Of a stretch of 64,000 nucleotides of DNA, positions 1 to 64,000 are shown piece by piece. The translations under genes and the position numbers were made by a program. Numbering within the stretch: position 1 is the stretch's first letter; every line of letters begins with the position of its first letter. The notes below the pieces were generated by a model. That model ran no database searches. It had not been told where the DNA came from and worked only from the letters and a program-made list of their open reading frames with translations. The DNA comes from Alkalihalobacillus sp. FSL W8-0930 (GTDB taxonomy: Bacteria > Bacillota > Bacilli > Bacillales > Bacillaceae_D). The DNA lies in the NCBI GenBank assembly GCA_037965595.1, contig CP150183.1, positions 2,790,001 through 2,854,000 on the forward strand, written 5' to 3'.

Positions 1-101
1 CATTCTTACAATTATATCGCATTTGAGCTTATGAACCAAGAATGTTTCTAAAAATCAACGAAAATAAAGCAGAGCTGCTTCGTTGTCTAGCTCTACTTAA
101 G

Positions 102-2234
102 CTACTGGATACAAACCAGTGTAGAAAGCGGAGAGACTTTAATCTCTTCTCCACGCAGTGAATACAATGGTACCAAAGAAGCAGCTTTTTCGTCAACGCA
201 AACTTGCCATATCCCTGAAACTTTACATTGCAACGTTTTCTGTTGAAGGCTTCCATTATGAAAAACAAGCATCGTTTGAGCGTAGGCACGCTTGTTTGAA
301 GGATGCTTTAACTGATAGGCTAAAAAATCTGATTCCCCATGAAGCCAGGTCAAATGCGCATCAATTTTTTCAAAAGTGTTTAATTGAAAACCTGCGTACA
401 TTTTCCTAATTAAAATTAACCCTTTTACATAGCTGATGTAAGCCTGATGACGAGAACGTTGATGCCAATCCATTTGATTTATCCAATCAGGATGAGCGTA
501 GCTATTCTCAATTCCAAACTTAGTGCGACAAAATTCCTGTCCTGCATGGATAAAAGGGATTCCCTGAGACAGTAAGATCATGCTTGTTAAAAGCTTATGA
601 CGTCGCTGAATAGTTGTTTGATTTTCATCTGGATGCAATTTCACCAATCGGTCCCAAAGAGTCTGATTATCATGTACTTCAACATAGTGAATGGCTTGAG
701 TAGGTGAATGAAACCGTTCTGCCCCTCCACTTATTGCTTCTTTTAGTTTTTCTGAGGAGCTTCCTGGATGGCCAAATCCTTTGTCTTGTATAGAAAAAAT
801 GGAACCCTTTAATGCATCTCTACATTGATCATCAAAGAAAGAGATATCTGGCAGCTGGTGGGCCTGCTCAATTGTTGCCAGCTGATTAGAGGGATAAGCT
901 GTTTGCATGTTCCAGCCTTCTCCTAAAAGGAAAAAGCCATCTTTATACTCCTTACATACATCAGCAACTTCATTCATCGTCTTGAGATCAAGGATTCCCA
1001 TTAAGTCAAAACGCAACCCGTCGATATTAAACTCCGTGATAAGGTAGCGAACCGAATCCACTATTAATTTTCGCACCATGGTTCTCTCTGAGGCAAGATC
1101 ATTTCCTACACCTGTTCCATTGCTGATCTTTCCATTTGAATGATGTCTGAAATAATATCCTGGAACTAATTTTTCAAGATTAGAATTCTCCCAGACATAG
1201 ACATGGTTGTAAACCACATCAAAGATCACCCTTATCTCTTGCTTATGGAATTCATTGACCGTCTCTCTTAACTCTATGACTCGAGTAAGACCATGATAGG
1301 GATCTGTTGAATAGCTACCCTCGACCGCAAATAAATGAGTGGTATCATAACCCCAATTATACGACTTAAATCGATTGCTCTCATCCACTGTTTGAAATTC
1401 TTGGACTGGCATCACTTGAACGTGAGTGATCCCTAGTTCCTTTACGTAATACATTCCCGTTTGGAACCCTTCTTGGTTCACCGTATGTTCCTCAACCAAT
1501 CCTAAGTACGTAGCCTTCCCATTTATGCCACTTGAATGAGCAATCGAGAAATCACGAATGTGCACCTCATAGAGAATGGACTGTTCTTTTGGTAATGCAT
1601 GAAGAGATCGTATATCGGCTAATGGAACTGTGCTGCCAATCATCGCTTTTTGCCCATTAACAGAAAGATATTTGGCATAGGGATCAACAATGCATGCTGC
1701 CTCTTTCCCAGGGTTATATACTCTATACTGGTACCAATACCCACTGTAATCTCCTGAGGTCTCACATCTCCAAATGCCATTTTCTTCTCGTTTGAATGGA
1801 TATGATTCACATGGTCGCTCATACCAATTTTTGAATAATACGAGCTCCACAAGATAAGCTGTAGGTGTCCAAACAATAAAGGTAGAACCTTCAGCAGAAT
1901 AGTCCAAACCTAAATCATTGCCACTGCAATCAAATAATTGGTCAAATTCATCTGTCCGAACAACATCTTTTATCTGTAACGGAATGTGTATATCTGGAAA
2001 TCCTACCAAACAGAGTGAACCAAATGGGAAGGGATGGTGTAAGCGTAAAGTCAAACATGTATATTCCTGACTCTCAATTATAAAAGAAATGAAGTCCTCG
2101 CCCTTAGTGATGACGAGCCTCTCTTGCTCTTGCTTAGTGAGCCTTCTACTACAAACAACCCGGACCACCTGCATGTGAATTAATTCGGCCTCTATAAAAA
2201 GAGAATTGACAGTAGGGCATGTCGTTTGCTTCAA
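102..2234 (-). CDS. pulA: type I pullulanase (GH13 glycogen/pullulan debranching enzyme)
   Basis: Hydrolyses alpha-1,6 branch points in pullulan, starch or glycogen. The 710-residue protein has the usual length of Bacillus AmyX-type enzymes. An N-terminal beta-rich and CBM48-like region spans roughly residues 1-210. The GH13 barrel follows, with the type I pullulanase signature YNWGYD (292-297), DVVYNH (339-344), the nucleophile D410 in GLRFDLMGI, the acid/base E439 in LLGEGWN, and VEVHDNQT further on. No signal peptide is visible, so it is probably cytoplasmic and acts on imported dextrins. The start is TTG, chosen because a strong AAGGAG lies 9 bases upstream. It appears monocistronic, divergent from purU. 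The family call is secure; the exact physiological substrate is inferred. Confidence 0.95.
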   Translation of the reverse strand: MKQTTCPTVNSLFIEAELIHMQVVRVVCSRRLTKQEQERLVITKGEDFISFIIESQEYTCLTLRLHHPFPFGSLCLVGFPDIHIPLQIKDVVRTDEFDQLFDCSGNDLGLDYSAEGSTFIVWTPTAYLVELVLFKNWYERPCESYPFKREENGIWRCETSGDYSGYWYQYRVYNPGKEAACIVDPYAKYLSVNGQKAMIGSTVPLADIRSLHALPKEQSILYEVHIRDFSIAHSSGINGKATYLGLVEEHTVNQEGFQTGMYYVKELGITHVQVMPVQEFQTVDESNRFKSYNWGYDTTHLFAVEGSYSTDPYHGLTRVIELRETVNEFHKQEIRVIFDVVYNHVYVWENSNLEKLVPGYYFRHHSNGKISNGTGVGNDLASERTMVRKLIVDSVRYLITEFNIDGLRFDLMGILDLKTMNEVADVCKEYKDGFFLLGEGWNMQTAYPSNQLATIEQAHQLPDISFFDDQCRDALKGSIFSIQDKGFGHPGSSSEKLKEAISGGAERFHSPTQAIHYVEVHDNQTLWDRLVKLHPDENQTTIQRRHKLLTSMILLSQGIPFIHAGQEFCRTKFGIENSYAHPDWINQMDWHQRSRHQAYISYVKGLILIRKMYAGFQLNTFEKIDAHLTWLHGESDFLAYQLKHPSNKRAYAQTMLVFHNGSLQQKTLQCKVSGIWQVCVDEKAASLVPLYSLRGEEIKVSPLSTLVCIQ

Positions 2235-2398
2235 TAAGAAAAGCTCCTTCCCGTATAAGTCGCAATGTAATCTGATCTTACATATTAATGAATGTTAGAG
2301 GAATGGTAAGTAAAAAGACTTACTTTAGCAAGCCTATGTAAAAAGAGAATTGATCATGCGCTTATTTTGTAAGGTGCTATTCATATTGTGGAGGGAAC

Positions 2399-3274
2399 AT
2401 GATGACCCAATCTTTACCTACAAATAGAGGACGTCTGTTGGTTGCATGCCTTGACCAGCCTGGAATCGTCGCATCTATCTCAAGCTTCTTACAAAAGCAA
2501 GGAGCAAATATCGTTCAGTCGGACCAATATACAACCGATCCAGAAGGCGGAATGTTCTTCATGCGTGTTGAGTTTGACTGGTCTTCAACAAACGATCATT
2601 TCGATCAAATAAAAGAACGTTTTGTAGAAATCGCTTCTGCGTTTGATTTTGACTGGCGAATGGAGCGAGCAACTCGCAAAAAGAAAATGGTCATCTTTGT
2701 ATCAAAGGAAAACCATTGTTTATTAGAGCTCCTATGGAAATGGAAAGCTGGCGAGCTACACGTAGATATTCCGCTTGTTATTAGTAACCATCCAGATCAA
2801 AAAGAAGAAGTAGAAGGATATGGCATTCCATTTGTGCATATTCCCGTTGAAAAAGGACGTAAGCAGGAAGCGGAGAAAAAAGCGATTGATCTAGTTAAGC
2901 AATATGACGCTGACTTTGTTGTGTTAGCGCGTTATATGCAAATCCTTTCCCCAACGTTTGTTCAGGAATTTCCGAAGAAGATTATTAATATTCACCATTC
3001 GTTTCTCCCTGCTTTTATTGGTGCAAATCCATATGCAAAGGCATTTGAACGTGGTGTGAAATTAATTGGTGCGACAGCTCATTATGTAACAGACGACTTG
3101 GACGAGGGACCAATCATCGAACAGGATATTATGCGAGTAAATCATCGCTATTCAAGTGCAGAGCTTAAAGTAGCCGGGCGAAACGTTGAACGAATCGCTT
3201 TAGCCCGAGCAGTAAATTGGCATCATGAGGACCGTGTGATCATTCACGGAAACAAAACAATTGTCTTTTCCTAA
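2399..3274 (+). CDS. purU: formyltetrahydrofolate deformylase
   Basis: Hydrolyses 10-formyl-tetrahydrofolate to formate and tetrahydrofolate, balancing one-carbon pools. The 291-residue protein has an N-terminal ACT domain (about 12-90, starting GRLLVACLDQPGIVASIS) followed by a formyltransferase-fold domain. The catalytic Asn-His-Asp set is visible as N197 and H199 in INIHHSFLPAF and D235 in DDLDEGP. It begins with two ATG codons; GAGGG lies just upstream. It stands alone and ends at a strong bidirectional terminator shared with the HicB-like gene. Confidence 0.96.
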   Translation: MMTQSLPTNRGRLLVACLDQPGIVASISSFLQKQGANIVQSDQYTTDPEGGMFFMRVEFDWSSTNDHFDQIKERFVEIASAFDFDWRMERATRKKKMVIFVSKENHCLLELLWKWKAGELHVDIPLVISNHPDQKEEVEGYGIPFVHIPVEKGRKQEAEKKAIDLVKQYDADFVVLARYMQILSPTFVQEFPKKIINIHHSFLPAFIGANPYAKAFERGVKLIGATAHYVTDDLDEGPIIEQDIMRVNHRYSSAELKVAGRNVERIALARAVNWHHEDRVIIHGNKTIVFS

Positions 3275-3312
3275 TAAAAAAACTGATTCCGCTACTGGAA
3301 TCAGTTTTTTTA
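3275..3312. terminator. bidirectional rho-independent terminator
   Basis: A 14-bp perfect stem (AACTGATTCC with its complement, flanked by A-run and T-run) and a six-base loop GCTACT lie between the converging purU and HicB-like genes. The A-run before and T-run after let it work on both strands. Confidence 0.93.
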
Positions 3313-3630
3313 TTAGATCAGCTTTTGTAATTCTTCGTTTATATATTGTACCTCAACATCCGTCATCTCAGGTATGAGGTGAATTAATTGTGCACCCTCA
3401 TTCCCAGCAGCAGGAAGTGCTTCTTCCCCGTATCGCTTAAGCCAGAGATGAAGTGCTTCATACAACCCTTTTTTCGCTTCTCTGATGGTCTCACCGAAAC
3501 TTACACAACCATCAATTCCTTCAAGTTCAATCATATATTCTTTACTACCTATCCAATTTGGAACTTGTCGAAGGTACCAAGTGAAGTCCTCAGGACGTAC
3601 TTGGTTTAGAAGATCGCTTCCCGTCCTCAT
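3313..3630 (-). CDS. orphan HicB-like protein (type II antitoxin-like fold)
   Basis: A 105-residue protein whose centre (IELEGIDGCVSFGETIREA, then KKGLYEALHLWL) matches the HicB partial RNase-H-like fold: a substrate-like beta strand, then PGCVS-type turn, then a helix. The C-terminal part is not an obvious ribbon-helix-helix or HTH domain. No HicA-like small partner lies on either side, so it is better called an orphan HicB-fold protein than half of a toxin-antitoxin pair. RBS GAGAGGAG lies about ten bases before the ATG. Its role is unknown. Confidence 0.6.
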   Translation of the reverse strand: MRTGSDLLNQVRPEDFTWYLRQVPNWIGSKEYMIELEGIDGCVSFGETIREAKKGLYEALHLWLKRYGEEALPAAGNEGAQLIHLIPEMTDVEVQYINEELQKLI

Positions 3631-3742
3631 CTAACCTACTCTCCTCTCGTACTATTGCGTGGACAGTCACTATCTCTCTCACGAGCACTTATTTAACCAG
3701 TTCCCTATTATACGATGACTAGCCGTCTCTTTCAATGCTATC

Positions 3743-4663
3743 TCATGAGAACATTTCAGGTTCGGCTATATTTCGTTCAATAGACTCTCCACTCTCACAA
3801 TACTGAAGTAGTGTTTCGCATGCTTTTACTTGTTGATGTTTTAACGGAATGTTTGAATGGACAAGCTTTGATTTCCATTCAGAAAATGAACGCTTGTCTA
3901 GAAAATCAACTTTCATCCCTACCGTCCTATGATCGATAATCGAGTCCGCTGCAATGACGATACTCCGAATGGGCATCATCCGGTCATGCTGTGAGAGAAT
4001 GTTCTGAATGACTCGCTCCATTCTCTCCAATGCAGGAATTGGACTTAGCCGCTTCCGTCTCTCTTGATTCACGTATTCAATCCAATAACGATCGGAGTTT
4101 ACTTCAAAGACACTTAATGCTTCCCCTTTTAAACAGGTTAGACAGATGATTTCAGTAGGGGTGATTAAAAGTGTGTCTAGCTCTATTTCCGCTTTTTTCA
4201 CATAAAGCACTGGCTTATAAAATATAAAACAATTGTCAGGTAGCTCGATCCCAAGCTGCTTCAACCATAGATCTTGCTTCCAATCAATGATCAAATCCTG
4301 GCTTAATAATTCCGCGTCGGGAACTCCAGCCCAAAGAAGTTGCTTTTCGAAGATTTCATCTCGAAACAGTTGCTTTGTTTGTTGAAAGACTTCATACTCT
4401 CTTTCCTTTTCGCTCTTTTGTTCAGGTAATCCCATTGTCCAATTTCTAACCTTATTCACGGTTTTTGACCAGACCTCAGCAATCGCAGAGGATTCCGATA
4501 AATCTTCATATTCAAGTCGAATGACCTCAGCGAATTCTCTTTTCCAAGATTCCTGCAAGTAATGCCAGCGTTCCTTTTTCATACGAGTGAATTGGCTTGA
4601 GTATCGTTGAATATCCGTTTGATAACGTGATGTATAATCAGAAATACGAATAATGTGAGCCAC
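3743..4663 (-). CDS. hypothetical protein with NERD-like nuclease-related region
   Basis: A 306-residue protein of uncertain function. The first half is helical and charged, rich in Trp, Glu and Lys. Around residues 150-200 the pattern PVLYVKKAEIELDTLLIT then EIICLTC resembles the core of NERD (nuclease-related) domains, which carry an E-x-D followed by a hydrophobic strand; the usual downstream E-x-K is not clear. The start is GTG at 4663, chosen because AGGAGG sits 7 bases upstream; an earlier in-frame GTG at 4702 has no RBS. It lies upstream of the HicB-like gene on the same strand. Confidence 0.5.
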   Translation of the reverse strand: MAHIIRISDYTSRYQTDIQRYSSQFTRMKKERWHYLQESWKREFAEVIRLEYEDLSESSAIAEVWSKTVNKVRNWTMGLPEQKSEKEREYEVFQQTKQLFRDEIFEKQLLWAGVPDAELLSQDLIIDWKQDLWLKQLGIELPDNCFIFYKPVLYVKKAEIELDTLLITPTEIICLTCLKGEALSVFEVNSDRYWIEYVNQERRKRLSPIPALERMERVIQNILSQHDRMMPIRSIVIAADSIIDHRTVGMKVDFLDKRSFSEWKSKLVHSNIPLKHQQVKACETLLQYCESGESIERNIAEPEMFS

Positions 4664-4767
4664 AGCTCCGCCTCCTGTTGACTGCTTGCGACCCAGGCAC
4701 ACTCGCTAGCTTCGTTTTCACTTAGTTTATCATATTACCGATCAGGAGAACCGAAGATTTCAGTGAC

Positions 4768-5448
4768 TTAAAACCAGATCAGAGCGACAACAGGAATAAG
4801 AATGGACACCATGATCGCACATAAAGTCATCGCCACAGAGCTAATCGCTCCTTCTTCCTCACTAAATTCCAGTGCTTTTGCCGTGCCGATCGCATGTGAT
4901 GCACTCCCGACGGCAACTCCTCGACCAACTACGTGATCAATACGGAACCATTTACAGATTAGAGAATAAAGGATTGTTCCGGTCACTCCAGCTACTGTCA
5001 CAAATATGGCTGCAAGTGAAGACTCGCCACCTGTGGATTCAGCTAGGTCAATTGCGACTGCTGTTGTCACCGATTTTGGTAAGAGGGAAGCAATTGTCCC
5101 TTGATCTACACCTAATAAGCTCGTTAATAGAAATGTACTAAACACACCAATTAGAGAACCAACAGATGTCCCAACTAATAACGAAATTCGGTATTTCTTA
5201 AGTATAGTTAGTTGTCTATATAATGGATAAGCTAATGCCACAACAGCTACTCCAATAACAGTCTCAAGCCAACCCGCTCCATTAATGTAGCTTTCATATG
5301 GGATCTCAAACAAAAATAAGACACATAACAATAGAGCCGTTCCTGTAATAACCGGTAGTAATAACGGATTTGGAAATAGTCGATAGATCCATCTCCCCCC
5401 TATATAACAAAGGAGAGTTAAGGTTGTCATAAGTAACAGATTAATCAT
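4768..5448 (-). CDS. lrgB: LrgB/CidB family integral membrane protein
   Basis: A 226-residue polytopic membrane protein of the LrgB family, partner of LrgA-type holin-like proteins. These pairs influence murein hydrolase activity and, in Bacillus and Staphylococcus, pyruvate or glycolate transport. Seven or more hydrophobic segments are seen; the conserved GSASHAIGTAKALEF motif near residue 190 is diagnostic. Its start overlaps the lrgA stop as TAATG, so the two are translationally coupled. Confidence 0.9.
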   Translation of the reverse strand: MINLLLMTTLTLLCYIGGRWIYRLFPNPLLLPVITGTALLLCVLFLFEIPYESYINGAGWLETVIGVAVVALAYPLYRQLTILKKYRISLLVGTSVGSLIGVFSTFLLTSLLGVDQGTIASLLPKSVTTAVAIDLAESTGGESSLAAIFVTVAGVTGTILYSLICKWFRIDHVVGRGVAVGSASHAIGTAKALEFSEEEGAISSVAMTLCAIMVSILIPVVALIWF

Positions 5449-5813
5449 TATGTATTCCTTTCTTGTTTTCGTGCTAAGGATTGGCTGACGAGTCCAGAAA
5501 TGATAATAATCATGAGCGTGCTGAACATGGTAACGAGAATCAACATAAGCCCATACCGAGTGAAAAGAAACGGGAAGGCAACAATCCCAGCTATAATAGG
5601 AATAAATAATAACGAAAGATGCTTAAGTAAATAAGAAGCTCCTTGATCCACAAACCTCTCTGGAATCATTCCGCTCATTAAGCAGATCAACAGAAGAAGC
5701 ATACCAAGTAAACTCCCTGGAAAAGGAATCGATAACCAAGCTTGTAAGGCAACTCCCAAAAGATAAAATCCACTCAAAATGAGTAGATGCAATGTCATTC
5801 GAGCCATTTTCAT
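5448..5813 (-). CDS. lrgA: LrgA/CidA family holin-like membrane protein
   Basis: A 121-residue, four-helix membrane protein with the family pattern SIPFPGSLLGMLLLLICL followed by a second helical pair. It works with LrgB. The ATG overlaps the thpR stop codon by four bases (ATGA), so thpR, lrgA and lrgB form one operon. Cid and Lrg paralogues cannot be told apart from sequence alone; the symbol is a family label. Confidence 0.88.
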   Translation of the reverse strand: MKMARMTLHLLILSGFYLLGVALQAWLSIPFPGSLLGMLLLLICLMSGMIPERFVDQGASYLLKHLSLLFIPIIAGIVAFPFLFTRYGLMLILVTMFSTLMIIIISGLVSQSLARKQERNT

Positions 5814-6364
5814 ATGTCAACACGTCCTAGATGAAATGTATGGATTGGTTTATATTTCGGTTCAAGCTTTGGAAAGGATTGAAACAAATCCACATGAGAG
5901 ATTGTAATAGGTTTATCAATAAAGGTCACGTGTTTAGCTTGAAAGGCCGCCTCCAGATTCCATTTCCTAGCTACTGTGATATGAGGAGAATAAGGTCGTT
6001 TGTCTACTTGAACACCACAAGAAGCCACAATATCTTGAATATCCCTTTGGAGTGTTCTTAGATCATCATCTTCCTGGAGCCCTATCCAATAAATGCGCGG
6101 TATTTCCTGCGATCCAAACGTCCCCGTTTTTTCTAGCTTTAACGTTAATGGTGTCCAATGGACGGACTGTTCATGAATTCGATTCACAATGTTATTTCTT
6201 TGATCGGTTGAGACAGCTCCTAAAAATACGAGCGTAATGTGGTAGTCTGCTTCATGTACCCACTTCTGAAAGCTGTTTTTGTCCCACGTTTTTCTAAGTT
6301 GTTCCTTAAGATGTTGTTTTAATTCCTTCGGTAGTGGTATTGCTATAAAGAAGTGATTATCCAA
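5810..6364 (-). CDS. thpR: RNA 2',3'-cyclic phosphodiesterase (2'-5' RNA ligase family)
   Basis: A 184-residue member of the 2H phosphoesterase superfamily. Both catalytic H-x-T-x motifs are present: HITL near residue 42 and HITV near residue 128. Family members open 2',3'-cyclic phosphates at RNA ends and can ligate tRNA halves through 2'-5' bonds in vitro. It resembles B. subtilis YtlP. The start is TTG; the RBS is weak (GTAGGG). It is the first gene of an operon with lrgA and lrgB. Confidence 0.88.
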   Translation of the reverse strand: MDNHFFIAIPLPKELKQHLKEQLRKTWDKNSFQKWVHEADYHITLVFLGAVSTDQRNNIVNRIHEQSVHWTPLTLKLEKTGTFGSQEIPRIYWIGLQEDDDLRTLQRDIQDIVASCGVQVDKRPYSPHITVARKWNLEAAFQAKHVTFIDKPITISHVDLFQSFPKLEPKYKPIHTFHLGRVDI

Positions 6365-6406
6365 CGATGTACCCTACTTTCATGATGTATTTATTCAAGA
6401 GACTCA

Positions 6407-6434
6407 TTCATCATAGAATCTCTAGTCTTATGAT
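6407..6434 (+). promoter_or_regulatory. weak candidate promoter of cysK
   Basis: TATGAT at 6429-6434 is a good -10 hexamer; a poor -35 (TTCATC) lies 16 bases upstream. It lies 38 bases before the cysK start. No S-box or T-box was seen here, so any CymR-type control would act at DNA level; no clear site was identified. Confidence 0.3.
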
Positions 6435-6472
6435 AAACTAATATCAGTCGTTGATTCAAAAGGAGTGGAAGC

Positions 6473-7405
6473 ATGAACGTATATAGCAATATAGCAGAAT
6501 TGATCGGAAATACTCCGCTCATTCGCTTACAACGCGTGGCTGATCAAAGTGGTGCCGACGTTTATTTAAAAATGGAATCTCAAAACCCCAGTGGTTCTGT
6601 AAAAGACCGAGCTGCTTTTAATATGATTATTGAGGCAGAGAAAAGCGGATTGTTGAAGCCTGGTTCAACGATCATCGAACCTACCAGCGGAAACACCGGG
6701 ATTGGAATTGCAATGAATGCAGCTGCGCGAGGATACAAATCGATTCTCGTTATGCCTGACACGATGTCAGAGGAACGAATTAATCTGCTAAAGGCTTATG
6801 GAGCAAAGGTTGTCCTTACTGAGGGCGATAAGAAAATGCCAGGGGCCATTGAAAAAGCTCATGAACTCGTAAAGGAAATTCCAGACAGCTTTATGCCGAT
6901 GCAATTTGAGAATCCTTCAAACCCAGATGCTCACCGAAAAACAACTGCACATGAAATTAAACGATCGTTGGACCAGATTGATCGTAAGCTTTCAGCGTTT
7001 GTTGCTGCTTCCGGGACAGGAGGAACTGTAACTGGAACGGGAGAGGAATTAAAAGAATTATATCCAGATGTGTCGATCCACGTGGTTGAACCCGCAGGCT
7101 CTCCAGTACTTTCTGGCGGGAAACCCGGACCTCATAAATTAGTTGGGACAAGCCCAGGTTTTGTTCCACCCATTTTAAATACAGAAGTATATAACGAGAT
7201 TTTAAAAATTAAGGATGAAGATGCATACCGCGTGACACGTGCGCTTGCTCGCGAAGAAGGAATTTTAGTCGGTCCATCTTCTGGAGCTGCTTGCTTTGCA
7301 GCCTTAGAAGTAGCAAAACGATTAACGCCAAAAGATACAGTTGTAGCCATTGCATGTGATACCGGAGAGCGTTATCTTTCAACTGACTTATTTACATTTG
7401 AGTAA
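6473..7405 (+). CDS. cysK: cysteine synthase A (O-acetylserine sulfhydrylase)
   Basis: Makes cysteine from O-acetylserine and sulfide using pyridoxal phosphate. The 310-residue protein has the PLP lysine K44 in PSGSVKDRAA, the PTSGNTG substrate loop at about 71-77, and the phosphate-binding GTGGTVTGTG near 180. RBS AAAGGAG lies 7 bases before the ATG. Monocistronic. A second copy involved in reverse transsulfuration would look similar, but the N-terminal and loop sequences fit CysK best. Confidence 0.95.
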   Translation: MNVYSNIAELIGNTPLIRLQRVADQSGADVYLKMESQNPSGSVKDRAAFNMIIEAEKSGLLKPGSTIIEPTSGNTGIGIAMNAAARGYKSILVMPDTMSEERINLLKAYGAKVVLTEGDKKMPGAIEKAHELVKEIPDSFMPMQFENPSNPDAHRKTTAHEIKRSLDQIDRKLSAFVAASGTGGTVTGTGEELKELYPDVSIHVVEPAGSPVLSGGKPGPHKLVGTSPGFVPPILNTEVYNEILKIKDEDAYRVTRALAREEGILVGPSSGAACFAALEVAKRLTPKDTVVAIACDTGERYLSTDLFTFE

Positions 7406-7415
7406 AGGATGCATG

Positions 7416-7460
7416 GTGAACAATTCTTATCTAAATTTAATCATTGTTCGGTTTTGTTTA
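7416..7460 (+). terminator. possible cysK terminator
   Basis: GAACAAT (7418-7424) and ATTGTTC (7443-7449) are perfect inverted repeats, followed by GGTTTTGTTT. The 18-base loop is long and the stem is AT-rich, so termination strength is doubtful. Confidence 0.45.
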
Positions 7461-7589
7461 CATGTGCCTATCTCGACATTTAAGATTAATTAGTAGATTC
7501 AGCTACTATTTTAATCATTTGTCTGAAAGCATTGTTCGGCTTTTCGTTAACATTTTTAGTCATCACACGAAAATACACAAACAAAATCC

Positions 7590-7618
7590 TTGATAAATTA
7601 GACGAGCCGTTATAAAAT
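7590..7618 (+). promoter_or_regulatory. sigma-A promoter for ytzE or a leader RNA
   Basis: TTGATA (7590-7595), a 17-base spacer and TAAAAT (7613-7618) fit a vegetative promoter closely. Transcription from it would start near 7625, giving a leader of about 180 bases before the ytzE start, with a stem-loop made by CAGAT and ATCTG around 7665-7695. Confidence 0.6.
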
Positions 7619-7807
7619 ATACGTGTCTAGGGAAGTATACGTTGCATTAGATTAAACAGATAGAAGATAATCTGATTTAACGTCACTTTAGAAAGACAAC
7701 ACGTCCCTGACGCGCACTAATCATTAAAGAACCGTGCATGATGTAGTTTTATTCTGCATACATTTAGCAACAGGATCTAGTCATGATTATGTATAAGGAG
7801 TGGTGTT

Positions 7808-8026
7808 TTGAAAACTTCAACTGATCGCATGCTGACTCGTATTAAGTCCATTTACCTCTATATCAAACAAAGGGGGACCGTCACGACGAATGAATTGGTT
7901 GAAGAGTTCGGAATTACTCAACGGACGATCCAACGTGACTTGAACGTACTAGAGTATAACAAACTCGTGACAAGCCCTACACGTGGAAAATGGAGTACAA
8001 CTAACAAAAAAACAAGGGTTTCGTAG
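7808..8026 (+). CDS. ytzE: small DeoR-type HTH regulator (YtzE-like)
   Basis: A 72-residue protein that is little more than a DeoR-type winged helix-turn-helix: VTTNELVEEFGITQRTIQRD, followed by LNVLEYNKLV. It lacks the sugar-phosphate sensor domain of full DeoR proteins. Size, sequence and position near the RsuA-type and ytgP genes match B. subtilis YtzE. The start is TTG with AAGGAG 7 bases upstream. Targets are unknown. Confidence 0.85.
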   Translation: MKTSTDRMLTRIKSIYLYIKQRGTVTTNELVEEFGITQRTIQRDLNVLEYNKLVTSPTRGKWSTTNKKTRVS

Positions 8027-8042
8027 TAGACCTGATACATGA

Positions 8043-8078
8043 AGAGACCGAGGCATGATATGTGCCTCGGTCTCTTTT
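8043..8078 (+). terminator. rho-independent terminator of ytzE
   Basis: A perfect 13-bp GC-rich stem (AGAGACCGAGGCA with TGCCTCGGTCTCT), 7-base loop and TTTT tail. The minus strand lacks a T-run after the stem, so it mainly serves ytzE. Confidence 0.92.
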
Positions 8079-8083
8079 GGCTT

Positions 8084-8788
8084 TTATTCAAAAAGCGCTA
8101 GCTCTTCTTCTGTTAGTTCTCTACATTCACCAGGTGAAAGGGACTCATCAAGCTCAAGTTTTCCTATTGCTCGGCGCTTAAGAGTTAAGACGGTTTTTCC
8201 TCTTGCCTTAAACATCCGCTTAACTTGATGGAATTTCCCTTCTGTTATCGAAAGCTCAATATGAGAGTGTTCATCTGCTTCCAAAATACGAAGCACAGCA
8301 GGCTTTGTTACGTATCCATCATCAAGCTCAACGCCCACTCGAAATGCCTCTGCATCATCTTCTGTCACGACCCCATCGATCTTTGCTTGATACACCTTTG
8401 ATACGTGACGTCTTGGGGACATCAACCGGTGTGAAAAAGCACCATCGGTTGTAAGCAGTAATAACCCTTCTGTGTCTTTATCTAATCGACCAACAGGGAA
8501 AAGTGAATAGGAGCCCCATTTGTCATTAACTAGATCAATGACTGTCTTGTGCATCGAATCCTCCGTTGCAGAGATAACCCCTTTTGGTTTATTTAACATT
8601 AAGTAAACCTCAGAATGATATTGTACAACCTCACCTGCCACAATGATTTCCTGGGTGCTTGGATCAACTTGTGTTTTTGGATCTTTATTCACTTCTTGGT
8701 TAACCGAAACAACCCCAGATTTAAGGAGCTTTTTCACTTCTTTTCTAGAGCCATAGCCCGTATCAGCTAGAAGCTTGTCTAATCTCAT
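8084..8788 (-). CDS. rsuA: RsuA-family 16S rRNA pseudouridine synthase
   Basis: Converts a uridine in rRNA to pseudouridine; the RsuA group modifies U516 of 16S rRNA. An S4 RNA-binding domain begins at the start (MRLDKLLADTGYGSRKEVKK) and the catalytic domain carries FPVGRLDKDTEGLLLLT with catalytic D103. The start used is ATG at 8788, with GAGG eight bases upstream; a longer reading frame runs into the preceding gene but has no reason to be used. 234 residues, close to B. subtilis YtzG. The stop of the upstream SEDS gene is only 16 bases away, so they are likely co-transcribed. Confidence 0.9.
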   Translation of the reverse strand: MRLDKLLADTGYGSRKEVKKLLKSGVVSVNQEVNKDPKTQVDPSTQEIIVAGEVVQYHSEVYLMLNKPKGVISATEDSMHKTVIDLVNDKWGSYSLFPVGRLDKDTEGLLLLTTDGAFSHRLMSPRRHVSKVYQAKIDGVVTEDDAEAFRVGVELDDGYVTKPAVLRILEADEHSHIELSITEGKFHQVKRMFKARGKTVLTLKRRAIGKLELDESLSPGECRELTEEELALFE

Positions 8789-8804
8789 GGTTCTTGCCTC
8801 ATTT

Positions 8805-9968
8805 CTACAATTCCTCAGTCTTTTCAAACATATATTCTCTCCGGTTTGCTTTGACACACAGTACTAAACCAAGCGATAAACCGGCGGTCAAAAGTGAACT
8901 CCCTCCATAACTAACGAGCGGCAACGAGAATCCCGTAACGGGTAGTAGACCGATATTCATTCCGATGTTTTGGAAGATCTGAAACGCAAATAATCCTGCT
9001 ACTCCTGCACAGATACATAGATCAAATTGGTTTGTTGATTGGAACCCGATCATGACAATATGATATAACAGAATGAAGTAAATACTTATGAGTATACACG
9101 CCACAATGAATCCATGTGTATGTGCAATAATAGCAAAGATAAAGTCGGTATGCGCTTCAGGAATATAGTAATTATTATTTTCTGCTCCGATACCATTTAA
9201 TCGTCCCGAACCGACAGCTCTCATCGCTAAATTCACCTGAAACGCTTCATCCGTATATTCTGTTGGGTTCAGCCATCCATGAAACCGTCTTACCTGATAA
9301 TCCTCAAGATGAACGAAAAAGAATTTTTCTAGTAGATCCATCCGTGTAAAGTAGATCATGACAAAGCTAAGTATTGCTGTCACAGGGATGAGAATCATGG
9401 AGAGTATCCATTTTAAGCTTACCTTTGAAACGAGCAGGACAGATAAAACAATGGCCGCAATCTGCATGATCGTTCCCATATCAGGCTGTTCAATCAATAA
9501 CAAAGCAACAGGAAAGCATAGAGCTGCCACTTTTGCGATCAACCAGACATCGCTTTTCCATTTTGAAGACCCTTCTTTATGTTTGCTAATGATACTTGCA
9601 AAGGTAATAATCAAAAAGATCTTCGTTAACTCTGCCGGTTGAAATGAACCAATCACTGGCAGGTTATACCAGCGTATGGCTCCATTGTCTTCTCCTCTTA
9701 CAAGTGAATCCGGTACAATCAGAAGACCTATTAGGATGATGATTCCAAATCCATATAAAAACCAATGGCTCTGCTTAATATAATCAATGTCAATGTATGA
9801 CATAGCAGTGACTAGTATAAATAATGCGACAAAAAAGATGAATTGCCTGAGCATAAAGTTTGTTGAATATTGTTGAAGTTCTTGTGCTTCATATATGTAA
9901 AAACAACTAATGACCATAAAAAGAAACAGAAGAAATAGCATATTATAATCTAGCTTTGATTTTAACAT
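8805..9968 (-). CDS. SEDS family (FtsW/RodA/SpoVE) protein, divergent paralogue
   Basis: A 387-residue polytopic membrane protein. The SEDS fold and motifs are present: GAIRWYNL, QPAELTKIFLI, the PEAHTDFIFA loop with the Asp essential for glycan polymerase activity, and LPLVSYGGSSLL near the end. It is unusual in that the GEE-x-G segment normally following DFIFA is replaced by AHTHGF, and QPSE is QPAE. RBS AGGTGG precedes the ATG. It has its own promoter region, because a terminator separates it from the next SEDS gene; rsuA follows 16 bases downstream. Probable peptidoglycan glycosyltransferase-like role; activity uncertain. Confidence 0.82.
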   Translation of the reverse strand: MLKSKLDYNMLFLLFLFMVISCFYIYEAQELQQYSTNFMLRQFIFFVALFILVTAMSYIDIDYIKQSHWFLYGFGIIILIGLLIVPDSLVRGEDNGAIRWYNLPVIGSFQPAELTKIFLIITFASIISKHKEGSSKWKSDVWLIAKVAALCFPVALLLIEQPDMGTIMQIAAIVLSVLLVSKVSLKWILSMILIPVTAILSFVMIYFTRMDLLEKFFFVHLEDYQVRRFHGWLNPTEYTDEAFQVNLAMRAVGSGRLNGIGAENNNYYIPEAHTDFIFAIIAHTHGFIVACILISIYFILLYHIVMIGFQSTNQFDLCICAGVAGLFAFQIFQNIGMNIGLLPVTGFSLPLVSYGGSSLLTAGLSLGLVLCVKANRREYMFEKTEEL

Positions 9969-10049
9969 AGTAGCCCCACCTAATTTCCAATTCCCTTCAT
10001 TATATCGATTCCTCCCTTTTTTGGACAGCTTTTATCCCTTTTATTGCAT

Positions 10050-10085
10050 AAAAAAGAACCAGTCGCCTTATTCAGCAACTGATTC
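10050..10085 (-). terminator. rho-independent terminator overlapping the end of the second SEDS gene
   Basis: On the minus strand a 12-bp stem (three G-U pairs) with a GAATAA loop region is followed by six T. Its 5' arm is formed by the last codons of the gene, so the stop codon lies in the loop. Confidence 0.85.
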
Positions 10086-11246
10086 TCTCGCTTCAAACAT
10101 ATAATGCTTTGTTCTCATATTTACATTCAGAATAATTCCCATAGCGAGCATATTCGTGAGTAACGCACTTCCCCCGTAGCTAATAAACGGCAACGCAAGA
10201 CCTGTAATTGGCATTAAACCGATCGTCATCGCAATGTTTTGAAAGACTTGGAAAACAAGCAAACCAATTACTCCAGCAACTAGATATGAGCCGTACAGAT
10301 TATTACACGTTAGGGCAATCATAATCATACGGTAAAATAGTAAGAAATAGGTCACTAGAAGGACCATTGCTCCAAAGAACCCGAATTCTTCACCGATGGC
10401 CGCAAAGATAAAGTCGGTATGGATTTCAGGGAGAGTATCGCTTTGAGTTTGAACGCCTTGCATAAACCCACTTCCATAAAACTGCCCTGAACCAATCCCT
10501 TGTAATGCCAGATTTAATTGATAACCGATCCCCGATGTATCTCCATCAGGATCCAGCCAACCAAGAATTCGGTCAAGCTGGTGAGACTTAATAAAGATAC
10601 TGAATATATCAAAATGTGCATTATAGAGCCAAACGAGAACCGAAATTCCAAATATGGCTAGTACGGATATGAAAACTAAAATCCGCCACCTAATTCCTGA
10701 CATTAAGATCATAACACCGATGATACTTGCAATAACTAGCGCAGTCCCTAAATCCGGCTGCTTAAGAACCAGGAAAAATGGTGGGACTCCCAATGCTAAT
10801 ATTTTTAGCAGAATCATTAAATCGCCTTGAATGGACGTGTCTTTTCGATGAGTAGTCACTTTATATAACAAATGTGCAAGAGCAAGAATCAAAAAAATCT
10901 TCATAAACTCCGATGGCTGAATCTCTGTTACACCTAAGTTAATCCACCGTTGCGCTCCATTGCGATAGACTCCAAAAAATTCAACAATCAATAAGAGAAG
11001 CATACCAAACGCATAGACAGGAACTGTAAGATTTTTAAAGAAATCATAATCAACAAACATCACACCAACTATAATGACGGCACCAACAGCAAACCAGATA
11101 AGCTGTCTAATCACAAAATAACTAGGGTCGACACTGTATTGTCCGGACGCACTATAAATGGCCAACAAACTAATACACATTAACACAAACATTAGAAACA
11201 GTAACGTATAGTCAAGCTGTTGAAGGCTTGATTTTTTTTCTTGCAT
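10068..11246 (-). CDS. SEDS family (FtsW/RodA/SpoVE) protein
   Basis: A 392-residue polytopic membrane protein of the SEDS glycosyltransferase family that polymerises lipid II with a partner class B PBP. Motifs are canonical: NGAQRWINLG, IQPSEFMKIFLI, PEIHTDFIFAAIGEEFGFFG with the catalytic Asp, and LPFISYGGSALLTN. RBS GGAGG lies 6 bases before the ATG. It follows the third SEDS gene by 34 bases and ends in a terminator. No PBP gene lies nearby, so elongation, division or sporulation role cannot be assigned. Confidence 0.88.
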   Translation of the reverse strand: MQEKKSSLQQLDYTLLFLMFVLMCISLLAIYSASGQYSVDPSYFVIRQLIWFAVGAVIIVGVMFVDYDFFKNLTVPVYAFGMLLLLIVEFFGVYRNGAQRWINLGVTEIQPSEFMKIFLILALAHLLYKVTTHRKDTSIQGDLMILLKILALGVPPFFLVLKQPDLGTALVIASIIGVMILMSGIRWRILVFISVLAIFGISVLVWLYNAHFDIFSIFIKSHQLDRILGWLDPDGDTSGIGYQLNLALQGIGSGQFYGSGFMQGVQTQSDTLPEIHTDFIFAAIGEEFGFFGAMVLLVTYFLLFYRMIMIALTCNNLYGSYLVAGVIGLLVFQVFQNIAMTIGLMPITGLALPFISYGGSALLTNMLAMGIILNVNMRTKHYMFEARESVAE

Positions 11247-11280
11247 GTTGTTCCTCCACTAATAAGGTTAAGCCCTGTTG

Positions 11281-12450
11281 CTAGGCTGTTTTAACCTGAT
11301 TATCAAGATCTTCTTTCAAACGACTTTGGCGAATGTTATGACGGGATACGTTCGCTAAAATCGCGATAGATATCATCGTTACAAGTAAAGATGATCCACC
11401 GTTACTCACGAGTGGCAATGTGATACCGGTAATGGGAAGTAATCCACTCACCGCCCCCACATTAAAGACCACTTGAAGCGCCAATTGGAATACAATACCG
11501 AAAGCCAGTAAGCTACCAAATGGATTCTTACACTTCATTCCGATTAATACTCCTTTAAAAAGGATTACACCGTAACACGCCAAAACAAACAATACACCAA
11601 GGATTCCAAGTTCTTCTGATATAATCGCTAAAATAAAATCGGTGTGAGCCTCAGGTAGATATAATAACTTTTGTACACTTCCCCCTAAACCAGTTCCAGT
11701 CAATCCCCCATGTGCAAATGCTATGTAGCCCTGAATGAGTTGAAGACCATCATTCATCGGATCGGCAAACGGATCAACAAAGGTTGTTAGTCGTCTAAAA
11801 CGATAGGGTGCTGCGGTTGCAAGCGTAGCAAACAAAGAAACTCCTATTAATCCTAAACCAATAATATGCGTCCATCTTGCACCAGAAAGAAAGATAATGA
11901 AGAACGTAACTGTTAAGATTGCTGCAGCTGTTCCAAAATCCGGTTGGAGCATGATCAGGATAAAAATGAAACCAACTACAATTAGAGGAGGCAGGACTCC
12001 TTTAATAAATTTATGAATATACACTTGTTTTTGAGAATAAACTTGAGCAAGGTAAATCACCATGCCTAATTTAACAAATTCAGAAGGCTGTAGTCTAAAT
12101 GGTCCAACCTGTAACCAACGCTGCGCTCCCCCACCTGAACTTCCCAGTCCAATTAATACAAGACCTAATGATAGAAAGGATAACAATAAAATAAACGGCG
12201 TTAGTTTCTTAAACACATGATAATTAAAATGCATAAAAAAGATAAAAAGAATGGTAGCGAGTATAAACCAGACAGCTTGCCGTTTTAAGAAAAAGTACGG
12301 ATCGCCACTTCCTCCTTCTCCCATGTACATACCTTCCACATAGCTTGAGCTAAAAACCATTAACACGCCAAAGGAAGCCAGCGCAAATACTGTCAGGATT
12401 AGCAACCAATCATGATCCTTTATAAATGAATACTTCATTGCCTCCCCCAC
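11281..12450 (-). CDS. SEDS family (FtsW/RodA/SpoVE) protein
   Basis: A 389-residue polytopic SEDS protein, the most canonical of the three here: GGAQRWLQVG, LQPSEFVKLGMV, LPEAHTDFILAIISEELGIL with the catalytic Asp, and LPLVSNGGSSLLVT. It resembles the FtsW branch most (VFSSSY near the N-terminus). The start is uncertain: GTG at 12450 lacks a good RBS, while ATG at 12438 has GGGGGAGG only two bases away. It is the first gene of a two-gene unit with the middle SEDS gene. Confidence 0.88.
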   Translation of the reverse strand: MGEAMKYSFIKDHDWLLILTVFALASFGVLMVFSSSYVEGMYMGEGGSGDPYFFLKRQAVWFILATILFIFFMHFNYHVFKKLTPFILLLSFLSLGLVLIGLGSSGGGAQRWLQVGPFRLQPSEFVKLGMVIYLAQVYSQKQVYIHKFIKGVLPPLIVVGFIFILIMLQPDFGTAAAILTVTFFIIFLSGARWTHIIGLGLIGVSLFATLATAAPYRFRRLTTFVDPFADPMNDGLQLIQGYIAFAHGGLTGTGLGGSVQKLLYLPEAHTDFILAIISEELGILGVLFVLACYGVILFKGVLIGMKCKNPFGSLLAFGIVFQLALQVVFNVGAVSGLLPITGITLPLVSNGGSSLLVTMISIAILANVSRHNIRQSRLKEDLDNQVKTA

Positions 12451-12566
12451 TTCACCCGAACATAGTCAGTCCCCTTATTATAGCAGAGCCCGCGCCATTG
12501 AAAAAGAGGAGGAAGCTGTCATAACTTGTTGAAAATCGTGCGCCAATGACGCAAAATCTCTAAACA

Positions 12567-14174
12567 TTAGTCCGGTCTCCTAAACCGTTCACCTAACACG
12601 ACCTCTGCTAGCCTAGAGCGATATGTCAGATAGGCATAAACAATCGCTCCAGATAATGCGCCCACTCCAGATAAAATAAAACTGTTTAATCGATTCTCTA
12701 AAGGAAAGCTGATACGTAGCCCCATCGTAATAAACCACACAACAGCTGCCATGATGAGTGAAAAAATGAGAAGAACGCCCCCTCTTTGAACAATCTTCTT
12801 AAAAGAAAATGACGTATGCTTCCCTATTCCCCACACGGTCACGCCAATAGCTACAATAAATCCAATGTACGTTGCTAAAATCGCTCCATTTGGTCCCATG
12901 GTAACAAGGAGCAGATGATTTAATGAGAGTTTAAGAACTAACCCAGCTAAAAGAGCTGTAATGGCAAGCATTTGACGGTTGATTCCTTGAAGGATTGCTG
13001 CCGTAACAGAGAAAAGGGAGAACAACAACGTAATTGGACCATAGTACTGCAGCGTTTCTCCTCCGATAGCCAAATCCTCAAGATTGAACAATGCCACAAA
13101 GATAGGGTCCGACAGTACAGCTAGTCCAACGGCTGCTGGCAACGTAATAAACAGAATCAGTTGAAAGGTTTGAGTGATAAGCCTCTGAAGCTTGGCTTGA
13201 TCCCCTTCTGTATAAGCTCTTGTTATTGTTGGTACCAGTGTAATCGACAGCGCTGTTGCTAGCGCCATAGGAATTAACACAATCTTGTGTGCTGATTGTG
13301 TTAAAACTCCTACAAAATTCTCAGAGACCTCACCCATCCCGATAGATGCAAGAGCCCCGTTAATGGTCATCGTATCAATTAACTGGAACAACGGAATGGC
13401 CAGACCAACGATTGAGAGCGGAACAGCATACCAGATGAGTTCCTTATACATTGCTTTTAAAGGCAACGGCTTTTGAGAATGCTTGCTTTGAGATAGACCA
13501 ATGATGGTTGTACGACTTTTAAAAAGATACATGAGTAAAACAGCTAGCCCTGCCAAACCTCCGACAAACGCACCAAAGGTAGCAAAACCGACTGCCAGTC
13601 CAATTTCACCGTTTCCTACGTTCATGATTAAAAAAGCGGCCGCCAAAATAAAACAGATTCGCACAATTTGTTCGATCACTTGAGACACGGCTGTTGGCAT
13701 CATTTGCCCGGACCCTTGAAAATACCCTCGAATCATTCCCATGATCGGAACAATGAGTAGAGCAACACTAACCATACGAATCGTAAATGTAATATCCTCA
13801 TACGAATTAACACCAGACTGTTCATTGGGTAAGACGAGAGGCGTAATGACAGGTGCCATAAAAAATAAGAGCAGAAAGGCTAATAAACCCGTGATGCTCA
13901 TCACAAGTAAACCAGATTTAAACAAGCGATAGCCCGTTTCATAATCTCCCATTGATTGATATTTTGAAACAAACTTAGAGACTGCGAGTGGAAATCCGAG
14001 CGTCGCTAAGCTGAGTAGTATGGTATAAGGCGTGTAGCCATACGAATATAACCCTAACCCTGTTTGACCAACTAAGGCAGAGAAAGGAACGACATAAATA
14101 AAGCCTAAAATTTTTGAAGCAAGAGTTGCAGCGGTTAAGACTTTTGTCCCGCGCATCAAATTCGAATCGGCCAT
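12567..14174 (-). CDS. ytgP: MurJ/SpoVB-family lipid II flippase (YtgP)
   Basis: A 535-residue MOP-superfamily flippase with about 14 membrane segments, like B. subtilis YtgP, which carries lipid II flippase (MurJ) activity. The N-terminus LMRGTKVLTAATLASKILGF with GLGLYSYGYTPY is typical. The start is ATG at 14174, chosen because AGGAGG is 5 bases upstream; a longer frame to 14237 has no RBS. Downstream come the SEDS genes, which use the flipped lipid II, so the neighbourhood makes functional sense. Confidence 0.92.
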   Translation of the reverse strand: MADSNLMRGTKVLTAATLASKILGFIYVVPFSALVGQTGLGLYSYGYTPYTILLSLATLGFPLAVSKFVSKYQSMGDYETGYRLFKSGLLVMSITGLLAFLLLFFMAPVITPLVLPNEQSGVNSYEDITFTIRMVSVALLIVPIMGMIRGYFQGSGQMMPTAVSQVIEQIVRICFILAAAFLIMNVGNGEIGLAVGFATFGAFVGGLAGLAVLLMYLFKSRTTIIGLSQSKHSQKPLPLKAMYKELIWYAVPLSIVGLAIPLFQLIDTMTINGALASIGMGEVSENFVGVLTQSAHKIVLIPMALATALSITLVPTITRAYTEGDQAKLQRLITQTFQLILFITLPAAVGLAVLSDPIFVALFNLEDLAIGGETLQYYGPITLLFSLFSVTAAILQGINRQMLAITALLAGLVLKLSLNHLLLVTMGPNGAILATYIGFIVAIGVTVWGIGKHTSFSFKKIVQRGGVLLIFSLIMAAVVWFITMGLRISFPLENRLNSFILSGVGALSGAIVYAYLTYRSRLAEVVLGERFRRPD

Positions 14175-14273
14175 GTTTCCCTCCTGTATTTCCCGAAAAA
14201 GATCTAAATTGAATTGTAGCATAGATTGATTCTGCATAATCGTGACGAATCATGTAAAAAACAAGCTTAAGTG

Positions 14274-14318
14274 CAAAAAGAGCGAGTATCCCATCGTTGT
14301 GGAATATTCGCCCTTCTT
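14274..14318 (-). terminator. rho-independent terminator of the SMP-30 unit
   Basis: On the minus strand GGGCGAATATTCC pairs with GGGATACTCGCTC (some G-U pairs) and is followed by TTTTTG. It lies between the SMP-30 gene and ytgP. Confidence 0.75.
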
Positions 14319-14370
14319 TGCTTATACATGATTGGCCCACTTATCGTAGTGTTAGCAGAAAAAACATTTC

Positions 14371-15222
14371 TTAGCCTGCAAATTCATCGGGTTTAAAGCC
14401 TTTTGACTGTGTATCAACCGCGAACAGAGCGCCACCATGCGGGTCGTTTTCGTCGTCACTTGAGGCCGTTGTGATATAGAGGGTCTGATAGTCTTCTCCT
14501 CCAAAAGCACACGAGGTCACGCATTTTGCTCCTACTTCTACAGACTGGATGGTTTCCTTGGTAAAAGGATTTACTTGGATCACCTGCCAGCCATTATACA
14601 TGGCTACCCATAGCATCCCGTCTTGATCAATCGTCATACCATCTGGTGAGCCTTCAGACTTTGGAAAGGTATAAACCACTTCTTTCCCGTGAATCTCTCC
14701 ACTTTCCACATCGTAATGATATGAGACAATCTGTTGGGTTGGTGTGTCTATATAATACATGCGACTATGCTTCATATCCCATGCTAGTCCATTTGAAATC
14801 TGGACATGATCAATCACTTTATCGCATGTATAGTCCGTATTTAATCTGTAAAGTGCGGCATCCTTTTCTGAGCCTTCCATGACCATCGTGCCTGCCCAGA
14901 AGCGCCCAGCGGGATCACATTTTCCGTCGTTGAATCGGTGGTTCGGTACAACTTTTTCTGGAGAAGCTACTTTTTCTAAACGGTCCGCATCAAATAAGTA
15001 CAGCCCGTCTGTCATAGCCAATATGTATCCGCCTTTTTTTCGTTTAACAACGGCTGTCACCTTTTGACCAAATGAAAGCTGTGTATTTTCTTTTTCATTA
15101 GGTGAATAGGTGTTTAACTTACACCCATCAATATCAACCCAATGAAGAACATGTTGCTTCTCATCCCAAAAAGGTCCCTCTCCTAGCTTCGCCTTTGAAT
15201 TCCAAATGATCTCTGCCTTCAC
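14371..15222 (-). CDS. SMP-30/gluconolactonase family hydrolase
   Basis: A 283-residue six-bladed beta-propeller metal-dependent lactonase. The metal-binding residues are placed as in the family: E15 in AKLGEGPFWD, the Asn in HRFNDGKCDPAGRFWAGT, the Asn in ISNGLAWD and the Asp in SPDGMTID. Family members open aldonolactones; the sugar cannot be predicted. The start is GTG with GGGAGAG upstream. It follows the YjbQ-family gene by 16 bases, so they form an operon. Confidence 0.87.
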   Translation of the reverse strand: MKAEIIWNSKAKLGEGPFWDEKQHVLHWVDIDGCKLNTYSPNEKENTQLSFGQKVTAVVKRKKGGYILAMTDGLYLFDADRLEKVASPEKVVPNHRFNDGKCDPAGRFWAGTMVMEGSEKDAALYRLNTDYTCDKVIDHVQISNGLAWDMKHSRMYYIDTPTQQIVSYHYDVESGEIHGKEVVYTFPKSEGSPDGMTIDQDGMLWVAMYNGWQVIQVNPFTKETIQSVEVGAKCVTSCAFGGEDYQTLYITTASSDDENDPHGGALFAVDTQSKGFKPDEFAG

Positions 15223-15238
15223 ACGATCACTCTCCCAA

Positions 15239-15634
15239 CTAGCTGACTTTTATATAATAGGTTCTAGCTCTTGATCCATCAAACTCACAAAAGTAAATCC
15301 CTTGCCATTGTCCAAGAATTAATTCGCCTTCAGAGACAATAACGGTTTGCGAAGAACCAACAGTACTTGCCTTTAGGTGAGCAGCACTATTACCTTCTCC
15401 ATGTTTATATTTTTGATGCTCCCATGGGTATACTTCATGAAACCTCATGAGCATATCTTCTTTTACATCGGGATCTGCATTTTCATTAATGGTAATGCCC
15501 GCTGTTGTATGAGGACAGTAAATGATGACTTGTCCTTCTTTTATATTCGATTCTTTTACTACCGTTTCAACTTCACGTGTAATATCAACCATACTATCTC
15601 TATTTTTAGTTGTTAATCTTTTCTTTTTTAACAT
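15239..15634 (-). CDS. YjbQ/UPF0047 family protein (secondary thiamine-phosphate synthase-like)
   Basis: A 131-residue protein with the conserved [18 protein letters not shown] and [10 protein letters not shown] segments of the UPF0047 family (B. subtilis YugU, E. coli YjbQ). Members show weak thiamine-phosphate synthase activity, but the true role is not settled. RBS AAGGGGG lies 8 bases before the ATG. First gene of a two-gene operon with the SMP-30 lactonase. Confidence 0.85.
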
Positions 15635-15752
15635 GGTAATGTCCCCCTTACACGATCTCTCGTTTCCTATTCCCTGTTTTATTTACTTAAAACCCAAATC
15701 ATACTCAAAACAAGAAAAGAATTGGTACGGAGGTAAAAGGGGGGTTTGCCTC

Positions 15753-16601
15753 TTAAACTTTTTCAATGGTGTTTTTAACAGACTGCTCTTGTTGAAAAAT
15801 CTCAACGCCAGATGCCTCTAGAATAGAAATGGCTCGTTTCACTGGCAATTTCCTGAACCCAAACTCATTGTGAATACACTGTTCAATCTCATCAGACGTT
15901 TTAAATTCTCGCTTCTCGGTCGTACCATCTGGGTAGTAGATACGTAATTGATTATTCCGTATACGCATGTTGCAATCCTTCTTCCAAAGCTGACACCGAA
16001 GCTCTGTCATATAGGTAGCTGTTGGTTGGTGAGAGCGTCTAACCATGTCTTCTATAAATAATGGATCTGTCGGATTTGTTGAGAACGTCCAACAATCCTC
16101 TGTCAGCTTCCGTTTAATAAACCTTGCAAATTCATAATTCTGCTTACTAAGGTGACGAATGTGTATCGTCTCTTGATTATATGTGAACTCATACATATGA
16201 TTTTTTTCAATTCGAACCGGAGTAAAAATAGGTGCTGCTACTCCGCAATCAACAAAGATATGTTCTCCATTCAGACTGACCATAATGGCTAAATGATCCT
16301 TGCCCAAATGAATGTTATAGCTTGAAAAACCAAGCTCATTTAATAGTTGATTTAACATGCCATTTAACACATAACAGGTTCCACCAAATTGATATTGATG
16401 AAATTGTTCAATAAACTCAGCTAATGTTGGAAGCGAATGTGTGCGAAAGGAATTCTGTTCAAAATTTATCACTTTCCCAATGTTCTCAAACGGAAAACAA
16501 AACACATGAGCACGCACAATTTTCTCCAAATAGGTGTAAGAAGGTTGTTCCTCTTTTAATCCTAAAATCGTTAAATACTGCATGACTTCGAGCTTTTGCA
16601 T
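15753..16601 (-). CDS. nat: arylamine N-acetyltransferase
   Basis: Transfers acetyl from acetyl-CoA to aryl amines or hydrazines. The 282-residue protein has the full catalytic triad: C76 in QFGGTCYVLN, H103 in GKDHLAIMV and D118 in IFVDCG. The start is ATG at 16601, with GGTGGGAGG seven bases upstream, rather than the longer frame. It is not overlapping any neighbour; 118 bases separate it from the YjbQ-type gene. Confidence 0.9.
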   Translation of the reverse strand: MQKLEVMQYLTILGLKEEQPSYTYLEKIVRAHVFCFPFENIGKVINFEQNSFRTHSLPTLAEFIEQFHQYQFGGTCYVLNGMLNQLLNELGFSSYNIHLGKDHLAIMVSLNGEHIFVDCGVAAPIFTPVRIEKNHMYEFTYNQETIHIRHLSKQNYEFARFIKRKLTEDCWTFSTNPTDPLFIEDMVRRSHQPTATYMTELRCQLWKKDCNMRIRNNQLRIYYPDGTTEKREFKTSDEIEQCIHNEFGFRKLPVKRAISILEASGVEIFQQEQSVKNTIEKV

Positions 16602-16708
16602 GCTAATCCCTCCCACCTTTTTCTCATCAATCAAGTATTCTATGCTTTATACCCAAGAATGAGAGAGATCACACTATTTATGTTAGATAATTTAACATAA
16701 AAAACAAT

Positions 16709-16748
16709 AAAAAAGAGAATGTCTTTTTTAAAGAACACTCTCTTTTTC
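16709..16748 (-). terminator. rho-independent terminator after yesL
   Basis: AGAGAGTGTTCTTT and AAAGACATTCTCT form an imperfect stem on the minus strand, followed by TTTTTT. It closes the sugar transporter operon. Confidence 0.8.
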
Positions 16749-16758
16749 TAAACTAAGT

Positions 16759-17418
16759 TTATAACGATGCCTGCGCACCAGCTTGCTTTCTTTGGTGTTT
16801 CCCGTGCATTTCGTTAATGCGTTCAAACCCTTTGTAGGCGATCCACATGTTGACATGGATGAAGAAGCTAATGCCTACTAAAGGAATCAAACCAGGAAGG
16901 AAAATTAAAAAATAGTAGGTTGATAACAGACTAACAAATAGAAACACCATATTGGCCGGGTGCAGAAAACCGATAAAGAGCGCTTTTTTTAATGTTTTCT
17001 TAATCGATTCCGCATCGTGAACCATAACAGGGAACACATACATCAACAGCATGCCAAGCGCAAGACCAATCACGATCAAAGCAACGTGCATAACCGAATG
17101 GAAGGCTCCCTCCCATTGTCTAACAAACATAAAATCAATGTACCAGATAGCTGAGATAACAAATAAAATGCCTCCAACTCCATTTGAACGTAAGAAGGAC
17201 TGACGATACTCACGGACAAATGTTCTGAATAAAGGAATATCTTCTTCACCTGCAGCCGTTCGTTTTGCTATCGCAAAAACAGCGGTTGTACTAGGCATAA
17301 AGCCTAGTACAATCCCACCTAACAATGTTCCCCCTACCCAAAACAAATTGAGCCAAAAGAAATAGGTGATCCACTTACAGAGATTATAGATTCCAGTAAA
17401 CAGCCGATTCATTTCCAT
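16759..17418 (-). CDS. yesL: YesL-like DUF624 membrane protein
   Basis: A 219-residue membrane protein with five or six hydrophobic segments. It shows the DUF624 pattern NLFWVGGTLLGGIVLGFMPSTTA near the N-terminus. Such proteins are commonly encoded in carbohydrate ABC operons next to YesM/YesN systems; their function is unknown. RBS AGGAGAG precedes the ATG. It is the last gene of the permease operon, 48 bases after the MalG-type permease. Confidence 0.85.
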   Translation of the reverse strand: MEMNRLFTGIYNLCKWITYFFWLNLFWVGGTLLGGIVLGFMPSTTAVFAIAKRTAAGEEDIPLFRTFVREYRQSFLRSNGVGGILFVISAIWYIDFMFVRQWEGAFHSVMHVALIVIGLALGMLLMYVFPVMVHDAESIKKTLKKALFIGFLHPANMVFLFVSLLSTYYFLIFLPGLIPLVGISFFIHVNMWIAYKGFERINEMHGKHQRKQAGAQASL

Positions 17419-17466
17419 TGTGATCTCTCCTATCTGATCAATTACACTGAATTTATGTTTTACCCA

Positions 17467-18315
17467 TTAAGATTTTAATCCACTTGTACTAATACCATCT
17501 ACAATGTAGCGTTGGAAGATGAAGAAGATTAAAAAGACTGGTAAAATACTAACGGTTGTCATCGCAAACATTGCGCCCCAGTTCGTTACAGCACTTGGGT
17601 CAGAGAACAACTTAAGAGCAAGTGAGACTGGATACTTCTCAGGCGTCACTAGATATATTAACGGTCCCATAAAGTCATCCCATCTCCAATAAAATGAGAA
17701 GATGGCCGCTGTCATCATTGCTGGAACAACGAGTGGGACAATAATCCGGAAGAAAATAGAGAACGTGTTACATCCATCAATCTTCGCTGCTTGATCCAGT
17801 TCAGTTGGAATGGTTCGAATAAACTGCATGATCAAAAAGATGAAGAATGGTACCCCAAAGAATGTCGGTAAAATCAGTGGCAGGTACGTATCAATCCATC
17901 CAAAACCTGAGAACATGACGTATTGCGGGATCATAACCATCTCATAAGGAAGCATCAGTGTAAGCATCATTAGAACAAACCACATTTTTTTACCTGTAAA
18001 TTTAATACGAGCAAAACCGTATGCGATAAATGTTGAAGAAATCACACTTCCAATGGTTGAAATAACAGTGATCACAAATGAGTTTTTAAAGAATGTGGTA
18101 AAAGTAATCCCACCAAACCCTTGCCAACCCTCAGAAAAGTTTTCAAAAGCCCACACTTTCGGAATAAGTGAATGTGCATCCACAAATACATCTGAGCTTT
18201 GTTTAAATGAACTCATAACCATCCAGGCCAAAGGATAAAGCATAATTAAAGTAAAGATGATCATTAAAATGTGTTGAACGATTTTCTTTATACGTTTTTT
18301 TCGTTGTGTATCCAT
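17467..18315 (-). CDS. carbohydrate ABC transporter permease, MalG type (YesQ-like)
   Basis: A 282-residue inner-membrane permease with six helices. The EAA loop that docks the ATPase is seen as ELDQAAKIDGCNTFSIFFRI. It pairs with the MalF-type permease 20 bases upstream. RBS AAGGAG lies 8 bases before the ATG. No ATPase is encoded in the operon, so a shared MsmX-type ATPase elsewhere must energise it; that is inferred from the family. Confidence 0.92.
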   Translation of the reverse strand: MDTQRKKRIKKIVQHILMIIFTLIMLYPLAWMVMSSFKQSSDVFVDAHSLIPKVWAFENFSEGWQGFGGITFTTFFKNSFVITVISTIGSVISSTFIAYGFARIKFTGKKMWFVLMMLTLMLPYEMVMIPQYVMFSGFGWIDTYLPLILPTFFGVPFFIFLIMQFIRTIPTELDQAAKIDGCNTFSIFFRIIVPLVVPAMMTAAIFSFYWRWDDFMGPLIYLVTPEKYPVSLALKLFSDPSAVTNWGAMFAMTTVSILPVFLIFFIFQRYIVDGISTSGLKS

Positions 18316-18335
18316 ATGATTTTCTCCTTCCCTTG

Positions 18336-19292
18336 TTAATCGTTATAGTGAACCCATTTATCAGAGCTTTTAAAGATTACAGCAGTAAAGATCGCTATGA
18401 TAATTAACATGACCCATGCCATCGCAGACGCATAACCCATATCAAAGAATTCAAAGGCACGACGGTACATGTACAGTACATAAAGAAGTGTACTGTTCAT
18501 CGGTCCACCATTTGTGACAATGAAGCTTGGGGTAAATGCCATAAATCCTTGGATAGTCTGCATAATCGTGTTAAAAAGGATCACTGGCGTTAACAAAGGA
18601 ATGGTGATCTTAAAGAATTGTTGCCAAGGCTTTGCACCATCTACAGCAGATGCTTCATAAAACGTTTTTGGAATGTTTCGAAGCCCTGCAAGGAAGATAA
18701 GCATGGATGAACCAAACTGCCACCCATATAATGCGACAAGTGTCCATATCGCAGTACCTGGGTCACCAAGCCAAGAATGTGTTGGTAGCCCAATTGACGC
18801 TAATACAGAGTTAAAGGCTCCATCATTACCAAATAACTGTCTCCACATAATAGAAATTCCAATACTTCCCCCAACCACAGAAGGAAGGTATAGCATTGTT
18901 CTATAGAGACCCACTGCCTCAACAATTTTATTCAGGGCAACGGCTACCATAAGAGCGAATACTAGACGCAAAGGAACAGCAGTCCCCGCATACAAGAAAG
19001 TCACTTTTAATGATTGTCTCCACGTATCATCAGTTGTGAACATCCGTTCATAGTTTGCTAGTCCAATCCATTCATATTCTCCCCCCATTCCATAGTTCGT
19101 GAAGGATAAATAAAGAGAATAAACAATGGGATAGAGAGTAAACGCTACTAATCCAATAATAAAAGGCGAAATAAATGCATAGCCTGACAACTCTTCATAG
19201 CCTGTACGCAATCGTTTAGGTCGTTTAAACGGCTTTTTAAAGGGCGGTTTAACTGGGACCACGGTTTCTTTACCCGTCTGGTTTTGTGCCAT
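18336..19292 (-). CDS. carbohydrate ABC transporter permease, MalF type (YesP-like)
   Basis: A 318-residue permease with six core helices after a positively charged N-terminal tail. The EAA loop reads TFYEASAVDGAKPWQQFFKI. The start is ATG at 19292, with AAGGAG eight bases upstream, rather than the in-frame GTG three codons earlier. It follows the binding-protein gene after a strong stem-loop. Confidence 0.92.
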   Translation of the reverse strand: MAQNQTGKETVVPVKPPFKKPFKRPKRLRTGYEELSGYAFISPFIIGLVAFTLYPIVYSLYLSFTNYGMGGEYEWIGLANYERMFTTDDTWRQSLKVTFLYAGTAVPLRLVFALMVAVALNKIVEAVGLYRTMLYLPSVVGGSIGISIMWRQLFGNDGAFNSVLASIGLPTHSWLGDPGTAIWTLVALYGWQFGSSMLIFLAGLRNIPKTFYEASAVDGAKPWQQFFKITIPLLTPVILFNTIMQTIQGFMAFTPSFIVTNGGPMNSTLLYVLYMYRRAFEFFDMGYASAMAWVMLIIIAIFTAVIFKSSDKWVHYND

Positions 19293-19331
19293 AATCTCCA
19301 CTCCTTACAGATCATTTTCTTTAGCCAAAGA

Positions 19332-19369
19332 AAGTGATCCCCTTCATATCGATCATGAAAGGATCACTT
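19332..19369 (-). promoter_or_regulatory. stem-loop between binding-protein and permease genes
   Basis: AAGTGATCC and GGATCACTT form a perfect 9-bp stem that extends inwards (TTCAT with ATGAA). There is no T-run after it, so it is not a terminator. Such structures after a binding-protein gene usually protect the upstream mRNA, giving more binding protein than permease. Confidence 0.7.
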
Positions 19370-19377
19370 CCTCTACA

Positions 19378-20691
19378 TTAATTTCCTAAAATCATTTCAG
19401 CTGATTTTCTGAATTCGGCAGCACCTTCTTCAGGTGTAATTTGTCCATACATGACTCGCTCGTCAATTGTATTTAGCTCCGTTAATATCTCAGAAGATTG
19501 AGCCGGGAAGTTTGTATCAATTGGTGAACTGTTTTCAGTTACTTTATCGATGTAATCATAGATTTTTGTTTCAATTTCATCTAGGTCTGCTCGCATTTCT
19601 TCACGGATTTCGTTGTTGATTGGTACACCGCGGTCAGATCCAATTGTGTCAAATACTTCTTTTGTATTCGTAAAGAAGTTAATGAATTTCACTGCCTCTT
19701 CTTTGTGCTCTGAGTTCTCACTTACAGACCAAAGCATAGCTGGCTTTAAGTACATTCCTTGAGAGATGTTATCCCCAGGCAATACATTCAGATCAAATGT
19801 ATAGTCTGCTGCCATGGACATTGTTTTCATTTGGTTAGACCATCTAAGGTCAAATGGAGCATTTTTGTGTACGATTAATTCATCTTCAATCCCTTGAATC
19901 TGCTGAATCACATCGTATCCAGGAGCAACCCCATCATCAACCATTTGTTTAGCTCTTGTAAGATAGTCTGTTAGAATCTGATCATCGTCATATCCTAGAG
20001 CAGTACCATCTTCATTAAACAACGCAAACCCTTGCTCTCTTAGATAGTACTCAAAAATATTACCTGCTTCATACGAACGCGTGCCATACGTATCTAACTC
20101 ATCATGAACCTTGTAGGCAATTTCCTCGAAATCCTCCCATGTCCAATCATCCGTTGGTAGGTCCGCTCCAGCTTCCTCTAGCATTTCTGCATTGTAAACG
20201 GCAGTCAGAGCATTTGTACCTGATGGAATGCCTAGTAGCTGATCATCTTTCATACCAGACTGAACAATGGAATCATCAACCTTACTTAAATCAAGATCCC
20301 CGCTATCCTTGAATTCATTTAGATCTGCGAGTAACCCTTGACTCGCATAAAGGTTCAGGTACTCACCGAAGTTCTGTTGCATAATATCTGGCAGGTTGTT
20401 TCCTGCAGCTTGAGCAGCCATACGCTCGAAGTAACCATCCCATCCGGTGAATTCCGGCTCAATTTTAATATTTGGATTTTCTTTCTCATACATCTCAATA
20501 ATTTTAAATGTCATATCATGACGTTCCTGAGAACCCCACCAAGACATACGTAATTTAATTTGCTCATCACCACTGCCACCGCCTTCAGAATCGGTCGTTT
20601 CCCCACCAGTATCTGAAGCCCCTCCACATGCAGCTAAAGCAAGTGAAGCTGTTAATACAGAAGCCGTTAAGAACATCCATTTCTTTTTCAT
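19378..20691 (-). CDS. YesO-like sugar-binding lipoprotein (first copy)
   Basis: A 437-residue extracellular solute-binding protein of ABC family 1. A lipoprotein signal ends at LAAC with Cys about residue 22, followed by a Gly/Ser/Glu linker. The mature part starts RMSWWGSQERHDMT and contains EFTGWDGYFERMAAQAAGNN, close to B. subtilis YesO, which binds rhamnogalacturonan fragments. The start is ATG at 20691 with AAGGGGG seven bases upstream, rather than the adjacent TTG. It heads the permease operon and has a cre site in its promoter region. Oligosaccharide binding is likely; the ligand is unknown. Confidence 0.9.
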   Translation of the reverse strand: MKKKWMFLTASVLTASLALAACGGASDTGGETTDSEGGGSGDEQIKLRMSWWGSQERHDMTFKIIEMYEKENPNIKIEPEFTGWDGYFERMAAQAAGNNLPDIMQQNFGEYLNLYASQGLLADLNEFKDSGDLDLSKVDDSIVQSGMKDDQLLGIPSGTNALTAVYNAEMLEEAGADLPTDDWTWEDFEEIAYKVHDELDTYGTRSYEAGNIFEYYLREQGFALFNEDGTALGYDDDQILTDYLTRAKQMVDDGVAPGYDVIQQIQGIEDELIVHKNAPFDLRWSNQMKTMSMAADYTFDLNVLPGDNISQGMYLKPAMLWSVSENSEHKEEAVKFINFFTNTKEVFDTIGSDRGVPINNEIREEMRADLDEIETKIYDYIDKVTENSSPIDTNFPAQSSEILTELNTIDERVMYGQITPEEGAAEFRKSAEMILGN

Positions 20692-20712
20692 CAAGCAACC
20701 CCCTTTTTATTT

Positions 20713-20726
20713 TGAAAGCGCTTTCT
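20713..20726 (-). promoter_or_regulatory. cre site (CcpA catabolite repression)
   Basis: TGAAAGCGCTTTCT contains the perfect palindrome GAAAGCGCTTTC and matches the cre consensus except at the last base. It lies 22 bases before the binding-protein start, in or after the promoter, so glucose repression by roadblock is expected. Confidence 0.8.
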
Positions 20727-20877
20727 TAAGCTATTCTTATCGTACACCATCCTTATTTTTCTGGGAATCAAATAATCAGATCTAAAATGTTTAAAAAACA
20801 GAGGTATCAAATAGTATGTAAAAAAACCATATAAAATTGTAACTGGTTCACAGGTCTTCCCTACAATCGATTAACAT

Positions 20878-20916
20878 GCAAAAGACTGATGACTCTGAAT
20901 GAGAGCCACCAGTCTT
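20878..20916 (-). terminator. rho-independent terminator after the second binding-protein gene
   Basis: AAGACTGGTGGCTCT pairs with AGAGTCATCAGTCTT on the minus strand (15 bp, two G-U) and TTTT follows. It separates the yesMN-binding protein unit from the binding protein-permease unit. Confidence 0.88.
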
Positions 20917-20936
20917 CATTTTAAATTCAACTTTAT

Positions 20937-22229
20937 TTAATAACCTAAAATCCGTTCCGCTTCAGCTCTAAATTCACTCGCACCCTCTTCGGGAGTAATC
21001 TGCCCATACATCACTCGCTCGTCAACTTGTTCTAATGCGTTAAAGATTTCACTGGCTTCAGAAGGGAAATTCGTATCAATGGGAGAGCTATTTTCAGTAA
21101 GGTATTCAATGTAGTCAAAAATCTTCGCTTCCACCTCACTTAGATTCGCTCTCATTGTTTCTCTAATTTCGTTATTGATCGGTACCCCACGCTCGGATCC
21201 ACTAATATTGTACACTTCTTGTTCGTTTACGAAATAATCAATAAATTTCACGGCTTCTTCCTTCTGCGTTGAGTTTTCACTAACGGACCAAAGCATCGAC
21301 GGTTTTAGATACATACCACGCTCATTAAACTCACCCGGTAAAACATTCAAATCAAATGAGTAATCGGCTGCATTTGAAAGAGCTAGAATTTGATTGGAAT
21401 GCACAAAGGCGATTGGAGATTTCTTATGGACAATCAATTCATCTTCTAGACCTTGGATTTGATTTGTCACATCCAGTCCTGGAATGACTCCTGCATCTGC
21501 TAAATCCTTACTTAACGTGAAATGATCAACTAATAATTGATCATCATTGTACCCAAGAGCTGTACCTTCTTGATTAAAGAGGGTATATCCTCTCTCCCTT
21601 AGGTGGTACTCAAATGTATTACCCGTCCCGAGTGCTCCTGATCCATAGATATCGAGTTGGGCGTGAGCCTGCTCTGCAATCTCTTTAAAGTCGTCCCATG
21701 TCCAATCATTTGTTGGGAGAGCAATGCCAGCCTCTTCTAATAGCTGCTTATTATAAGCAACGGTTAAGCCATTTGTTCCTGTAGGGATGCCTAACAGCTT
21801 GCCATCCTTTTCTCCCGTCTGTAAAATATCATCCTCCACTTGACTAACGTCTAAGGTACCATCCTCAATGAAGGTCGAGAGGTCGGTTAATAACCCTTGA
21901 CTGGCATACAGATTTAAATATTCACCGAAATTTTGTTGCATGATATCAGGTAGGTTATTCCCCGCTGCTTGTGCGGCCATTCTCTCAAAGTATCCGTCCC
22001 ATCCCGTAAATTCAGGCTTGATTGTCACATGTGGATTTTGCTCCTCATATTTTTCAATGATCTCCAAGGTCAAATCATTTCTTTGTTGAGATCCCCACCA
22101 TGACATTCGCAGTGTCACTTCATTCACCCCATCATCTTCAACCTCGCTTGCGGTCTTTTCTTGACACCCAGTAAGAATAAGAGCTAGTGCAACCCCTGAA
22201 ACCATGAACAAACCGTTTGCTTTTTTCAT
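20937..22229 (-). CDS. YesO-like sugar-binding lipoprotein (second copy)
   Basis: A 430-residue paralogue of the adjacent binding protein. The lipobox is LTGC; the mature protein repeats RMSWWGSQ and PEFTGWDGYFERMAAQAAG almost unchanged, and the C-termini also match (SSPIDTNFP, ERVMYGQITPEEGA). RBS AGGAGG lies 7 bases before the ATG. It follows yesN by 48 bases and ends at its own terminator, so it is co-expressed with the two-component system rather than with the permeases. It may serve as a sensor-linked or alternative-ligand binding protein; that is inference. Confidence 0.9.
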   Translation of the reverse strand: MKKANGLFMVSGVALALILTGCQEKTASEVEDDGVNEVTLRMSWWGSQQRNDLTLEIIEKYEEQNPHVTIKPEFTGWDGYFERMAAQAAGNNLPDIMQQNFGEYLNLYASQGLLTDLSTFIEDGTLDVSQVEDDILQTGEKDGKLLGIPTGTNGLTVAYNKQLLEEAGIALPTNDWTWDDFKEIAEQAHAQLDIYGSGALGTGNTFEYHLRERGYTLFNQEGTALGYNDDQLLVDHFTLSKDLADAGVIPGLDVTNQIQGLEDELIVHKKSPIAFVHSNQILALSNAADYSFDLNVLPGEFNERGMYLKPSMLWSVSENSTQKEEAVKFIDYFVNEQEVYNISGSERGVPINNEIRETMRANLSEVEAKIFDYIEYLTENSSPIDTNFPSEASEIFNALEQVDERVMYGQITPEEGASEFRAEAERILGY

Positions 22230-22277
22230 CTGTTCGCCTCCTAGGTTAGTGTGTAGGATCGTTTATCAGGATGATGA

Positions 22278-23888
22278 TTATTTTTCCGATGCGCTTAAAC
22301 AATAGGTTTCTTTGTATTCTTTTGGTGTGCAACCCGTTTGCTTTTTAAAGACTTGACTAAAGTAACGTGGGTTGTTTCCAAACCCCACTAATTCCGCGAC
22401 TTCTGCTATTTTACTGTTTTCTGTTTCACACATTTGTTCAATGGCCTTATTGATTCTAAGCTTCATCAAGTAATGTGAAAACTTCTCACCCATTTCTTTT
22501 TTAAACAGCTTCCCTAAGTAGTCCGAATTCATGTAAAATACATCATTTGAAAGCTGCAGTAACGATAATTCCGAATCCCAGTAGGAGGATTCAACATGCT
22601 CACAAAGTCTCTGAATGGTTGTGCTTATTTGCTTTTTGGTTGATTTATAATTTTCATGTACAACCTTACTTGTGTGCTGCATCATAAATTCTTCGATTTG
22701 TCGAAACGTTTGTAGCCGTTGAAACTGTGCCACCGCAGTAAATAATTCATCCATTAATTCATTTGAAGCCTGGCGTATAATCGACATATATAGCTCTAAA
22801 CTGTGTGCTTTAACAATGCCTACATCGTATTTCTTTTCCGCAATATAAGAGAAGTAATGAGTAAGATAGTGATCTGTTTCTACTTTGTTACCGCTTCGAA
22901 TAAAGACCAATAATTCCTCATGATTAAATTGAAGTTCATCAATCCGAAATGGCTCCTGATCAATAAGCCCCGTTGAAATAATCCCTCCCTCCTCTAAATA
23001 AAATCGCTCAGCTAATCCTTGTAAGGCTTCACGGTACAATTGCCTAAGGTCCATCAGAGTGCTTTCCCTAGTCACTGCACTAGTGAAGGTTAACTGATAA
23101 AAGTGCGTAAAGTGGTGTCCTACATCTTCTAAAATAGAAATAAGCTGATCATCAGAACAACGTTCAAGTAGGATCACCACCTTTTCTCCAACAGTGGTTG
23201 AAAGCCAGACAGATTGGGTTTTCTCTAATTCTGAAGATGCCATTTCTTTAAGCGCATAAAAATGCTCAAACTCATCAAACTGAATGGTGGAAGTATTATC
23301 ATGTATAGGCTTATCAACTGTCAGTACAACAAGCTTCAGGAGCCTGGTCAGTTCATCTGGCTCAAATAAGTGCTTGTAGTAATCCAAATCTTGTGCCCCG
23401 AACGTATTTGTTGTTAGAAATTCCTTTAACACCTGCATTTTTGCTTTTGGCAGCATTTCATTAAGCTTTTCCTTCATTCTCCCTACAAATGCAGCGTCTT
23501 CTTTTTCTTTCTTTAATCGTTCAACAATTTGAGTGAGGGCTTCTTCGATTTTTGACTCATTAGAAGGCTTTAACAAGTAATGTTTTACTTCGTATTCCAT
23601 AGCTGTTTGCGCATAATCAAACTCATCATGCCCAGACAATATGATCCACTTAATAGACGGAAACATGGAATGAGCCCGTTTAAGTAACTCAATCCCATTT
23701 AAACCAGGCATCTTAATATCTGTAATGACTACATCCGGATTCTTCTCCTGTATTTGCTCTAATGCCTCAATACCGTTACTCGCTTTTCCAACAAGCTCTG
23801 TTTCACAACGGTTCCAGTCAACAAGTGCTGCTATTCCTTCCAGGATGTTGATTTCGTCATCTACTAAAAGAACGGAATACACGTTCAT
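22278..23888 (-). CDS. yesN: response regulator, YesN family (receiver plus AraC HTH)
   Basis: A 536-residue regulator. The receiver domain covers about 1-125 with phospho-acceptor D57 in DVVITDIKMPGLNG and the acidic pair near residue 10. A long middle domain follows. The C-terminal AraC-type double HTH (last ~100 residues) ends FGNNPRYFSQVFKKQTGCTP. It should activate the linked sugar operon. Its ATG directly follows the yesM stop (TGA then ATG), with AAAGGAG inside the yesM end. Confidence 0.92.
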   Translation of the reverse strand: MNVYSVLLVDDEINILEGIAALVDWNRCETELVGKASNGIEALEQIQEKNPDVVITDIKMPGLNGIELLKRAHSMFPSIKWIILSGHDEFDYAQTAMEYEVKHYLLKPSNESKIEEALTQIVERLKKEKEDAAFVGRMKEKLNEMLPKAKMQVLKEFLTTNTFGAQDLDYYKHLFEPDELTRLLKLVVLTVDKPIHDNTSTIQFDEFEHFYALKEMASSELEKTQSVWLSTTVGEKVVILLERCSDDQLISILEDVGHHFTHFYQLTFTSAVTRESTLMDLRQLYREALQGLAERFYLEEGGIISTGLIDQEPFRIDELQFNHEELLVFIRSGNKVETDHYLTHYFSYIAEKKYDVGIVKAHSLELYMSIIRQASNELMDELFTAVAQFQRLQTFRQIEEFMMQHTSKVVHENYKSTKKQISTTIQRLCEHVESSYWDSELSLLQLSNDVFYMNSDYLGKLFKKEMGEKFSHYLMKLRINKAIEQMCETENSKIAEVAELVGFGNNPRYFSQVFKKQTGCTPKEYKETYCLSASEK

Positions 23889-25610
23889 TCACTCCTTTGT
23901 ATTAGGAATCTTTACGGTTACAGCAGTCCCCGCGCCAACCTGACTTTCAATCTGAATCCCATACGGCTCCCCGAACATAATACGAAGCCGCTCCATAATA
24001 TTTGCTAGACCTATTCCTGAACGCTTAGGCTTTACCGTTCCTGCATAAATGGAATCAATAGTGGTCTGATTCATCCCTACTCCATTGTCTTGAACTGTAA
24101 TATATAGATGATCTCCTTTTACTTTAAAGAATATATGAATCTGACATTCTCCAATCACTTCTTCTAAGCTGTGTTGAATGGCGTTTTCTACGATCGGTTG
24201 AATGGTTAGCTTAGGGATTCGTAGACTGTTTACATTGTCTGGTTGCTCCATTGAGAAGTTCAGCCTGTTCTTGTAGCGATAAGATTGGATCACCATATAG
24301 TGATGAACAATGGTTAGCTCTTCTTCTAATGTAATTAAAGGCTCTTTCTTGCTTATTATCGTCCTCATCATATTTCCGAGCGACTCTGCAATGCTAGAGA
24401 TGTCCTGCTGTTTGTTCATCTTTGCTAACCAATTAATTGAGTCTAGTGTGTTATATAAAAAATGGGGATTGATTTGAGCTTGTAATGCACGATATTCGGT
24501 TTCTTTAATAACAAGCTGTTTTGAATAATTCTCAGCAATTAATGTATTCATCCGCCCGATCATGGAAACAAAATTTGTATGAAGCTGCCCAATCTCATCT
24601 GATGAATGTGTTGTGTTCTCTTCAATCATTGGCTTTACATTCCCAAGTTCTACTTGCTTCATTTTCGTTGTTAAATCCTCTAGTGGCTTTGAAATGGTCC
24701 TAGCGAGCTTTCGACTAATAAATAAAATCACAACTAAGAAAACGATAAAGGAAGCGATCATTAAGTTGTTAAGTAAACTGGTCTTTGAGGAAACGTTATC
24801 AAATGGAAGGATATTAACATAAGAGAGATCTGAATGTCTTGATTGTTGATAGGTTAAAAAATACTCGCTCCCATCCCATGGTTTCACTTGGTAGTTTCCT
24901 TCGGATAAATCTTCTATTAATGGTTCAGCCCCCTGAGGGAAGTTTTGAGAGAGGATCACCTCTTGATCCTTCATCATGACAAAGCTTTTTTCATCTGAGA
25001 GATTAAGTGTATCGGAAATAAATTCTTTCATATCGATAGTAATAAAGACGGACCCAAGAAAGGCTAAGCTTAAATCGTTGGACTTTCTCATTTCTCTTGT
25101 AGAAACAAGAATCCCTTGGTCTGATAAAGGCATCCACACATTAGCCCCTTTACCAGCTTTCATTTCTTCTTTCCAATCTTGATCCACTAAATGTCTAATG
25201 GGTTCATTCCCCACAACATAAAATTCAGCAAATGTATCCTCTATTTGTATGGATGTAATATATCGTTCTTGAGAGTAATACGCATTTAAGCGTTCCATTA
25301 AAAATACTTTTGTACGATAAACGTCGTAACCGATATATTCTGAATTAATTCCTTCCATGTAGTTTTGAATCACTGGGTCCGTTGCAATTTGAAAGGATAT
25401 TTGTTCAACCTTACGAAGCTCTTCATCAAGTACAGTTGAAGAGATTTTTAGAGTATTGGCAGATTCGTTATACACTTCCTTTTCATACACTGCTGTAAAT
25501 ACTTGAAAACTTATCACACCCATCAAACAAAAAAAGACTAATTGTAAGATGGCGATCATGAAAATCTTTTGTTTAATACTTTGAAGTTGATTGAACCCCC
25601 AGTTAATCAC
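23889..25610 (-). CDS. yesM: sensor histidine kinase, YesM family
   Basis: A 573-residue membrane sensor. Transmembrane helices at about 15-40 and 282-300 flank a large extracellular dCache-like domain; a HAMP segment follows (about 303-360). The His_kinase motif QAQINPHFLYN holds phospho-acceptor H383, and the ATPase domain has DNGVGM and GIGLANIMERL. The start is GTG with only a GGTGGTGG-type RBS. It is the first gene of the yesMN unit and has a cre site in its promoter region. Ligand unknown, presumably a plant-polysaccharide sugar. Confidence 0.92.
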   Translation of the reverse strand: MINWGFNQLQSIKQKIFMIAILQLVFFCLMGVISFQVFTAVYEKEVYNESANTLKISSTVLDEELRKVEQISFQIATDPVIQNYMEGINSEYIGYDVYRTKVFLMERLNAYYSQERYITSIQIEDTFAEFYVVGNEPIRHLVDQDWKEEMKAGKGANVWMPLSDQGILVSTREMRKSNDLSLAFLGSVFITIDMKEFISDTLNLSDEKSFVMMKDQEVILSQNFPQGAEPLIEDLSEGNYQVKPWDGSEYFLTYQQSRHSDLSYVNILPFDNVSSKTSLLNNLMIASFIVFLVVILFISRKLARTISKPLEDLTTKMKQVELGNVKPMIEENTTHSSDEIGQLHTNFVSMIGRMNTLIAENYSKQLVIKETEYRALQAQINPHFLYNTLDSINWLAKMNKQQDISSIAESLGNMMRTIISKKEPLITLEEELTIVHHYMVIQSYRYKNRLNFSMEQPDNVNSLRIPKLTIQPIVENAIQHSLEEVIGECQIHIFFKVKGDHLYITVQDNGVGMNQTTIDSIYAGTVKPKRSGIGLANIMERLRIMFGEPYGIQIESQVGAGTAVTVKIPNTKE

Positions 25611-25634
25611 GCCACCACCGCTTTCAAAAGTAAA

Positions 25635-25648
25635 ATAAAGCGCTTACA
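25635..25648 (-). promoter_or_regulatory. cre-like site upstream of yesM
   Basis: Read on the minus strand, TGTAAGCGCTTTAT matches the cre core TGWAANCGNTNWCA except at the last two positions. It lies 25 bases before the yesM start. A second half-match (TGAAAGCGG) sits even closer to the start. Confidence 0.6.
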
Positions 25649-25812
25649 TAATTAATTAGTTTAACAGATTTTCACTTTTATGTGTTGAACTTTTGGAGGT
25701 TTTTGCCCTATTCAGCAAACTTAATTAAACGTATTCTACGAGTGCTTTATTATTTCTTTACGAATTGTGATAGTATAAGAAAAGCAAATGACCGAAAGAT
25801 AAGGAGATTTTT

Positions 25813-27069
25813 ATGTTTGATGTAATCGTAATAGGGGGCGGACCTTCTGGCTTGATGGCCTCAGTCGCTGCTGCAGAGCATGGAGCCCGCGTTCTCTTAA
25901 TAGATAAAGGAAATAAACTAGGCCGTAAGTTAGCCATTTCGGGTGGTGGTCGCTGTAATGTCACAAACCGAATGGAACGTAAGCAGCTAATAGAGCATAT
26001 TCCTGGTAACGGGAAATTTATGCATAGTCCTTTTGCTACCTTTGATAATGAGAATATCATTGAATTCTTTGAAGGGCTAGGAATCGAGTTAAAAGAGGAA
26101 GACCGGGGACGGATGTTTCCGATTAATGACAAGGCGCAAACTGTTGTTGATACGTTGTTGCGTCGGATTCGGAAACTAAATGTAACCATCTGGACAGACT
26201 CAGCAGTGAAAACCATTGATTATAAAGATGGTCATGTACATGCTGTAAAGTTATTGGATGGTCAGGTTCTTGAAACACGTTCGATCATCGTTGCAACTGG
26301 AGGCAAATCGGTGCCCCATACGGGATCAACAGGAGATGGGTATCCTTGGGCCCAAAAGGCTGGACATACGATTACTGAACTCTATCCAACCGAGGTACCA
26401 ATCACATCACAAGATCCATTCATAAAGGGTAAAGTCCTTCAGGGTCTCTCTGTTCGTGAAATAGAGCTATCTGTCATTAATCCAAAAGGAAAAATAATTA
26501 AAACCCATGAAGGCGATATGATCTTTACTCACTTTGGTGTATCTGGTCCAGCAGCCTTGCGCTGTAGTCAATATGTGGTTAAAGCGTTAAAGAAATTTGA
26601 CGTGCCATCGATTGAACTGCGTCTTGATTTGTTTCCTGCAAAATCCAGTGAAGACCTTTTTCAAGAACTGTGGAAGCTCGTGAAGGCAGAACCGAAAAAG
26701 CAATTAAAGAATGTTCTAAAAGGTGTTACACAGGAACGAATGCTATTGTATTTGTATGAGCTTCATTCCATTAACGCCGAAGCAACATGTGCGAACATCT
26801 CTCATGAAGTCTTGCGTCAGCTTGCAAATACGATGAAGCAGTTTTCTATCCAAGCAACCGGTACACTCTCCATCGAAAAAGCTTTTGTAACGGGCGGCGG
26901 GGTGTCCGTTAAGGAAATTGAACCAAAAACCATGCACTCTAAAAAAGCAGAAGGACTCTACTTCTGTGGAGAAGTGCTTGATATTCACGGCTACACAGGT
27001 GGGTACAACATTACCTGTGCCTTCTCAACAGGCTACACAGCAGGAAAATCAGCTGCAGAACGAGAGTAA
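25813..27069 (+). CDS. ytfP: HI0933/BaiN-family FAD-dependent oxidoreductase (YtfP)
   Basis: A 418-residue flavoprotein. The N-terminal dinucleotide motif [19 protein letters not shown] (residues 6-24) binds [17 protein letters not shown] and the C-terminal [15 protein letters not shown] are signatures of the HI0933 family. Function of the B. subtilis counterpart is unproven. RBS AAGGAG lies 6 bases before the ATG. Monocistronic, ending at a strong terminator. Confidence 0.9.
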
Positions 27070-27169
27070 AAACAACCTAAAGATAGAGGATAAGATCTGA
27101 AAGGGAGATACGATCCACTATTATATGAGTGAATATATCAAGATTCATTCATAATTAAAACTAATAGAA

Positions 27170-27210
27170 AAAGACAAATGATTTCTTCAAATCATTTGTC
27201 TTTCTTTTTT
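27170..27210 (+). terminator. rho-independent terminator after ytfP
   Basis: AAAGACAAATGATTT and its perfect 15-base complement with a CTTC loop, followed by CTTTTTT. Confidence 0.92.
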
Positions 27211-27220
27211 CTATCTAATT

Positions 27221-27290
27221 AGCGGAAGGAGAACCCGAGACTCCTACGGAACAGAACGCGGTGAAGACACTGTAGCGGATTCATTCCGCT
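27221..27290. repeat. short GC-rich dispersed-repeat remnant
   Basis: This 70-base block between the converging ytfP and leuS genes is bounded by the inverted repeats AGCGGAA and TTCCGCT. Inside are GAGACTCCTACGGAACAG and GTGAAGACACTGTAGCGG. This wording resembles GC-rich dispersed repeats I recall from many Bacillus genomes (GAGACTCCTGCGGGAACAG type). It looks degenerate. The match is from memory, not a search. Confidence 0.55.
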
Positions 27291-27333
27291 ATTCTACTTC
27301 CCCACTCCTATTTCCGATTAACGTCTTGGAATG

Positions 27334-29754
27334 TTACCCTACAACAATATTGACTAACTTCCCTGGTACAGCAATCACTTTTCGAACTTGTTTGTCAGCA
27401 ATCGCCTGTTCAACGGTCTCATCTGCACGGGCAAGCTCTTCCATTTGCTCACGTGTTGCATCCGCTGGAATAACAAGCTTTGTTTTTAGCTTTCCATTCA
27501 CTTGAACAACGATTTCGATTTCGTTCTCTACAAGCTTCGACTCATCAAATGTTGGCCATGCTTCATACGTAATCGTATCCGTGTGACCTAGCTTCGACCA
27601 AAGCTCCTCGGCTAAGTGAGGCGCAATTGGAGAAAGGATTTTCACAAACCCTTCCATTTGATCTTTAGGTAAGACCTCTTGTTTATAAGCCTCATTAATG
27701 TAGACCATCATTTGAGAGATTCCTACGTTAAAGCGAAGCTCCGTAAAGTCCTCTGTAACCTTTTTAATCGTTTGATGATACACACGTGTTAACGTTTCAG
27801 ATCCTTCGGCTTCGCGAATCACTGGACTTAAGTCTCCAGATACTTCTTCAATGAACAATCTCCAGATCCGTTCAAGGAAACGACGTGAACCATCTAATCC
27901 GTTCGTTGACCAAGCAATGGTCCCATCAAGTGGCCCCATAAACATTTCATATAAACGTAATGTGTCCGCTCCATGTGATTTGATAACATCATCCGGATTC
28001 ACAACATTTCCTTTTGACTTACTCATCTTCTCGTTGTTCTCTCCTAGAATCATCCCTTGGTTATATAAACGCTGAAATGGTTCTTTTGTAGGAACAGCAC
28101 CGATATCATACAAGAATTTATGCCAGAAGCGCGCATACAATAAGTGAAGAACAGCGTGCTCTTGACCACCAATGTACATATCTACTGGTAACCATTCCTT
28201 TAAGATCTCAGGATCAGCTAGTGCTTCTGAGTTATCTGGATCAAGATAACGAAGGTAATACCAGCAGCTACCTGCCCATTGCGGCATCGTATTTGTTTCT
28301 CTACGGCCTTTCATGCCAGTATTCGGATCTGTTACTTCTAACCATTCTGTTGCATTCGCAAGTGGTGACTCACCCGCTCCAGACGGCTTAATCTCTTCCA
28401 TTTCAGGTAGTACGAGTGGAAGCTGATCTTCAGGAACCGTTGTTGAGGTACCATCTTCCCAATGAATAATCGGAATGGGTTCTCCCCAGTAACGTTGACG
28501 GCTGAACAGCCAGTCGCGAAGACGATACGTGACCTTTTTAGTCCCTACTTCTTTTTCTTCTAGCCAAGCAATTGCTTTTTGAATCGCTTCTTCTTTTCCT
28601 AGTCCATCAAGGAAATCAGAGTTTACATGCTCCCCGTCTCCTGTATACGCTTCTGTATCGATGTTTCCACCGGCAACGACTTCACGAATTGGTAAAGAGA
28701 AGGCTGTGGCAAATTCAAAATCACGCTCATCATGAGCAGGTACAGCCATAATCGCACCCGTACCATAGCTTACTAACACATAATCAGCAATCCAGACAGG
28801 AATCTTTTCTCCATTGATTGGATTAATCGCATAGGCTCCTGTGAACGCGCCTGATTTCTCTTTAGAAAGCTCTGTACGCTCAAGATCACTTTTCGTTGCG
28901 ACTTTCTTTTGATACGCTTCAATCTCGTCCTTTTGATCAGCTGTTGTGATCGTTGAAACAAGCTTATGCTCTGGTGCTAAGACCATATAGGTTGCACCGA
29001 ATAACGTATCAGGACGTGTCGTAAACACAGAAATCACATCATCAAAGCCATCGATTGCAAAGTCAACCTCAGCCCCTTCAGAACGGCCAATCCAGTTACG
29101 CTGCATATCTTTTAAGTTTTCAGGCCAATCAAGATCATCTAAGTCTTCAAGTAAGCGGTCCGCATACTTTGTAATACGCAGTACCCACTGTCTCATTGGA
29201 CGACGCTCTACAGGGTGTCCCCCGCGCTCACTGACTCCATCAACAATCTCTTCATTCGCTAGAACTGTTCCGAGTGCAGGGCACCAATTTACAGCCACTT
29301 CATCAACATAAGCTAGACCTTTTTCATACAATTTAATGAAGATCCACTGTGTCCATTTATAGTAATTAGGATCCGTTGTATCAACTTCACGATCCCAATC
29401 GTAGGAGAATCCAAGCTCCTTAATTTGTCTACGGAACGTGTTAATGTTTAGTTGAGTAAATGCTGCTGGAGCATTTCCTGTATCAATTGCATATTGCTCT
29501 GCTGGAAGTCCAAACGCATCCCAACCCATTGGATGCATCACTTCATAGCCCTGCATCCGTTTCATTCTTGATAAGATATCAGTTGCTGTCATCCCCTCTG
29601 GATGACCAACATGAAGCCCCGCACCTGATGGATAAGGGAACATATCTAACGCGTAATATTTTGGCTTATCACTCTTAGTGTTTGTTTTAAATGTTTTATT
29701 TTCTTCCCAGTGTGCTTGCCACTTTGGTTCGATCTTATTATGTGAAAAAGACAT
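27334..29754 (-). CDS. leuS: leucyl-tRNA synthetase
   Basis: Charges tRNA-Leu. The 806-residue class Ia synthetase has HVGH at residues 48-51 (HIGH motif), an inserted editing domain with the Thr-rich [19 protein letters not shown], and KMSKSKGN near residue 578. The start has AGGAGG seven bases upstream. The gene sits behind a leucine T-box leader and a strong promoter. Confidence 0.98.
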
Positions 29755-29820
29755 CGTACTTCCTCCTGTAATGGTTTATGGTCCAGTCCGTTGTAATCAT
29801 GAGTCCGTTTGCATCAACAC

Positions 29821-30098
29821 AAAAAACTCCCGTCCCTAATAACATGTTGCATTATCAGGGACGAGAGTTAGCATCTATGCTTATCCCGCGGTACCACCCA
29901 GATTAACAGAGACTTATCCTCTGTTCACTCTTTACACAAATAACGGTCGTGACCCGTTGAAGGCTACTCCAATTCACCCTCAAGACTCGGAGGCGAGTTC
30001 GATGGAACTGTTCAATTGGCTTGCACCTTCCGCCAACTCTCTGTATTCCCAGATATCATCTACTAGTCCTCGTTAACATCAACATCTCATATGAACTT
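29821..30098 (-). ncRNA. T-box leader of leuS (Leu specifier CTC)
   Basis: The minus strand shows the conserved T-box sequence GGGTGGTACCGCGG (plus positions 29886-29899), an upstream stem I with AGAGAGTT and a GAACTCGCC specifier loop holding the leucine codon CTC (29995-29997), and a terminator helix (GTCCCTGATAA with TTATTAGGGAC) ending in TTTTTT at 29821-29826. Uncharged tRNA-Leu pairs with specifier and T-box to favour readthrough. The region from here to the leuS start (29755-29820) holds only the RBS. Confidence 0.95.
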
Positions 30099-30104
30099 AT
30101 TAGT

Positions 30105-30133
30105 ATTGTATGAAGTTGTACCCACTCTGTCAA
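30105..30133 (-). promoter_or_regulatory. sigma-A promoter of leuS
   Basis: On the minus strand TTGACA (30133-30128), a 17-base spacer and TACAAT (30110-30105). Transcription would start near 30098, exactly at the 5' end of the T-box leader. Confidence 0.9.
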
Positions 30134-30150
30134 GCGACCGCTCAGAATGT

Positions 30151-31347
30151 TTACAAATCGGGCGCCTGGCTCGTTTGTTCCATTTGCCTTTTCAGCGGTT
30201 TGTCATAGACGATAAGAAATGGAATCGCTACAATCAGCATACCTACTAACACGTAAAATAATACATAAATCGAATACACATCAACGATAAACCCTCCAAA
30301 AACAGGGCCTACCATTCGCCCAACCATGCCTACGCTATTCACGAGCCCTTGATAAAAGCCTTCTCTTCCTTTAGGTGCTAACCGACTTGCAACCGTTGGA
30401 ACAGCTGGCCAAATAAACATTTCGCCGAACGTTAAGATGATCATCGCTACCATGAAGATCGCAAACTGTTCTGCTTGTGTTAAGACGAGGAAAGAAAGGA
30501 TAAATAAAAGGGCACCAGCAATCATTTGCGCTTTGATTTTTTGAAGCCACTTACGAATAACTAAAGCAAGCAGAGGCTGAGCACAAACAATCATGAGCCC
30601 GTTCACTGTCCAAAACAAACTGTATGAACCGAGTGATATGCCAAGATTTCGCGTGTGTACAGAAATGTTTGCCTGCCATTGCGTAAACCCAATCCAACAA
30701 ATGACAAACGCAATGCTAAGTAAAATAAGTGCATGTATCCGGTAATGTACACGAAACGGAATCTTTTCTCGTGTTTCTTTTACCTGTGCCTTTTCTCTGC
30801 GTGCTTCGAGACCTCTGAAGGCGAAAATAACAAAGATAAATAAAACCACGTGCATAACCGCATTTGCCCGAAACACATTCGTTAATTCATTTTGTGCAAT
30901 GATCCCAATACACGCTGTTCCAATGGCCACTCCAACATTAAGAGAAACATAAATAGCGTTAAACGGACGACGACCGCCCTCTGGCCAAAGTAATCCTGCT
31001 AATGCATAAATAGTAGGGATCATCATTCCAGATCCAAACCCTATTCCCATTAATAAAAACATATAATAGTAGAAGCTATGTTGAAACGCCAGTAAACAAG
31101 CACTACCTGTAGCAATGCTTAGTGCGATGAGCAACGTGCGATAGGAACCAATCGCATCAAACAATCTCCCGCCAACTAGATTTCCACATGCCCCTGCTGC
31201 AGAGTTTAATAGTAAGATAAAACCAGCAACCGTCAGTGATTTTCCTAACTCCTCATGAATAATTATGGCATTTAAAGGCCACAAAAAAGAAGAACCCGTG
31301 ATACTCATGGTCATCGTAATTAATAAAATCCAAATTGATCTTGGCAA
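30151..31347 (-). CDS. MFS transporter (YttB-like)
   Basis: A 398-residue, 12-helix major facilitator protein. Motif A-like GGRLFDAIGSYRTLL lies between helices 2 and 3, and APKGREGFYQGLVNSVGMVG resembles the drug-efflux branch. B. subtilis yttB, also an MFS gene, is near leuS, which supports the correspondence. The start is TTG with GGGGAG nine bases upstream. Substrate unknown. Its stop lies 18 bases from the leuS -35 box. Confidence 0.82.
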   Translation of the reverse strand: MPRSIWILLITMTMSITGSSFLWPLNAIIIHEELGKSLTVAGFILLLNSAAGACGNLVGGRLFDAIGSYRTLLIALSIATGSACLLAFQHSFYYYMFLLMGIGFGSGMMIPTIYALAGLLWPEGGRRPFNAIYVSLNVGVAIGTACIGIIAQNELTNVFRANAVMHVVLFIFVIFAFRGLEARREKAQVKETREKIPFRVHYRIHALILLSIAFVICWIGFTQWQANISVHTRNLGISLGSYSLFWTVNGLMIVCAQPLLALVIRKWLQKIKAQMIAGALLFILSFLVLTQAEQFAIFMVAMIILTFGEMFIWPAVPTVASRLAPKGREGFYQGLVNSVGMVGRMVGPVFGGFIVDVYSIYVLFYVLVGMLIVAIPFLIVYDKPLKRQMEQTSQAPDL

Positions 31348-31457
31348 CCTACTCTACTCCCCTTACCGGTAACTCCCACTTCAATCGTAATCCTATGGCA
31401 AGTAGATAAGAAAAGCAATTCATTTTTCATTAAAATTGATTGCTACTTTTTTATTCA

Positions 31458-31487
31458 TTGGCTCTTACGAATTTCACGTGATAAAAT
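31458..31487 (+). promoter_or_regulatory. candidate promoter of ytqAB
   Basis: TTGGCT, 18-base spacer, TGATAAAAT (extended -10). It is 57 bases before the ytqA start. Confidence 0.4.
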
Positions 31488-31543
31488 GGAGGATAAAAAT
31501 AAGCATATTTTATATCAACTTGTTTTACAGGAAGGTAGATTTG

Positions 31544-32509
31544 ATGAATTCAGCAACTGATTCGATTCCTAGTCACTTTATAGATAAACGATATTATACA
31601 TGGAGTGCTCATCTCCGTGACCACTTTGGAACGAAAGTGTTTAAAGTTCCACTTGATGCAGGGTTTGACTGTCCGAACCGCGATGGACAGGTTGCTCATG
31701 GTGGATGTACATTTTGTAGTGTACGAGGATCTGGAGATTTTGCGGGGGACCGTAGTGATGACCTAGTCACCCAGTTCCACACAATTAAAGAGCGGATGCA
31801 CAAGAAGTGGAAAACAGGTAAATATATTGGCTACTTTCAAGCCTACACAAATACATATGCACCTGTTGAAACGTTAAGAAATTACTACGAGGTTATTCTA
31901 AAACAAGAAGGTGTTGTCGGGCTCTCAATCGCAACGAGACCAGATTGCCTGCCTGATGATGTTGTAGAATATCTTGCCGAACTAAATCAACGTACGTACT
32001 TGTGGGTAGAGCTAGGGCTTCAGACCGTTCACGAGCGTACAGCAAATATTATTAACCGAGCTCATGATTACGAATGCTACAAAGAAGGCGTAGCAAAGCT
32101 TCGCAAACACGGCATTCGAGTCTGCTCACACATCATCAACGGATTACCTTTAGAAACACCTGAGATGATGCTTGAAACAGCAAAAGAAGTAGCTAAGCTA
32201 GATGTTCAAGGTATTAAAATCCACCTGCTCCATTTATTAAAGAAAACAGGCATGGTTAAGCAGTATGAAAAAGGGCTTGTTGATCTAATGGATATCGATG
32301 AGTATGTGAAGTTAGTGGCCGACCAACTAGAAGTGATTCCTGAAGATATGATTGTTCACCGATTAACTGGTGACGGTCCTCCCGAACTTCTAATCGGCCC
32401 AATGTGGAGTATGAACAAGTGGGATGTACTCAACAGTATTGAAAAAGAATTAAAGGATCGTGGAACCTGGCAAGGATCTCACTACCAGGCGGAGGCTTCT
32501 ACTAAATGA
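31544..32509 (+). CDS. ytqA: TIGR01212-family radical SAM protein (YtqA)
   Basis: A 321-residue radical SAM enzyme. The cluster cysteines are C43, C55 and C58 in FDCPNRDGQVAHGGCTFCS, a spacing typical of this family rather than the common CxxxCxxC. It belongs to the YtqA/YhcC group; its target is not known. The start is ATG at 31544 with AGGAAGG upstream; an upstream in-frame extension has no RBS. Its stop overlaps the ytqB start by four bases (ATGA). Confidence 0.9.
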   Translation: MNSATDSIPSHFIDKRYYTWSAHLRDHFGTKVFKVPLDAGFDCPNRDGQVAHGGCTFCSVRGSGDFAGDRSDDLVTQFHTIKERMHKKWKTGKYIGYFQAYTNTYAPVETLRNYYEVILKQEGVVGLSIATRPDCLPDDVVEYLAELNQRTYLWVELGLQTVHERTANIINRAHDYECYKEGVAKLRKHGIRVCSHIINGLPLETPEMMLETAKEVAKLDVQGIKIHLLHLLKKTGMVKQYEKGLVDLMDIDEYVKLVADQLEVIPEDMIVHRLTGDGPPELLIGPMWSMNKWDVLNSIEKELKDRGTWQGSHYQAEASTK

Positions 32510-33078
32510 AACTAAAAGGGATTCTCCCCTTCGCCAGAATTTTATTGGAACAAGCACTAGAACCTGGAGATACAGCTGTAGACGCAACAGCCGGTAATGG
32601 TCACGATAGCTGCTATTTAGCTGGACTTGTTGGGGAAACCGGTCAGGTGTATAGCTTTGATGTTCAAGAACAAGCCATTCAAGCAACTCGGGAACGACTA
32701 AGTAAGCAAGGCCTTCTCGAACGCGTTTATCTGCATCACACCGGCCATGAACAGGCTGTTGAACACATCGAGACCGAACATTTGTCATCCTTAAAAGCAG
32801 CCATTTTCAACTTAGGCTATCTTCCTGGTGGTGACAAACAAATTACCACCCTAGCCAACACAACGATCGAAGCTATCACTCGATTGTTTGAGGCTATGCA
32901 AGCTGGTGGAATCATTGTACTTGTAATTTATCATGGTCATCCTGAGGGTGCGATTGAAAAAGATCAGGTTTTGGAATTTGTGGAACAATTCCCACAAGAC
33001 AAAGCACATGTTTTGCGGTATGGTTTTATTAATCAAAAAAATGCTCCACCCTTTATTATAGCAATAGAAAAACGCTAA
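32506..33078 (+). CDS. ytqB: class I SAM-dependent methyltransferase (YtqB)
   Basis: A 190-residue Rossmann-fold methyltransferase. Motif I is VDATAGNGHDSCYLA (about 25-39) and the acidic ribose-binding end of strand 2 is SFDVQEQA. The NLGYLPGGDK segment marks the rRNA-methylase-like YtqB group. Translation is coupled to ytqA. Substrate, probably RNA, is inferred. Confidence 0.9.
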   Translation: MKLKGILPFARILLEQALEPGDTAVDATAGNGHDSCYLAGLVGETGQVYSFDVQEQAIQATRERLSKQGLLERVYLHHTGHEQAVEHIETEHLSSLKAAIFNLGYLPGGDKQITTLANTTIEAITRLFEAMQAGGIIVLVIYHGHPEGAIEKDQVLEFVEQFPQDKAHVLRYGFINQKNAPPFIIAIEKR

Positions 33079-33103
33079 CTATATTGAAAGGCAGTGAAGA
33101 AAC

Positions 33104-33667
33104 GTGTCCATTTTAGATAACATTCTTGAATTTAACAAGCAATTCGTCGAAGAAAAAGAGTATGAAAACTATCAAACTACGAAGTTCCCAAACAAAAAAA
33201 TAGTGATCCTTACTTGTATGGATGCACGTCTCGCTGAGCTACTTCCTCGTTCCATGAACGTTGGACAGGGTGACGCAAAAATTATCCGTAATGCAGGAGC
33301 CGTTATTTCTCATCCATTTGGAAGTATTATGAGAAGTATTTTACTTGCAGTGTACGAGCTTCAAGCTGAAGAAGTAATGATTATTGGTCACCACATGTGC
33401 GGGATGGCCGGTCTTGAATCTGAAAGCTTCCTTAAAAAGGCAGAAGAACGCGGCGTTGATCTAAAAACAATCGACACGCTTGATTATGCAGGTGTTGATA
33501 TTAAACAATTCTTAACTGGATTTGGCAATGTTGAAGAAAGTGTCAATCATAGCGTAGGAATCGTTGAAAATCACCCTCTTATGCCAAAAGAAGTACCTGT
33601 TCACGGACTTGTTATCCATCCTGAAACAGGAAAGCTTGAGTTGCTTAAACGTGGCGAAGCTAGATAA
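33104..33667 (+). CDS. beta-class carbonic anhydrase (YtiB)
   Basis: Interconverts CO2 and bicarbonate. The 187-residue protein has all zinc and dyad residues: C38-x-D40-x-R42 in LTCMDARLAELL, and H96-x-x-C99 in IIGHHMCG. The start is GTG with a weak AAAGG upstream. It follows ytqB by 25 bases and may share its transcript; a strong terminator follows. Confidence 0.92.
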   Translation: MSILDNILEFNKQFVEEKEYENYQTTKFPNKKIVILTCMDARLAELLPRSMNVGQGDAKIIRNAGAVISHPFGSIMRSILLAVYELQAEEVMIIGHHMCGMAGLESESFLKKAEERGVDLKTIDTLDYAGVDIKQFLTGFGNVEESVNHSVGIVENHPLMPKEVPVHGLVIHPETGKLELLKRGEAR

Positions 33668-33673
33668 ATGATG

Positions 33674-33707
33674 AACCCCCTCAACCTGTTGGTGAAGGGG
33701 GGTTTTT
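33674..33707 (+). terminator. rho-independent terminator after ytiB
   Basis: ACCCCCT with AGGGGGGT and an inner ACC/GGT pair around a TGTT loop; TTTTT follows. Confidence 0.9.
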
Positions 33708-33738
33708 CATTTCTTATTCAATATGTTGGTCCTCCTTC

Positions 33739-33799
33739 TATCATTTCAATTATGCTCTCTAACGTTTCACTTCTCCTCCTATCGTTTCACTTCACTTCT
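33739..33799. repeat. three imperfect period-20 repeats
   Basis: The words TATCATTTCA (33739), TAACGTTTCA (33760) and TATCGTTTCA (33780) recur every 20-21 bases in a pyrimidine-rich stretch between two converging genes. Confidence 0.55.
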
Positions 33800-33804
33800 T
33801 TTCG

Positions 33805-33832
33805 AAAAAAAAGCAGACATAACAATGTCTGC
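33805..33832 (-). terminator. rho-independent terminator of ytpA
   Basis: GCAGACAT and ATGTCTGC form a perfect 8-bp stem with a 4-base loop; eight T follow on the minus strand. Confidence 0.92.
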
Positions 33833-33835
33833 TCA

Positions 33836-34624
33836 TTAAGGAAACATTAAATTCACAAAGCTCACAGCATGACGGAACACTTCGTCTCGCTCTGGCTCGT
33901 TAAAAATTTCGTGATAGAGTCCATCCCATTCTTTATAGCTTTTGTGGGTAAGAACCAGGTGGTTAAACCATTCTTGTGTTGCCTGTTTATCAACAAGAAA
34001 ATCCTCTCCTGCCTGAAGTACAAGTAAGGGGATGTTCGGGAATTTTTCGGGATATCTTCTTGTGAGTCGCATCGTTTTTTCAAGTTCCTGGTACCACCTT
34101 GCTGACACCTTACTCACCTTTAAGGGGTCGGTTAAATACGCTTCAACAACCTCTTGATTTCGGGTTGCTCGATCAGAGCGGATCCCTGAATTTACACTAA
34201 AGGTTGGCGCCACATGCTGCAATACTTTTGAGGCAGCCTTTTTTACTTTTGGTAGTGGATGACTCAAGTCCAAGCACGGAGAGGAAAGAATCACACCATA
34301 GATTAGTGAGTTATCTCGTTCCATTACGGTGCGGATGGAGATTAATCCTCCCATACTATGCCCTAAAAGAAGGATTGGAAGTTTTTTTTCCCTTGCTGCA
34401 TCAAGCCATTCCTCAACAGCATCTAAGTATTGCCCGAAGGACTGAATATGACCGCGTCGGCCTCTTGTCTTCCCTTGTCCAGGCAGATCACCCATAATGA
34501 CATCAAAGCCATGCTCGTTCCACTTTTTCGCTAACCATTCATAACGTCCATGATGTTCACCTGCGCCATGAACCATCACAACGACACCTCTAGGCTCAGT
34601 TACTTCCCATTTCCACACAACCAT
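33836..34624 (-). CDS. ytpA: alpha/beta hydrolase, lysophospholipase-like (YtpA)
   Basis: A 262-residue monoglyceride lipase/lysophospholipase-type hydrolase. The nucleophile S90 is in LLLGHSMGGL; the acid is in LQAGEDFLVD and the His in LYHEIFNEPE near the C-terminus. B. subtilis YtpA makes the lysophospholipid bacilysocin. The ATG at 34624 has AAGGAG only 3 bases away; GTG at 34618 would have 9-base spacing and could be the real start. No signal peptide. Confidence 0.87.
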   Translation of the reverse strand: MVVWKWEVTEPRGVVVMVHGAGEHHGRYEWLAKKWNEHGFDVIMGDLPGQGKTRGRRGHIQSFGQYLDAVEEWLDAAREKKLPILLLGHSMGGLISIRTVMERDNSLIYGVILSSPCLDLSHPLPKVKKAASKVLQHVAPTFSVNSGIRSDRATRNQEVVEAYLTDPLKVSKVSARWYQELEKTMRLTRRYPEKFPNIPLLVLQAGEDFLVDKQATQEWFNHLVLTHKSYKEWDGLYHEIFNEPERDEVFRHAVSFVNLMFP

Positions 34625-34730
34625 CAGCTCCTTGCTACCACATAAGTCCTCGTTGATTTTTACCTTCGTATCGAATTAGGTTAAGATTAAGTATAGCGTT
34701 TTTTTAAAGAGACGGAAAGGATGAGCCTAC

Positions 34731-35255
34731 ATGATTTATTCATATCAGAACAAAAAACCTCGTATTTCTGAAAGTGCTTTTATAGCTGACTATGTCACCA
34801 TTTCCGGTGATGTCGAGATAGGAGATGAATCGAGTGTTTGGTTTCAAACAGTCATTCGTGGTGATGTTTCACCCACACGCATTGGAAAGCGAGTGAATAT
34901 CCAAGACCAATCCATGCTACACCAAAGTCCTGCTTATCCTCTGATTATTGAGGACGATGTCACAGTGGGACATCAAGCCATGCTTCATAGCTGTACGATT
35001 CGTGAAAAAGCACTAATTGGGATGGGCTCTATTATTTTGGATGGTGCGGAGATTGGAGAAGGAGCGTTTATTGGAGCTGGAAGTCTAGTTCCTCAAGGTA
35101 AACATATTCCTGCAAACACACTTGCGTATGGACGTCCTGCCAAAGTCGTTCGCGAGCTGACCGAAGAAGATCGTGCAGATATGGAGCGAATTCGCTCAGA
35201 GTACGTGGAAAAAGGCCAATATTATAAACGTCTTCAATCAGAGAATAACAAATGA
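34731..35255 (+). CDS. ytoA: gamma-carbonic-anhydrase-like hexapeptide protein (YtoA)
   Basis: A 174-residue left-handed beta-helix protein with hexapeptide repeats. Three metal-binding histidines are placed as in gamma-class carbonic anhydrases: H64 in SMLHQ, and H81 and H86 in TVGHQAMLHSC. Many homologues (YrdA/YtoA group) show little hydratase activity, so the reaction is uncertain. AAAGGATGAG precedes the ATG. Confidence 0.88.
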   Translation: MIYSYQNKKPRISESAFIADYVTISGDVEIGDESSVWFQTVIRGDVSPTRIGKRVNIQDQSMLHQSPAYPLIIEDDVTVGHQAMLHSCTIREKALIGMGSIILDGAEIGEGAFIGAGSLVPQGKHIPANTLAYGRPAKVVRELTEEDRADMERIRSEYVEKGQYYKRLQSENNK

Positions 35256-35281
35256 TTCTAGCTATGTGTATTCATAAAAAA

Positions 35282-35315
35282 AACAAGCCGCGTCCAATTA
35301 GATGCGGCTTGTTTT
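35282..35315. terminator. bidirectional terminator between ytoA and metK
   Basis: AACAAGCCGC and GCGGCTTGTTT form the stem, with A-run before and TTTT after. Confidence 0.92.
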
Positions 35316-35320
35316 AGTCA

Positions 35321-36535
35321 TTATCCTACTTTTACACTAGATTGTTCTTTAAGAATAGCAGCTTTGTCCGTTTCTTCCCATGGCAAGCTCACATCTGTAC
35401 GACCAAAGTGACCGTATGCAGCTGTTTGCTTGTAGATTGGACGACGTAGATCGAGCATACGAATGATGCCAGCTGGACGTAGATCAAAGTTTTTGCGAAC
35501 AAGAGACACAAGCTCTTCTTCGGATACTTTACCTGTTCCAAATGTATCTACAGAAATAGATACAGGCTGAGCCACACCAATTGCATACGCAAGCTGAACT
35601 TCTGACTTATCGGCAAGACCTGCTGCAACAATGTTTTTCGCTACATAACGAGCAGCATATGCACCAGAGCGGTCTACTTTTGTTGCATCTTTACCAGAGA
35701 ATGCGCCTCCACCATGACGTGCATAGCCGCCATACGTATCAACGATAATCTTACGTCCTGTTAAACCAGCGTCCCCTTGTGGTCCGCCGATAACAAAACG
35801 TCCAGTTGGGTTAATGAAGTATTTTGTCTCTTCATCAATTAATTCAGCTGGTACCACATGTTTAATTACATGTGTTTTTAAATCATGCTGGATTTGCTCA
35901 AGTGTTGCTTCCGGTGCATGCTGAGTTGAAATAACAATCGTATCAACACGAGCAGGCTTCCCTTGCTCATCATACTCAACAGTTACTTGTGTTTTAGCAT
36001 CTGGGCGAAGGTAATCAAGGATTTCTTCCTTACGTACTTCTGCCACACGACGTGCAAGCTTGTGGCTTAAAGAGATCGGTAGAGGCATTAATTCTTTGGT
36101 TTCATTTGTAGCATAACCAAACATAAGTCCTTGGTCTCCTGCTCCAATCGCTTCGATTTCCGCTTCAGTCATTTGTCCTTCACGGGCCTCTAATGCTTTG
36201 TCCACACCTTGTGCGATATCAGCTGACTGCTCATCAATGGAAACAAGGACTGCACATGTTTCTGCGTCAAATCCGTATTTAGCACGTGTATAGCCGATGC
36301 CTTTAATTGTGTCACGCACTACACGTGGAATATCCACATATGTACTCGTTGTAATTTCTCCAGCAACTAAAACCATTCCTGTTGTAACAGAAGTTTCGCA
36401 CGCCACACGAGCATTCGGATCTTTCTTTAAGATTTCATCTAAAATCGCATCAGAAATTTGGTCACAAATTTTATCAGGATGTCCCTCTGTTACCGATTCT
36501 GACGTGAATAATCGTCTACTTCTAAGTTCTGTCAT
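35321..36535 (-). CDS. metK: S-adenosylmethionine synthetase
   Basis: Makes SAM from methionine and ATP. The 404-residue protein has the signature [20 protein letters not shown] near the N-terminus, [13 protein letters not shown] and [16 protein letters not shown]. The start is ATG at 36535: it aligns with the known family N-terminus and a GGTGAT lies 7 bases upstream. GTG at 36547 and ATG at 36544 are also in frame. Controlled by an S-box riboswitch. Confidence 0.97.
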
Positions 36536-36612
36536 GTTAAACATCACCCTTCCAATTAAGTCTAAGCTTCTCTTATCAGCCTAATTACAGGTTGAGATTA
36601 AATATACACAAT

Positions 36613-36776
36613 AAAAAACCCTTCTCCTCTATATTGAGGAAAAGGGTTGAAATGTTGTCCTTTAACCTCTTATCGTTCAAGGCAATTGCCTTGCAGGTTA
36701 GCACCTTTCTACTTTTTCTAAAGTAGTGGTTGCTGGGCTTCACTGGGCCTGTCCCTCCGCCGGCTCTCCGATAAGA
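36613..36776 (-). ncRNA. SAM-I (S-box) riboswitch of metK
   Basis: On the minus strand: CTTATCGGAGAG, GGCGGAGGGA, GGCCC-x-TGAAGCCC-x-GCAACC and AAGGTGCTAA, the classical S-box core, followed by a terminator (AACCCTTTTCCTC with GAGGAGAAGGGTT then TTTTTT at 36613). SAM binding should stop transcription before metK. Confidence 0.96.
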
Positions 36777-36790
36777 TCCGTTCGCCATGA

Positions 36791-36819
36791 AGTATATATC
36801 ATTCCTCCTTGAAAGTCAA
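36791..36819 (-). promoter_or_regulatory. sigma-A promoter of metK
   Basis: TTGACT, a 17-base spacer and TATACT on the minus strand; the start of transcription near 36784 fits the 5' end of the S-box. Confidence 0.87.
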
Positions 36820-36878
36820 TGTATTCAAGGGTCTCGCGTCTTACAGTTGTGCTTTACAAAGGATAAACACAAAAAGTA

Positions 36879-36906
36879 TAGACTATTAATTTTAATGTGT
36901 TATACT
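36879..36906 (+). promoter_or_regulatory. candidate promoter of pckA
   Basis: TAGACT, 16-base spacer and TATACT, 53 bases before the pckA start. Gluconeogenic control (CcpN in B. subtilis) is expected, but no site was identified. Confidence 0.5.
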
Positions 36907-36958
36907 AATTAAACATTATCCCGAATATACGCTAACTAATAGAGAGGAGTATCACATA

Positions 36959-38536
36959 ATGAACATACTGAATACAGCTACTACACTTGAGGACCTCTTA
37001 TCTCAATCTACAGTAAAACATGATCTTTCTGTTTCTCGTTTAGTAAGTAAAGCACTGCAAAATAAAGAGGGTATGCTCACTGAAAACGGTGCTCTTAGCG
37101 TCAAGACTGGTACATACACTGGTCGCTCCCCTAAAGACAAATTCATCGTTAGAGAAGATTCTGTTGAAACACATATTAACTGGGGGGCTGTTAATCAACC
37201 GATCTCTCAGAAAACGTTTAACGCTCTTTATGATAAAGTTCTAACTCACTTAAGTGAAAAAGAAGAGATCTTCGCAACTCATGGATTTGCTGGAGCAGAT
37301 ACTACGTACCGTCTGCCTATACAAATCGTTAATGAATTTGCATGGCATCAGCTTTTTGCTAAACAATTGTTTATCAGATCGGATGAAACTCCTGATAACT
37401 CTTGGCAGGAGCCTTTTACCATTATTTCAGCTCCTACATTCAAAGCAGACCCCGACACAGATGGAACGCGCACAGAAGCGTTTGTTATCATTTCTTTTGA
37501 GAAACGAGTTGTGTTAATTGGAGGGACAGAATATGCAGGTGAGATGAAGAAATCGATCTTTTCTGTTATGAATTATTTATTACCACTTGAAGGAGTTCTC
37601 CCTATGCACTGCTCTGCTAACACAAGTACAGAGGGAGATGTCGCCCTGTTTTTTGGTTTATCTGGCACAGGTAAAACGACTCTTTCTGCAAGCCCTGATC
37701 GATTATTAATTGGCGATGATGAACACGCCTGGGGGGCAAATGGAGTGTTTAATATTGAGGGTGGCTGCTATGCTAAATGCATTAATCTTTCTCTAAAAAA
37801 TGAGCCTCAGATCTGGAATGCGATCAGGTTTGGAACTGTGTGCGAAAACGTAGTTGTTGCAGAAGATGGACAGCCTGACTATGAGGATGTATCCCTAACG
37901 GAAAATACACGTGCTGCGTACCCGATTCACTACATTCCAAATGCTCTTGAACCAAGCATTGCCGGACATCCAGGTACGATTATCTTTTTAACCGCTGATG
38001 CGTTCGGAGTTCTACCTCCGATTAGTAAGCTAACAAAAGAACAAGCGATGTATCACTTCCTATCTGGTTACACAAGCAAGCTCGCAGGCACTGAGCGAGG
38101 CGTAACGGAACCCGAAGCTACCTTCTCCACATGCTTTGGCGCTCCTTTTCTGCCTTTACCACCTAAGTATTATGCATCAATGCTCGGTGAATTCATTGAT
38201 ACGCACAATGCCCAAGTATTTTTAGTCAATACAGGCTGGTCAGGAGGGCCTTATGGTATTGGTGAGCGAATGAGCTTATCTCATACTCGCGCAATGGTGC
38301 AAGCAGCCTTGCAAGGAGAGTTAACGCAAGTAGAGACAACACAGGATGAATACTTTGGATTATATGTCCCCACACAATGTCCCGGAGTGCCTGATAAAGT
38401 CCTCAATCCAAAGACTACATGGGAAGACCCGGAGGCCTATCACAAAAAAGCAACCGAACTTGCTAATCAGTTTAAGCGAAACATCTTACATTTTGATGAT
38501 TTGTCGGAAGAGGTAATACAAGCAGGGCCTAAATAA
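36959..38536 (+). CDS. pckA: phosphoenolpyruvate carboxykinase (ATP)
   Basis: Gluconeogenic enzyme converting oxaloacetate and ATP to PEP. The 525-residue protein has the PPCK kinase-1a P-loop GLSGTGKT at 233-240, the metal-binding [11 protein letters not shown] just after (249-259), and RSPKDKFIV near the N-terminus. RBS GAGAGGAG lies nine bases before the ATG. Divergent from metK as in B. subtilis. Confidence 0.97.
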
Positions 38537-38544
38537 TAAAAAAG

Positions 38545-38577
38545 AAGAGTTCCCTCTTGGGACGCTCTTCTTTTTTT
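38545..38577. terminator. terminator between pckA and ytmA
   Basis: AAGAAGAG and CTCTTCTT form the stem with an inner CCC/GGG; T7 follows on the plus strand and A-rich sequence precedes, so it serves both converging genes. Confidence 0.88.
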
Positions 38578-38580
38578 ACA

Positions 38581-39360
38581 TCATTGTCGCTTCATCCATT
38601 TTGCGGCTTCTTGTAGAATGACTTGCTGCTGTCGGACCGGAAATTGATGACTATATGTTTCATAGTACCAGCTTTCCACATGCTTATTCTCTTGCTCAAG
38701 TAGGGTCTCCAGCTGATACGCATGCTCAATCGATACATGCTCGTCTAGCTCCCCATGTATAATCAGGACAGATGCATGTATGTCTTCCACCTGGTTAAGA
38801 GGTGTGCGAAAATCATAACGCTCCGGATACTTGGTAGGGGTCCCTCCAATCACACGCTTCATCATTCGTCTAAGGTCAACTCGTTCCCGATACGTTAAAA
38901 ACATATCAGTTACGCCACTCCAGCTGATGATGCTTTTCATCTCTTTTCGGTAAATGGCCGCCCAGAGCGCCATGACACCACCTCTTGAGAATCCAATCGC
39001 ATGAAGGCCTTGTTTTGAGTCAAATCGTTTATTTTCTTTTAACACGTCTACTGCATATACTGCATCTAACCGGTCTTGACCTCCAAAGTCTTCATTGCCT
39101 TCGCCTCCTCTGTTTCCTCGATAAAAAGGACCAAAGACAACAAATCCTTCAGATGCCCACTGGATTAACCGTTGTATCCGGACCATCCCTACATTTTTAA
39201 TCCCGCCCCGAAGATATAAAAGGCCTGGTAAAGTCTTACTCCATATAGGTTCAGCTAAGTAGCCTTTTATCTTATATCCCTCACTCCAGTAAGTCACGAT
39301 ATATAGATGGATGTCCGGATGCGGTGACGGTACTCTTTGTTTGTCAATCATTCTGGTCAA
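38581..39360 (-). CDS. ytmA: alpha/beta hydrolase, prolyl-oligopeptidase-like (YtmA)
   Basis: About 259 residues. The nucleophile motif is IGFSRGGVMALW, the acid is in HGELDEHVS and the His in TYSHQFP. The HPDIHLYIVTYWSEGYKIKG start matches B. subtilis YtmA, an S9-type hydrolase of unknown substrate. The start is uncertain: TTG at 39360 (GGGTG upstream) or ATG at 39351; an ATG at 39390 would overlap ytkD. It follows ytkD closely in one operon. Confidence 0.83.
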   Translation of the reverse strand: MTRMIDKQRVPSPHPDIHLYIVTYWSEGYKIKGYLAEPIWSKTLPGLLYLRGGIKNVGMVRIQRLIQWASEGFVVFGPFYRGNRGGEGNEDFGGQDRLDAVYAVDVLKENKRFDSKQGLHAIGFSRGGVMALWAAIYRKEMKSIISWSGVTDMFLTYRERVDLRRMMKRVIGGTPTKYPERYDFRTPLNQVEDIHASVLIIHGELDEHVSIEHAYQLETLLEQENKHVESWYYETYSHQFPVRQQQVILQEAAKWMKRQ

Positions 39361-39364
39361 AGGA

Positions 39365-39838
39365 TCACACCCACTTATGCTGACGTTCATGTATGTATTG
39401 GAGACAATGTCTTAGCACATCATCTTTCATAATAAAGCTATATTCCTCATGTTCTCCAATTTGATTCGGTAATTCGTCTACTAACACAGGACCGTTTGTT
39501 TCAAAATAGTGATCACTTTTGTTTAGTTCCTTAATCTGTGCAAGGTAAATATTTTTGCAGATACTTAAGTCCGGTACTGTATATTGAGCGAGATAATGTA
39601 GATGACAAATGACCGCTCCCGTTTCTTCTAGGACCTCTCTTTTCGCAGCATCCTCCGGTTGTTCACCGGGTTCAAGCTTTCCCCCAGGAAATTCAAGACC
39701 TCTTTTTTTGTGATTAGTTAATAGCCATGAATCCTTGAACCGACAAATGACCCACACATGCTTAGGCGATTTGGAAAAGGGGTCTTTCGAGAACGAAAGA
39801 TATACAGTTCTTTGATAGACATCCAGAAAGGTATGCAT
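39365..39838 (-). CDS. ytkD: Nudix hydrolase (YtkD, nucleoside triphosphatase/RNA pyrophosphohydrolase family)
   Basis: A 157-residue Nudix protein with an intact Nudix box from G53 to A75: GKLEPGE, seven residues, REVLEETGA. B. subtilis YtkD hydrolyses 8-oxo-dGTP and other NTPs and can remove pyrophosphate from RNA. No strong RBS is seen before the ATG. Operon with ytmA, as in B. subtilis. Confidence 0.87.
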   Translation of the reverse strand: MHTFLDVYQRTVYLSFSKDPFSKSPKHVWVICRFKDSWLLTNHKKRGLEFPGGKLEPGEQPEDAAKREVLEETGAVICHLHYLAQYTVPDLSICKNIYLAQIKELNKSDHYFETNGPVLVDELPNQIGEHEEYSFIMKDDVLRHCLQYIHERQHKWV

Positions 39839-39902
39839 ATTCGTAGTTGACTCCCTCTGCTTTTTTAAGCAGTATACCTTTTCTGTCAGTATGCGTCCAA
39901 CG

Positions 39903-41114
39903 TTAGCTCCATGTGCTTTTAACCGACTTCTCTGGCTTAAGTAAAAGGAACGTTAGAATAAGTGCAATACAGCTTAACAACGCATGTAAAGAAAAAATAA
40001 GAAAATGATTTACATTTAATAACGCAGCAAAAATCGGAGGACCCATAGCCACTCCAACAAATCTCATGCTGCTATATAATGAAGTGATGGACCCTCTTTG
40101 CTTTTGTTCAATTCCTTCCGTCACAAAAGCATCCAAACTTGGAAGCGCAGCTCCTATTCCAAGCCCAGCTAAGAACAAAGCTGTGAGTAGTACATAGATA
40201 TTCTCCGAAAAAGCGATCCACAAAGTTGATCCCGTTACAATGGCCAATCCTCCAACTGTATACCATTTCATTAGCATTTTATCTTGTCCGATAAGCTTTC
40301 CGGTTACATAAGAGGCGAAGCATAAGGCAGCTAGTGGAAAGGCGAGCACAAATCCTTTCTTTAAATCATGAATTCCATAGTCTTTTTCAAGGCTAGTTGA
40401 TAAATAAAACAACAATCCGAAGATTAAATACATACACAGTCCACCCACAAAAAAGACAACAAACAACCATTTTCCTTCACGCTTAAATGTTTTTTGAATT
40501 GACTTTACAAATGGTTTAAAGGCTAATGGCTTATCTTTTTGTTTTGGTACATGTACAAGGAACAACAGCATGACAATTGAAATGAAACAAAATATCGGAA
40601 ATGAAAAAAATGGGAGAAACCAGACAAATGAAGCTAATAGGGCGCCAAGTATTGGACTTATAACCTTACCAAATGTATTGGATGTTTCCACCAGTCCTAA
40701 TCCGGAACTAACGTCTTTTTCTGAGGTGAATAAGTCTCCAACTAGAGGAAAGGCAATCGGTGCAGCACCTGCAGCGCCAATCCCTTGTAGCAGCCTGCCG
40801 ATAAGGATCCAACTATATGCAGAATCAAACTTCCAGGCAGCAAACCCAGCCAATGCACCACCAAGTCCCGCGAGGATAAGGCTCGGAATAATGACTTGTT
40901 TTCGACCAATATGGTCAGATAAATACCCTGCAAGAGGGATAAAGATAATAGCAACAATTGAATAAACCGTAATTAACAAACTTGCCTGTACTGAACTAAT
41001 ACCAAGTTCTTTTTCTATCGTTGGTAATACTGGAATGAGCATTGAGTTACCAAGTGTCATGACGAGAGGGATCGATGAGATTGAAATGATTCCCCATATG
41101 CTTTTTTTCTCCAC
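39903..41114 (-). CDS. MFS transporter (DHA1-type drug/siderophore exporter family)
   Basis: A 403-residue, 12-helix efflux-type transporter. Motif A is GYLSDHIGRKQVIIP and motif C-like segments follow in helix 5. The start is GTG at 41114 with GGAGGAG upstream rather than the longer frame. It could export drugs or a siderophore; no neighbour points to a substrate. The interspersed element starts 76 bases upstream. Confidence 0.83.
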   Translation of the reverse strand: MEKKSIWGIISISSIPLVMTLGNSMLIPVLPTIEKELGISSVQASLLITVYSIVAIIFIPLAGYLSDHIGRKQVIIPSLILAGLGGALAGFAAWKFDSAYSWILIGRLLQGIGAAGAAPIAFPLVGDLFTSEKDVSSGLGLVETSNTFGKVISPILGALLASFVWFLPFFSFPIFCFISIVMLLFLVHVPKQKDKPLAFKPFVKSIQKTFKREGKWLFVVFFVGGLCMYLIFGLLFYLSTSLEKDYGIHDLKKGFVLAFPLAALCFASYVTGKLIGQDKMLMKWYTVGGLAIVTGSTLWIAFSENIYVLLTALFLAGLGIGAALPSLDAFVTEGIEQKQRGSITSLYSSMRFVGVAMGPPIFAALLNVNHFLIFSLHALLSCIALILTFLLLKPEKSVKSTWS

Positions 41115-41189
41115 AGATTCTCCTCCTTTTCTACATACTCCGACTCTTAGTATGAGGCGATCCCACATATCTATGCACACTCAAAAAAA

Positions 41190-41358
41190 GAAGCGGGCAG
41201 GACATAACATTAAAGTAGCGAGTCTAACACGAGTGAAGCAAATAATCCGCTACAGGAGAATCCCTCGCTTGTTCAAATAAAATCACGAAAGGCGAATGAT
41301 TCTGCAATCGAATCATTCGCCTTTTCAGATTGATTTTTAGTTTTGTCCCAGCCGCTTC
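41190..41358. repeat. MITE-like interspersed element, copy 1
   Basis: A 169-base element with imperfect terminal inverted repeats: left GAAGCGGGCAGGACATAAC and the complement of the right end GAAGCGGCTGGGACAAAAC agree at 15 of 19 bases. It contains ATCCGCTACAGGAGAAT, CCTCGCTTGTT and a perfect hairpin AAAGGCGAATGATTC / GAATCATTCGCCTTT. It is homologous over its whole length to the element at 56961-57131. No ORF of note. The hairpin may end transcription of the YwpF-like gene. Confidence 0.82.
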
Positions 41359-41375
41359 TATCGTGCATGTATCCT

Positions 41376-41867
41376 TTATAATAAAACGTAATTTCCACTT
41401 TCCTTTAAATCCTTATATACTTCGTTTAATGTTTTTTCTGAGTAGGATTCTAAGTTCTCGGTTCGTTGTTTAAAACGCTCAAGCAGACTTTCCGTTGAAT
41501 GGCCATCAGTTAATAATTCCTCCAACACATCTTCCAGAACGTCATCACGCCCAAGCACAATCCTTCCTTTAAAAATAATGCTATACCCATCACTTAATTT
41601 CTTAATGGTTTCGATGCTTGTAATCATGGCCGCTGGATGGTTGTCTTTGCTAGTGATGATCACATTAAGAAACACATGGCGGTTGGCTTTTTGTTCACCC
41701 TCAAAAAAGTGCATATCCTCTTCAGACACAACAGCATCAATAAACCAAGTTCGCTCCTTATTTTCCATACTAATAATAAGGCCATCTTTTAATGGTACCG
41801 ATTCTTGTCTGATCGATTCATTGTCCCCAGCCAAAAGATAAAGTGCATGAAGCTTAAATGTCTTCAT
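41376..41867 (-). CDS. YwpF-like protein
   Basis: A 163-residue soluble protein. The N-terminal MKTFKLHALYLL and DGLIISMENKERTWFIDAVV resemble the YwpF family of Bacilli, whose function is unknown. The start is ATG at 41867 with GGAGGTG nine bases upstream; an in-frame GTG at 41879 lies inside that RBS. Recognition is from memory of the family. Confidence 0.6.
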   Translation of the reverse strand: MKTFKLHALYLLAGDNESIRQESVPLKDGLIISMENKERTWFIDAVVSEEDMHFFEGEQKANRHVFLNVIITSKDNHPAAMITSIETIKKLSDGYSIIFKGRIVLGRDDVLEDVLEELLTDGHSTESLLERFKQRTENLESYSEKTLNEVYKDLKESGNYVLL

Positions 41868-41952
41868 AATTACTGGCACCTCCCACTAAACATTACTCTC
41901 ACCTCTTATTTAACCATAGTGAACATTGTAAGTAAATCGAATCCATAGGAAA

Positions 41953-41995
41953 AGGCAATAAAGGAACACCGAATGTGTATCCCTTTATTGCCTTA
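41953..41995 (-). terminator. rho-independent terminator
   Basis: AAGGCAATAAAGG and CCTTTATTGCCTT pair with a 17-base loop and TTTT follows on the minus strand, after the 75-codon gene. Confidence 0.75.
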
Positions 41996-42024
41996 ACTCA
42001 AAACAATTTTGTCATCTCGTTTAT

Positions 42025-42252
42025 TTATGAAGTTTTTACGTTTTTATAGAGTGCTTCAGTCTGCTGCTGTTCCATCCATTTAACAAAATTATCCTCTTCA
42101 GGAGTCAACTCGCGGCCAAGTTTCAATCTGCAGTCTTCAACCAACTCTTCATATAAATTTTTACATGTCATTGTACATGCCCCATTTCTATAGAAACGTA
42201 ATCGTTTGGCATCGTAACTTTCATACGCCATCCTTTCCATCAACTTATTCAT
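42025..42252 (-). CDS. small hypothetical protein
   Basis: A 75-residue, charged, mainly helical protein with three Cys (GACTMTCKNLYEELVEDC) and a LTPEEDNFVKWMEQQQ helix. Not recognised. No good RBS precedes the first ATG; ATG codons at 42240 and 42231 are alternatives. A terminator after it supports a real transcript. Confidence 0.5.
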   Translation of the reverse strand: MNKLMERMAYESYDAKRLRFYRNGACTMTCKNLYEELVEDCRLKLGRELTPEEDNFVKWMEQQQTEALYKNVKTS

Positions 42253-42329
42253 AAATGTGGACGATATGACTTAAATTTTAAAGCATTCCTTTGAAAGCTT
42301 ATTTAAACTATAATTTGATTTCTCTACGT

Positions 42330-42485
42330 CTAAATCGTCGGAGTCGCAAAATGTGAATCTACTTTATGCTGTAAATCACGTTGTTCAAGCTCTTTTTGTA
42401 AAAGCACGATAAAATCTTCGTTCAAGCGAAGCTCCTTCGCTTTTACATACGCCTCCACTAACATATCGTTATTTAAATTTTTCAT
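42330..42485 (-). CDS. sda: Sda-like sporulation histidine kinase inhibitor
   Basis: A 51-codon gene. The product begins MKNLNNDMLVEAYVKAKELR and continues LNEDFIVLLQKELEQRDLQH, in register with B. subtilis Sda (46 residues), including L21 and F25, residues of the kinase-binding hairpin. Sda blocks KinA autophosphorylation to stop sporulation when replication is disturbed. GGAGG lies four bases before the ATG. It follows the patB stop by 26 bases and may share its transcript; a DnaA-box-rich promoter, typical of sda, was not seen. Confidence 0.82.
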   Translation of the reverse strand: MKNLNNDMLVEAYVKAKELRLNEDFIVLLQKELEQRDLQHKVDSHFATPTI

Positions 42486-42511
42486 CAGCCCTCCGACACA
42501 CACTCCTATTT

Positions 42512-43690
42512 TTAGAATTGGTCCTGCTCATACGCTTCTTTTAATTGAGTAAGCCCCTTCTGAAGCGTCGTTCTTGGACATGCCAAATTAAGCCTTTCAA
42601 AATGTTGCCCTTCTTCCCCAAACATTGGACCATGGTTTAATGCTATTTTCGCTTTCTCGACCAGCCATTTCTTGCGCTCATCTGCCTCAAGTGGCACATC
42701 CCTAAAGTCAAGCCATAGCAGATACGTTCCTTGTGGTTGAATGACTTTAATCTTCGGCATATGGGTTTCAATAAAGTCTTGTGCGAACCGGTAATTAGCT
42801 TGGACATATTGCATAAGCTCATGAAGCCACTCTTCTCCTTCATTGTAAGCTACTTCCGTTGCAATACCAGCAAACGAATTTTGACCGTTCATATAGGTAG
42901 ATTCAAGATACCTTTTAAACTCAAGTCTTCTTTTCTTATGTTGGATAACAAGATAAGATGCAATGATGCCCGCTAAATTAAAGGTTTTAGTTGGAGCGAG
43001 ACAAGTGAATGTTCGCTCAGCCATATCTTCATTAATGGACGCCAACGGAATATGGTTGTATCCGTCAAATAATAAGTCAGCATGAATCTCATCAGACACC
43101 ACGAGTAAATCGTACTTTTTACAAAGATCTGCTAATGCCTCAAGCTCTGACCTCATCCAGACTCGACCTCCGGGATTATGAGGATGACAGAAAACCAGCA
43201 TTTTTGTTTTTTCTGAGATCGACTGCTCTAATTGTTCTAAGTCCATTTCAAACTGTCCGTCCTCTCTTTGTAACAGAGGATTTTTAACAATCGTGCGATT
43301 ATTACTTGTAATCACATCATAAAAAGGATAATAAACAGGTGTTTGAATAACGACCTCATCACCCGCTTCAGTAAAAACCTTTATAAGATTGCTTAAAGTC
43401 GGAACAATTCCGACCGTATGAACAATTGAATTGGAATCAATCTTCCAGTCATATCTCCGGTCTGTCCAACGAACAATCGCTTCGTCAACAGTAGAAGAAG
43501 GTGTCATGTATCCAAATATGCCTTGCTCTACTCGGTTATGTAAGGCATCCAGAACTGGCTGCGGCGCTTTAAAATCCATGTCAGCAACCCACATAGGAAG
43601 CAAATCACTTGCTCCGTAACGGCTTTGTAACCCGTCCCACTTTAGAGAATTTGTTCCTTTACGTTCAAACACTTGATCAAATTGACTCAT
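42512..43690 (-). CDS. patB: PatB/MalY-type PLP-dependent cystathionine beta-lyase
   Basis: A 392-residue fold-type I aminotransferase family enzyme. The PLP lysine is in APTKTFNLAG; DEIHADL and CHPHNPGGRVW are also family marks. C-S lyases of this group cleave cystathionine to homocysteine or release H2S from cysteine. AAGGAG lies 7 bases before the ATG. Confidence 0.92.
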   Translation of the reverse strand: MSQFDQVFERKGTNSLKWDGLQSRYGASDLLPMWVADMDFKAPQPVLDALHNRVEQGIFGYMTPSSTVDEAIVRWTDRRYDWKIDSNSIVHTVGIVPTLSNLIKVFTEAGDEVVIQTPVYYPFYDVITSNNRTIVKNPLLQREDGQFEMDLEQLEQSISEKTKMLVFCHPHNPGGRVWMRSELEALADLCKKYDLLVVSDEIHADLLFDGYNHIPLASINEDMAERTFTCLAPTKTFNLAGIIASYLVIQHKKRRLEFKRYLESTYMNGQNSFAGIATEVAYNEGEEWLHELMQYVQANYRFAQDFIETHMPKIKVIQPQGTYLLWLDFRDVPLEADERKKWLVEKAKIALNHGPMFGEEGQHFERLNLACPRTTLQKGLTQLKEAYEQDQF

Positions 43691-43920
43691 CCTGACACTC
43701 CTTCATCTGTCTAACAAAGCGACGCATTGTTAAACAATCCGTTTGATAATTTCGATATCCTTTTTAAAATTCCTTTTAAATTTTAAAGCTTTCGTTCGAC
43801 GAAATTCGGTAATTGGTTAATTATTCTTTATTCTACACACTCTATTTAAGAAAAATCAATTGTTTAAGACTTACAAAATTAAGGAATGGTAAGTTCAGAT
43901 TATATAAAAAGGAGCCCGCC

Positions 43921-45366
43921 ATGAAACGATCCTCTCTTACTAAACGACATCTACTACTCATTCTTCCCATCGCATTTTTCATTCTATATGTTAGTACGAT
44001 CATTTATGGTGTTAATCGCCCACTCCCAGACAGCGACCTATCGTATCAAAGTGATTTAAAACCAGTCATTCAGCCAACATTCCTCTCTGATTTATCGTAT
44101 ACACAAGATGACAATCAAGTGTTTGAACAGGAAATTTTTGCTTATGTAAAAGAGATGATTCAGCAAGCAGACGAATTTATTGTATTCGATATGTTTTTAT
44201 TTAACAGTATATATGGCGAGGATGAGAACTTCCCGGCACTTGCGGAAGATGTCACTCAAGCGCTCGTGCAAAAGAAACAGGAAAACCCGAGTCTTGCCAT
44301 TACAGTAATCACTGATCCGATTAATACAATGTATGGAGCCAACATGCCTGACCACTTACACCAGCTAGAAGATGCTGATATTCCAGTCATTATCAGTGAC
44401 CTTGATTCGTTACGGGATTCAAATCCACTATATGCCGGGTTCTACAAACTGTTTCTTCAATGGGATACAGTAGGTAGCATTGGTGGACTCCCGAACGTCC
44501 TGGGTTCGAATGGAAAGGATGCGAATCTGCACTCTTATCTTACTTCATTAAATGGAAAGGCCAATCACCGCAAAATCGTGATGACCGATCAGGAGGCTTT
44601 AATTAGTTCTGGAAATCCTCATGACGCAAGTGCATTGCATAATAATGTAGCCATAGCCTTTAAGGGTGAGCTCTTGGAAGACTTATTAAAAACAGAAGAG
44701 GCTGTTGTAAGATATTCAGCTGATTCAACGATCCAAGCTCCTTCTTTAGACACAACAGCTGATGAAACAGAAACGGATGTATATGGAGAAATTTTAACAG
44801 AGCGTCCCATTAAAGACCGAGCTCTCTCTATAATAAGTGAGGCAGAGAGCGGTGACACAATCTGGATTGGTCTCCTCTACTTATCCGAGCAGAGCATAGT
44901 TGATGCATTGATTGAAGCCGCAAACAGTCAAGTATCTGTTCATATTGTATTAGATCAAAACGTTGAATCCTTCGGTAACAAAAAAATTGGCTTACCAAAT
45001 AAACCGGTTGCCGCCAAGTTAATGAAGGAAGCAGGAGACGACCTTGAGATTCGCTGGTATGAAACGAATAAGGAACAGTATCATCCTAAGATTCTCTTTT
45101 TAGATTCCTCAAACGAATCACAGCTTTTAAGTGGCTCTGCCAATTTCACGCGGAGAAACCTTGATGATTTGAACCTTGAGACGAACATTTATTTGACCGG
45201 TCCAGAGGATGCAGAGATTATGAATGACGCACGTGCTTATTTTAACCAAATTTGGACGAATGACGGTGGCATCTATACCGCTGACTACGAAACCTATGCG
45301 GATGAATCTCTATGGCTTAGAGGAATTTTCACGATCCAAAAGTGGACAAAGCTCTCTACTTTTTAA
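43921..45366 (+). CDS. membrane-anchored phospholipase D-like protein
   Basis: A 481-residue protein with one N-terminal membrane helix (HLLLILPIAFFILYVSTII) and two intact HxKx4D motifs: HRKIVMTD followed by SSGNPHD, and HPKILFLD followed by LSGSANFTRRNLDDLN. The catalytic part should lie outside the cell. It could be a phospholipase D, a cardiolipin-synthase relative or a nuclease; the single helix argues against a classic Cls. AAGGAG precedes the ATG at 43921; the frame is open upstream without an RBS. Confidence 0.83.
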   Translation: MKRSSLTKRHLLLILPIAFFILYVSTIIYGVNRPLPDSDLSYQSDLKPVIQPTFLSDLSYTQDDNQVFEQEIFAYVKEMIQQADEFIVFDMFLFNSIYGEDENFPALAEDVTQALVQKKQENPSLAITVITDPINTMYGANMPDHLHQLEDADIPVIISDLDSLRDSNPLYAGFYKLFLQWDTVGSIGGLPNVLGSNGKDANLHSYLTSLNGKANHRKIVMTDQEALISSGNPHDASALHNNVAIAFKGELLEDLLKTEEAVVRYSADSTIQAPSLDTTADETETDVYGEILTERPIKDRALSIISEAESGDTIWIGLLYLSEQSIVDALIEAANSQVSVHIVLDQNVESFGNKKIGLPNKPVAAKLMKEAGDDLEIRWYETNKEQYHPKILFLDSSNESQLLSGSANFTRRNLDDLNLETNIYLTGPEDAEIMNDARAYFNQIWTNDGGIYTADYETYADESLWLRGIFTIQKWTKLSTF

Positions 45367-45468
45367 CGGAACATCTTTCATCTCTTCTTCCTTCAATTGG
45401 TCCTCTGACATCTTGAACTGAGTGTGATAAACTGAAGCGTAGAGATTAGTAAAGAAGGGTGTTAAAAG

Positions 45469-47022
45469 ATGAGCGTGTTATCGGTAAGTAAATTAAGTCA
45501 CGGATTCGGAGACCGTGCCATTTTTCAAGATGTTTCATTTCGTCTCTTAAAAGGAGAGCACATCGGATTAATTGGTGCAAATGGAGAAGGAAAATCAACC
45601 TTCATGAACATCATTACAGGAAAGCTAATGCCGGATGAAGGAAAAGTGGAGTGGTCAAAAAATGTCCGCGTGGGTTACCTTGATCAACACACCACACTTC
45701 AAAAAGGGCAAACGATGCGTGATGTGTTAAAAAGCGCGTTTCAATATTTATTTAACATGGAAGCAGAAATGAACGCCCTGTACGAGAAAATGGGTGACGT
45801 GGATGCAGATGAACTAGAGAAGCTACTTGAGGATGTAGGTGTGATCCAGGATACCCTGACAACCAACGACTTTTATGTGGTTGACTCAAAAGTAGAAGAA
45901 ATTGCACGTGGATTGGGTCTAGATGAGATTGGTCTTGATAAAGATGTCACTGACTTAAGTGGTGGACAACGTACAAAAGTTCTTCTAGCCAAACTTCTTC
46001 TTGAAAAGCCAGACATTCTGCTTCTGGACGAGCCTACAAACTATCTTGACGAGCAGCACATTAATTGGCTAACAAGATATTTACAAGAGTATGAGAACGC
46101 CTTTGTGCTGATTTCGCACGACATTCCATTTTTAAATCGAGTGGTTAACCTCATTTATCATATGGAAAACCAAGAATTAAACCGGTATGTTGGTGACTAT
46201 GATCATTTCTTAGAAGTACATGAAATGAAGAAACAACAGTTAGAAGCGGCCTTTAAACGTCAACAACAAGAGATTTCGCAGCTGAAAGACTTTGTTGCGC
46301 GAAATAAAGCTCGTGTATCGACACGTAACATGGCGATGTCTCGTCAGAAAAAATTAGATAAGATGGATGTCATTGAGCTTGCCAAAGACAAGCCAAAGCC
46401 TGACTTCCATTTCCATACAGCCAGAACGCCTTCTAAATATGTATTCGAAGCAAAGGACTTAGTGATCGGCTATGATGAGCCTTTAACTAGACCTTTAAAC
46501 CTTGAGCTTATTCGTAATTCAAAGATTGCTTTAACAGGGGCAAATGGGATTGGTAAGACCACACTTCTTAAGAGCTTACTAGGATTAATTAATCCACTCG
46601 AAGGCCAAGTCATTAAAGGTGATTACCAAGAGATTGGTTACTTTGAACAAGAAGTTAAGGATTCGAACAAAACGTGTATCGAGGAAATTTGGGACACGTT
46701 CCCATCATTTACTCAACAAGAAGTTCGCTCTGCTCTTGCAAGGTGCGGATTAACAACCAAGCACATTGAAAGTAAGATTATGGTTCTAAGTGGAGGAGAA
46801 AAAGCAAAAGTCAGACTCTGTAAGCTCATGAACAACAAAACGAATATCCTTGTTCTAGATGAGCCAACCAACCACTTAGATGTGGATGCCAAAGCTGAAC
46901 TAAAGAGAGCCTTACAGGAATATAAGGGAACTGTGTTACTTATTTGTCACGAGCCTGAATTTTATGATGGACTTGTAACAGAAGTCTGGAACTGTGAAGA
47001 ATGGACAACAAAAGTGATTTAA
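45469..47022 (+). CDS. ABC-F family ATPase
   Basis: A 517-residue protein with two ATPase domains and no membrane part. Walker A motifs GANGEGKST (36-44) and GANGIGKTT, signatures LSGGQRTK and LSGGEKAK, Walker B LLLDEPTNYLD and LVLDEPTNHLD, and a charged linker FKRQQQEISQLKDFVARNKA between them. ABC-F proteins act on the ribosome E site in translation or antibiotic resistance. It resembles housekeeping types (YkpA/YbiT) more than resistance factors; that is a judgement. Confidence 0.88.
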   Translation: MSVLSVSKLSHGFGDRAIFQDVSFRLLKGEHIGLIGANGEGKSTFMNIITGKLMPDEGKVEWSKNVRVGYLDQHTTLQKGQTMRDVLKSAFQYLFNMEAEMNALYEKMGDVDADELEKLLEDVGVIQDTLTTNDFYVVDSKVEEIARGLGLDEIGLDKDVTDLSGGQRTKVLLAKLLLEKPDILLLDEPTNYLDEQHINWLTRYLQEYENAFVLISHDIPFLNRVVNLIYHMENQELNRYVGDYDHFLEVHEMKKQQLEAAFKRQQQEISQLKDFVARNKARVSTRNMAMSRQKKLDKMDVIELAKDKPKPDFHFHTARTPSKYVFEAKDLVIGYDEPLTRPLNLELIRNSKIALTGANGIGKTTLLKSLLGLINPLEGQVIKGDYQEIGYFEQEVKDSNKTCIEEIWDTFPSFTQQEVRSALARCGLTTKHIESKIMVLSGGEKAKVRLCKLMNNKTNILVLDEPTNHLDVDAKAELKRALQEYKGTVLLICHEPEFYDGLVTEVWNCEEWTTKVI

Positions 47023-47044
47023 GGTCAAACTGTAGGGGATGAAC

Positions 47045-47668
47045 ATGTCAGAACACACACCGTTTATTGTGGTTGAAGGTCCAATTGGAGTGGGCAAAAC
47101 CACACTCACTAAACTACTGGCAGCAGAATTTTCATATGCCAGTCTTACTGAAATCGTTGAAGAAAACCCATTCCTCGGTAAGTTCTATGAGAATATCGAG
47201 GAATGGAGCTTCCAAACCGAAATGTTTTTCCTGTGTAATCGATACAAACAACTTGAAGATACACAAGAAAAGCTCGATCTCGGCATACCTGTTGTTGCCG
47301 ATTATCATGTATTTAAGAATCTAATCTTTGCTAGGCGAACGCTGCCTGCGCACCAACTGGACAAATATGTTCGCATTTATGACATTTTAACCGAGGAAGT
47401 ACCAGAACCTACCGTTATCGTCTATATTCATGCCAGCCTACCTACTTTATTAAAACGTATAAATCAACGTGGTCGAAGCATCGAGCAACAAATCGACCCA
47501 GACTATTTAAGTCAGCTCATTACGGATTATGAAGAAGCCATTGCACAAATGGCAGCGATGTATCCCCATGTTCCGATTATTAAAATCGATGGCGATCAAT
47601 ACGACTACGTAGAAAACACAAAAGACCTTGAACACATTTTCAATCTCATTCGCGAGATTACATCTTAA
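47045..47668 (+). CDS. dgk: deoxyguanosine kinase
   Basis: A 207-residue deoxynucleoside kinase with P-loop VEGPIGVGKTT, the ERS-like region ADYHVFKNLIFARRTL, and the LID arginines RINQRGR. Close to B. subtilis Dgk, which phosphorylates purine deoxynucleosides. The second ATG (47045) is used since GGGG lies six bases before it. Followed by dck after 7 bases. Confidence 0.92.
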   Translation: MSEHTPFIVVEGPIGVGKTTLTKLLAAEFSYASLTEIVEENPFLGKFYENIEEWSFQTEMFFLCNRYKQLEDTQEKLDLGIPVVADYHVFKNLIFARRTLPAHQLDKYVRIYDILTEEVPEPTVIVYIHASLPTLLKRINQRGRSIEQQIDPDYLSQLITDYEEAIAQMAAMYPHVPIIKIDGDQYDYVENTKDLEHIFNLIREITS

Positions 47669-47675
47669 GGAGATT

Positions 47676-48353
47676 ATGAAATTGAACCTACGAGAAAAAT
47701 ATAATATCCCAGATCATGCGTTAATCACAGTGGCAGGAACGGTTGGCGTTGGAAAATCCACCCTAACGAAAGCCTTAGCAAATGAATTAGGCTTTCGTAC
47801 ATCCTATGAACAAGTAGATGATAACCCATACCTTGATAAATTTTACGCTGACTTCGAACGCTGGAGCTTCCACCTTCAAATCTACTTTTTAGCCGAACGT
47901 TTTAAAGAGCAAAAAGCGATGTTTGAAGCAGGTGGAAACTTCATTCAAGACCGTTCCATTTACGAAGACACGGGAATATTTGCCAAAATGCATGCAGACA
48001 AAGGAACGATGTCTGCCGTTGATTATTCAACATACAAAAGCTTATTTGATGCCATGGTCATGACACCATACTTCCCGCATCCAAATCTGCTCATTTACTT
48101 AGATGGAAGCTTCCAAGACATCATTGATCGCATCCAGCTACGCGGGCGTGAAATGGAAAAACAAACACCCCTCTCCTATTGGGAAGAAATGTACGACCGC
48201 TACCAAAAATGGATTGCTGAATTCGATGCATGCCCTGTCTTAAAAATTAACATTAACGAATACGATCTATTAAACGATGATCACTCTCTAGAACCAATCA
48301 TTAAAAAAATTGGTGACAAAATGAGCCGTCCTGGCGCATTAATTCCAGAGTGA
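47676..48353 (+). CDS. dck: deoxyadenosine/deoxycytidine kinase
   Basis: A 225-residue paralogue of Dgk with P-loop VAGTVGVGKST, QDRSIYEDTGIFAKMHADKG and the LID RIQLRGREME. Near-identical wording to B. subtilis Dck. AAGGAG lies three bases before the ATG at 47676; a TTG two codons later is a possible alternative. Ends at a strong terminator. Confidence 0.93.
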   Translation: MKLNLREKYNIPDHALITVAGTVGVGKSTLTKALANELGFRTSYEQVDDNPYLDKFYADFERWSFHLQIYFLAERFKEQKAMFEAGGNFIQDRSIYEDTGIFAKMHADKGTMSAVDYSTYKSLFDAMVMTPYFPHPNLLIYLDGSFQDIIDRIQLRGREMEKQTPLSYWEEMYDRYQKWIAEFDACPVLKININEYDLLNDDHSLEPIIKKIGDKMSRPGALIPE

Positions 48354-48363
48354 ATAAATGAAG

Positions 48364-48396
48364 AAGAGCCCCCTCTGATTTGAAGGGGGCTCTTTG
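48364..48396 (+). terminator. rho-independent terminator of dgk-dck
   Basis: AAGAGCCCCCT and AGGGGGCTCTT form a perfect 11-bp stem. The right arm runs directly into the first unit of the 20-bp tandem array. Confidence 0.9.
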
Positions 48397-48570
48397 TTGA
48401 TTCTGTTCTCTCTTTGTTGATTCCAGCTTCTCTTTGTTGATTTCGCTCTCTCTTTGTTGATTTCGCCCTCTCTTTGTTGATTTCGCTCTCTCTTTGTTGA
48501 TTTCGCCTTCTCTCCGTCGATTCCGCTATCTCTCCGTCGATCCCGCTATCTCTCCGTCGATCCCGCTATC
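48391..48570. repeat. nine-copy 20-bp tandem repeat
   Basis: Nine exact-length 20-base units: two TCTTTGTTGATTC-type, four TCTTTGTTGATTTCGC-type, then three TCTCCGTCGATCCCGCTATC-type. No spacers, no partial indels. The first unit overlaps the dck terminator and the last contains the stop codon of the Mrr-like gene. Confidence 0.95.
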
Positions 48571-49177
48571 TCTTAAAGAAATATTCCCCCGCAACGATTC
48601 GGTTGCGCGAGTATTTGACCGCTTCGAGGTTACCTTGACTTGAAGGAACTTCAGGTCGAACCGGTTCTTCGACGATGCTTCTTGCCTTATCCATCTTCCC
48701 TTGCTTACATAATTTCATGATTTCCACTAACTCTTCTCTCATTAGAAAGCTGACGTTTGTAGCTCCTGCTAGGTTCCAGCATGAGTCTGTTACATCTTCT
48801 GCTGATGTAATAATAAGCGCAGCATCTGCCTGGTAAAAGGACCTGGCTGCATGAATCTCTTGCACGGAACCGAGTCCAAGTTTTGCTTGATAGCGTTTGG
48901 CCTGTACAATGACCTTTTGTTCCTGTTCATCGATGAAAACAAGGTCCGCACCATAGTCCCGACTCTTTTTAGTGATAAATGTTTCGTAGCCTATCGCTGT
49001 AAAAAGTACTTGTAAATAATCCTCAAAATCATGCCCTGACATCTGATCAATATCTTTTATTGTAATTTTAGCTACGTCATATCGCTTACGCTTTTTTAGA
49101 CGCAGGATGAGCCATATCAGTCCAACTATACATAATAGTCCAATTATGAGTGCCCACGGCCGGTCAAACTCAAACAT
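48566..49177 (-). CDS. membrane-anchored Mrr-like restriction endonuclease domain protein
   Basis: A 203-residue protein with one N-terminal helix (ALIIGLLCIVGLIWLILRL) and a cytoplasmic PD-(D/E)XK domain of the Mrr_cat type: SGHDFEDYLQVLFTAIGYE, then D in RDYGADLVF and QAK in VIVQAKRYQ, all three catalytic elements present. No methylase, helicase or specificity gene is near, so it may be a stand-alone DNA-quality or defence nuclease. Its stop codon lies in the last unit of the tandem array. Confidence 0.82.
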   Translation of the reverse strand: MFEFDRPWALIIGLLCIVGLIWLILRLKKRKRYDVAKITIKDIDQMSGHDFEDYLQVLFTAIGYETFITKKSRDYGADLVFIDEQEQKVIVQAKRYQAKLGLGSVQEIHAARSFYQADAALIITSAEDVTDSCWNLAGATNVSFLMREELVEIMKLCKQGKMDKARSIVEEPVRPEVPSSQGNLEAVKYSRNRIVAGEYFFKR

Positions 49178-49196
49178 AATCCTAATTCCTTCCTAT

Positions 49197-49233
49197 AAAA
49201 AAAGAGTGCATCACCCATAGGCTAGCACTCTTT
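49197..49233 (-). terminator. terminator of the opuA operon
   Basis: AAAGAGTGC and GCACTCTTT form a 9-bp stem, followed by TTTTTTT on the minus strand. Confidence 0.88.
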
Positions 49234-49252
49234 AGTATAAAGCTTTTCCACC

Positions 49253-50149
49253 TTATTTCAAATCTTCAATAGAGTCGATATCCATGTACTCAGGTACAAC
49301 TAGACCAGTTTTTGCACCTTCAAAGTTCACACCGAGATCTACCACTTGATCTTGATAATCTTCATAATAGTCTTGGTGAGTTAGAGGTAACCAACCAGCA
49401 ACCATTGCATCTTGTTCTCCATTAGCAATACCAGCCCACATAAATGCACTTTCCATTGAATTAATTTCAACAGTGTATCCAATTGATTCTAGTACATTTT
49501 TTACAACGTTTGTAGAAGCAATTTCTGAATCCCAAGATACATATGCTAATGAGATGCTTTCTCCATCTACTTCACTTACTCCATCAGTCCACTCATTCAC
49601 TTGATCTTGATGAGATTCAACCCAGTTGGCAGCAGCTTCTTCAGGATCTGTTCCTTCTTGTATATCAAGCATCACTTCACCCATATCATCCTCAGACCAA
49701 TAGAAGTTATCTAATACTGTATTTGCCTCAGGTGCATCCTCCGCTAAACCATCACGTGTAAATGTATGAATGCTTTCTTCTTCTCCAAATACATTTTCTG
49801 GATCATCAAGATATTTTAAATCATACGTAGTAAACATCCAATGTGGTGTCCAACCCGTTACAACGATTGGCTCTTCATTATCAATGGCATTACCAAGTGC
49901 TTCAGTCATTGCAGCACCTGAACTTGCTTGAAGGCTAAGATCTAAGTCGTATGTGTCAATTGCGCTTTGAGCAGCAGTCATTACGCCTGCGCCGCCATCA
50001 ATACCAGTGATTTCATTTAAACCTGATCCGTCATTACCTGATGCTTCATTACTTGTGTCGGCACTATCGTTGTTATCTCCACAAGCAGCAAGTGCAAGAA
50101 TTGAAGTTAACCCAATAGCAAGTCCCATTTTCTTCGTATTCATTTTCAT
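49253..50149 (-). CDS. opuAC: glycine betaine-binding lipoprotein
   Basis: A 298-residue substrate-binding lipoprotein (lipobox LAAC, then an Asp/Asn/Ser linker). Ligand-box tryptophans are seen in VVTGWTPHWMF and VAGWLPLTHQDYY. Domain order follows B. subtilis OpuAC, ending SIEDLK. The start is ATG at 50149 with GGAGAGG seven bases upstream. Last gene of opuA-B-C. Confidence 0.95.
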   Translation of the reverse strand: MKMNTKKMGLAIGLTSILALAACGDNNDSADTSNEASGNDGSGLNEITGIDGGAGVMTAAQSAIDTYDLDLSLQASSGAAMTEALGNAIDNEEPIVVTGWTPHWMFTTYDLKYLDDPENVFGEEESIHTFTRDGLAEDAPEANTVLDNFYWSEDDMGEVMLDIQEGTDPEEAAANWVESHQDQVNEWTDGVSEVDGESISLAYVSWDSEIASTNVVKNVLESIGYTVEINSMESAFMWAGIANGEQDAMVAGWLPLTHQDYYEDYQDQVVDLGVNFEGAKTGLVVPEYMDIDSIEDLK

Positions 50150-50200
50150 AATTGAACCTCTCCTATTATCTTTATATATTTTAACCAATCGTAAAATTGA

Positions 50201-51055
50201 TTAATGCCCTTGTTCAATGTTCTTGTTGAACACTTGAGTCAGTCTATCTAAGATAATCGCAACAATTACGATAGCAATACCTGCTTCAAAACCTACCCCT
50301 ACATTATTCTGACCAACAGCCGTATAAACGGATTGACCTAGTCCACGTGCACCAATCATTGCAGCAATAACAACCATTGATAAAGCTAACATGATACTTT
50401 GGTTCACACCGGCCATTATTGTTCCCTTAGCCATTGGTAACTCAACTTTAAAAAGTTTTTGAGAACCTGTAGATCCAAATGCATCAGCAGCTTCAACAAG
50501 CTCAGTTGAAACTTGTCGTATACCTAAGTTTGTTAAACGGACAGTTGGTGGCATAGCAAAAATAACAGAAGCAACTACACCAGGGACCATTCCAATTCCA
50601 AAGAAAGCCACTGCCGGAATTAAGTAAACAAACGCCGGCATTGTCTGCATGAAATCAAGAATAGGCTTGAAGATGCTTTCAACAATTGAACTTTTAGCCA
50701 TCCATATACCAAGTGGAATTCCAATGATAATAGAAATAAGACCAGCAGTTAAAACAAGAGACAGCGTATCAATCATTTGACTCCAATATTGAAGATTATC
50801 AATAAGTAGTAGACCAATGAGAACAAATAAGGCCAGACCCCATTTTCGCTTATGAAGCAGGAAGGTACCTACAGTAATTAAAATGATCCATACCCAAGAA
50901 GGTGGCAGCGCTAAAATCCACCCAAACCCATCTACGCACCAACCAATAAATGTTCTTATTCCTGTAAAAACGACGCCTATTGCATCAGAACCCTTTATCC
51001 AATCAACAATCCACTCAATCCAATCAGATAGTGGAAGACGTGGTAGTAAATCCAT
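50201..51055 (-). CDS. opuAB: glycine betaine ABC transporter permease
   Basis: A 284-residue ProW-type permease with about seven helices; the EAA loop reads ELVEAADAFGSTGSQKLFKVELP. The start is ATG at 51055 (GAGG nine bases upstream), which overlaps the end of opuAA by 32 bases, so the two are coupled. Confidence 0.94.
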   Translation of the reverse strand: MDLLPRLPLSDWIEWIVDWIKGSDAIGVVFTGIRTFIGWCVDGFGWILALPPSWVWIILITVGTFLLHKRKWGLALFVLIGLLLIDNLQYWSQMIDTLSLVLTAGLISIIIGIPLGIWMAKSSIVESIFKPILDFMQTMPAFVYLIPAVAFFGIGMVPGVVASVIFAMPPTVRLTNLGIRQVSTELVEAADAFGSTGSQKLFKVELPMAKGTIMAGVNQSIMLALSMVVIAAMIGARGLGQSVYTAVGQNNVGVGFEAGIAIVIVAIILDRLTQVFNKNIEQGH

Positions 51056-52241
51056 CAAAATCAACCTCACTTCCAGACAGAGCACCAAGTACGGCTCCTC
51101 TTACAATAATTCCTCTTAATTTATTTTCCTCTACAACGGCGAGCGGAACTGGACTTGTTGAAACCTGTTCAAACAAATCTGCCAAAGTCGTTTCTGGTGT
51201 CACTCTAGCTAAATCATTTTTAACAATTGATTCAATCGAAGACTCCCCTGACTTGATAAGGTCTGCCACTTCCTTTGCATGAACAATTCCGACAAGCTCT
51301 TTGTTTCGTCTTGTCACAAAGATGCTTGAGATTCCTGCATCCTTCATTCGTTGTAAGGCCACACGCGGTCCATCCTTCTCAAGATTCACCGTTTCAGGTC
51401 GAATCATTACGTTTTCTGCTGTAAATACTTTTGAGCGATCTACATCTTCAACAAATTTCTCTACATACTCATTTTTCGGCTTCTGAAGAATCTCTTCAGG
51501 TGTGCCTACTTGCACAATCGCTCCATCCTTCATAATCATAATGCGATCACCAATTCGAAGAGCTTCATCAAGATCATGCGTAATAAAGATAATAGTCTTT
51601 TGCATGGTTTCTTGTAGATCTAATAACTCATCCTGCATGTCTTTTCTGATAAGTGGATCAAGCGCCGAGAATGCTTCGTCCATTAGTAAAACATCCGGAT
51701 CATTCGCGAGTGCTCTTGCAAGTCCAACACGCTGCTGCATCCCACCAGAAAGCTGACTAGGATAGCTTGCTTCATATCCTTTAAGCCCTACTAAATTTAA
51801 AGACGTGGTCGCTTTCTCGCGTCTCTTTCCTTTTGGAACACCTTGAACCTCAAGTCCGTATTCAACATTTTCAAGAATTGTTCGATTTGGGAACAACCCA
51901 AATTTTTGAAAAACCATACTCATTTTTTTACGACGAACTTCACGAAGCTTCTTATCATCCATCTTCGCAAGATCATCTCCATCGATCATAATGCTTCCCG
52001 TAGTCGGCTCGATAAGTCGATTAAGTAAACGTACGATTGTCGATTTACCACTACCGGATAACCCCATAATGACAAAGATTTCTCCATCATGTACTTCAAA
52101 ATTAGCTTGGTTTACCCCTACTGTCATTCCTGTTTCTTTAAGTATGTCTTCTTTACTTTTTTTCTTTGCTAGTAAGTCTAAGGCTCGTTTAGGCTTTTTT
52201 CCAAATACCTTCGTCAGGCCTTCTACCATGATTTTTGCCAC
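51024..52241 (-). CDS. opuAA: glycine betaine ABC transporter ATPase with CBS domains
   Basis: A 405-residue ATPase: Walker A GLSGSGKST, signature LSGGMQQR, Walker B DVLLMDEAFSALDP, then two CBS repeats in the last ~130 residues, which sense ionic strength in this family. The start is GTG with GAGGTG eight bases upstream. It leads the osmoprotectant uptake operon and is divergent from its regulator. Confidence 0.95.
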   Translation of the reverse strand: MAKIMVEGLTKVFGKKPKRALDLLAKKKSKEDILKETGMTVGVNQANFEVHDGEIFVIMGLSGSGKSTIVRLLNRLIEPTTGSIMIDGDDLAKMDDKKLREVRRKKMSMVFQKFGLFPNRTILENVEYGLEVQGVPKGKRREKATTSLNLVGLKGYEASYPSQLSGGMQQRVGLARALANDPDVLLMDEAFSALDPLIRKDMQDELLDLQETMQKTIIFITHDLDEALRIGDRIMIMKDGAIVQVGTPEEILQKPKNEYVEKFVEDVDRSKVFTAENVMIRPETVNLEKDGPRVALQRMKDAGISSIFVTRRNKELVGIVHAKEVADLIKSGESSIESIVKNDLARVTPETTLADLFEQVSTSPVPLAVVEENKLRGIIVRGAVLGALSGSEVDFDGFTTTSSTI

Positions 52242-52287
52242 AGATTGTTCACCTCTTTGTCATCGTCCTGTAATATTCAACTACTTA

Positions 52288-52316
52288 ACTATACAGTTTT
52301 AAAAAAAATTGAGCAA
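52288..52316 (-). promoter_or_regulatory. promoter of the opuA operon
   Basis: TTGCTC, a 17-base spacer and TATAGT on the minus strand. A TATACAGTTTT half-site matching the palindromic operator overlaps the -10. Confidence 0.75.
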
Positions 52317-52335
52317 TTTTCATATAATGGACGAA

Positions 52336-52364
52336 TTGATTATATTTTATGTACAGTTTAAACT
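52336..52364 (+). promoter_or_regulatory. promoter of the gbsR-type gene
   Basis: TTGATT, a 17-base spacer and TAAACT. The -10 lies inside the perfect palindrome, so autorepression is likely. Confidence 0.7.
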
Positions 52365-52368
52365 GTAC
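52351..52368. promoter_or_regulatory. palindromic operator, probably for the GbsR-type regulator
   Basis: GTACAGTTTAAACTGTAC is a perfect 18-base palindrome in the divergent region, and a half copy (ATACAGTTTT) lies at the opuA -10. Assignment to the adjacent regulator is inferred from position. Confidence 0.75.
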
Positions 52369-52492
52369 GCTTTTAACATTGTTATTACTAACATATCCTC
52401 CTTATTCCTCACGAATCGTCGCTCACATAACAGTTCTTCCTCCTTATTTAATTTGCTACACTTTAGTAGGAGACATAAGGAGGTCGCTTAAC

Positions 52493-53038
52493 TTGGACAA
52501 AGAATCAGAAAATCCATCTCAACAAATTGAAAAAGCACGTGAAGATTTGATCCAGGAGCTTTCTCAAAATATGCACCTGTATGGCATCTCCGAGTCGGTT
52601 GGACGCCTGTACGGCACTGTATTATTTGCAAATGAGCCAGTGACGCTTGACGAAATGAGCCAATCACTTGGAATGAGCAAAACAAGTATGAGCACAGGAA
52701 TGAGAGTACTAACAGAAGCGAATATGGTTGAGAAAGCTTGGAAAAGAGGCGTACGCAAGGACTTATATCAACCTGTGGATGATTGGTATAAATCATTTTC
52801 AACAACTTTTGTTAAAAGATGGAAGTTGTCTGTTGTAAATAATCTGCAAGCCGTTCATCAAATGAGGGATACTCTTATAGATATAGAGCAGCACAAAGAA
52901 TTGACTTCAACTGAATATAAGGCTGTTAAAGCAGATTTACACACGTTAGAGCATGCAGAGAACTATTATAATTGGCTAGCAGAAGTGACGGAGCTTTTTG
53001 AAAGCGGTCAAATTTTTGAATTGATCCCCAAAAAATAA
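52493..53038 (+). CDS. GbsR/OpuAR-type MarR-family regulator
   Basis: A 181-residue winged-HTH regulator matching GbsR (180 residues): GISESVGRLYGTVLF, DEMSQSLGMSKTSMSTGMR and RGVRKDLYQPV. Such regulators repress osmoprotectant genes, often in response to choline or salt. The start is TTG at 52493, with AAGGAGG nine bases upstream. Its position divergent from opuA suggests the OpuAR subtype. Confidence 0.88.
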   Translation: MDKESENPSQQIEKAREDLIQELSQNMHLYGISESVGRLYGTVLFANEPVTLDEMSQSLGMSKTSMSTGMRVLTEANMVEKAWKRGVRKDLYQPVDDWYKSFSTTFVKRWKLSVVNNLQAVHQMRDTLIDIEQHKELTSTEYKAVKADLHTLEHAENYYNWLAEVTELFESGQIFELIPKK

Positions 53039-53133
53039 CTAAGTCTTTCGTATGATTCGTATACTAAGTCTTTTGACTCCGTTACTTTACCCGGATTCCA
53101 CGTATTTTAAACGGTTCATTTGCTCTATAACAT

Positions 53134-53169
53134 AAAAAAACCCGGAAATAGATTATTTCCGGGTTTTTT
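53134..53169. terminator. bidirectional terminator between gbsR-type gene and yclQ
   Basis: AAAACCCGGAAAT and ATTTCCGGGTTTT with a 5-base loop, flanked by A-run and T-run. Confidence 0.93.
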
Positions 53170-53180
53170 GCTTCTATTAG

Positions 53181-54149
53181 TTACTCTAAAACTTCATCTA
53201 TTTCTTGAACCATTGCTGCTGTAGACTGTAAGCCCCCACCTGATAGATACCAATAATCTGGGTTAAGCATCACAATATGATCCTCTTTCGCTGCGTCTGT
53301 GCTATTGATTAACTCATTATCTAACACTTGAGTAGCTGATGAATCCCCACCACTTACTGCTGCACCACGATCCACTACAAACAGATAATCAGGGTTTTTC
53401 TCTGCTACATATTCAAATGAGACACTTTGACCGTGAACGTTCACTTCAATGTTTTCGTCAACCGGCGTTACACCTAATACATCATGAATTAAACCAAAAC
53501 GTGAGCTTGGCCCATATGCACTTAGAGATCCATCATTTACAAGCACGATCAGACCTTCTGTACCTGCTTCTTCAACATGGTCTGCTACTTTATCGATTTG
53601 TGCATGTACTTCTTCTATTTTCTGTTCAACTTCATCTTCTTTTCCAAAGATCTCACCGAGAATACGTGTGTTTTCCTCAAATGAATTCACATAATCTGCA
53701 TTGTCTACTCCGACATAAACGGTTGGAGCAATCTCGGATAGTTCATCGTATGCATCACTTTGACGACCAGAGATAACGATCAATCCTGGTGCCATTTCAC
53801 TAATTTTCTCAAAGTCCGGTTCCTTTAAGCTACCTACATTCTCATACTCGGAATCTTCATATTTACTTAAGTAACTTGGGATATTGGTTTGAGCCACTCC
53901 TGCTACATCCACACCCAGTTCGTCTAGTGTGTCTAACGCACCAAAGTCAAAAACAACTACATTCTCAGGGTTTACAGGTACCGTTGTTTCTCCTAGCTCA
54001 TGTGTCACAACGACTTCTTCTTTTTGCTCTTCACCTTCACTTGCAGAATCATTCTGGTCTCCTCCAGCTGCGTTACTATCTGTTCCGCATGCAGCAAGCA
54101 TTGCCCCTAATGCGATTGTCGCTCCCATTAATGTCCAGTTCTTTTTCAT
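53181..54149 (-). CDS. yclQ: siderophore-binding lipoprotein (YclQ/FpuA type)
   Basis: A 322-residue periplasmic-binding-protein-fold lipoprotein (lipobox LAAC) of the helical-backbone siderophore class: VVVFDFGALDTLDELGV, VGSLKEPDFEKI and a C-terminal WYLSGGGLQSTAAMV. In B. subtilis YclQ binds petrobactin and catecholate precursors. Last gene of yclNOPQ. GAGGAG lies ten bases before the ATG. Confidence 0.9.
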   Translation of the reverse strand: MKKNWTLMGATIALGAMLAACGTDSNAAGGDQNDSASEGEEQKEEVVVTHELGETTVPVNPENVVVFDFGALDTLDELGVDVAGVAQTNIPSYLSKYEDSEYENVGSLKEPDFEKISEMAPGLIVISGRQSDAYDELSEIAPTVYVGVDNADYVNSFEENTRILGEIFGKEDEVEQKIEEVHAQIDKVADHVEEAGTEGLIVLVNDGSLSAYGPSSRFGLIHDVLGVTPVDENIEVNVHGQSVSFEYVAEKNPDYLFVVDRGAAVSGGDSSATQVLDNELINSTDAAKEDHIVMLNPDYWYLSGGGLQSTAAMVQEIDEVLE

Positions 54150-54171
54150 GTTCTACACTCTCCTCTTATTT

Positions 54172-54930
54172 TTATGAATAATACACACAAATTTTGTCGC
54201 CATTAATGTCTTTAATCTCCATATCAATCTCATAAATGTCTTCAAGCACATTGGACTGTATAATCTCTTCTGTCGGCCCTTGGTTTATCACTTCACCATC
54301 TTTGAGTGCAACGATGTAATCTGAATAGACAGAAGCAAAATTGATATCGTGAATCACAATGACAATCGTTTTATTTAATTCACTTGCTAATTTCTTTAAC
54401 ACCTTCATGATTTGAACAGAATGCTTCATGTCTAAGTTGTTCAGAGGCTCATCAAGTAGCACATAATCTGTGTTTTGGGCAACAACCATAGCAATAAATG
54501 CGCGCTGACGCTGTCCTCCACTTAGTTTGTCTAAAAATTGATCCTGCATCGATTCAAGTTCTAAGTACCGAATCGCTTCATCGACATAGCGCTTATCCTC
54601 TTTTGTCAGTCTTCCTTTCGAGTAAGGAAAACGACCAAATGCAACTAGGTCTCGGATAGTTAACCGGATACTGATATGATTTGTTTGCTTTAGAATGGAT
54701 ATCTTTTTAGCGAGCTCGCTATTGTTTTGCTCAGTCAGCTCTTCATTATCAATAATGACTGTCCCACTATCCTTTGAGATCAATCTACTCATGATGGAAA
54801 GCAGCGTACTCTTTCCCGCTCCATTCGGGCCAATAAAAGACGTAATTTTCCCCTTTTGAACAGTAAGTGATACATTCTTCACAACTTTTTTATCACCGTA
54901 GGATTTGGATACATTCTTCACTTCTACCAT
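54172..54930 (-). CDS. yclP: siderophore ABC transporter ATPase
   Basis: A 252-residue ATPase: Walker A FIGPNGAGKST, signature LSGGQRQRAFIAM, Walker B YVLLDEPLNNLDM. Energises YclN/YclO. Its start overlaps the yclO stop by 7 bases. Confidence 0.93.
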   Translation of the reverse strand: MVEVKNVSKSYGDKKVVKNVSLTVQKGKITSFIGPNGAGKSTLLSIMSRLISKDSGTVIIDNEELTEQNNSELAKKISILKQTNHISIRLTIRDLVAFGRFPYSKGRLTKEDKRYVDEAIRYLELESMQDQFLDKLSGGQRQRAFIAMVVAQNTDYVLLDEPLNNLDMKHSVQIMKVLKKLASELNKTIVIVIHDINFASVYSDYIVALKDGEVINQGPTEEIIQSNVLEDIYEIDMEIKDINGDKICVYYS

Positions 54931-55871
54931 GCTTTACTCTCCTTTAATAATAGATAGATAAAGTAGGTACCACCTACAAAGTTAATAATGACACTTAAGG
55001 TTGTTTCAAATGTAAACACTCGTTCCACTATTAACAGTCCCCCAACCAATGCGATGACACTGATTAAGGTCGATCCCATCAATAGATAGGTGTGGCGGTA
55101 TGTTTTTAAAAACTCCCGTGCCAGGTTTACAACAAGTAGTCCTAAAAACATGATCGGCCCAACTAATGCGGTTGAGATCGATACTAGTACGGCAATGAGG
55201 ATCAACATTTTCTTCACGGTCTTATCGTAAGGAATACCTAAGTTTATCGCTTCATCGCGACCAAGCGACATCACGTCAAAGAACTTAGTGAAACGAATAA
55301 CATACAAACCGATGAGTAAGAAGCCAATTAAAGAAAAGATAAGAATATCCTCGTTCACGTTATTAAAGCTAGCAAACATTCGGTCTTGAATGATCAAGAA
55401 CTCATTAGGATCAATTAACATTTGCATAAAAGAAGATAAACTACCAAACAAGCTACCAAATACAATTCCTACTAATAAGAGTAAGAATATATTTTGATCC
55501 TCTCTTTTGAACATGAGTCGATACAATACAGAGGCAAATACAACCATCAACCCAACTGAGAGAAAGAAATTCACGTTTGTACTCATTAATCCTGAACCCG
55601 ATCCTAAAAAGAAAATTAAAACAGTCTGGATTAGAAGATACAATGAATCTAGACCTAAAATGCTAGGTGTTAAGATTCGATTGTTTGTAATCGTTTGAAA
55701 GACAACCGTTGAAAAAGCAATGGCTGCACCAGTTAAAACAATAGCAAGAATCTTCTTTCCTCTTCTCGGGAGAACGTAATCCAAATTCGACGTATTCAAG
55801 TGAATCAACATAAAGATTGCAATGAGAGCTAAAGCGACCACACTAAGCAAAATGATTTTCTTTTTAAGCAT
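54924..55871 (-). CDS. yclO: siderophore ABC transporter permease
   Basis: A 315-residue FecCD-type permease with about nine helices (SILGLDSLYLL, LVGPIMFLGLLVVNLAREF). The start is ATG at 55871 with AGGAGG ten bases upstream; it overlaps the end of yclN by 8 bases. The longer frame lacks an RBS. Confidence 0.92.
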   Translation of the reverse strand: MLKKKIILLSVVALALIAIFMLIHLNTSNLDYVLPRRGKKILAIVLTGAAIAFSTVVFQTITNNRILTPSILGLDSLYLLIQTVLIFFLGSGSGLMSTNVNFFLSVGLMVVFASVLYRLMFKREDQNIFLLLLVGIVFGSLFGSLSSFMQMLIDPNEFLIIQDRMFASFNNVNEDILIFSLIGFLLIGLYVIRFTKFFDVMSLGRDEAINLGIPYDKTVKKMLILIAVLVSISTALVGPIMFLGLLVVNLAREFLKTYRHTYLLMGSTLISVIALVGGLLIVERVFTFETTLSVIINFVGGTYFIYLLLKESKAW

Positions 55872-56817
55872 AGGATGACTTCCTCCTAAGCAGCAGATAG
55901 AGGAAGATCGCACTACCAATCACGCCTACCATCACTCCAATGGAGAGCTCATACGGGTAGATGATGATTCGACCGAGTATGTCACAGAATAAGACAAACA
56001 CCGCACCTAAAAAGGCTGTATGCGCCAAGCTATTCTTTAAGTTATCGCCTTTATAGAGCGACACAATGTTTGGAACAATTAAACCGAGGAACGGAATCAT
56101 TCCTACTGTCAAAATAACAACGGAGGTCATCAAGGCAACAATAACTAACCCCACTTGAACAACCGATTTATACTTTAACCCTAAATTTTTTGAAAAGTCT
56201 TCGCCTAGTCCTGCAACAGTAAAACGATTAGCGTATACAATGGCTAAAAGAAGAAGTGGAATACTTATGTAAAGTAGCTCATAACGGCCTCGAAGGATTA
56301 AAGAAAAATCTCCCTGTAGCCACGATGACATGTTTTGAACTAAATCGTACTTTAATGCAAAGAAAGTCGTGATTGACCCCACTACGTTTCCAAGCATCAT
56401 ACCTACAAGCGGAATAAAGATGGTTCCCTTATGTTTAATTCGATCTAAGATCTTCATGAATAAAAAGGTACCAGCTAATGCAAAGGTTGAGGCTACAAGC
56501 ATTTTCACAATTGGACTAGCGTTTGTGAAAAAGATGAGAGAAATTAAAATCCCCAGCCTTGCCCAGTCCATTGTTCCAGCAGTAGTAGGAGAAACAAATT
56601 TGTTACGCGTGAGCTGTTGCATAATAAGACCACATACACTCATTGCGGCACCTGCAATGATAATGCTTATGACCCTTGGTATCCTACTCTCAATCAGAAC
56701 TCTTTCCTGTGCCTCTGTAAGGGAGAAAAGATCAAGTGGAGAAACATTCGTAACTCCTACAAACACAGATGTGATAGAAAGAAGGACGAACAAGATGATT
56801 AAATAATATAACTTCAT
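55864..56817 (-). CDS. yclN: siderophore ABC transporter permease
   Basis: A 317-residue FecCD-type permease (RIPRVISIIIAGAAMSVCGLIMQQ near the N-terminus in two parts, MIPFLGLIVPNIVSLYKG later). First gene of the Fur-controlled yclNOPQ operon; gene order is the same as in B. subtilis. Confidence 0.93.
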   Translation of the reverse strand: MKLYYLIILFVLLSITSVFVGVTNVSPLDLFSLTEAQERVLIESRIPRVISIIIAGAAMSVCGLIMQQLTRNKFVSPTTAGTMDWARLGILISLIFFTNASPIVKMLVASTFALAGTFLFMKILDRIKHKGTIFIPLVGMMLGNVVGSITTFFALKYDLVQNMSSWLQGDFSLILRGRYELLYISIPLLLLAIVYANRFTVAGLGEDFSKNLGLKYKSVVQVGLVIVALMTSVVILTVGMIPFLGLIVPNIVSLYKGDNLKNSLAHTAFLGAVFVLFCDILGRIIIYPYELSIGVMVGVIGSAIFLYLLLRRKSSYA

Positions 56818-56872
56818 GGTTGCAACCGTTGGTTAAAACAGTCCTGACCCCCTCACTATTTGGTGTTGATGT

Positions 56873-56887
56873 TGATATTCATTATCA
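56873..56887. promoter_or_regulatory. Fur box of yclNOPQ
   Basis: TGATATTCATTATCA matches the 7-1-7 Fur consensus TGATAATNATTATCA at all but one position. It lies just after the -10 of the yclN promoter. Confidence 0.88.
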
Positions 56888-56899
56888 TTTACATCCTCT

Positions 56900-56927
56900 A
56901 TCTTATCATCTATATCCCTCTAGTCAA
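56900..56927 (-). promoter_or_regulatory. promoter of yclNOPQ
   Basis: TTGACT, a 16-base spacer and TAAGAT on the minus strand; the Fur box covers the expected start of transcription. Confidence 0.7.
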
Positions 56928-56960
56928 GAATGATTTTCAATTAGAGACTTTTGTCACACT

Positions 56961-57131
56961 AAACGAGGGTGAGACATAACTTGATGTGGCTAGAAAAACA
57001 CGAACATAGCACCAGATCCGCTACAGGAGAATTCCTCGCTTGTTAAAATATAAACACAAATGGCGAATGATTCTTTATTTGAATCATTCGCCATTTTCGT
57101 ATTGATTTTTTAGTTATATCCCACGCTTTTT
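56961..57131. repeat. MITE-like interspersed element, copy 2
   Basis: About 170 bases, homologous to copy 1: shared GACATAAC end, ATCCGCTACAGGAGAAT, CCTCGCTTGTT, and hairpin TGGCGAATGATTC / GAATCATTCGCCA. Left AAACGAGGGTGAGACATAAC and the complement of the right end match at 14 of 19 bases. The right end overlaps the 3' end of the PAP2 gene and provides its last codons and stop. Confidence 0.82.
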
Positions 57132-57754
57132 TTGTGTCTGTTTATGCGATTGAGTATGGTGATAGACAGCATAATCCAGGTTAAGCTGAATAATGTTCCT
57201 CCTAGAATATCTGTTAAGAAATGAACACCTAAATACATTCGGCTGATCCCCATCAATACAAAAAGAATAAAGGCGATGACGATTGAAAGCCTCCGCACTA
57301 TTCTTCGATCTACATAATGGTAAATTAAATAAATGCACAAGCCACCAAACGATACAGCGGCCATTGTGTGTCCACTGGGAAAGCTATAGCCTGGTTGCTC
57401 GATGAGAAAATTAATTTCTGGTCTAGCTCTTCCTATCCATTCTTTCAATGTCATATTTAAAATAGCTGTTCCCCCCATGATCAACAAAGGAGGCAGAACG
57501 GCAGTCCATCTTCTTTGCCAGATGGCTAAGAATACGATAAGCAGTAAGGTCAACGCCGCAATGACTTTTGTGCCACCTAACCAGGCAAGAAAGAGCATAA
57601 AAGAGGTAATCCAATCAGCCCTTACGTTAGGAACGTGCTCTACAATAAAAACATCAAATTGTTGAAAAAAAGAGTGTTCATATGTAAAAGCCAATAAAAT
57701 GAACAAACTAAGAGAGATCAAACTTAGACAAAGCAACATCTTATTATGGTTCAT
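57110..57754 (-). CDS. PAP2-family phosphatase (phosphatidylglycerophosphatase/undecaprenyl-PP phosphatase type)
   Basis: A 214-residue membrane protein with six helices and the three acid-phosphatase motifs: KEWIGRARP, PSGH (in YSFPSGHTMAA) and SRMYLGVHFLTD. Likely dephosphorylates a lipid phosphate such as undecaprenyl pyrophosphate or PGP outside the membrane. The start is ATG at 57754 with AAGGAG six bases upstream; an earlier frame is open but lacks an RBS. The C-terminal KKSVGYN is encoded by the interspersed element. Confidence 0.87.
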   Translation of the reverse strand: MNHNKMLLCLSLISLSLFILLAFTYEHSFFQQFDVFIVEHVPNVRADWITSFMLFLAWLGGTKVIAALTLLLIVFLAIWQRRWTAVLPPLLIMGGTAILNMTLKEWIGRARPEINFLIEQPGYSFPSGHTMAAVSFGGLCIYLIYHYVDRRIVRRLSIVIAFILFVLMGISRMYLGVHFLTDILGGTLFSLTWIMLSITILNRINRHKKSVGYN

Positions 57755-57880
57755 CAGTTTCTCCTTTTCCATCGTGAATGAACTTATTTTACAGATATCT
57801 GCTCTGCTTGACAATGAATAGCTTAAAAAGCTTGCTATATGTTTTCTTTATATAATAACTGGGTAGTTAGTAAAAGAAAG

Positions 57881-59413
57881 ATGATCAAAACCGAAAGCGG
57901 GATTAGAATGCCTCGTCAACATATACCAACACGATTGGTCACTCTAACTCAAATACATCATATTCATACCCTCCAAGGTAACCCGCCCGGCGTTCTTATT
58001 ACAGCTAACTTACTCAAACAGTTGTCGTCTCCATTATTAAAGCGACTTTTATCTTCATCTTACACAATTGTTTTACAGGTAGAAACAGAAGAAGTCTGGG
58101 ACAATGTCCGACAACACCTTAAACGGAACAAAAGTAGAAACGTCATTCTGTTATCCACTCAACTACGTTTGTTAGAGAGAATGGAAAGAACGTTTCCAGC
58201 CTACAGACGAGTGTATAAGAGTACTAACTTGAATTGGAACATAAACGACCTAATCGTTCATTTAAATAAATATCGCATCCGTACGATCATGCTTCCACCA
58301 ACAACTGCATCCTTTCTTTGTCACTCGTTAAGAAAACATGCACTTTCTGTCTGGAGTTTTACCCAAGATCACAGAGAACTACATGAATTGATCATTTCTG
58401 GAGTTCAGTCCGTTTCTGTGCCGTTCGACAAACAGGTCAAATCGCTTTGGAATGATTATAATCAGTTACGAATTCTTCATCGACCTGTGTATGTTGCCCA
58501 TCGCGGAGCAAGTCAACTAAAGCTGGAAAATACATTACCTGCTTTTAATCTAGCAAGTCGGTTCGGTGCAGATGTTCTTGAAACGGATGTTCGCAGGACA
58601 AAGGATGGTCACCTTGTTTTATTTCATGATCGTACGTTAAAACGATTAACCGGTGATAAACGCAAGGTAGCGGATGTCACACTTGATCAGATGAAATTGC
58701 TGATTCCTGTTGTAGAGCTAGAAACCTTTTTAGCTACCTATCAACATACCTCAATAACATTGTTAATTGAATTAAAAGAAGAACAAGTCGTTCATAAAGT
58801 AGTGGATCTCATTCAGAAATTTGACCTGTGGCATCAAGTTCATATTCAAAGCTTTCTTCCACAAGCCTTAAAGGAAGTTCAAGCCATGCAACCTCGTGCG
58901 GGAATAAGTTTGTTATATTCCCATAATAAAGGTTCAAGGGTTTACCTTCCTAAAGCGACTGTACAAAAGACTTTATTAAAGACACAAGCATCTTTAAACC
59001 CGAAAATCCATAGATTAAAGCGGTTTGAAAAGCGGCGTAGCGATGGTCTGCAATCCTTTTATTGGACCATCCGCACAAAACAAGAGCTGGAGAAACAATG
59101 GTCTCTAGGAAAATTGGGCTTAATCATGAATTGCATACACCACATTCAGTGGTATCCTGTTCAATTGAAGGTTGCAACTCTGCCATCTCGAAATGGATTG
59201 GGTACACTATCGTTTCCTGCGCAGGAGCAAGCGATTTTTAGTGACGGTTCTAGAGAATGGGTACCAGTAGAATGGTATATTCAAACCGAAACGGAGTTAA
59301 GGCGGGTAACTGAAGACATAAAAGCAGATACCGCTATTTATGTATTTTGTGTATATCAATTATGTCTTGATGGAATATCTCATTCAATCTGCTCAACGTT
59401 GATTCACATTTAA
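57881..59413 (+). CDS. glycerophosphodiester phosphodiesterase with degenerate N-terminal GDPD-like half
   Basis: About 510 residues. The catalytic GDPD domain runs from near residue 203 to 425: AHRGASQLKLENTLPAF, GADVLETDVRRTKDGHLVLF, HDRTLKRLTG and LIELKEE, all catalytic His/Glu/Asp present. The N-terminal ~190 residues lack these but keep GDPD-like strands (HALSVWSFTQ, then GVQSVSVPF). The last ~80 residues (FPAQEQAIFSDGSREWVPVE) look like a Big_4 Ig-like fold. No signal peptide. The start is uncertain: ATG 57881 is used because TATAAT at 57851-57856 could be the -10; ATG 57839 and 57908 are alternatives. Confidence 0.82.
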   Translation: MIKTESGIRMPRQHIPTRLVTLTQIHHIHTLQGNPPGVLITANLLKQLSSPLLKRLLSSSYTIVLQVETEEVWDNVRQHLKRNKSRNVILLSTQLRLLERMERTFPAYRRVYKSTNLNWNINDLIVHLNKYRIRTIMLPPTTASFLCHSLRKHALSVWSFTQDHRELHELIISGVQSVSVPFDKQVKSLWNDYNQLRILHRPVYVAHRGASQLKLENTLPAFNLASRFGADVLETDVRRTKDGHLVLFHDRTLKRLTGDKRKVADVTLDQMKLLIPVVELETFLATYQHTSITLLIELKEEQVVHKVVDLIQKFDLWHQVHIQSFLPQALKEVQAMQPRAGISLLYSHNKGSRVYLPKATVQKTLLKTQASLNPKIHRLKRFEKRRSDGLQSFYWTIRTKQELEKQWSLGKLGLIMNCIHHIQWYPVQLKVATLPSRNGLGTLSFPAQEQAIFSDGSREWVPVEWYIQTETELRRVTEDIKADTAIYVFCVYQLCLDGISHSICSTLIHI

Positions 59414-59431
59414 TAGAAGGAGGGGGAACAC

Positions 59432-59620
59432 ATGAACAAGGTACCTACAGAATCACATGAGAGAGATCATTTAATCTCACGGATCATTGAACTGGGCGTT
59501 TATAAGTTAAAGAATCGGCATTTATTTGAACTCGATATGAGTGAAATCAAGCAGCTTTATCAAACATTGACGCGAAATGAAGCACCTGAGATAGAGGCCC
59601 ATTTAGATAAAAGTATATAA
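59432..59620 (+). CDS. FbpA-like Fur-regulated small protein family
   Basis: A 62-residue protein whose core (LISRIIELGVYKLKNRHLFE then LDMSEIKQLYQTL) resembles the Fur-regulated basic protein FbpA/FbpB family, small helpers in iron sparing. AAGGAGG lies seven bases upstream. It follows the GDPD gene by 18 bases. No Fur box was seen before this unit, so iron control is not shown here. Confidence 0.6.
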   Translation: MNKVPTESHERDHLISRIIELGVYKLKNRHLFELDMSEIKQLYQTLTRNEAPEIEAHLDKSI

Positions 59621-59663
59621 AAAATGGCGAATGAGTTCCTTAAACAGGAGTTCATTCGCCATT
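59617..59663 (-). terminator. terminator of pxpBCA, related to the element hairpin
   Basis: AATGGCGAATGAGTTCC pairs with GGAGTTCATTCGCCATT (17 bp, two G-U); TTTTTT follows only on the minus strand. The TGGCGAATGA arm is the same as in the interspersed elements. Confidence 0.88.
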
Positions 59664-59682
59664 GCTATGGATAGACGTTCAT

Positions 59683-60441
59683 TTATAGAATTGAAGAAAT
59701 CTGGATCCCTTGTTCTGTTAAATGCTTTCTTAACTCTGTAACAAATAACAGAGCGTGTTCCCCGTCCCCATGAACACAAACCGTATCAGCTTCCATTGGA
59801 ACCGTAGTACCATCAACCGCTGTTACTGTTGATGTCGTTACCATCTGTAATACCTGTTTAATGGCTTGTTCATGATTAGTGATTAATGCATTTTCTGATG
59901 TCCGTGGCGTTAACGTACCATCAGGTTGATACGTTCGATCAGCAAACACTTCATTTGCTACTTTTAAGCCATGGTTCACCCCAGCTTTAATTAATTCACT
60001 ACCTGATAATCCAAATAGGACAAGGTCTGGATTCGTATCCTTTACCGCTCTAGCAATTGCATCTGACATTTTTGGATCAACTGCAGCCATATTAAATAAT
60101 GCCCCGTGTGGCTTTACGTGCTGCATTGTTTGATTGTGTAGCCTGCAAAAGCCTTCAAGTGCGCTAATTTGATACACAACAAAATGATAGATGTCTTCTG
60201 GCGTTGTTTGAATTGGACGTCTTCCAAAGCCAAATAAATCATTAAAACCAGGATGAGCACCAATTCTTGCTCCGTGAGCGTTTGCCAGCTGTACTGTTTT
60301 TGCCATCGTGTTGTGGTCTCCTGCATGGTAACCACAGGCAACATTTATAGAAGTGACAAAGGGTATGATGGCTTCGTCTTCTCCCACCTTAAACGAACCG
60401 TAGCTTTCTCCTAAATCACAATTTAGATCAATTTGCTTCAT
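59683..60441 (-). CDS. pxpA: 5-oxoprolinase subunit A (LamB/YcsF family)
   Basis: Part of the ATP-dependent PxpABC complex that hydrolyses 5-oxoproline to glutamate. The 252-residue protein begins MKQIDLNCDLGESYG and contains SINVACGYHAGDHNTM and KPHGALFN, family signatures. The start is ATG at 60441 with GGAGG eight bases upstream. Last gene of pxpB-pxpC-pxpA. Confidence 0.94.
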   Translation of the reverse strand: MKQIDLNCDLGESYGSFKVGEDEAIIPFVTSINVACGYHAGDHNTMAKTVQLANAHGARIGAHPGFNDLFGFGRRPIQTTPEDIYHFVVYQISALEGFCRLHNQTMQHVKPHGALFNMAAVDPKMSDAIARAVKDTNPDLVLFGLSGSELIKAGVNHGLKVANEVFADRTYQPDGTLTPRTSENALITNHEQAIKQVLQMVTTSTVTAVDGTTVPMEADTVCVHGDGEHALLFVTELRKHLTEQGIQISSIL

Positions 60442-60455
60442 ATTTACGTCCTCCT

Positions 60456-61448
60456 TCAAATTCCTTTTAATCGAATGGCTACCTTAATCTCTGCTAGCTC
60501 TTTCTCTGATTGTAAATAGATTTGTTCTGCTTCTTGTAAAGAGACTTCTGTAAACTGAATCCATTCTCCCGGTCTCATCTGAGCTAACTTCGGAATATCA
60601 ACAAGCATCACCTGAGCAATTCGAGGGTAGCCTCCTGTTGACTGTCGATCAGCAAGAAGGATAATTGGTTTTCCACTAGGTGGAAGTTGTACCGTTCCAA
60701 GTGCTACAGCTTCTGATAAAAGTTCAAATGAATCAGCTAATTCAATGTTCTCTTCCGTTTCAAGACGGTATCCCATCCGATCAGATTGAGTTGATAATTG
60801 AAAAGGCTTTTCAAGAAAAAGCTTTTGGCTTTCAGTCGTGAACCGGTCAAAATGACTACCCTTAATCACACGGATGACATGAGGCTGGTCTGAAGTAGAA
60901 TCAATTGTTTGGGCCACTCTCCAATGAAGTGGTTTCGCATCGCCCGATAAACGCTCCATTAATTTACTCGCACGATCTGACATAGGCAATAGATTTAGAA
61001 CATCTCCTTTTTCTAATGCTCTACCATCAAGTCCTCCCATTTTCGCTCGTATGTACGTACTTTTGCTTCCTAGTTGAACAGGTACATCAAACCCACCGGC
61101 TACTGAAAGATAAGCACGGCAGCCTTTACGTATCGGTTCAAAATGAAGGTATGAACCTTTAGGTACAAACAAAGGCGTATGTAACGATCGTCGCTTCCCA
61201 TTTACTACAGGGATCATGCCTCCACCAGCAACAGCAATTAACAAATCCTCATCAAATGAAAGGGATGGACCCGTCAGCGTCATTTCTAGGCAGGCTTCCC
61301 CTTCTTCATTGCCTACAAGTAAGTTGGCTACACGAAGGGATTTTGAATCCATTGCCCCTGTGATCGAAACGCCTTGGTTCATATACCCATAGCGTCCCAG
61401 ATCCTGAATGGTAGTCTGCATACCCGGCTTCATTACATGAATGCTCAT
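60456..61448 (-). CDS. pxpC: 5-oxoprolinase subunit C (biotin-dependent carboxyltransferase-like)
   Basis: A 330-residue AHS2/KipA family protein: MKPGMQTTIQDLGRYGYMNQ, AMDSKSLRVANLLVGN and ADRQSTGGYPRIAQV. Its ATG directly follows the pxpB stop. Forms the complex with PxpB. Confidence 0.94.
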   Translation of the reverse strand: MSIHVMKPGMQTTIQDLGRYGYMNQGVSITGAMDSKSLRVANLLVGNEEGEACLEMTLTGPSLSFDEDLLIAVAGGGMIPVVNGKRRSLHTPLFVPKGSYLHFEPIRKGCRAYLSVAGGFDVPVQLGSKSTYIRAKMGGLDGRALEKGDVLNLLPMSDRASKLMERLSGDAKPLHWRVAQTIDSTSDQPHVIRVIKGSHFDRFTTESQKLFLEKPFQLSTQSDRMGYRLETEENIELADSFELLSEAVALGTVQLPPSGKPIILLADRQSTGGYPRIAQVMLVDIPKLAQMRPGEWIQFTEVSLQEAEQIYLQSEKELAEIKVAIRLKGI

Positions 61449-62180
61449 TTAGTCACGCTCCTTTAGCTCATTGAATTCCTCCAATGATATTGGGTTAAAT
61501 CGGATTAGGTGACCTGGCTTTAGCAGGCTTGGTTTGTTTCGATTAAGATCAAATAACTTGAAAGGGGTTTGTCCTATCAGCTGCCATCCACCAGGTGTTT
61601 CCATTGGATAGATACCCGTCTGTTTCCCAGCTATCCCAACCGATCCCGCAGGAATGGCCAGTCTCGGTTGCTTTTTACGTGGGGTAGCAATGGCTTCATC
61701 CATTCCTCCCAGAAAAGGAAACCCTGGAGAGAATCCAAGCATATATACTTGATAAAGCCCTTCCGAATGAATTCGAATCACTTCATCTATCGTTAGATCG
61801 TTATGCTCTGCGACATCTTGTAGGTCAGGACCTAGTGAAAGATCGTAGCAAACCGGTATTTCAATCGTTTCCTGAGAGCCTTGTGCAGAATGATCGGCAC
61901 TCGCTAAGGTGTATTCTTCTAACTGCTGGCGAACCAAATCGCTAGGGCTTAGCAGCGTTGTTGGTGCATGTGCCAATACATCTGTAGGTTTATAAAAAAC
62001 GGCGACACCCGTATAGCTTGGTACACATTCAATGAAACCGGGAAAAGGATTGTCGGTTAGAAGATTGATGAAGGTAAGAATTCTCAGATGAGTATCTGGA
62101 TTAATTGTATCTGCAAATTGAACAACCATTGATGTTTCACTTAGTGAATAAATATGTGGATAAGATACATTTGTATCCAT
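61449..62180 (-). CDS. pxpB: 5-oxoprolinase subunit B (KipI family)
   Basis: A 243-residue AHS1/KipI family protein: IEIPVCYDLSLGPDL, YMLGFSPGFPFLGG, IPAGSVGIAGKQTGIYP. B. subtilis KipI also inhibits KinA. GGAGG lies seven bases before the ATG. First gene of the operon. Confidence 0.94.
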   Translation of the reverse strand: MDTNVSYPHIYSLSETSMVVQFADTINPDTHLRILTFINLLTDNPFPGFIECVPSYTGVAVFYKPTDVLAHAPTTLLSPSDLVRQQLEEYTLASADHSAQGSQETIEIPVCYDLSLGPDLQDVAEHNDLTIDEVIRIHSEGLYQVYMLGFSPGFPFLGGMDEAIATPRKKQPRLAIPAGSVGIAGKQTGIYPMETPGGWQLIGQTPFKLFDLNRNKPSLLKPGHLIRFNPISLEEFNELKERD

Positions 62181-62430
62181 ATAGATTCCTCCAATTCTTT
62201 ATCAGTCCTTAAAAAAGGGGTGAACGACTTCTACGTTCTGCTCAATCAATATGTACGTACTTCTTGATGCTCTATACAGTTTATTTTCCCATTTATATCG
62301 TTAGTCAAAACAAGAAGATGTCTCTTAAGTATATTTATTTTTAACCTTACGAAAAAATAGAATATGTTTGATCTATTTAAGCATAGCATTATTTACCTTT
62401 TAACGTGTAGAAATAATAGAGATCCTATCG
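62181..62430. other. gene-free region upstream of pxpB
   Basis: AT-rich, no credible ORF. It should contain the pxpBCA promoter; TTGACT on the minus strand near 62305 has no well-spaced -10. A GTACGTAC palindrome lies near 62254. Nothing else is evident. Confidence 0.5.
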
Positions 62431-62469
62431 AAAAATAGCGAACCCTCATATTACTTGAGGGTTCGCTAT
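62431..62469 (-). terminator. rho-independent terminator of the YisL-like gene
   Basis: ATAGCGAACCCTCA and its perfect 14-base complement, 7-base loop, TTTTT tail on the minus strand. Confidence 0.92.
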
Positions 62470-62492
62470 AACTTATCATTCAACTTTGACTC

Positions 62493-62879
62493 TTATAGTT
62501 TCAAGTAGCCTAAAGCGACAACCACTGCTGTTAGAACGATAAAAACAATCCAAACCGATCCTGTTTGTTCAGTACGCTTTGTTTTCCCCATAATGACTTC
62601 CATGATTCCGATCAGCATAATCGCTAGTACACCTTTGATTAGGAAACTCCAGTTTGCTGAAGCAAAATCACCAAAATTGCTATAACTATTAAATCGAAGT
62701 ACTAATAGCCCAATCCCTGATGCAAGCATAATGACATAGAGTAATCGAACAATCATGTAGACAATTTTAGATCCCTTTGGCTTTCCCCAGCGGAAGAGGA
62801 AGTAAGCGACTAGAAACAAAAGAATCATGATAGCCCAAGACCCAGCATGAGATTGATAGAACATACTATAAGACATCAT
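62493..62879 (-). CDS. YisL-like DUF1516 membrane protein
   Basis: A 128-residue protein with four membrane helices. The pattern SHAGSWAIMILLFLVAYFLF, then KIVYMIVRLLYVIMLASGIG, fits the UPF0344/YisL family. Function unknown. GAGGAG precedes the ATG. Confidence 0.8.
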   Translation of the reverse strand: MMSYSMFYQSHAGSWAIMILLFLVAYFLFRWGKPKGSKIVYMIVRLLYVIMLASGIGLLVLRFNSYSNFGDFASANWSFLIKGVLAIMLIGIMEVIMGKTKRTEQTGSVWIVFIVLTAVVVALGYLKL

Positions 62880-62937
62880 AACAACTCCTCTTTATTTTTT
62901 TATATGTATGATGAGTCAGAGACTCTAACCCAAGAAA

Positions 62938-62971
62938 CAAAAAAGCCTGTCCTACTTATTAGGAGCAGGCT
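62938..62971 (-). terminator. rho-independent terminator of ccdC
   Basis: AGCCTGCTCCT and AGGACAGGCT with a 7-base loop; TTTTTT follows on the minus strand. Confidence 0.87.
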
Positions 62972-63473
62972 CCTGATTCACAGTTATGATGGACGGGTGT
63001 TCCGGATTATGAAGTTGTTTTTCCACCCGGCGATACGAAAATAGCATGGCAATTCTCCACGGAAGGATCATCCCATAAGCTAAAAGAAAAAACATCCCTG
63101 ATAATTCTTCAGGATTAATACTTTGGCCAAGAAACGCTCGGAATGCAATACGTATGACCAATAACCCCATTAAAATAAACATAAATGCTTTTGAACGTTG
63201 TAAATAAATATGGCCATCTCTTATCTCAAACTTAGACGTTACGATAAGAAAGATTGAAAATAACATACCCACTGCAAGCGCTTCCGCTACTTGCAAAGAA
63301 TCAGGTCTAGTTGGTTCATATAAAAACATTAAGAAACCTGTAGACATAAAAATAGGTGGCAAAATTATTTTCTTTAAAGAAGCAGGCTTTTTCGCAGCTT
63401 TCATTCGCACAAGCAATGCAATTCCACCCATGGCGAATGCAAGGATAATTGGAATGAGGAGTAAGTTATCCAA
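62952..63473 (-). CDS. ccdC: CcdC-like membrane protein
   Basis: A 173-residue protein with five helices. VRMKAAKKPASLKKIILPPI, TGFLMF, FLIVTSKFEIRDG and LLAYGMILPWRIAM match the B. subtilis CcdC family, coded with cytochrome c maturation genes but with no proven role. The start is TTG with AAGGGGA seven bases upstream. The C-terminus overlaps its own terminator stem. Confidence 0.83.
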   Translation of the reverse strand: MDNLLLIPIILAFAMGGIALLVRMKAAKKPASLKKIILPPIFMSTGFLMFLYEPTRPDSLQVAEALAVGMLFSIFLIVTSKFEIRDGHIYLQRSKAFMFILMGLLVIRIAFRAFLGQSINPEELSGMFFLLAYGMILPWRIAMLFSYRRVEKQLHNPEHPSIITVNQEPAPNK

Positions 63474-63528
63474 CTTGATGTCCCCTTTTCAGTAAGATTC
63501 ATCTATATGAGGTTGATGAAACATGAAA

Positions 63529-63557
63529 GCCTGTCCCGCTGCTATGAGCGGAACAGG
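63529..63557 (-). terminator. terminator of ctaB
   Basis: CCTGTTCCGCT pairs with AGCGGGACAGG across CATAGC on the minus strand; only a short T-run (CTTTC) follows. Confidence 0.7.
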
Positions 63558-63564
63558 AAGAAAA

Positions 63565-64000
63565 TCAACCATTTACATACATTAGGATAAGCGAATACCC
63601 AATGATTAATGCAAACAGTATTGTAATATGATTAAGAGAATAAATAAACATCGCAGTTGCCCACTTATAGTCACTCATCTTTTTGTATCCAGCAATTCCA
63701 AGAATCATCCAACCAAGTGTTAAAACAAAGGCTGTAATGGCAATTGTTTTACTAAATGGGAAGAAGAGTGCAGATGAAGCAAGTAACACAATTAAGTAGA
63801 CAAGCGTTTGAATCTTAGTACGCTTGATCCCTTTAACAACAGGTAGCATTGGCACATCAGCCGCTCGGTAATCTTCAAGCTTACGGATCGCAATCGCATA
63901 AAAATGCGGCATTTGCCAGATTAGCATTAAAATGAATAATCCAATCGCTGCCGGGTGATAAATATCAGAGGATACCGCAGCCCATCCAATTAATGGTGGA
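63565..64000 (-). CDS. ctaB: protoheme IX farnesyltransferase, 3' part (cut by window edge)
   Basis: Makes heme O from protoheme and farnesyl pyrophosphate for the terminal oxidase. The frame is open to the window edge and already in the family core: PLIGWAAVSSDIYHPAAIGL, then LMLIWQMPHFYAIAIRKLED and YRAADVPMLPVVKG, with three C-terminal helices. An internal ATG at 63927 is not the real start; about half of the gene lies beyond the window. Confidence 0.94.
   Translation of the reverse strand, partial: PPLIGWAAVSSDIYHPAAIGLFILMLIWQMPHFYAIAIRKLEDYRAADVPMLPVVKGIKRTKIQTLVYLIVLLASSALFFPFSKTIAITAFVLTLGWMILGIAGYKKMSDYKWATAMFIYSLNHITILFALIIGYSLILMYVNG

Follow-up and report, generated by a model that had tools for sequence, protein, structure and literature searches.

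The closest described systems are IS1272 and TnSha1, members of the IS1182 family from staphylococci. Furi et al. 2016 (PMC4923244) found these elements in hairpins, several of which were confirmed terminators; the hairpin had been deleted in part, the target was not duplicated, and one terminator was hit by TnSha1 in both orientations. A stem-loop replacement was proposed by Wan et al. 2017 (PMC5678879). Another bacterial MITE is MITEAba12 of Acinetobacter, whose authors screened for target duplications and stated that it has no predicted Rho-independent terminators (PMC6382973).

The element described in this work is, like MITEAba12, a bacterial MITE, and it differs in that it carries a proposed substitute terminator. 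It resembles IS1272 and TnSha1 in having hairpin or inverted-repeat targets that include terminators, in the loss of part or all of the hairpin and in the absence of duplication. However, IS1272 and TnSha1 encode a transposase, whereas this element has none. It is 150-260 bp in size, bears a hairpin, to which the long form adds a structured core, and is present in many dozens of copies. The comparison of genomes carried out here establishes a multicopy family with empty sites in a sister species and insertion accompanied by loss of the terminator hairpin.

Copies and forms of the element

The window analysed is a stretch of 64,000 nucleotides of the genome of Alkalihalobacillus sp. FSL W8-0930 (G000, one contig of 3,885,014 bp), at contig positions 2790001-2854000. 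An earlier note, made from the sequence of the window, had described two blocks sharing named motifs, and these motifs were recovered at the same positions, far above chance (Table 1). The blocks had been regarded as a pair with many substitutions; copies 1 and 2 are indeed 79% identical between the fixed ends, but they are not just two, as a third copy lies in the window and many others were found in the same genome. The third copy is truncated: the left end is gone, and what is left comprises the core's right half, a hairpin that has diverged and the right side. It is flanked by the convergent frames 25813-27069 (+) and 27334-29754 (-).

Table 1. Position and description of the element copies, their hairpins and the terminator remnants in the window, with the gene junctions occupied in opposite orientation in two species.
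Feature	Position	Strand	Description
Copy 1, short form	41196..41353	+	From GGCAGGACATAAC (41196-41208) to GTTTTGTCCCAGCC (41340-41353); missing at the equivalent place of G001
Copy 2, short form	56967..57126	+	Outer limits approximate; GAGACATAAC (56971-56980), GTTATATCCCACGC (57113-57126); missing in G001
Third copy, truncated	27150..27288	-	Profile match to model positions 101-245
Copy 1 hairpin	41291..41325	+	GGCGAATGATTC-TGCAATC-GAATCATTCGCC, then TTTT; proposed substitute terminator
Copy 2 hairpin	57062..57092	+	GGCGAATGATTC-TTTATTT-GAATCATTCGCC
Remnant left arm of the replaced terminator, site 1	41183..41195	+	A-tract 41183-41189, GAAGCG 41190-41195; same bases in G001
Remnant right arm, site 1	41353..41359	+	CGCTTCT, first base shared with the element end; G001 has CGCTTCTTT
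Gene junctions with opposite orientation (G000/G001)			L046/L207, L037/L208, L044/L214, L016/L215, L030/L193

A search of G000 with copy 1 yielded at least 80 matching pieces, the other copies having E values down to 2.5e-56. A profile built from long copies was run over the window and 58 further stretches, and the 62 matches located correspond to 61 copies and one isolated hairpin. The 3.9-Mb genome therefore contains at least 61 copies, a lower bound because six additional homologous stretches are known from the search listings alone and 17 end-motif sites are located apart from any listed copy, two of them being probably the two ends of one copy, and because each genome search scored 40 stretches at most. 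Both ends were recognized in 51 of the 62 matches. Among these full copies, 17 belong to a short form (about 150 bp; 121-162 bp between the fixed ends) and 34 to a long form (about 250 bp; 241-263 bp between the fixed ends). The identity of each full copy to its nearest neighbour has a median of 88% and a maximum of 92.7%, which fits the previous proposal of old insertions as far as G000 is concerned.

The left part of the consensus consists of an A-tract, GAGGC(T/G)GGGACATAAC, a linker and then, in the long form only, the core. The right part comprises GCTTGTTC, the hairpin GGCGAATGATTC-loop-GAATCATTCGCC, TTTT and TTGATTTTTAGTTATGTCCCAGCCTCTTT. About 90 bp are lacking in the short form, and in the long form this stretch is bounded by the similar sequences CCGCTACAGGAGAATCCCTCGC and CCGTAGGAGTCTCGGGTTCTCCCTCCGC. 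The element is thus short (121-263 bp between the fixed ends in the 51 copies), multicopy and devoid of a transposase gene, as corresponds to a MITE. Two of its features go beyond the earlier note, namely the replacement of a terminator-hairpin target and the additional structured module found in the long form.

Empty sites and probable replacement of terminators

Both window copies are absent from the sister species G001, so that the search for empty sites that the earlier note had advised was successful at the two positions. This species is probably A. gibsonii, judging from a 60-base stretch common to a named record (L185) and the G001 locus. A scan of named genomes with the neighbouring protein gave eight loci, A. 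gibsonii at 96% and seven Paenibacillus at 53-55%, and the same kind of scan with a 29-base element motif returned 0 stretches. At site 1, G001 has AAAAAAAGAAGCGATAAGACCATGGTCTCTCGCTTCTTT, and other hairpins are found at that place in G002, G003 and G004; at site 2, G001 has AAAACACCCAACTATAAGTCGGGTGTTTT. The sequences GAAGCG (41190-41195) and CGCTTC (41353-41358) that border copy 1 were assigned to the remnant of a terminator stem because they are present in G001 without the element. Hence, the imperfect terminal inverted repeats previously attributed to copy 1 included, in their outermost part, bases that belong to the terminator.

Gene-end stretches from about 35 of the 42 usable copies were searched in G001, with 36 matches and loci for 30 of them. 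Together with the two window sites, 32 sites were compared between G000 and G001, of which 19 are empty in G001, 10 are occupied in both species and 3 are undecidable (L199, L204 and L221). The mean folding energy over 70 bases was -20.0 kcal/mol for the empty sites, -9.4 kcal/mol for the joined G000 flanks and -10.0 kcal/mol for 114 control stretches taken nearby. A hairpin above a score of 22, a cut-off of our own choice, was present in 14 of the 19 empty sites, in 2 of the 19 joined occupied flanks and in 1 of the 114 controls. The five empty sites below the cut-off are L172, L029, L012, L168 and window site 1, in which the stem is interrupted.

Because a lost hairpin would hardly be rebuilt, we regard the empty state as the ancestral one and place the insertion in the G000 lineage. 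As judged from these comparisons, a palindromic terminator target is replaced upon insertion, without target duplication, as in IS1272. Target-site duplications had been suggested earlier as something to look for; none were seen by eye in the flanks of the 19 empty sites, and they are not expected if the terminator hairpin is replaced. An insertion with duplication of the target site was rejected, since the flanks fit hairpin replacement. The pairing between the left and right flanks of each copy was also considered (13.2 against 12.1 in permuted pairs, the observed value being reached by 69 of 20,000 permutations), and it is barely above the permuted pairs because the outer repeat is mostly consensus. 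It was discarded as sole proof of a palindromic target for being too weak, and the empty sites were used instead.

Gene context of the insertions

The gene context was read from a simple reading-frame caller. The 49 full copies located outside the window were found at 24 convergent, 14 + 9 tandem and 2 divergent junctions, whereas the remaining junctions of this DNA with a length of 20 bp or more are convergent in 12 of 95 cases and divergent in 28 of 95. Convergent junctions are therefore enriched (24/49 versus 12/95, Fisher p 4e-6) and divergent ones depleted (2/49 versus 28/95, p 2e-4). A stop codon is located at 48 bp or less from the element in 43 of the 49 copies, four of these with a slight overlap. 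In the tandem sites, the element is opposed to the gene in 16 of 23 cases, or 18 of 25 when the two window copies are included (p = 0.04).

Within the window, the stop codon (57110-57112) of the frame 57110-57814 (-), presumably a protein resembling a membrane phosphatase, lies inside copy 2, and therefore the insertion reset the end of this protein. A tandem array of units of about 20 bp (CTCTCTTTGTTGATTTCG type) is present at 48390-48570, directly after a terminator-like hairpin between convergent frames, and arrays of this kind occur at many places in both G000 and G001.

Copies could also have been inserted near gene ends regardless of terminators, or selection could have purged all others, with a later decay of the native terminator, made redundant by the hairpin of the element. 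Convergent gene ends are the least harmful places for an insertion, and L015/L201 has kept its terminator next to the element, as this explanation would have it. However, in the majority of the 19 empty sites the conservation of both flanks extends to about 10-25 bases from the element, and the part lost in between is the hairpin. In addition, the mean hairpin score of the joined flanks (14.9) is near that of the controls (12.7), against 28.7 for the empty sites, and hairpin replacement has been reported for IS1182-family members (PMC4923244). Insertion blind to terminators is for these reasons regarded as unlikely.

In the 10 sites occupied in both species, the orientation of the element is the same in five and opposite in the other five (Table 1), one of the latter being degenerate. 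This proportion of opposite orientations is above our own expectation, and both independent hits of the same terminator, of the kind reported for TnSha1, and an inversion in place would explain it.

Ends of the element and a probable autonomous IS1182-family partner

When one mismatch was allowed, the end motif gave 39 hits in G000. In G003, which belongs to the same genus, four IS copies of about 1.84 kb were found with the ends of the element, GGCTGGGACA(A/T)AAC being present at both ends, and with a transposase assigned to NF033551 (E 4e-130). This IS has in common with the element both ends, over about 16 bp, as well as a hairpin that immediately follows the left end. A MITE is expected to have terminal inverted repeats in common with an autonomous IS, and here the IS, of the IS1182 family, belongs to another species of the genus. 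They differ in that the G003 IS has a transposase gene and no core, whereas the element has no transposase gene and, in its long form, bears the core. The three G003 copies that have the same length show 1-4 differences over 1,836 positions, which indicates recent movement of the IS in this genome. Comparison of its insertion points with relatives revealed hairpins nearby, clear for L116 and L117 and loosely anchored for L118 and L119. The Terribacillus plasmid NZ_CP077640 contains an IS1182 with a transposase 82.9% identical to that of G003, the same ends and the same build, likewise without the core; its outer arms are unlike those of the G003 IS, yet they pair with each other.

Searches for PF13751 and NF033551 gave no match in G000, G001, G002 and G004, and a protein search detected one short broken transposase remnant in G002. 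With no IS1182-type transposase found in G000, present-day mobility in this genome is not possible via that route. The transposase with the same ends that the earlier note had pointed to as a further check thus exists in the genus, in G003, but was not found in the genome of the element itself. Of the two possibilities considered in that note, a non-autonomous mobile element and a dispersed RNA hairpin family, the first is favoured by the additional copies, the empty sites and the IS with the same ends.

The element might be mobile by means of a transposase from outside the IS1182 family, considering that the common end is only about 16 bp long, that the four G003 IS copies lack the core, and that a further member of the IS1182 family, whose ends are different (GAGGCCACTGAAAAAG), also contains the core. 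This seems rather improbable to us, as the reversed control of the end motif gave no hits in G000, the G003 IS and the Terribacillus IS1182 both have the two ends and the hairpin beside the left one, and hairpin replacement has been reported for the IS1182 family.

The hairpin of the element

The stretch 41184-41372, which includes copy 1, folds with -60 kcal/mol (z -5.95), and that of copy 2 with -54.4 kcal/mol (z -6.10). A hairpin of the GGCGAATGATTC/GAATCATTCGCC kind, with two substitutions at most per arm, is present in all 51 full copies, and its loop is TGCAATC in 14 copies and TACAATC in 3; another 5 copies have the reverse complement, GATTGTA, and the remainder are variants. In a second genus, eight of the 11 loci read have the same layout, with GGGACA-type ends, a core and a hairpin of different sequence. 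As the place and shape of the hairpin are kept while its sequence differs between species, it most likely acts as a substitute terminator, a prediction derived from the hairpin itself, its position and the shape conserved across species. The terminator scan of the element hairpins found terminator-like sites on the minus strand only (1 site per stretch versus 0.3 and 0.2 in shuffles), and the T-runs 3' of the hairpin are short. The opposed position of the element in most tandem sites gives a weak hint that its minus strand is the better terminator, in agreement with the scan.

A comparison with the covariance models of Rfam 15 revealed no match at the window elements at the gathering score, with sub-threshold hits alone in seven loci, and the identity with a known Rfam RNA family was dropped. 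Elsewhere in the window, a T-box leader (29854-30085, -) and a SAM riboswitch (36667-36777, -), both ordinary, scored above the gathering score.

The structured core of the long form

The long form contains an additional structured core of about 120 bp. The fold of 32 aligned core sequences has 25 consensus pairs, and compensatory changes were observed in 7 of these; one pair, for instance, is A-U in 25 rows, U-A in 5 and C-G in 2. Covariation contributes little to the energy of the fold (-1.34 of -19.42 kcal/mol), and the aligned rows are related. The alignment includes 32 of 33 rows, L075 being omitted because its ends were missed by the motif search. A domesticated RNA or terminator family under selection at fixed places, such as an immobile 3' regulatory RNA, would agree with the good conservation of hairpin and core and with the compensatory changes, but it is very improbable because the positions are not conserved, 19 of 29 decidable sites being empty in the sister species and positions differing despite shared flanking genes, and the ends of the element match those of an IS.

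At two shared sites with the same orientation (L198/L032 and L219/L019), G001 has the long form and G000 the short one. For this reason it is likely that short forms arise by loss of the core in place, although both cases also allow a gain of the core. Other species of the genus have the same core flanked by the different ends GAGGCCACTGAAAAAG, and in G003 a broken IS of the IS1182 family carries it in the interval that separates its left end from the transposase frame. In a search across the wider family, the long element was matched in 16 of 41 genomes (E<=0.001, some only near 5e-4) and in 4 of 7 genera.

The second element family, with GAGGCCACTGAAAAAG ends and the same core, was observed at L081:190-2020, L057-L064, L056 and L066, the member in L081 being a broken IS1182-family IS within another long palindromic repeat. 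This further repeat (L081:101-188 and L081:2295-2412, GCACGCTTTCCGC... / ...GCGGTAAGCGTGCCCCC) seems to be a landing site for GAGGCCACTG elements. In a Kurthia gibsonii plasmid (L274:590-710), a core-like palindrome, judged by eye, is located upstream of an IS1182-family transposase. A leader module of this type may be widespread in IS1182 elements.

Discussion

We infer that a mobile mini-element with IS1182-type ends replaces intrinsic terminators and brings a hairpin of its own, both its movement and its terminating function being deduced from sequence, and we assign to this reading a probability of about 0.83. According to the published model for IS1272, an intrinsic terminator would form a hairpin or cruciform, and the transposase would join the element either to the base of its stem or to a point inside it, with loss of the apex or the whole of the stem. 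Transcription would then be terminated by the hairpin of the element, aided by pairing of the element ends, and the low cost of the insertion for the host would allow copies to gather at gene ends. The core could be a leader structure acquired from a related IS. There it separates the left end from the transposase gene, and it may prevent expression of the transposase by read-through transcription. Short forms would derive from long forms through loss of this core.

Small structured intergenic repeats are also represented by bcr1 in Bacillus cereus and BOX and RUP in pneumococcus, and BOX is modular like the element. As far as is known, their ends and partners differ from those of the element. 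In the titles and abstract openings of the open-licence literature, among the matches listed, neither an IS1182-family MITE nor a terminator-replacing MITE was found. The insertion rule is known for the IS1182 family; a high-copy counterpart that lacks genes and brings its own hairpin was not encountered among the matches listed from the open-licence literature searched.

Intrinsic terminators are usually regarded as features of the host. In this organism many of them have apparently been replaced by a mobile element, and the replacement can be read base by base against the sister species. It could be, although we advance it tentatively and at somewhat less than even odds, that the element is a portable terminator whose life cycle consists in swapping intrinsic terminators of the host for its own hairpin. 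If this were true, unrelated genes, many dozens of them and frequently arranged in convergent pairs, would come to have a common 3'-end structure, formed by the hairpin and, in the long form, by the covarying core as well. Such an exchange would be irreversible and nearly neutral to the host, and it could alter the 3' ends and the decay of many transcripts at once, the inversion in place of whole elements and of hairpin tips being a by-product of the palindromic build. The natural series of empty, short, long and inverted states offers a test of the hairpin-replacing mechanism proposed for IS1272, and raises the question of whether terminators are exchangeable at no cost.
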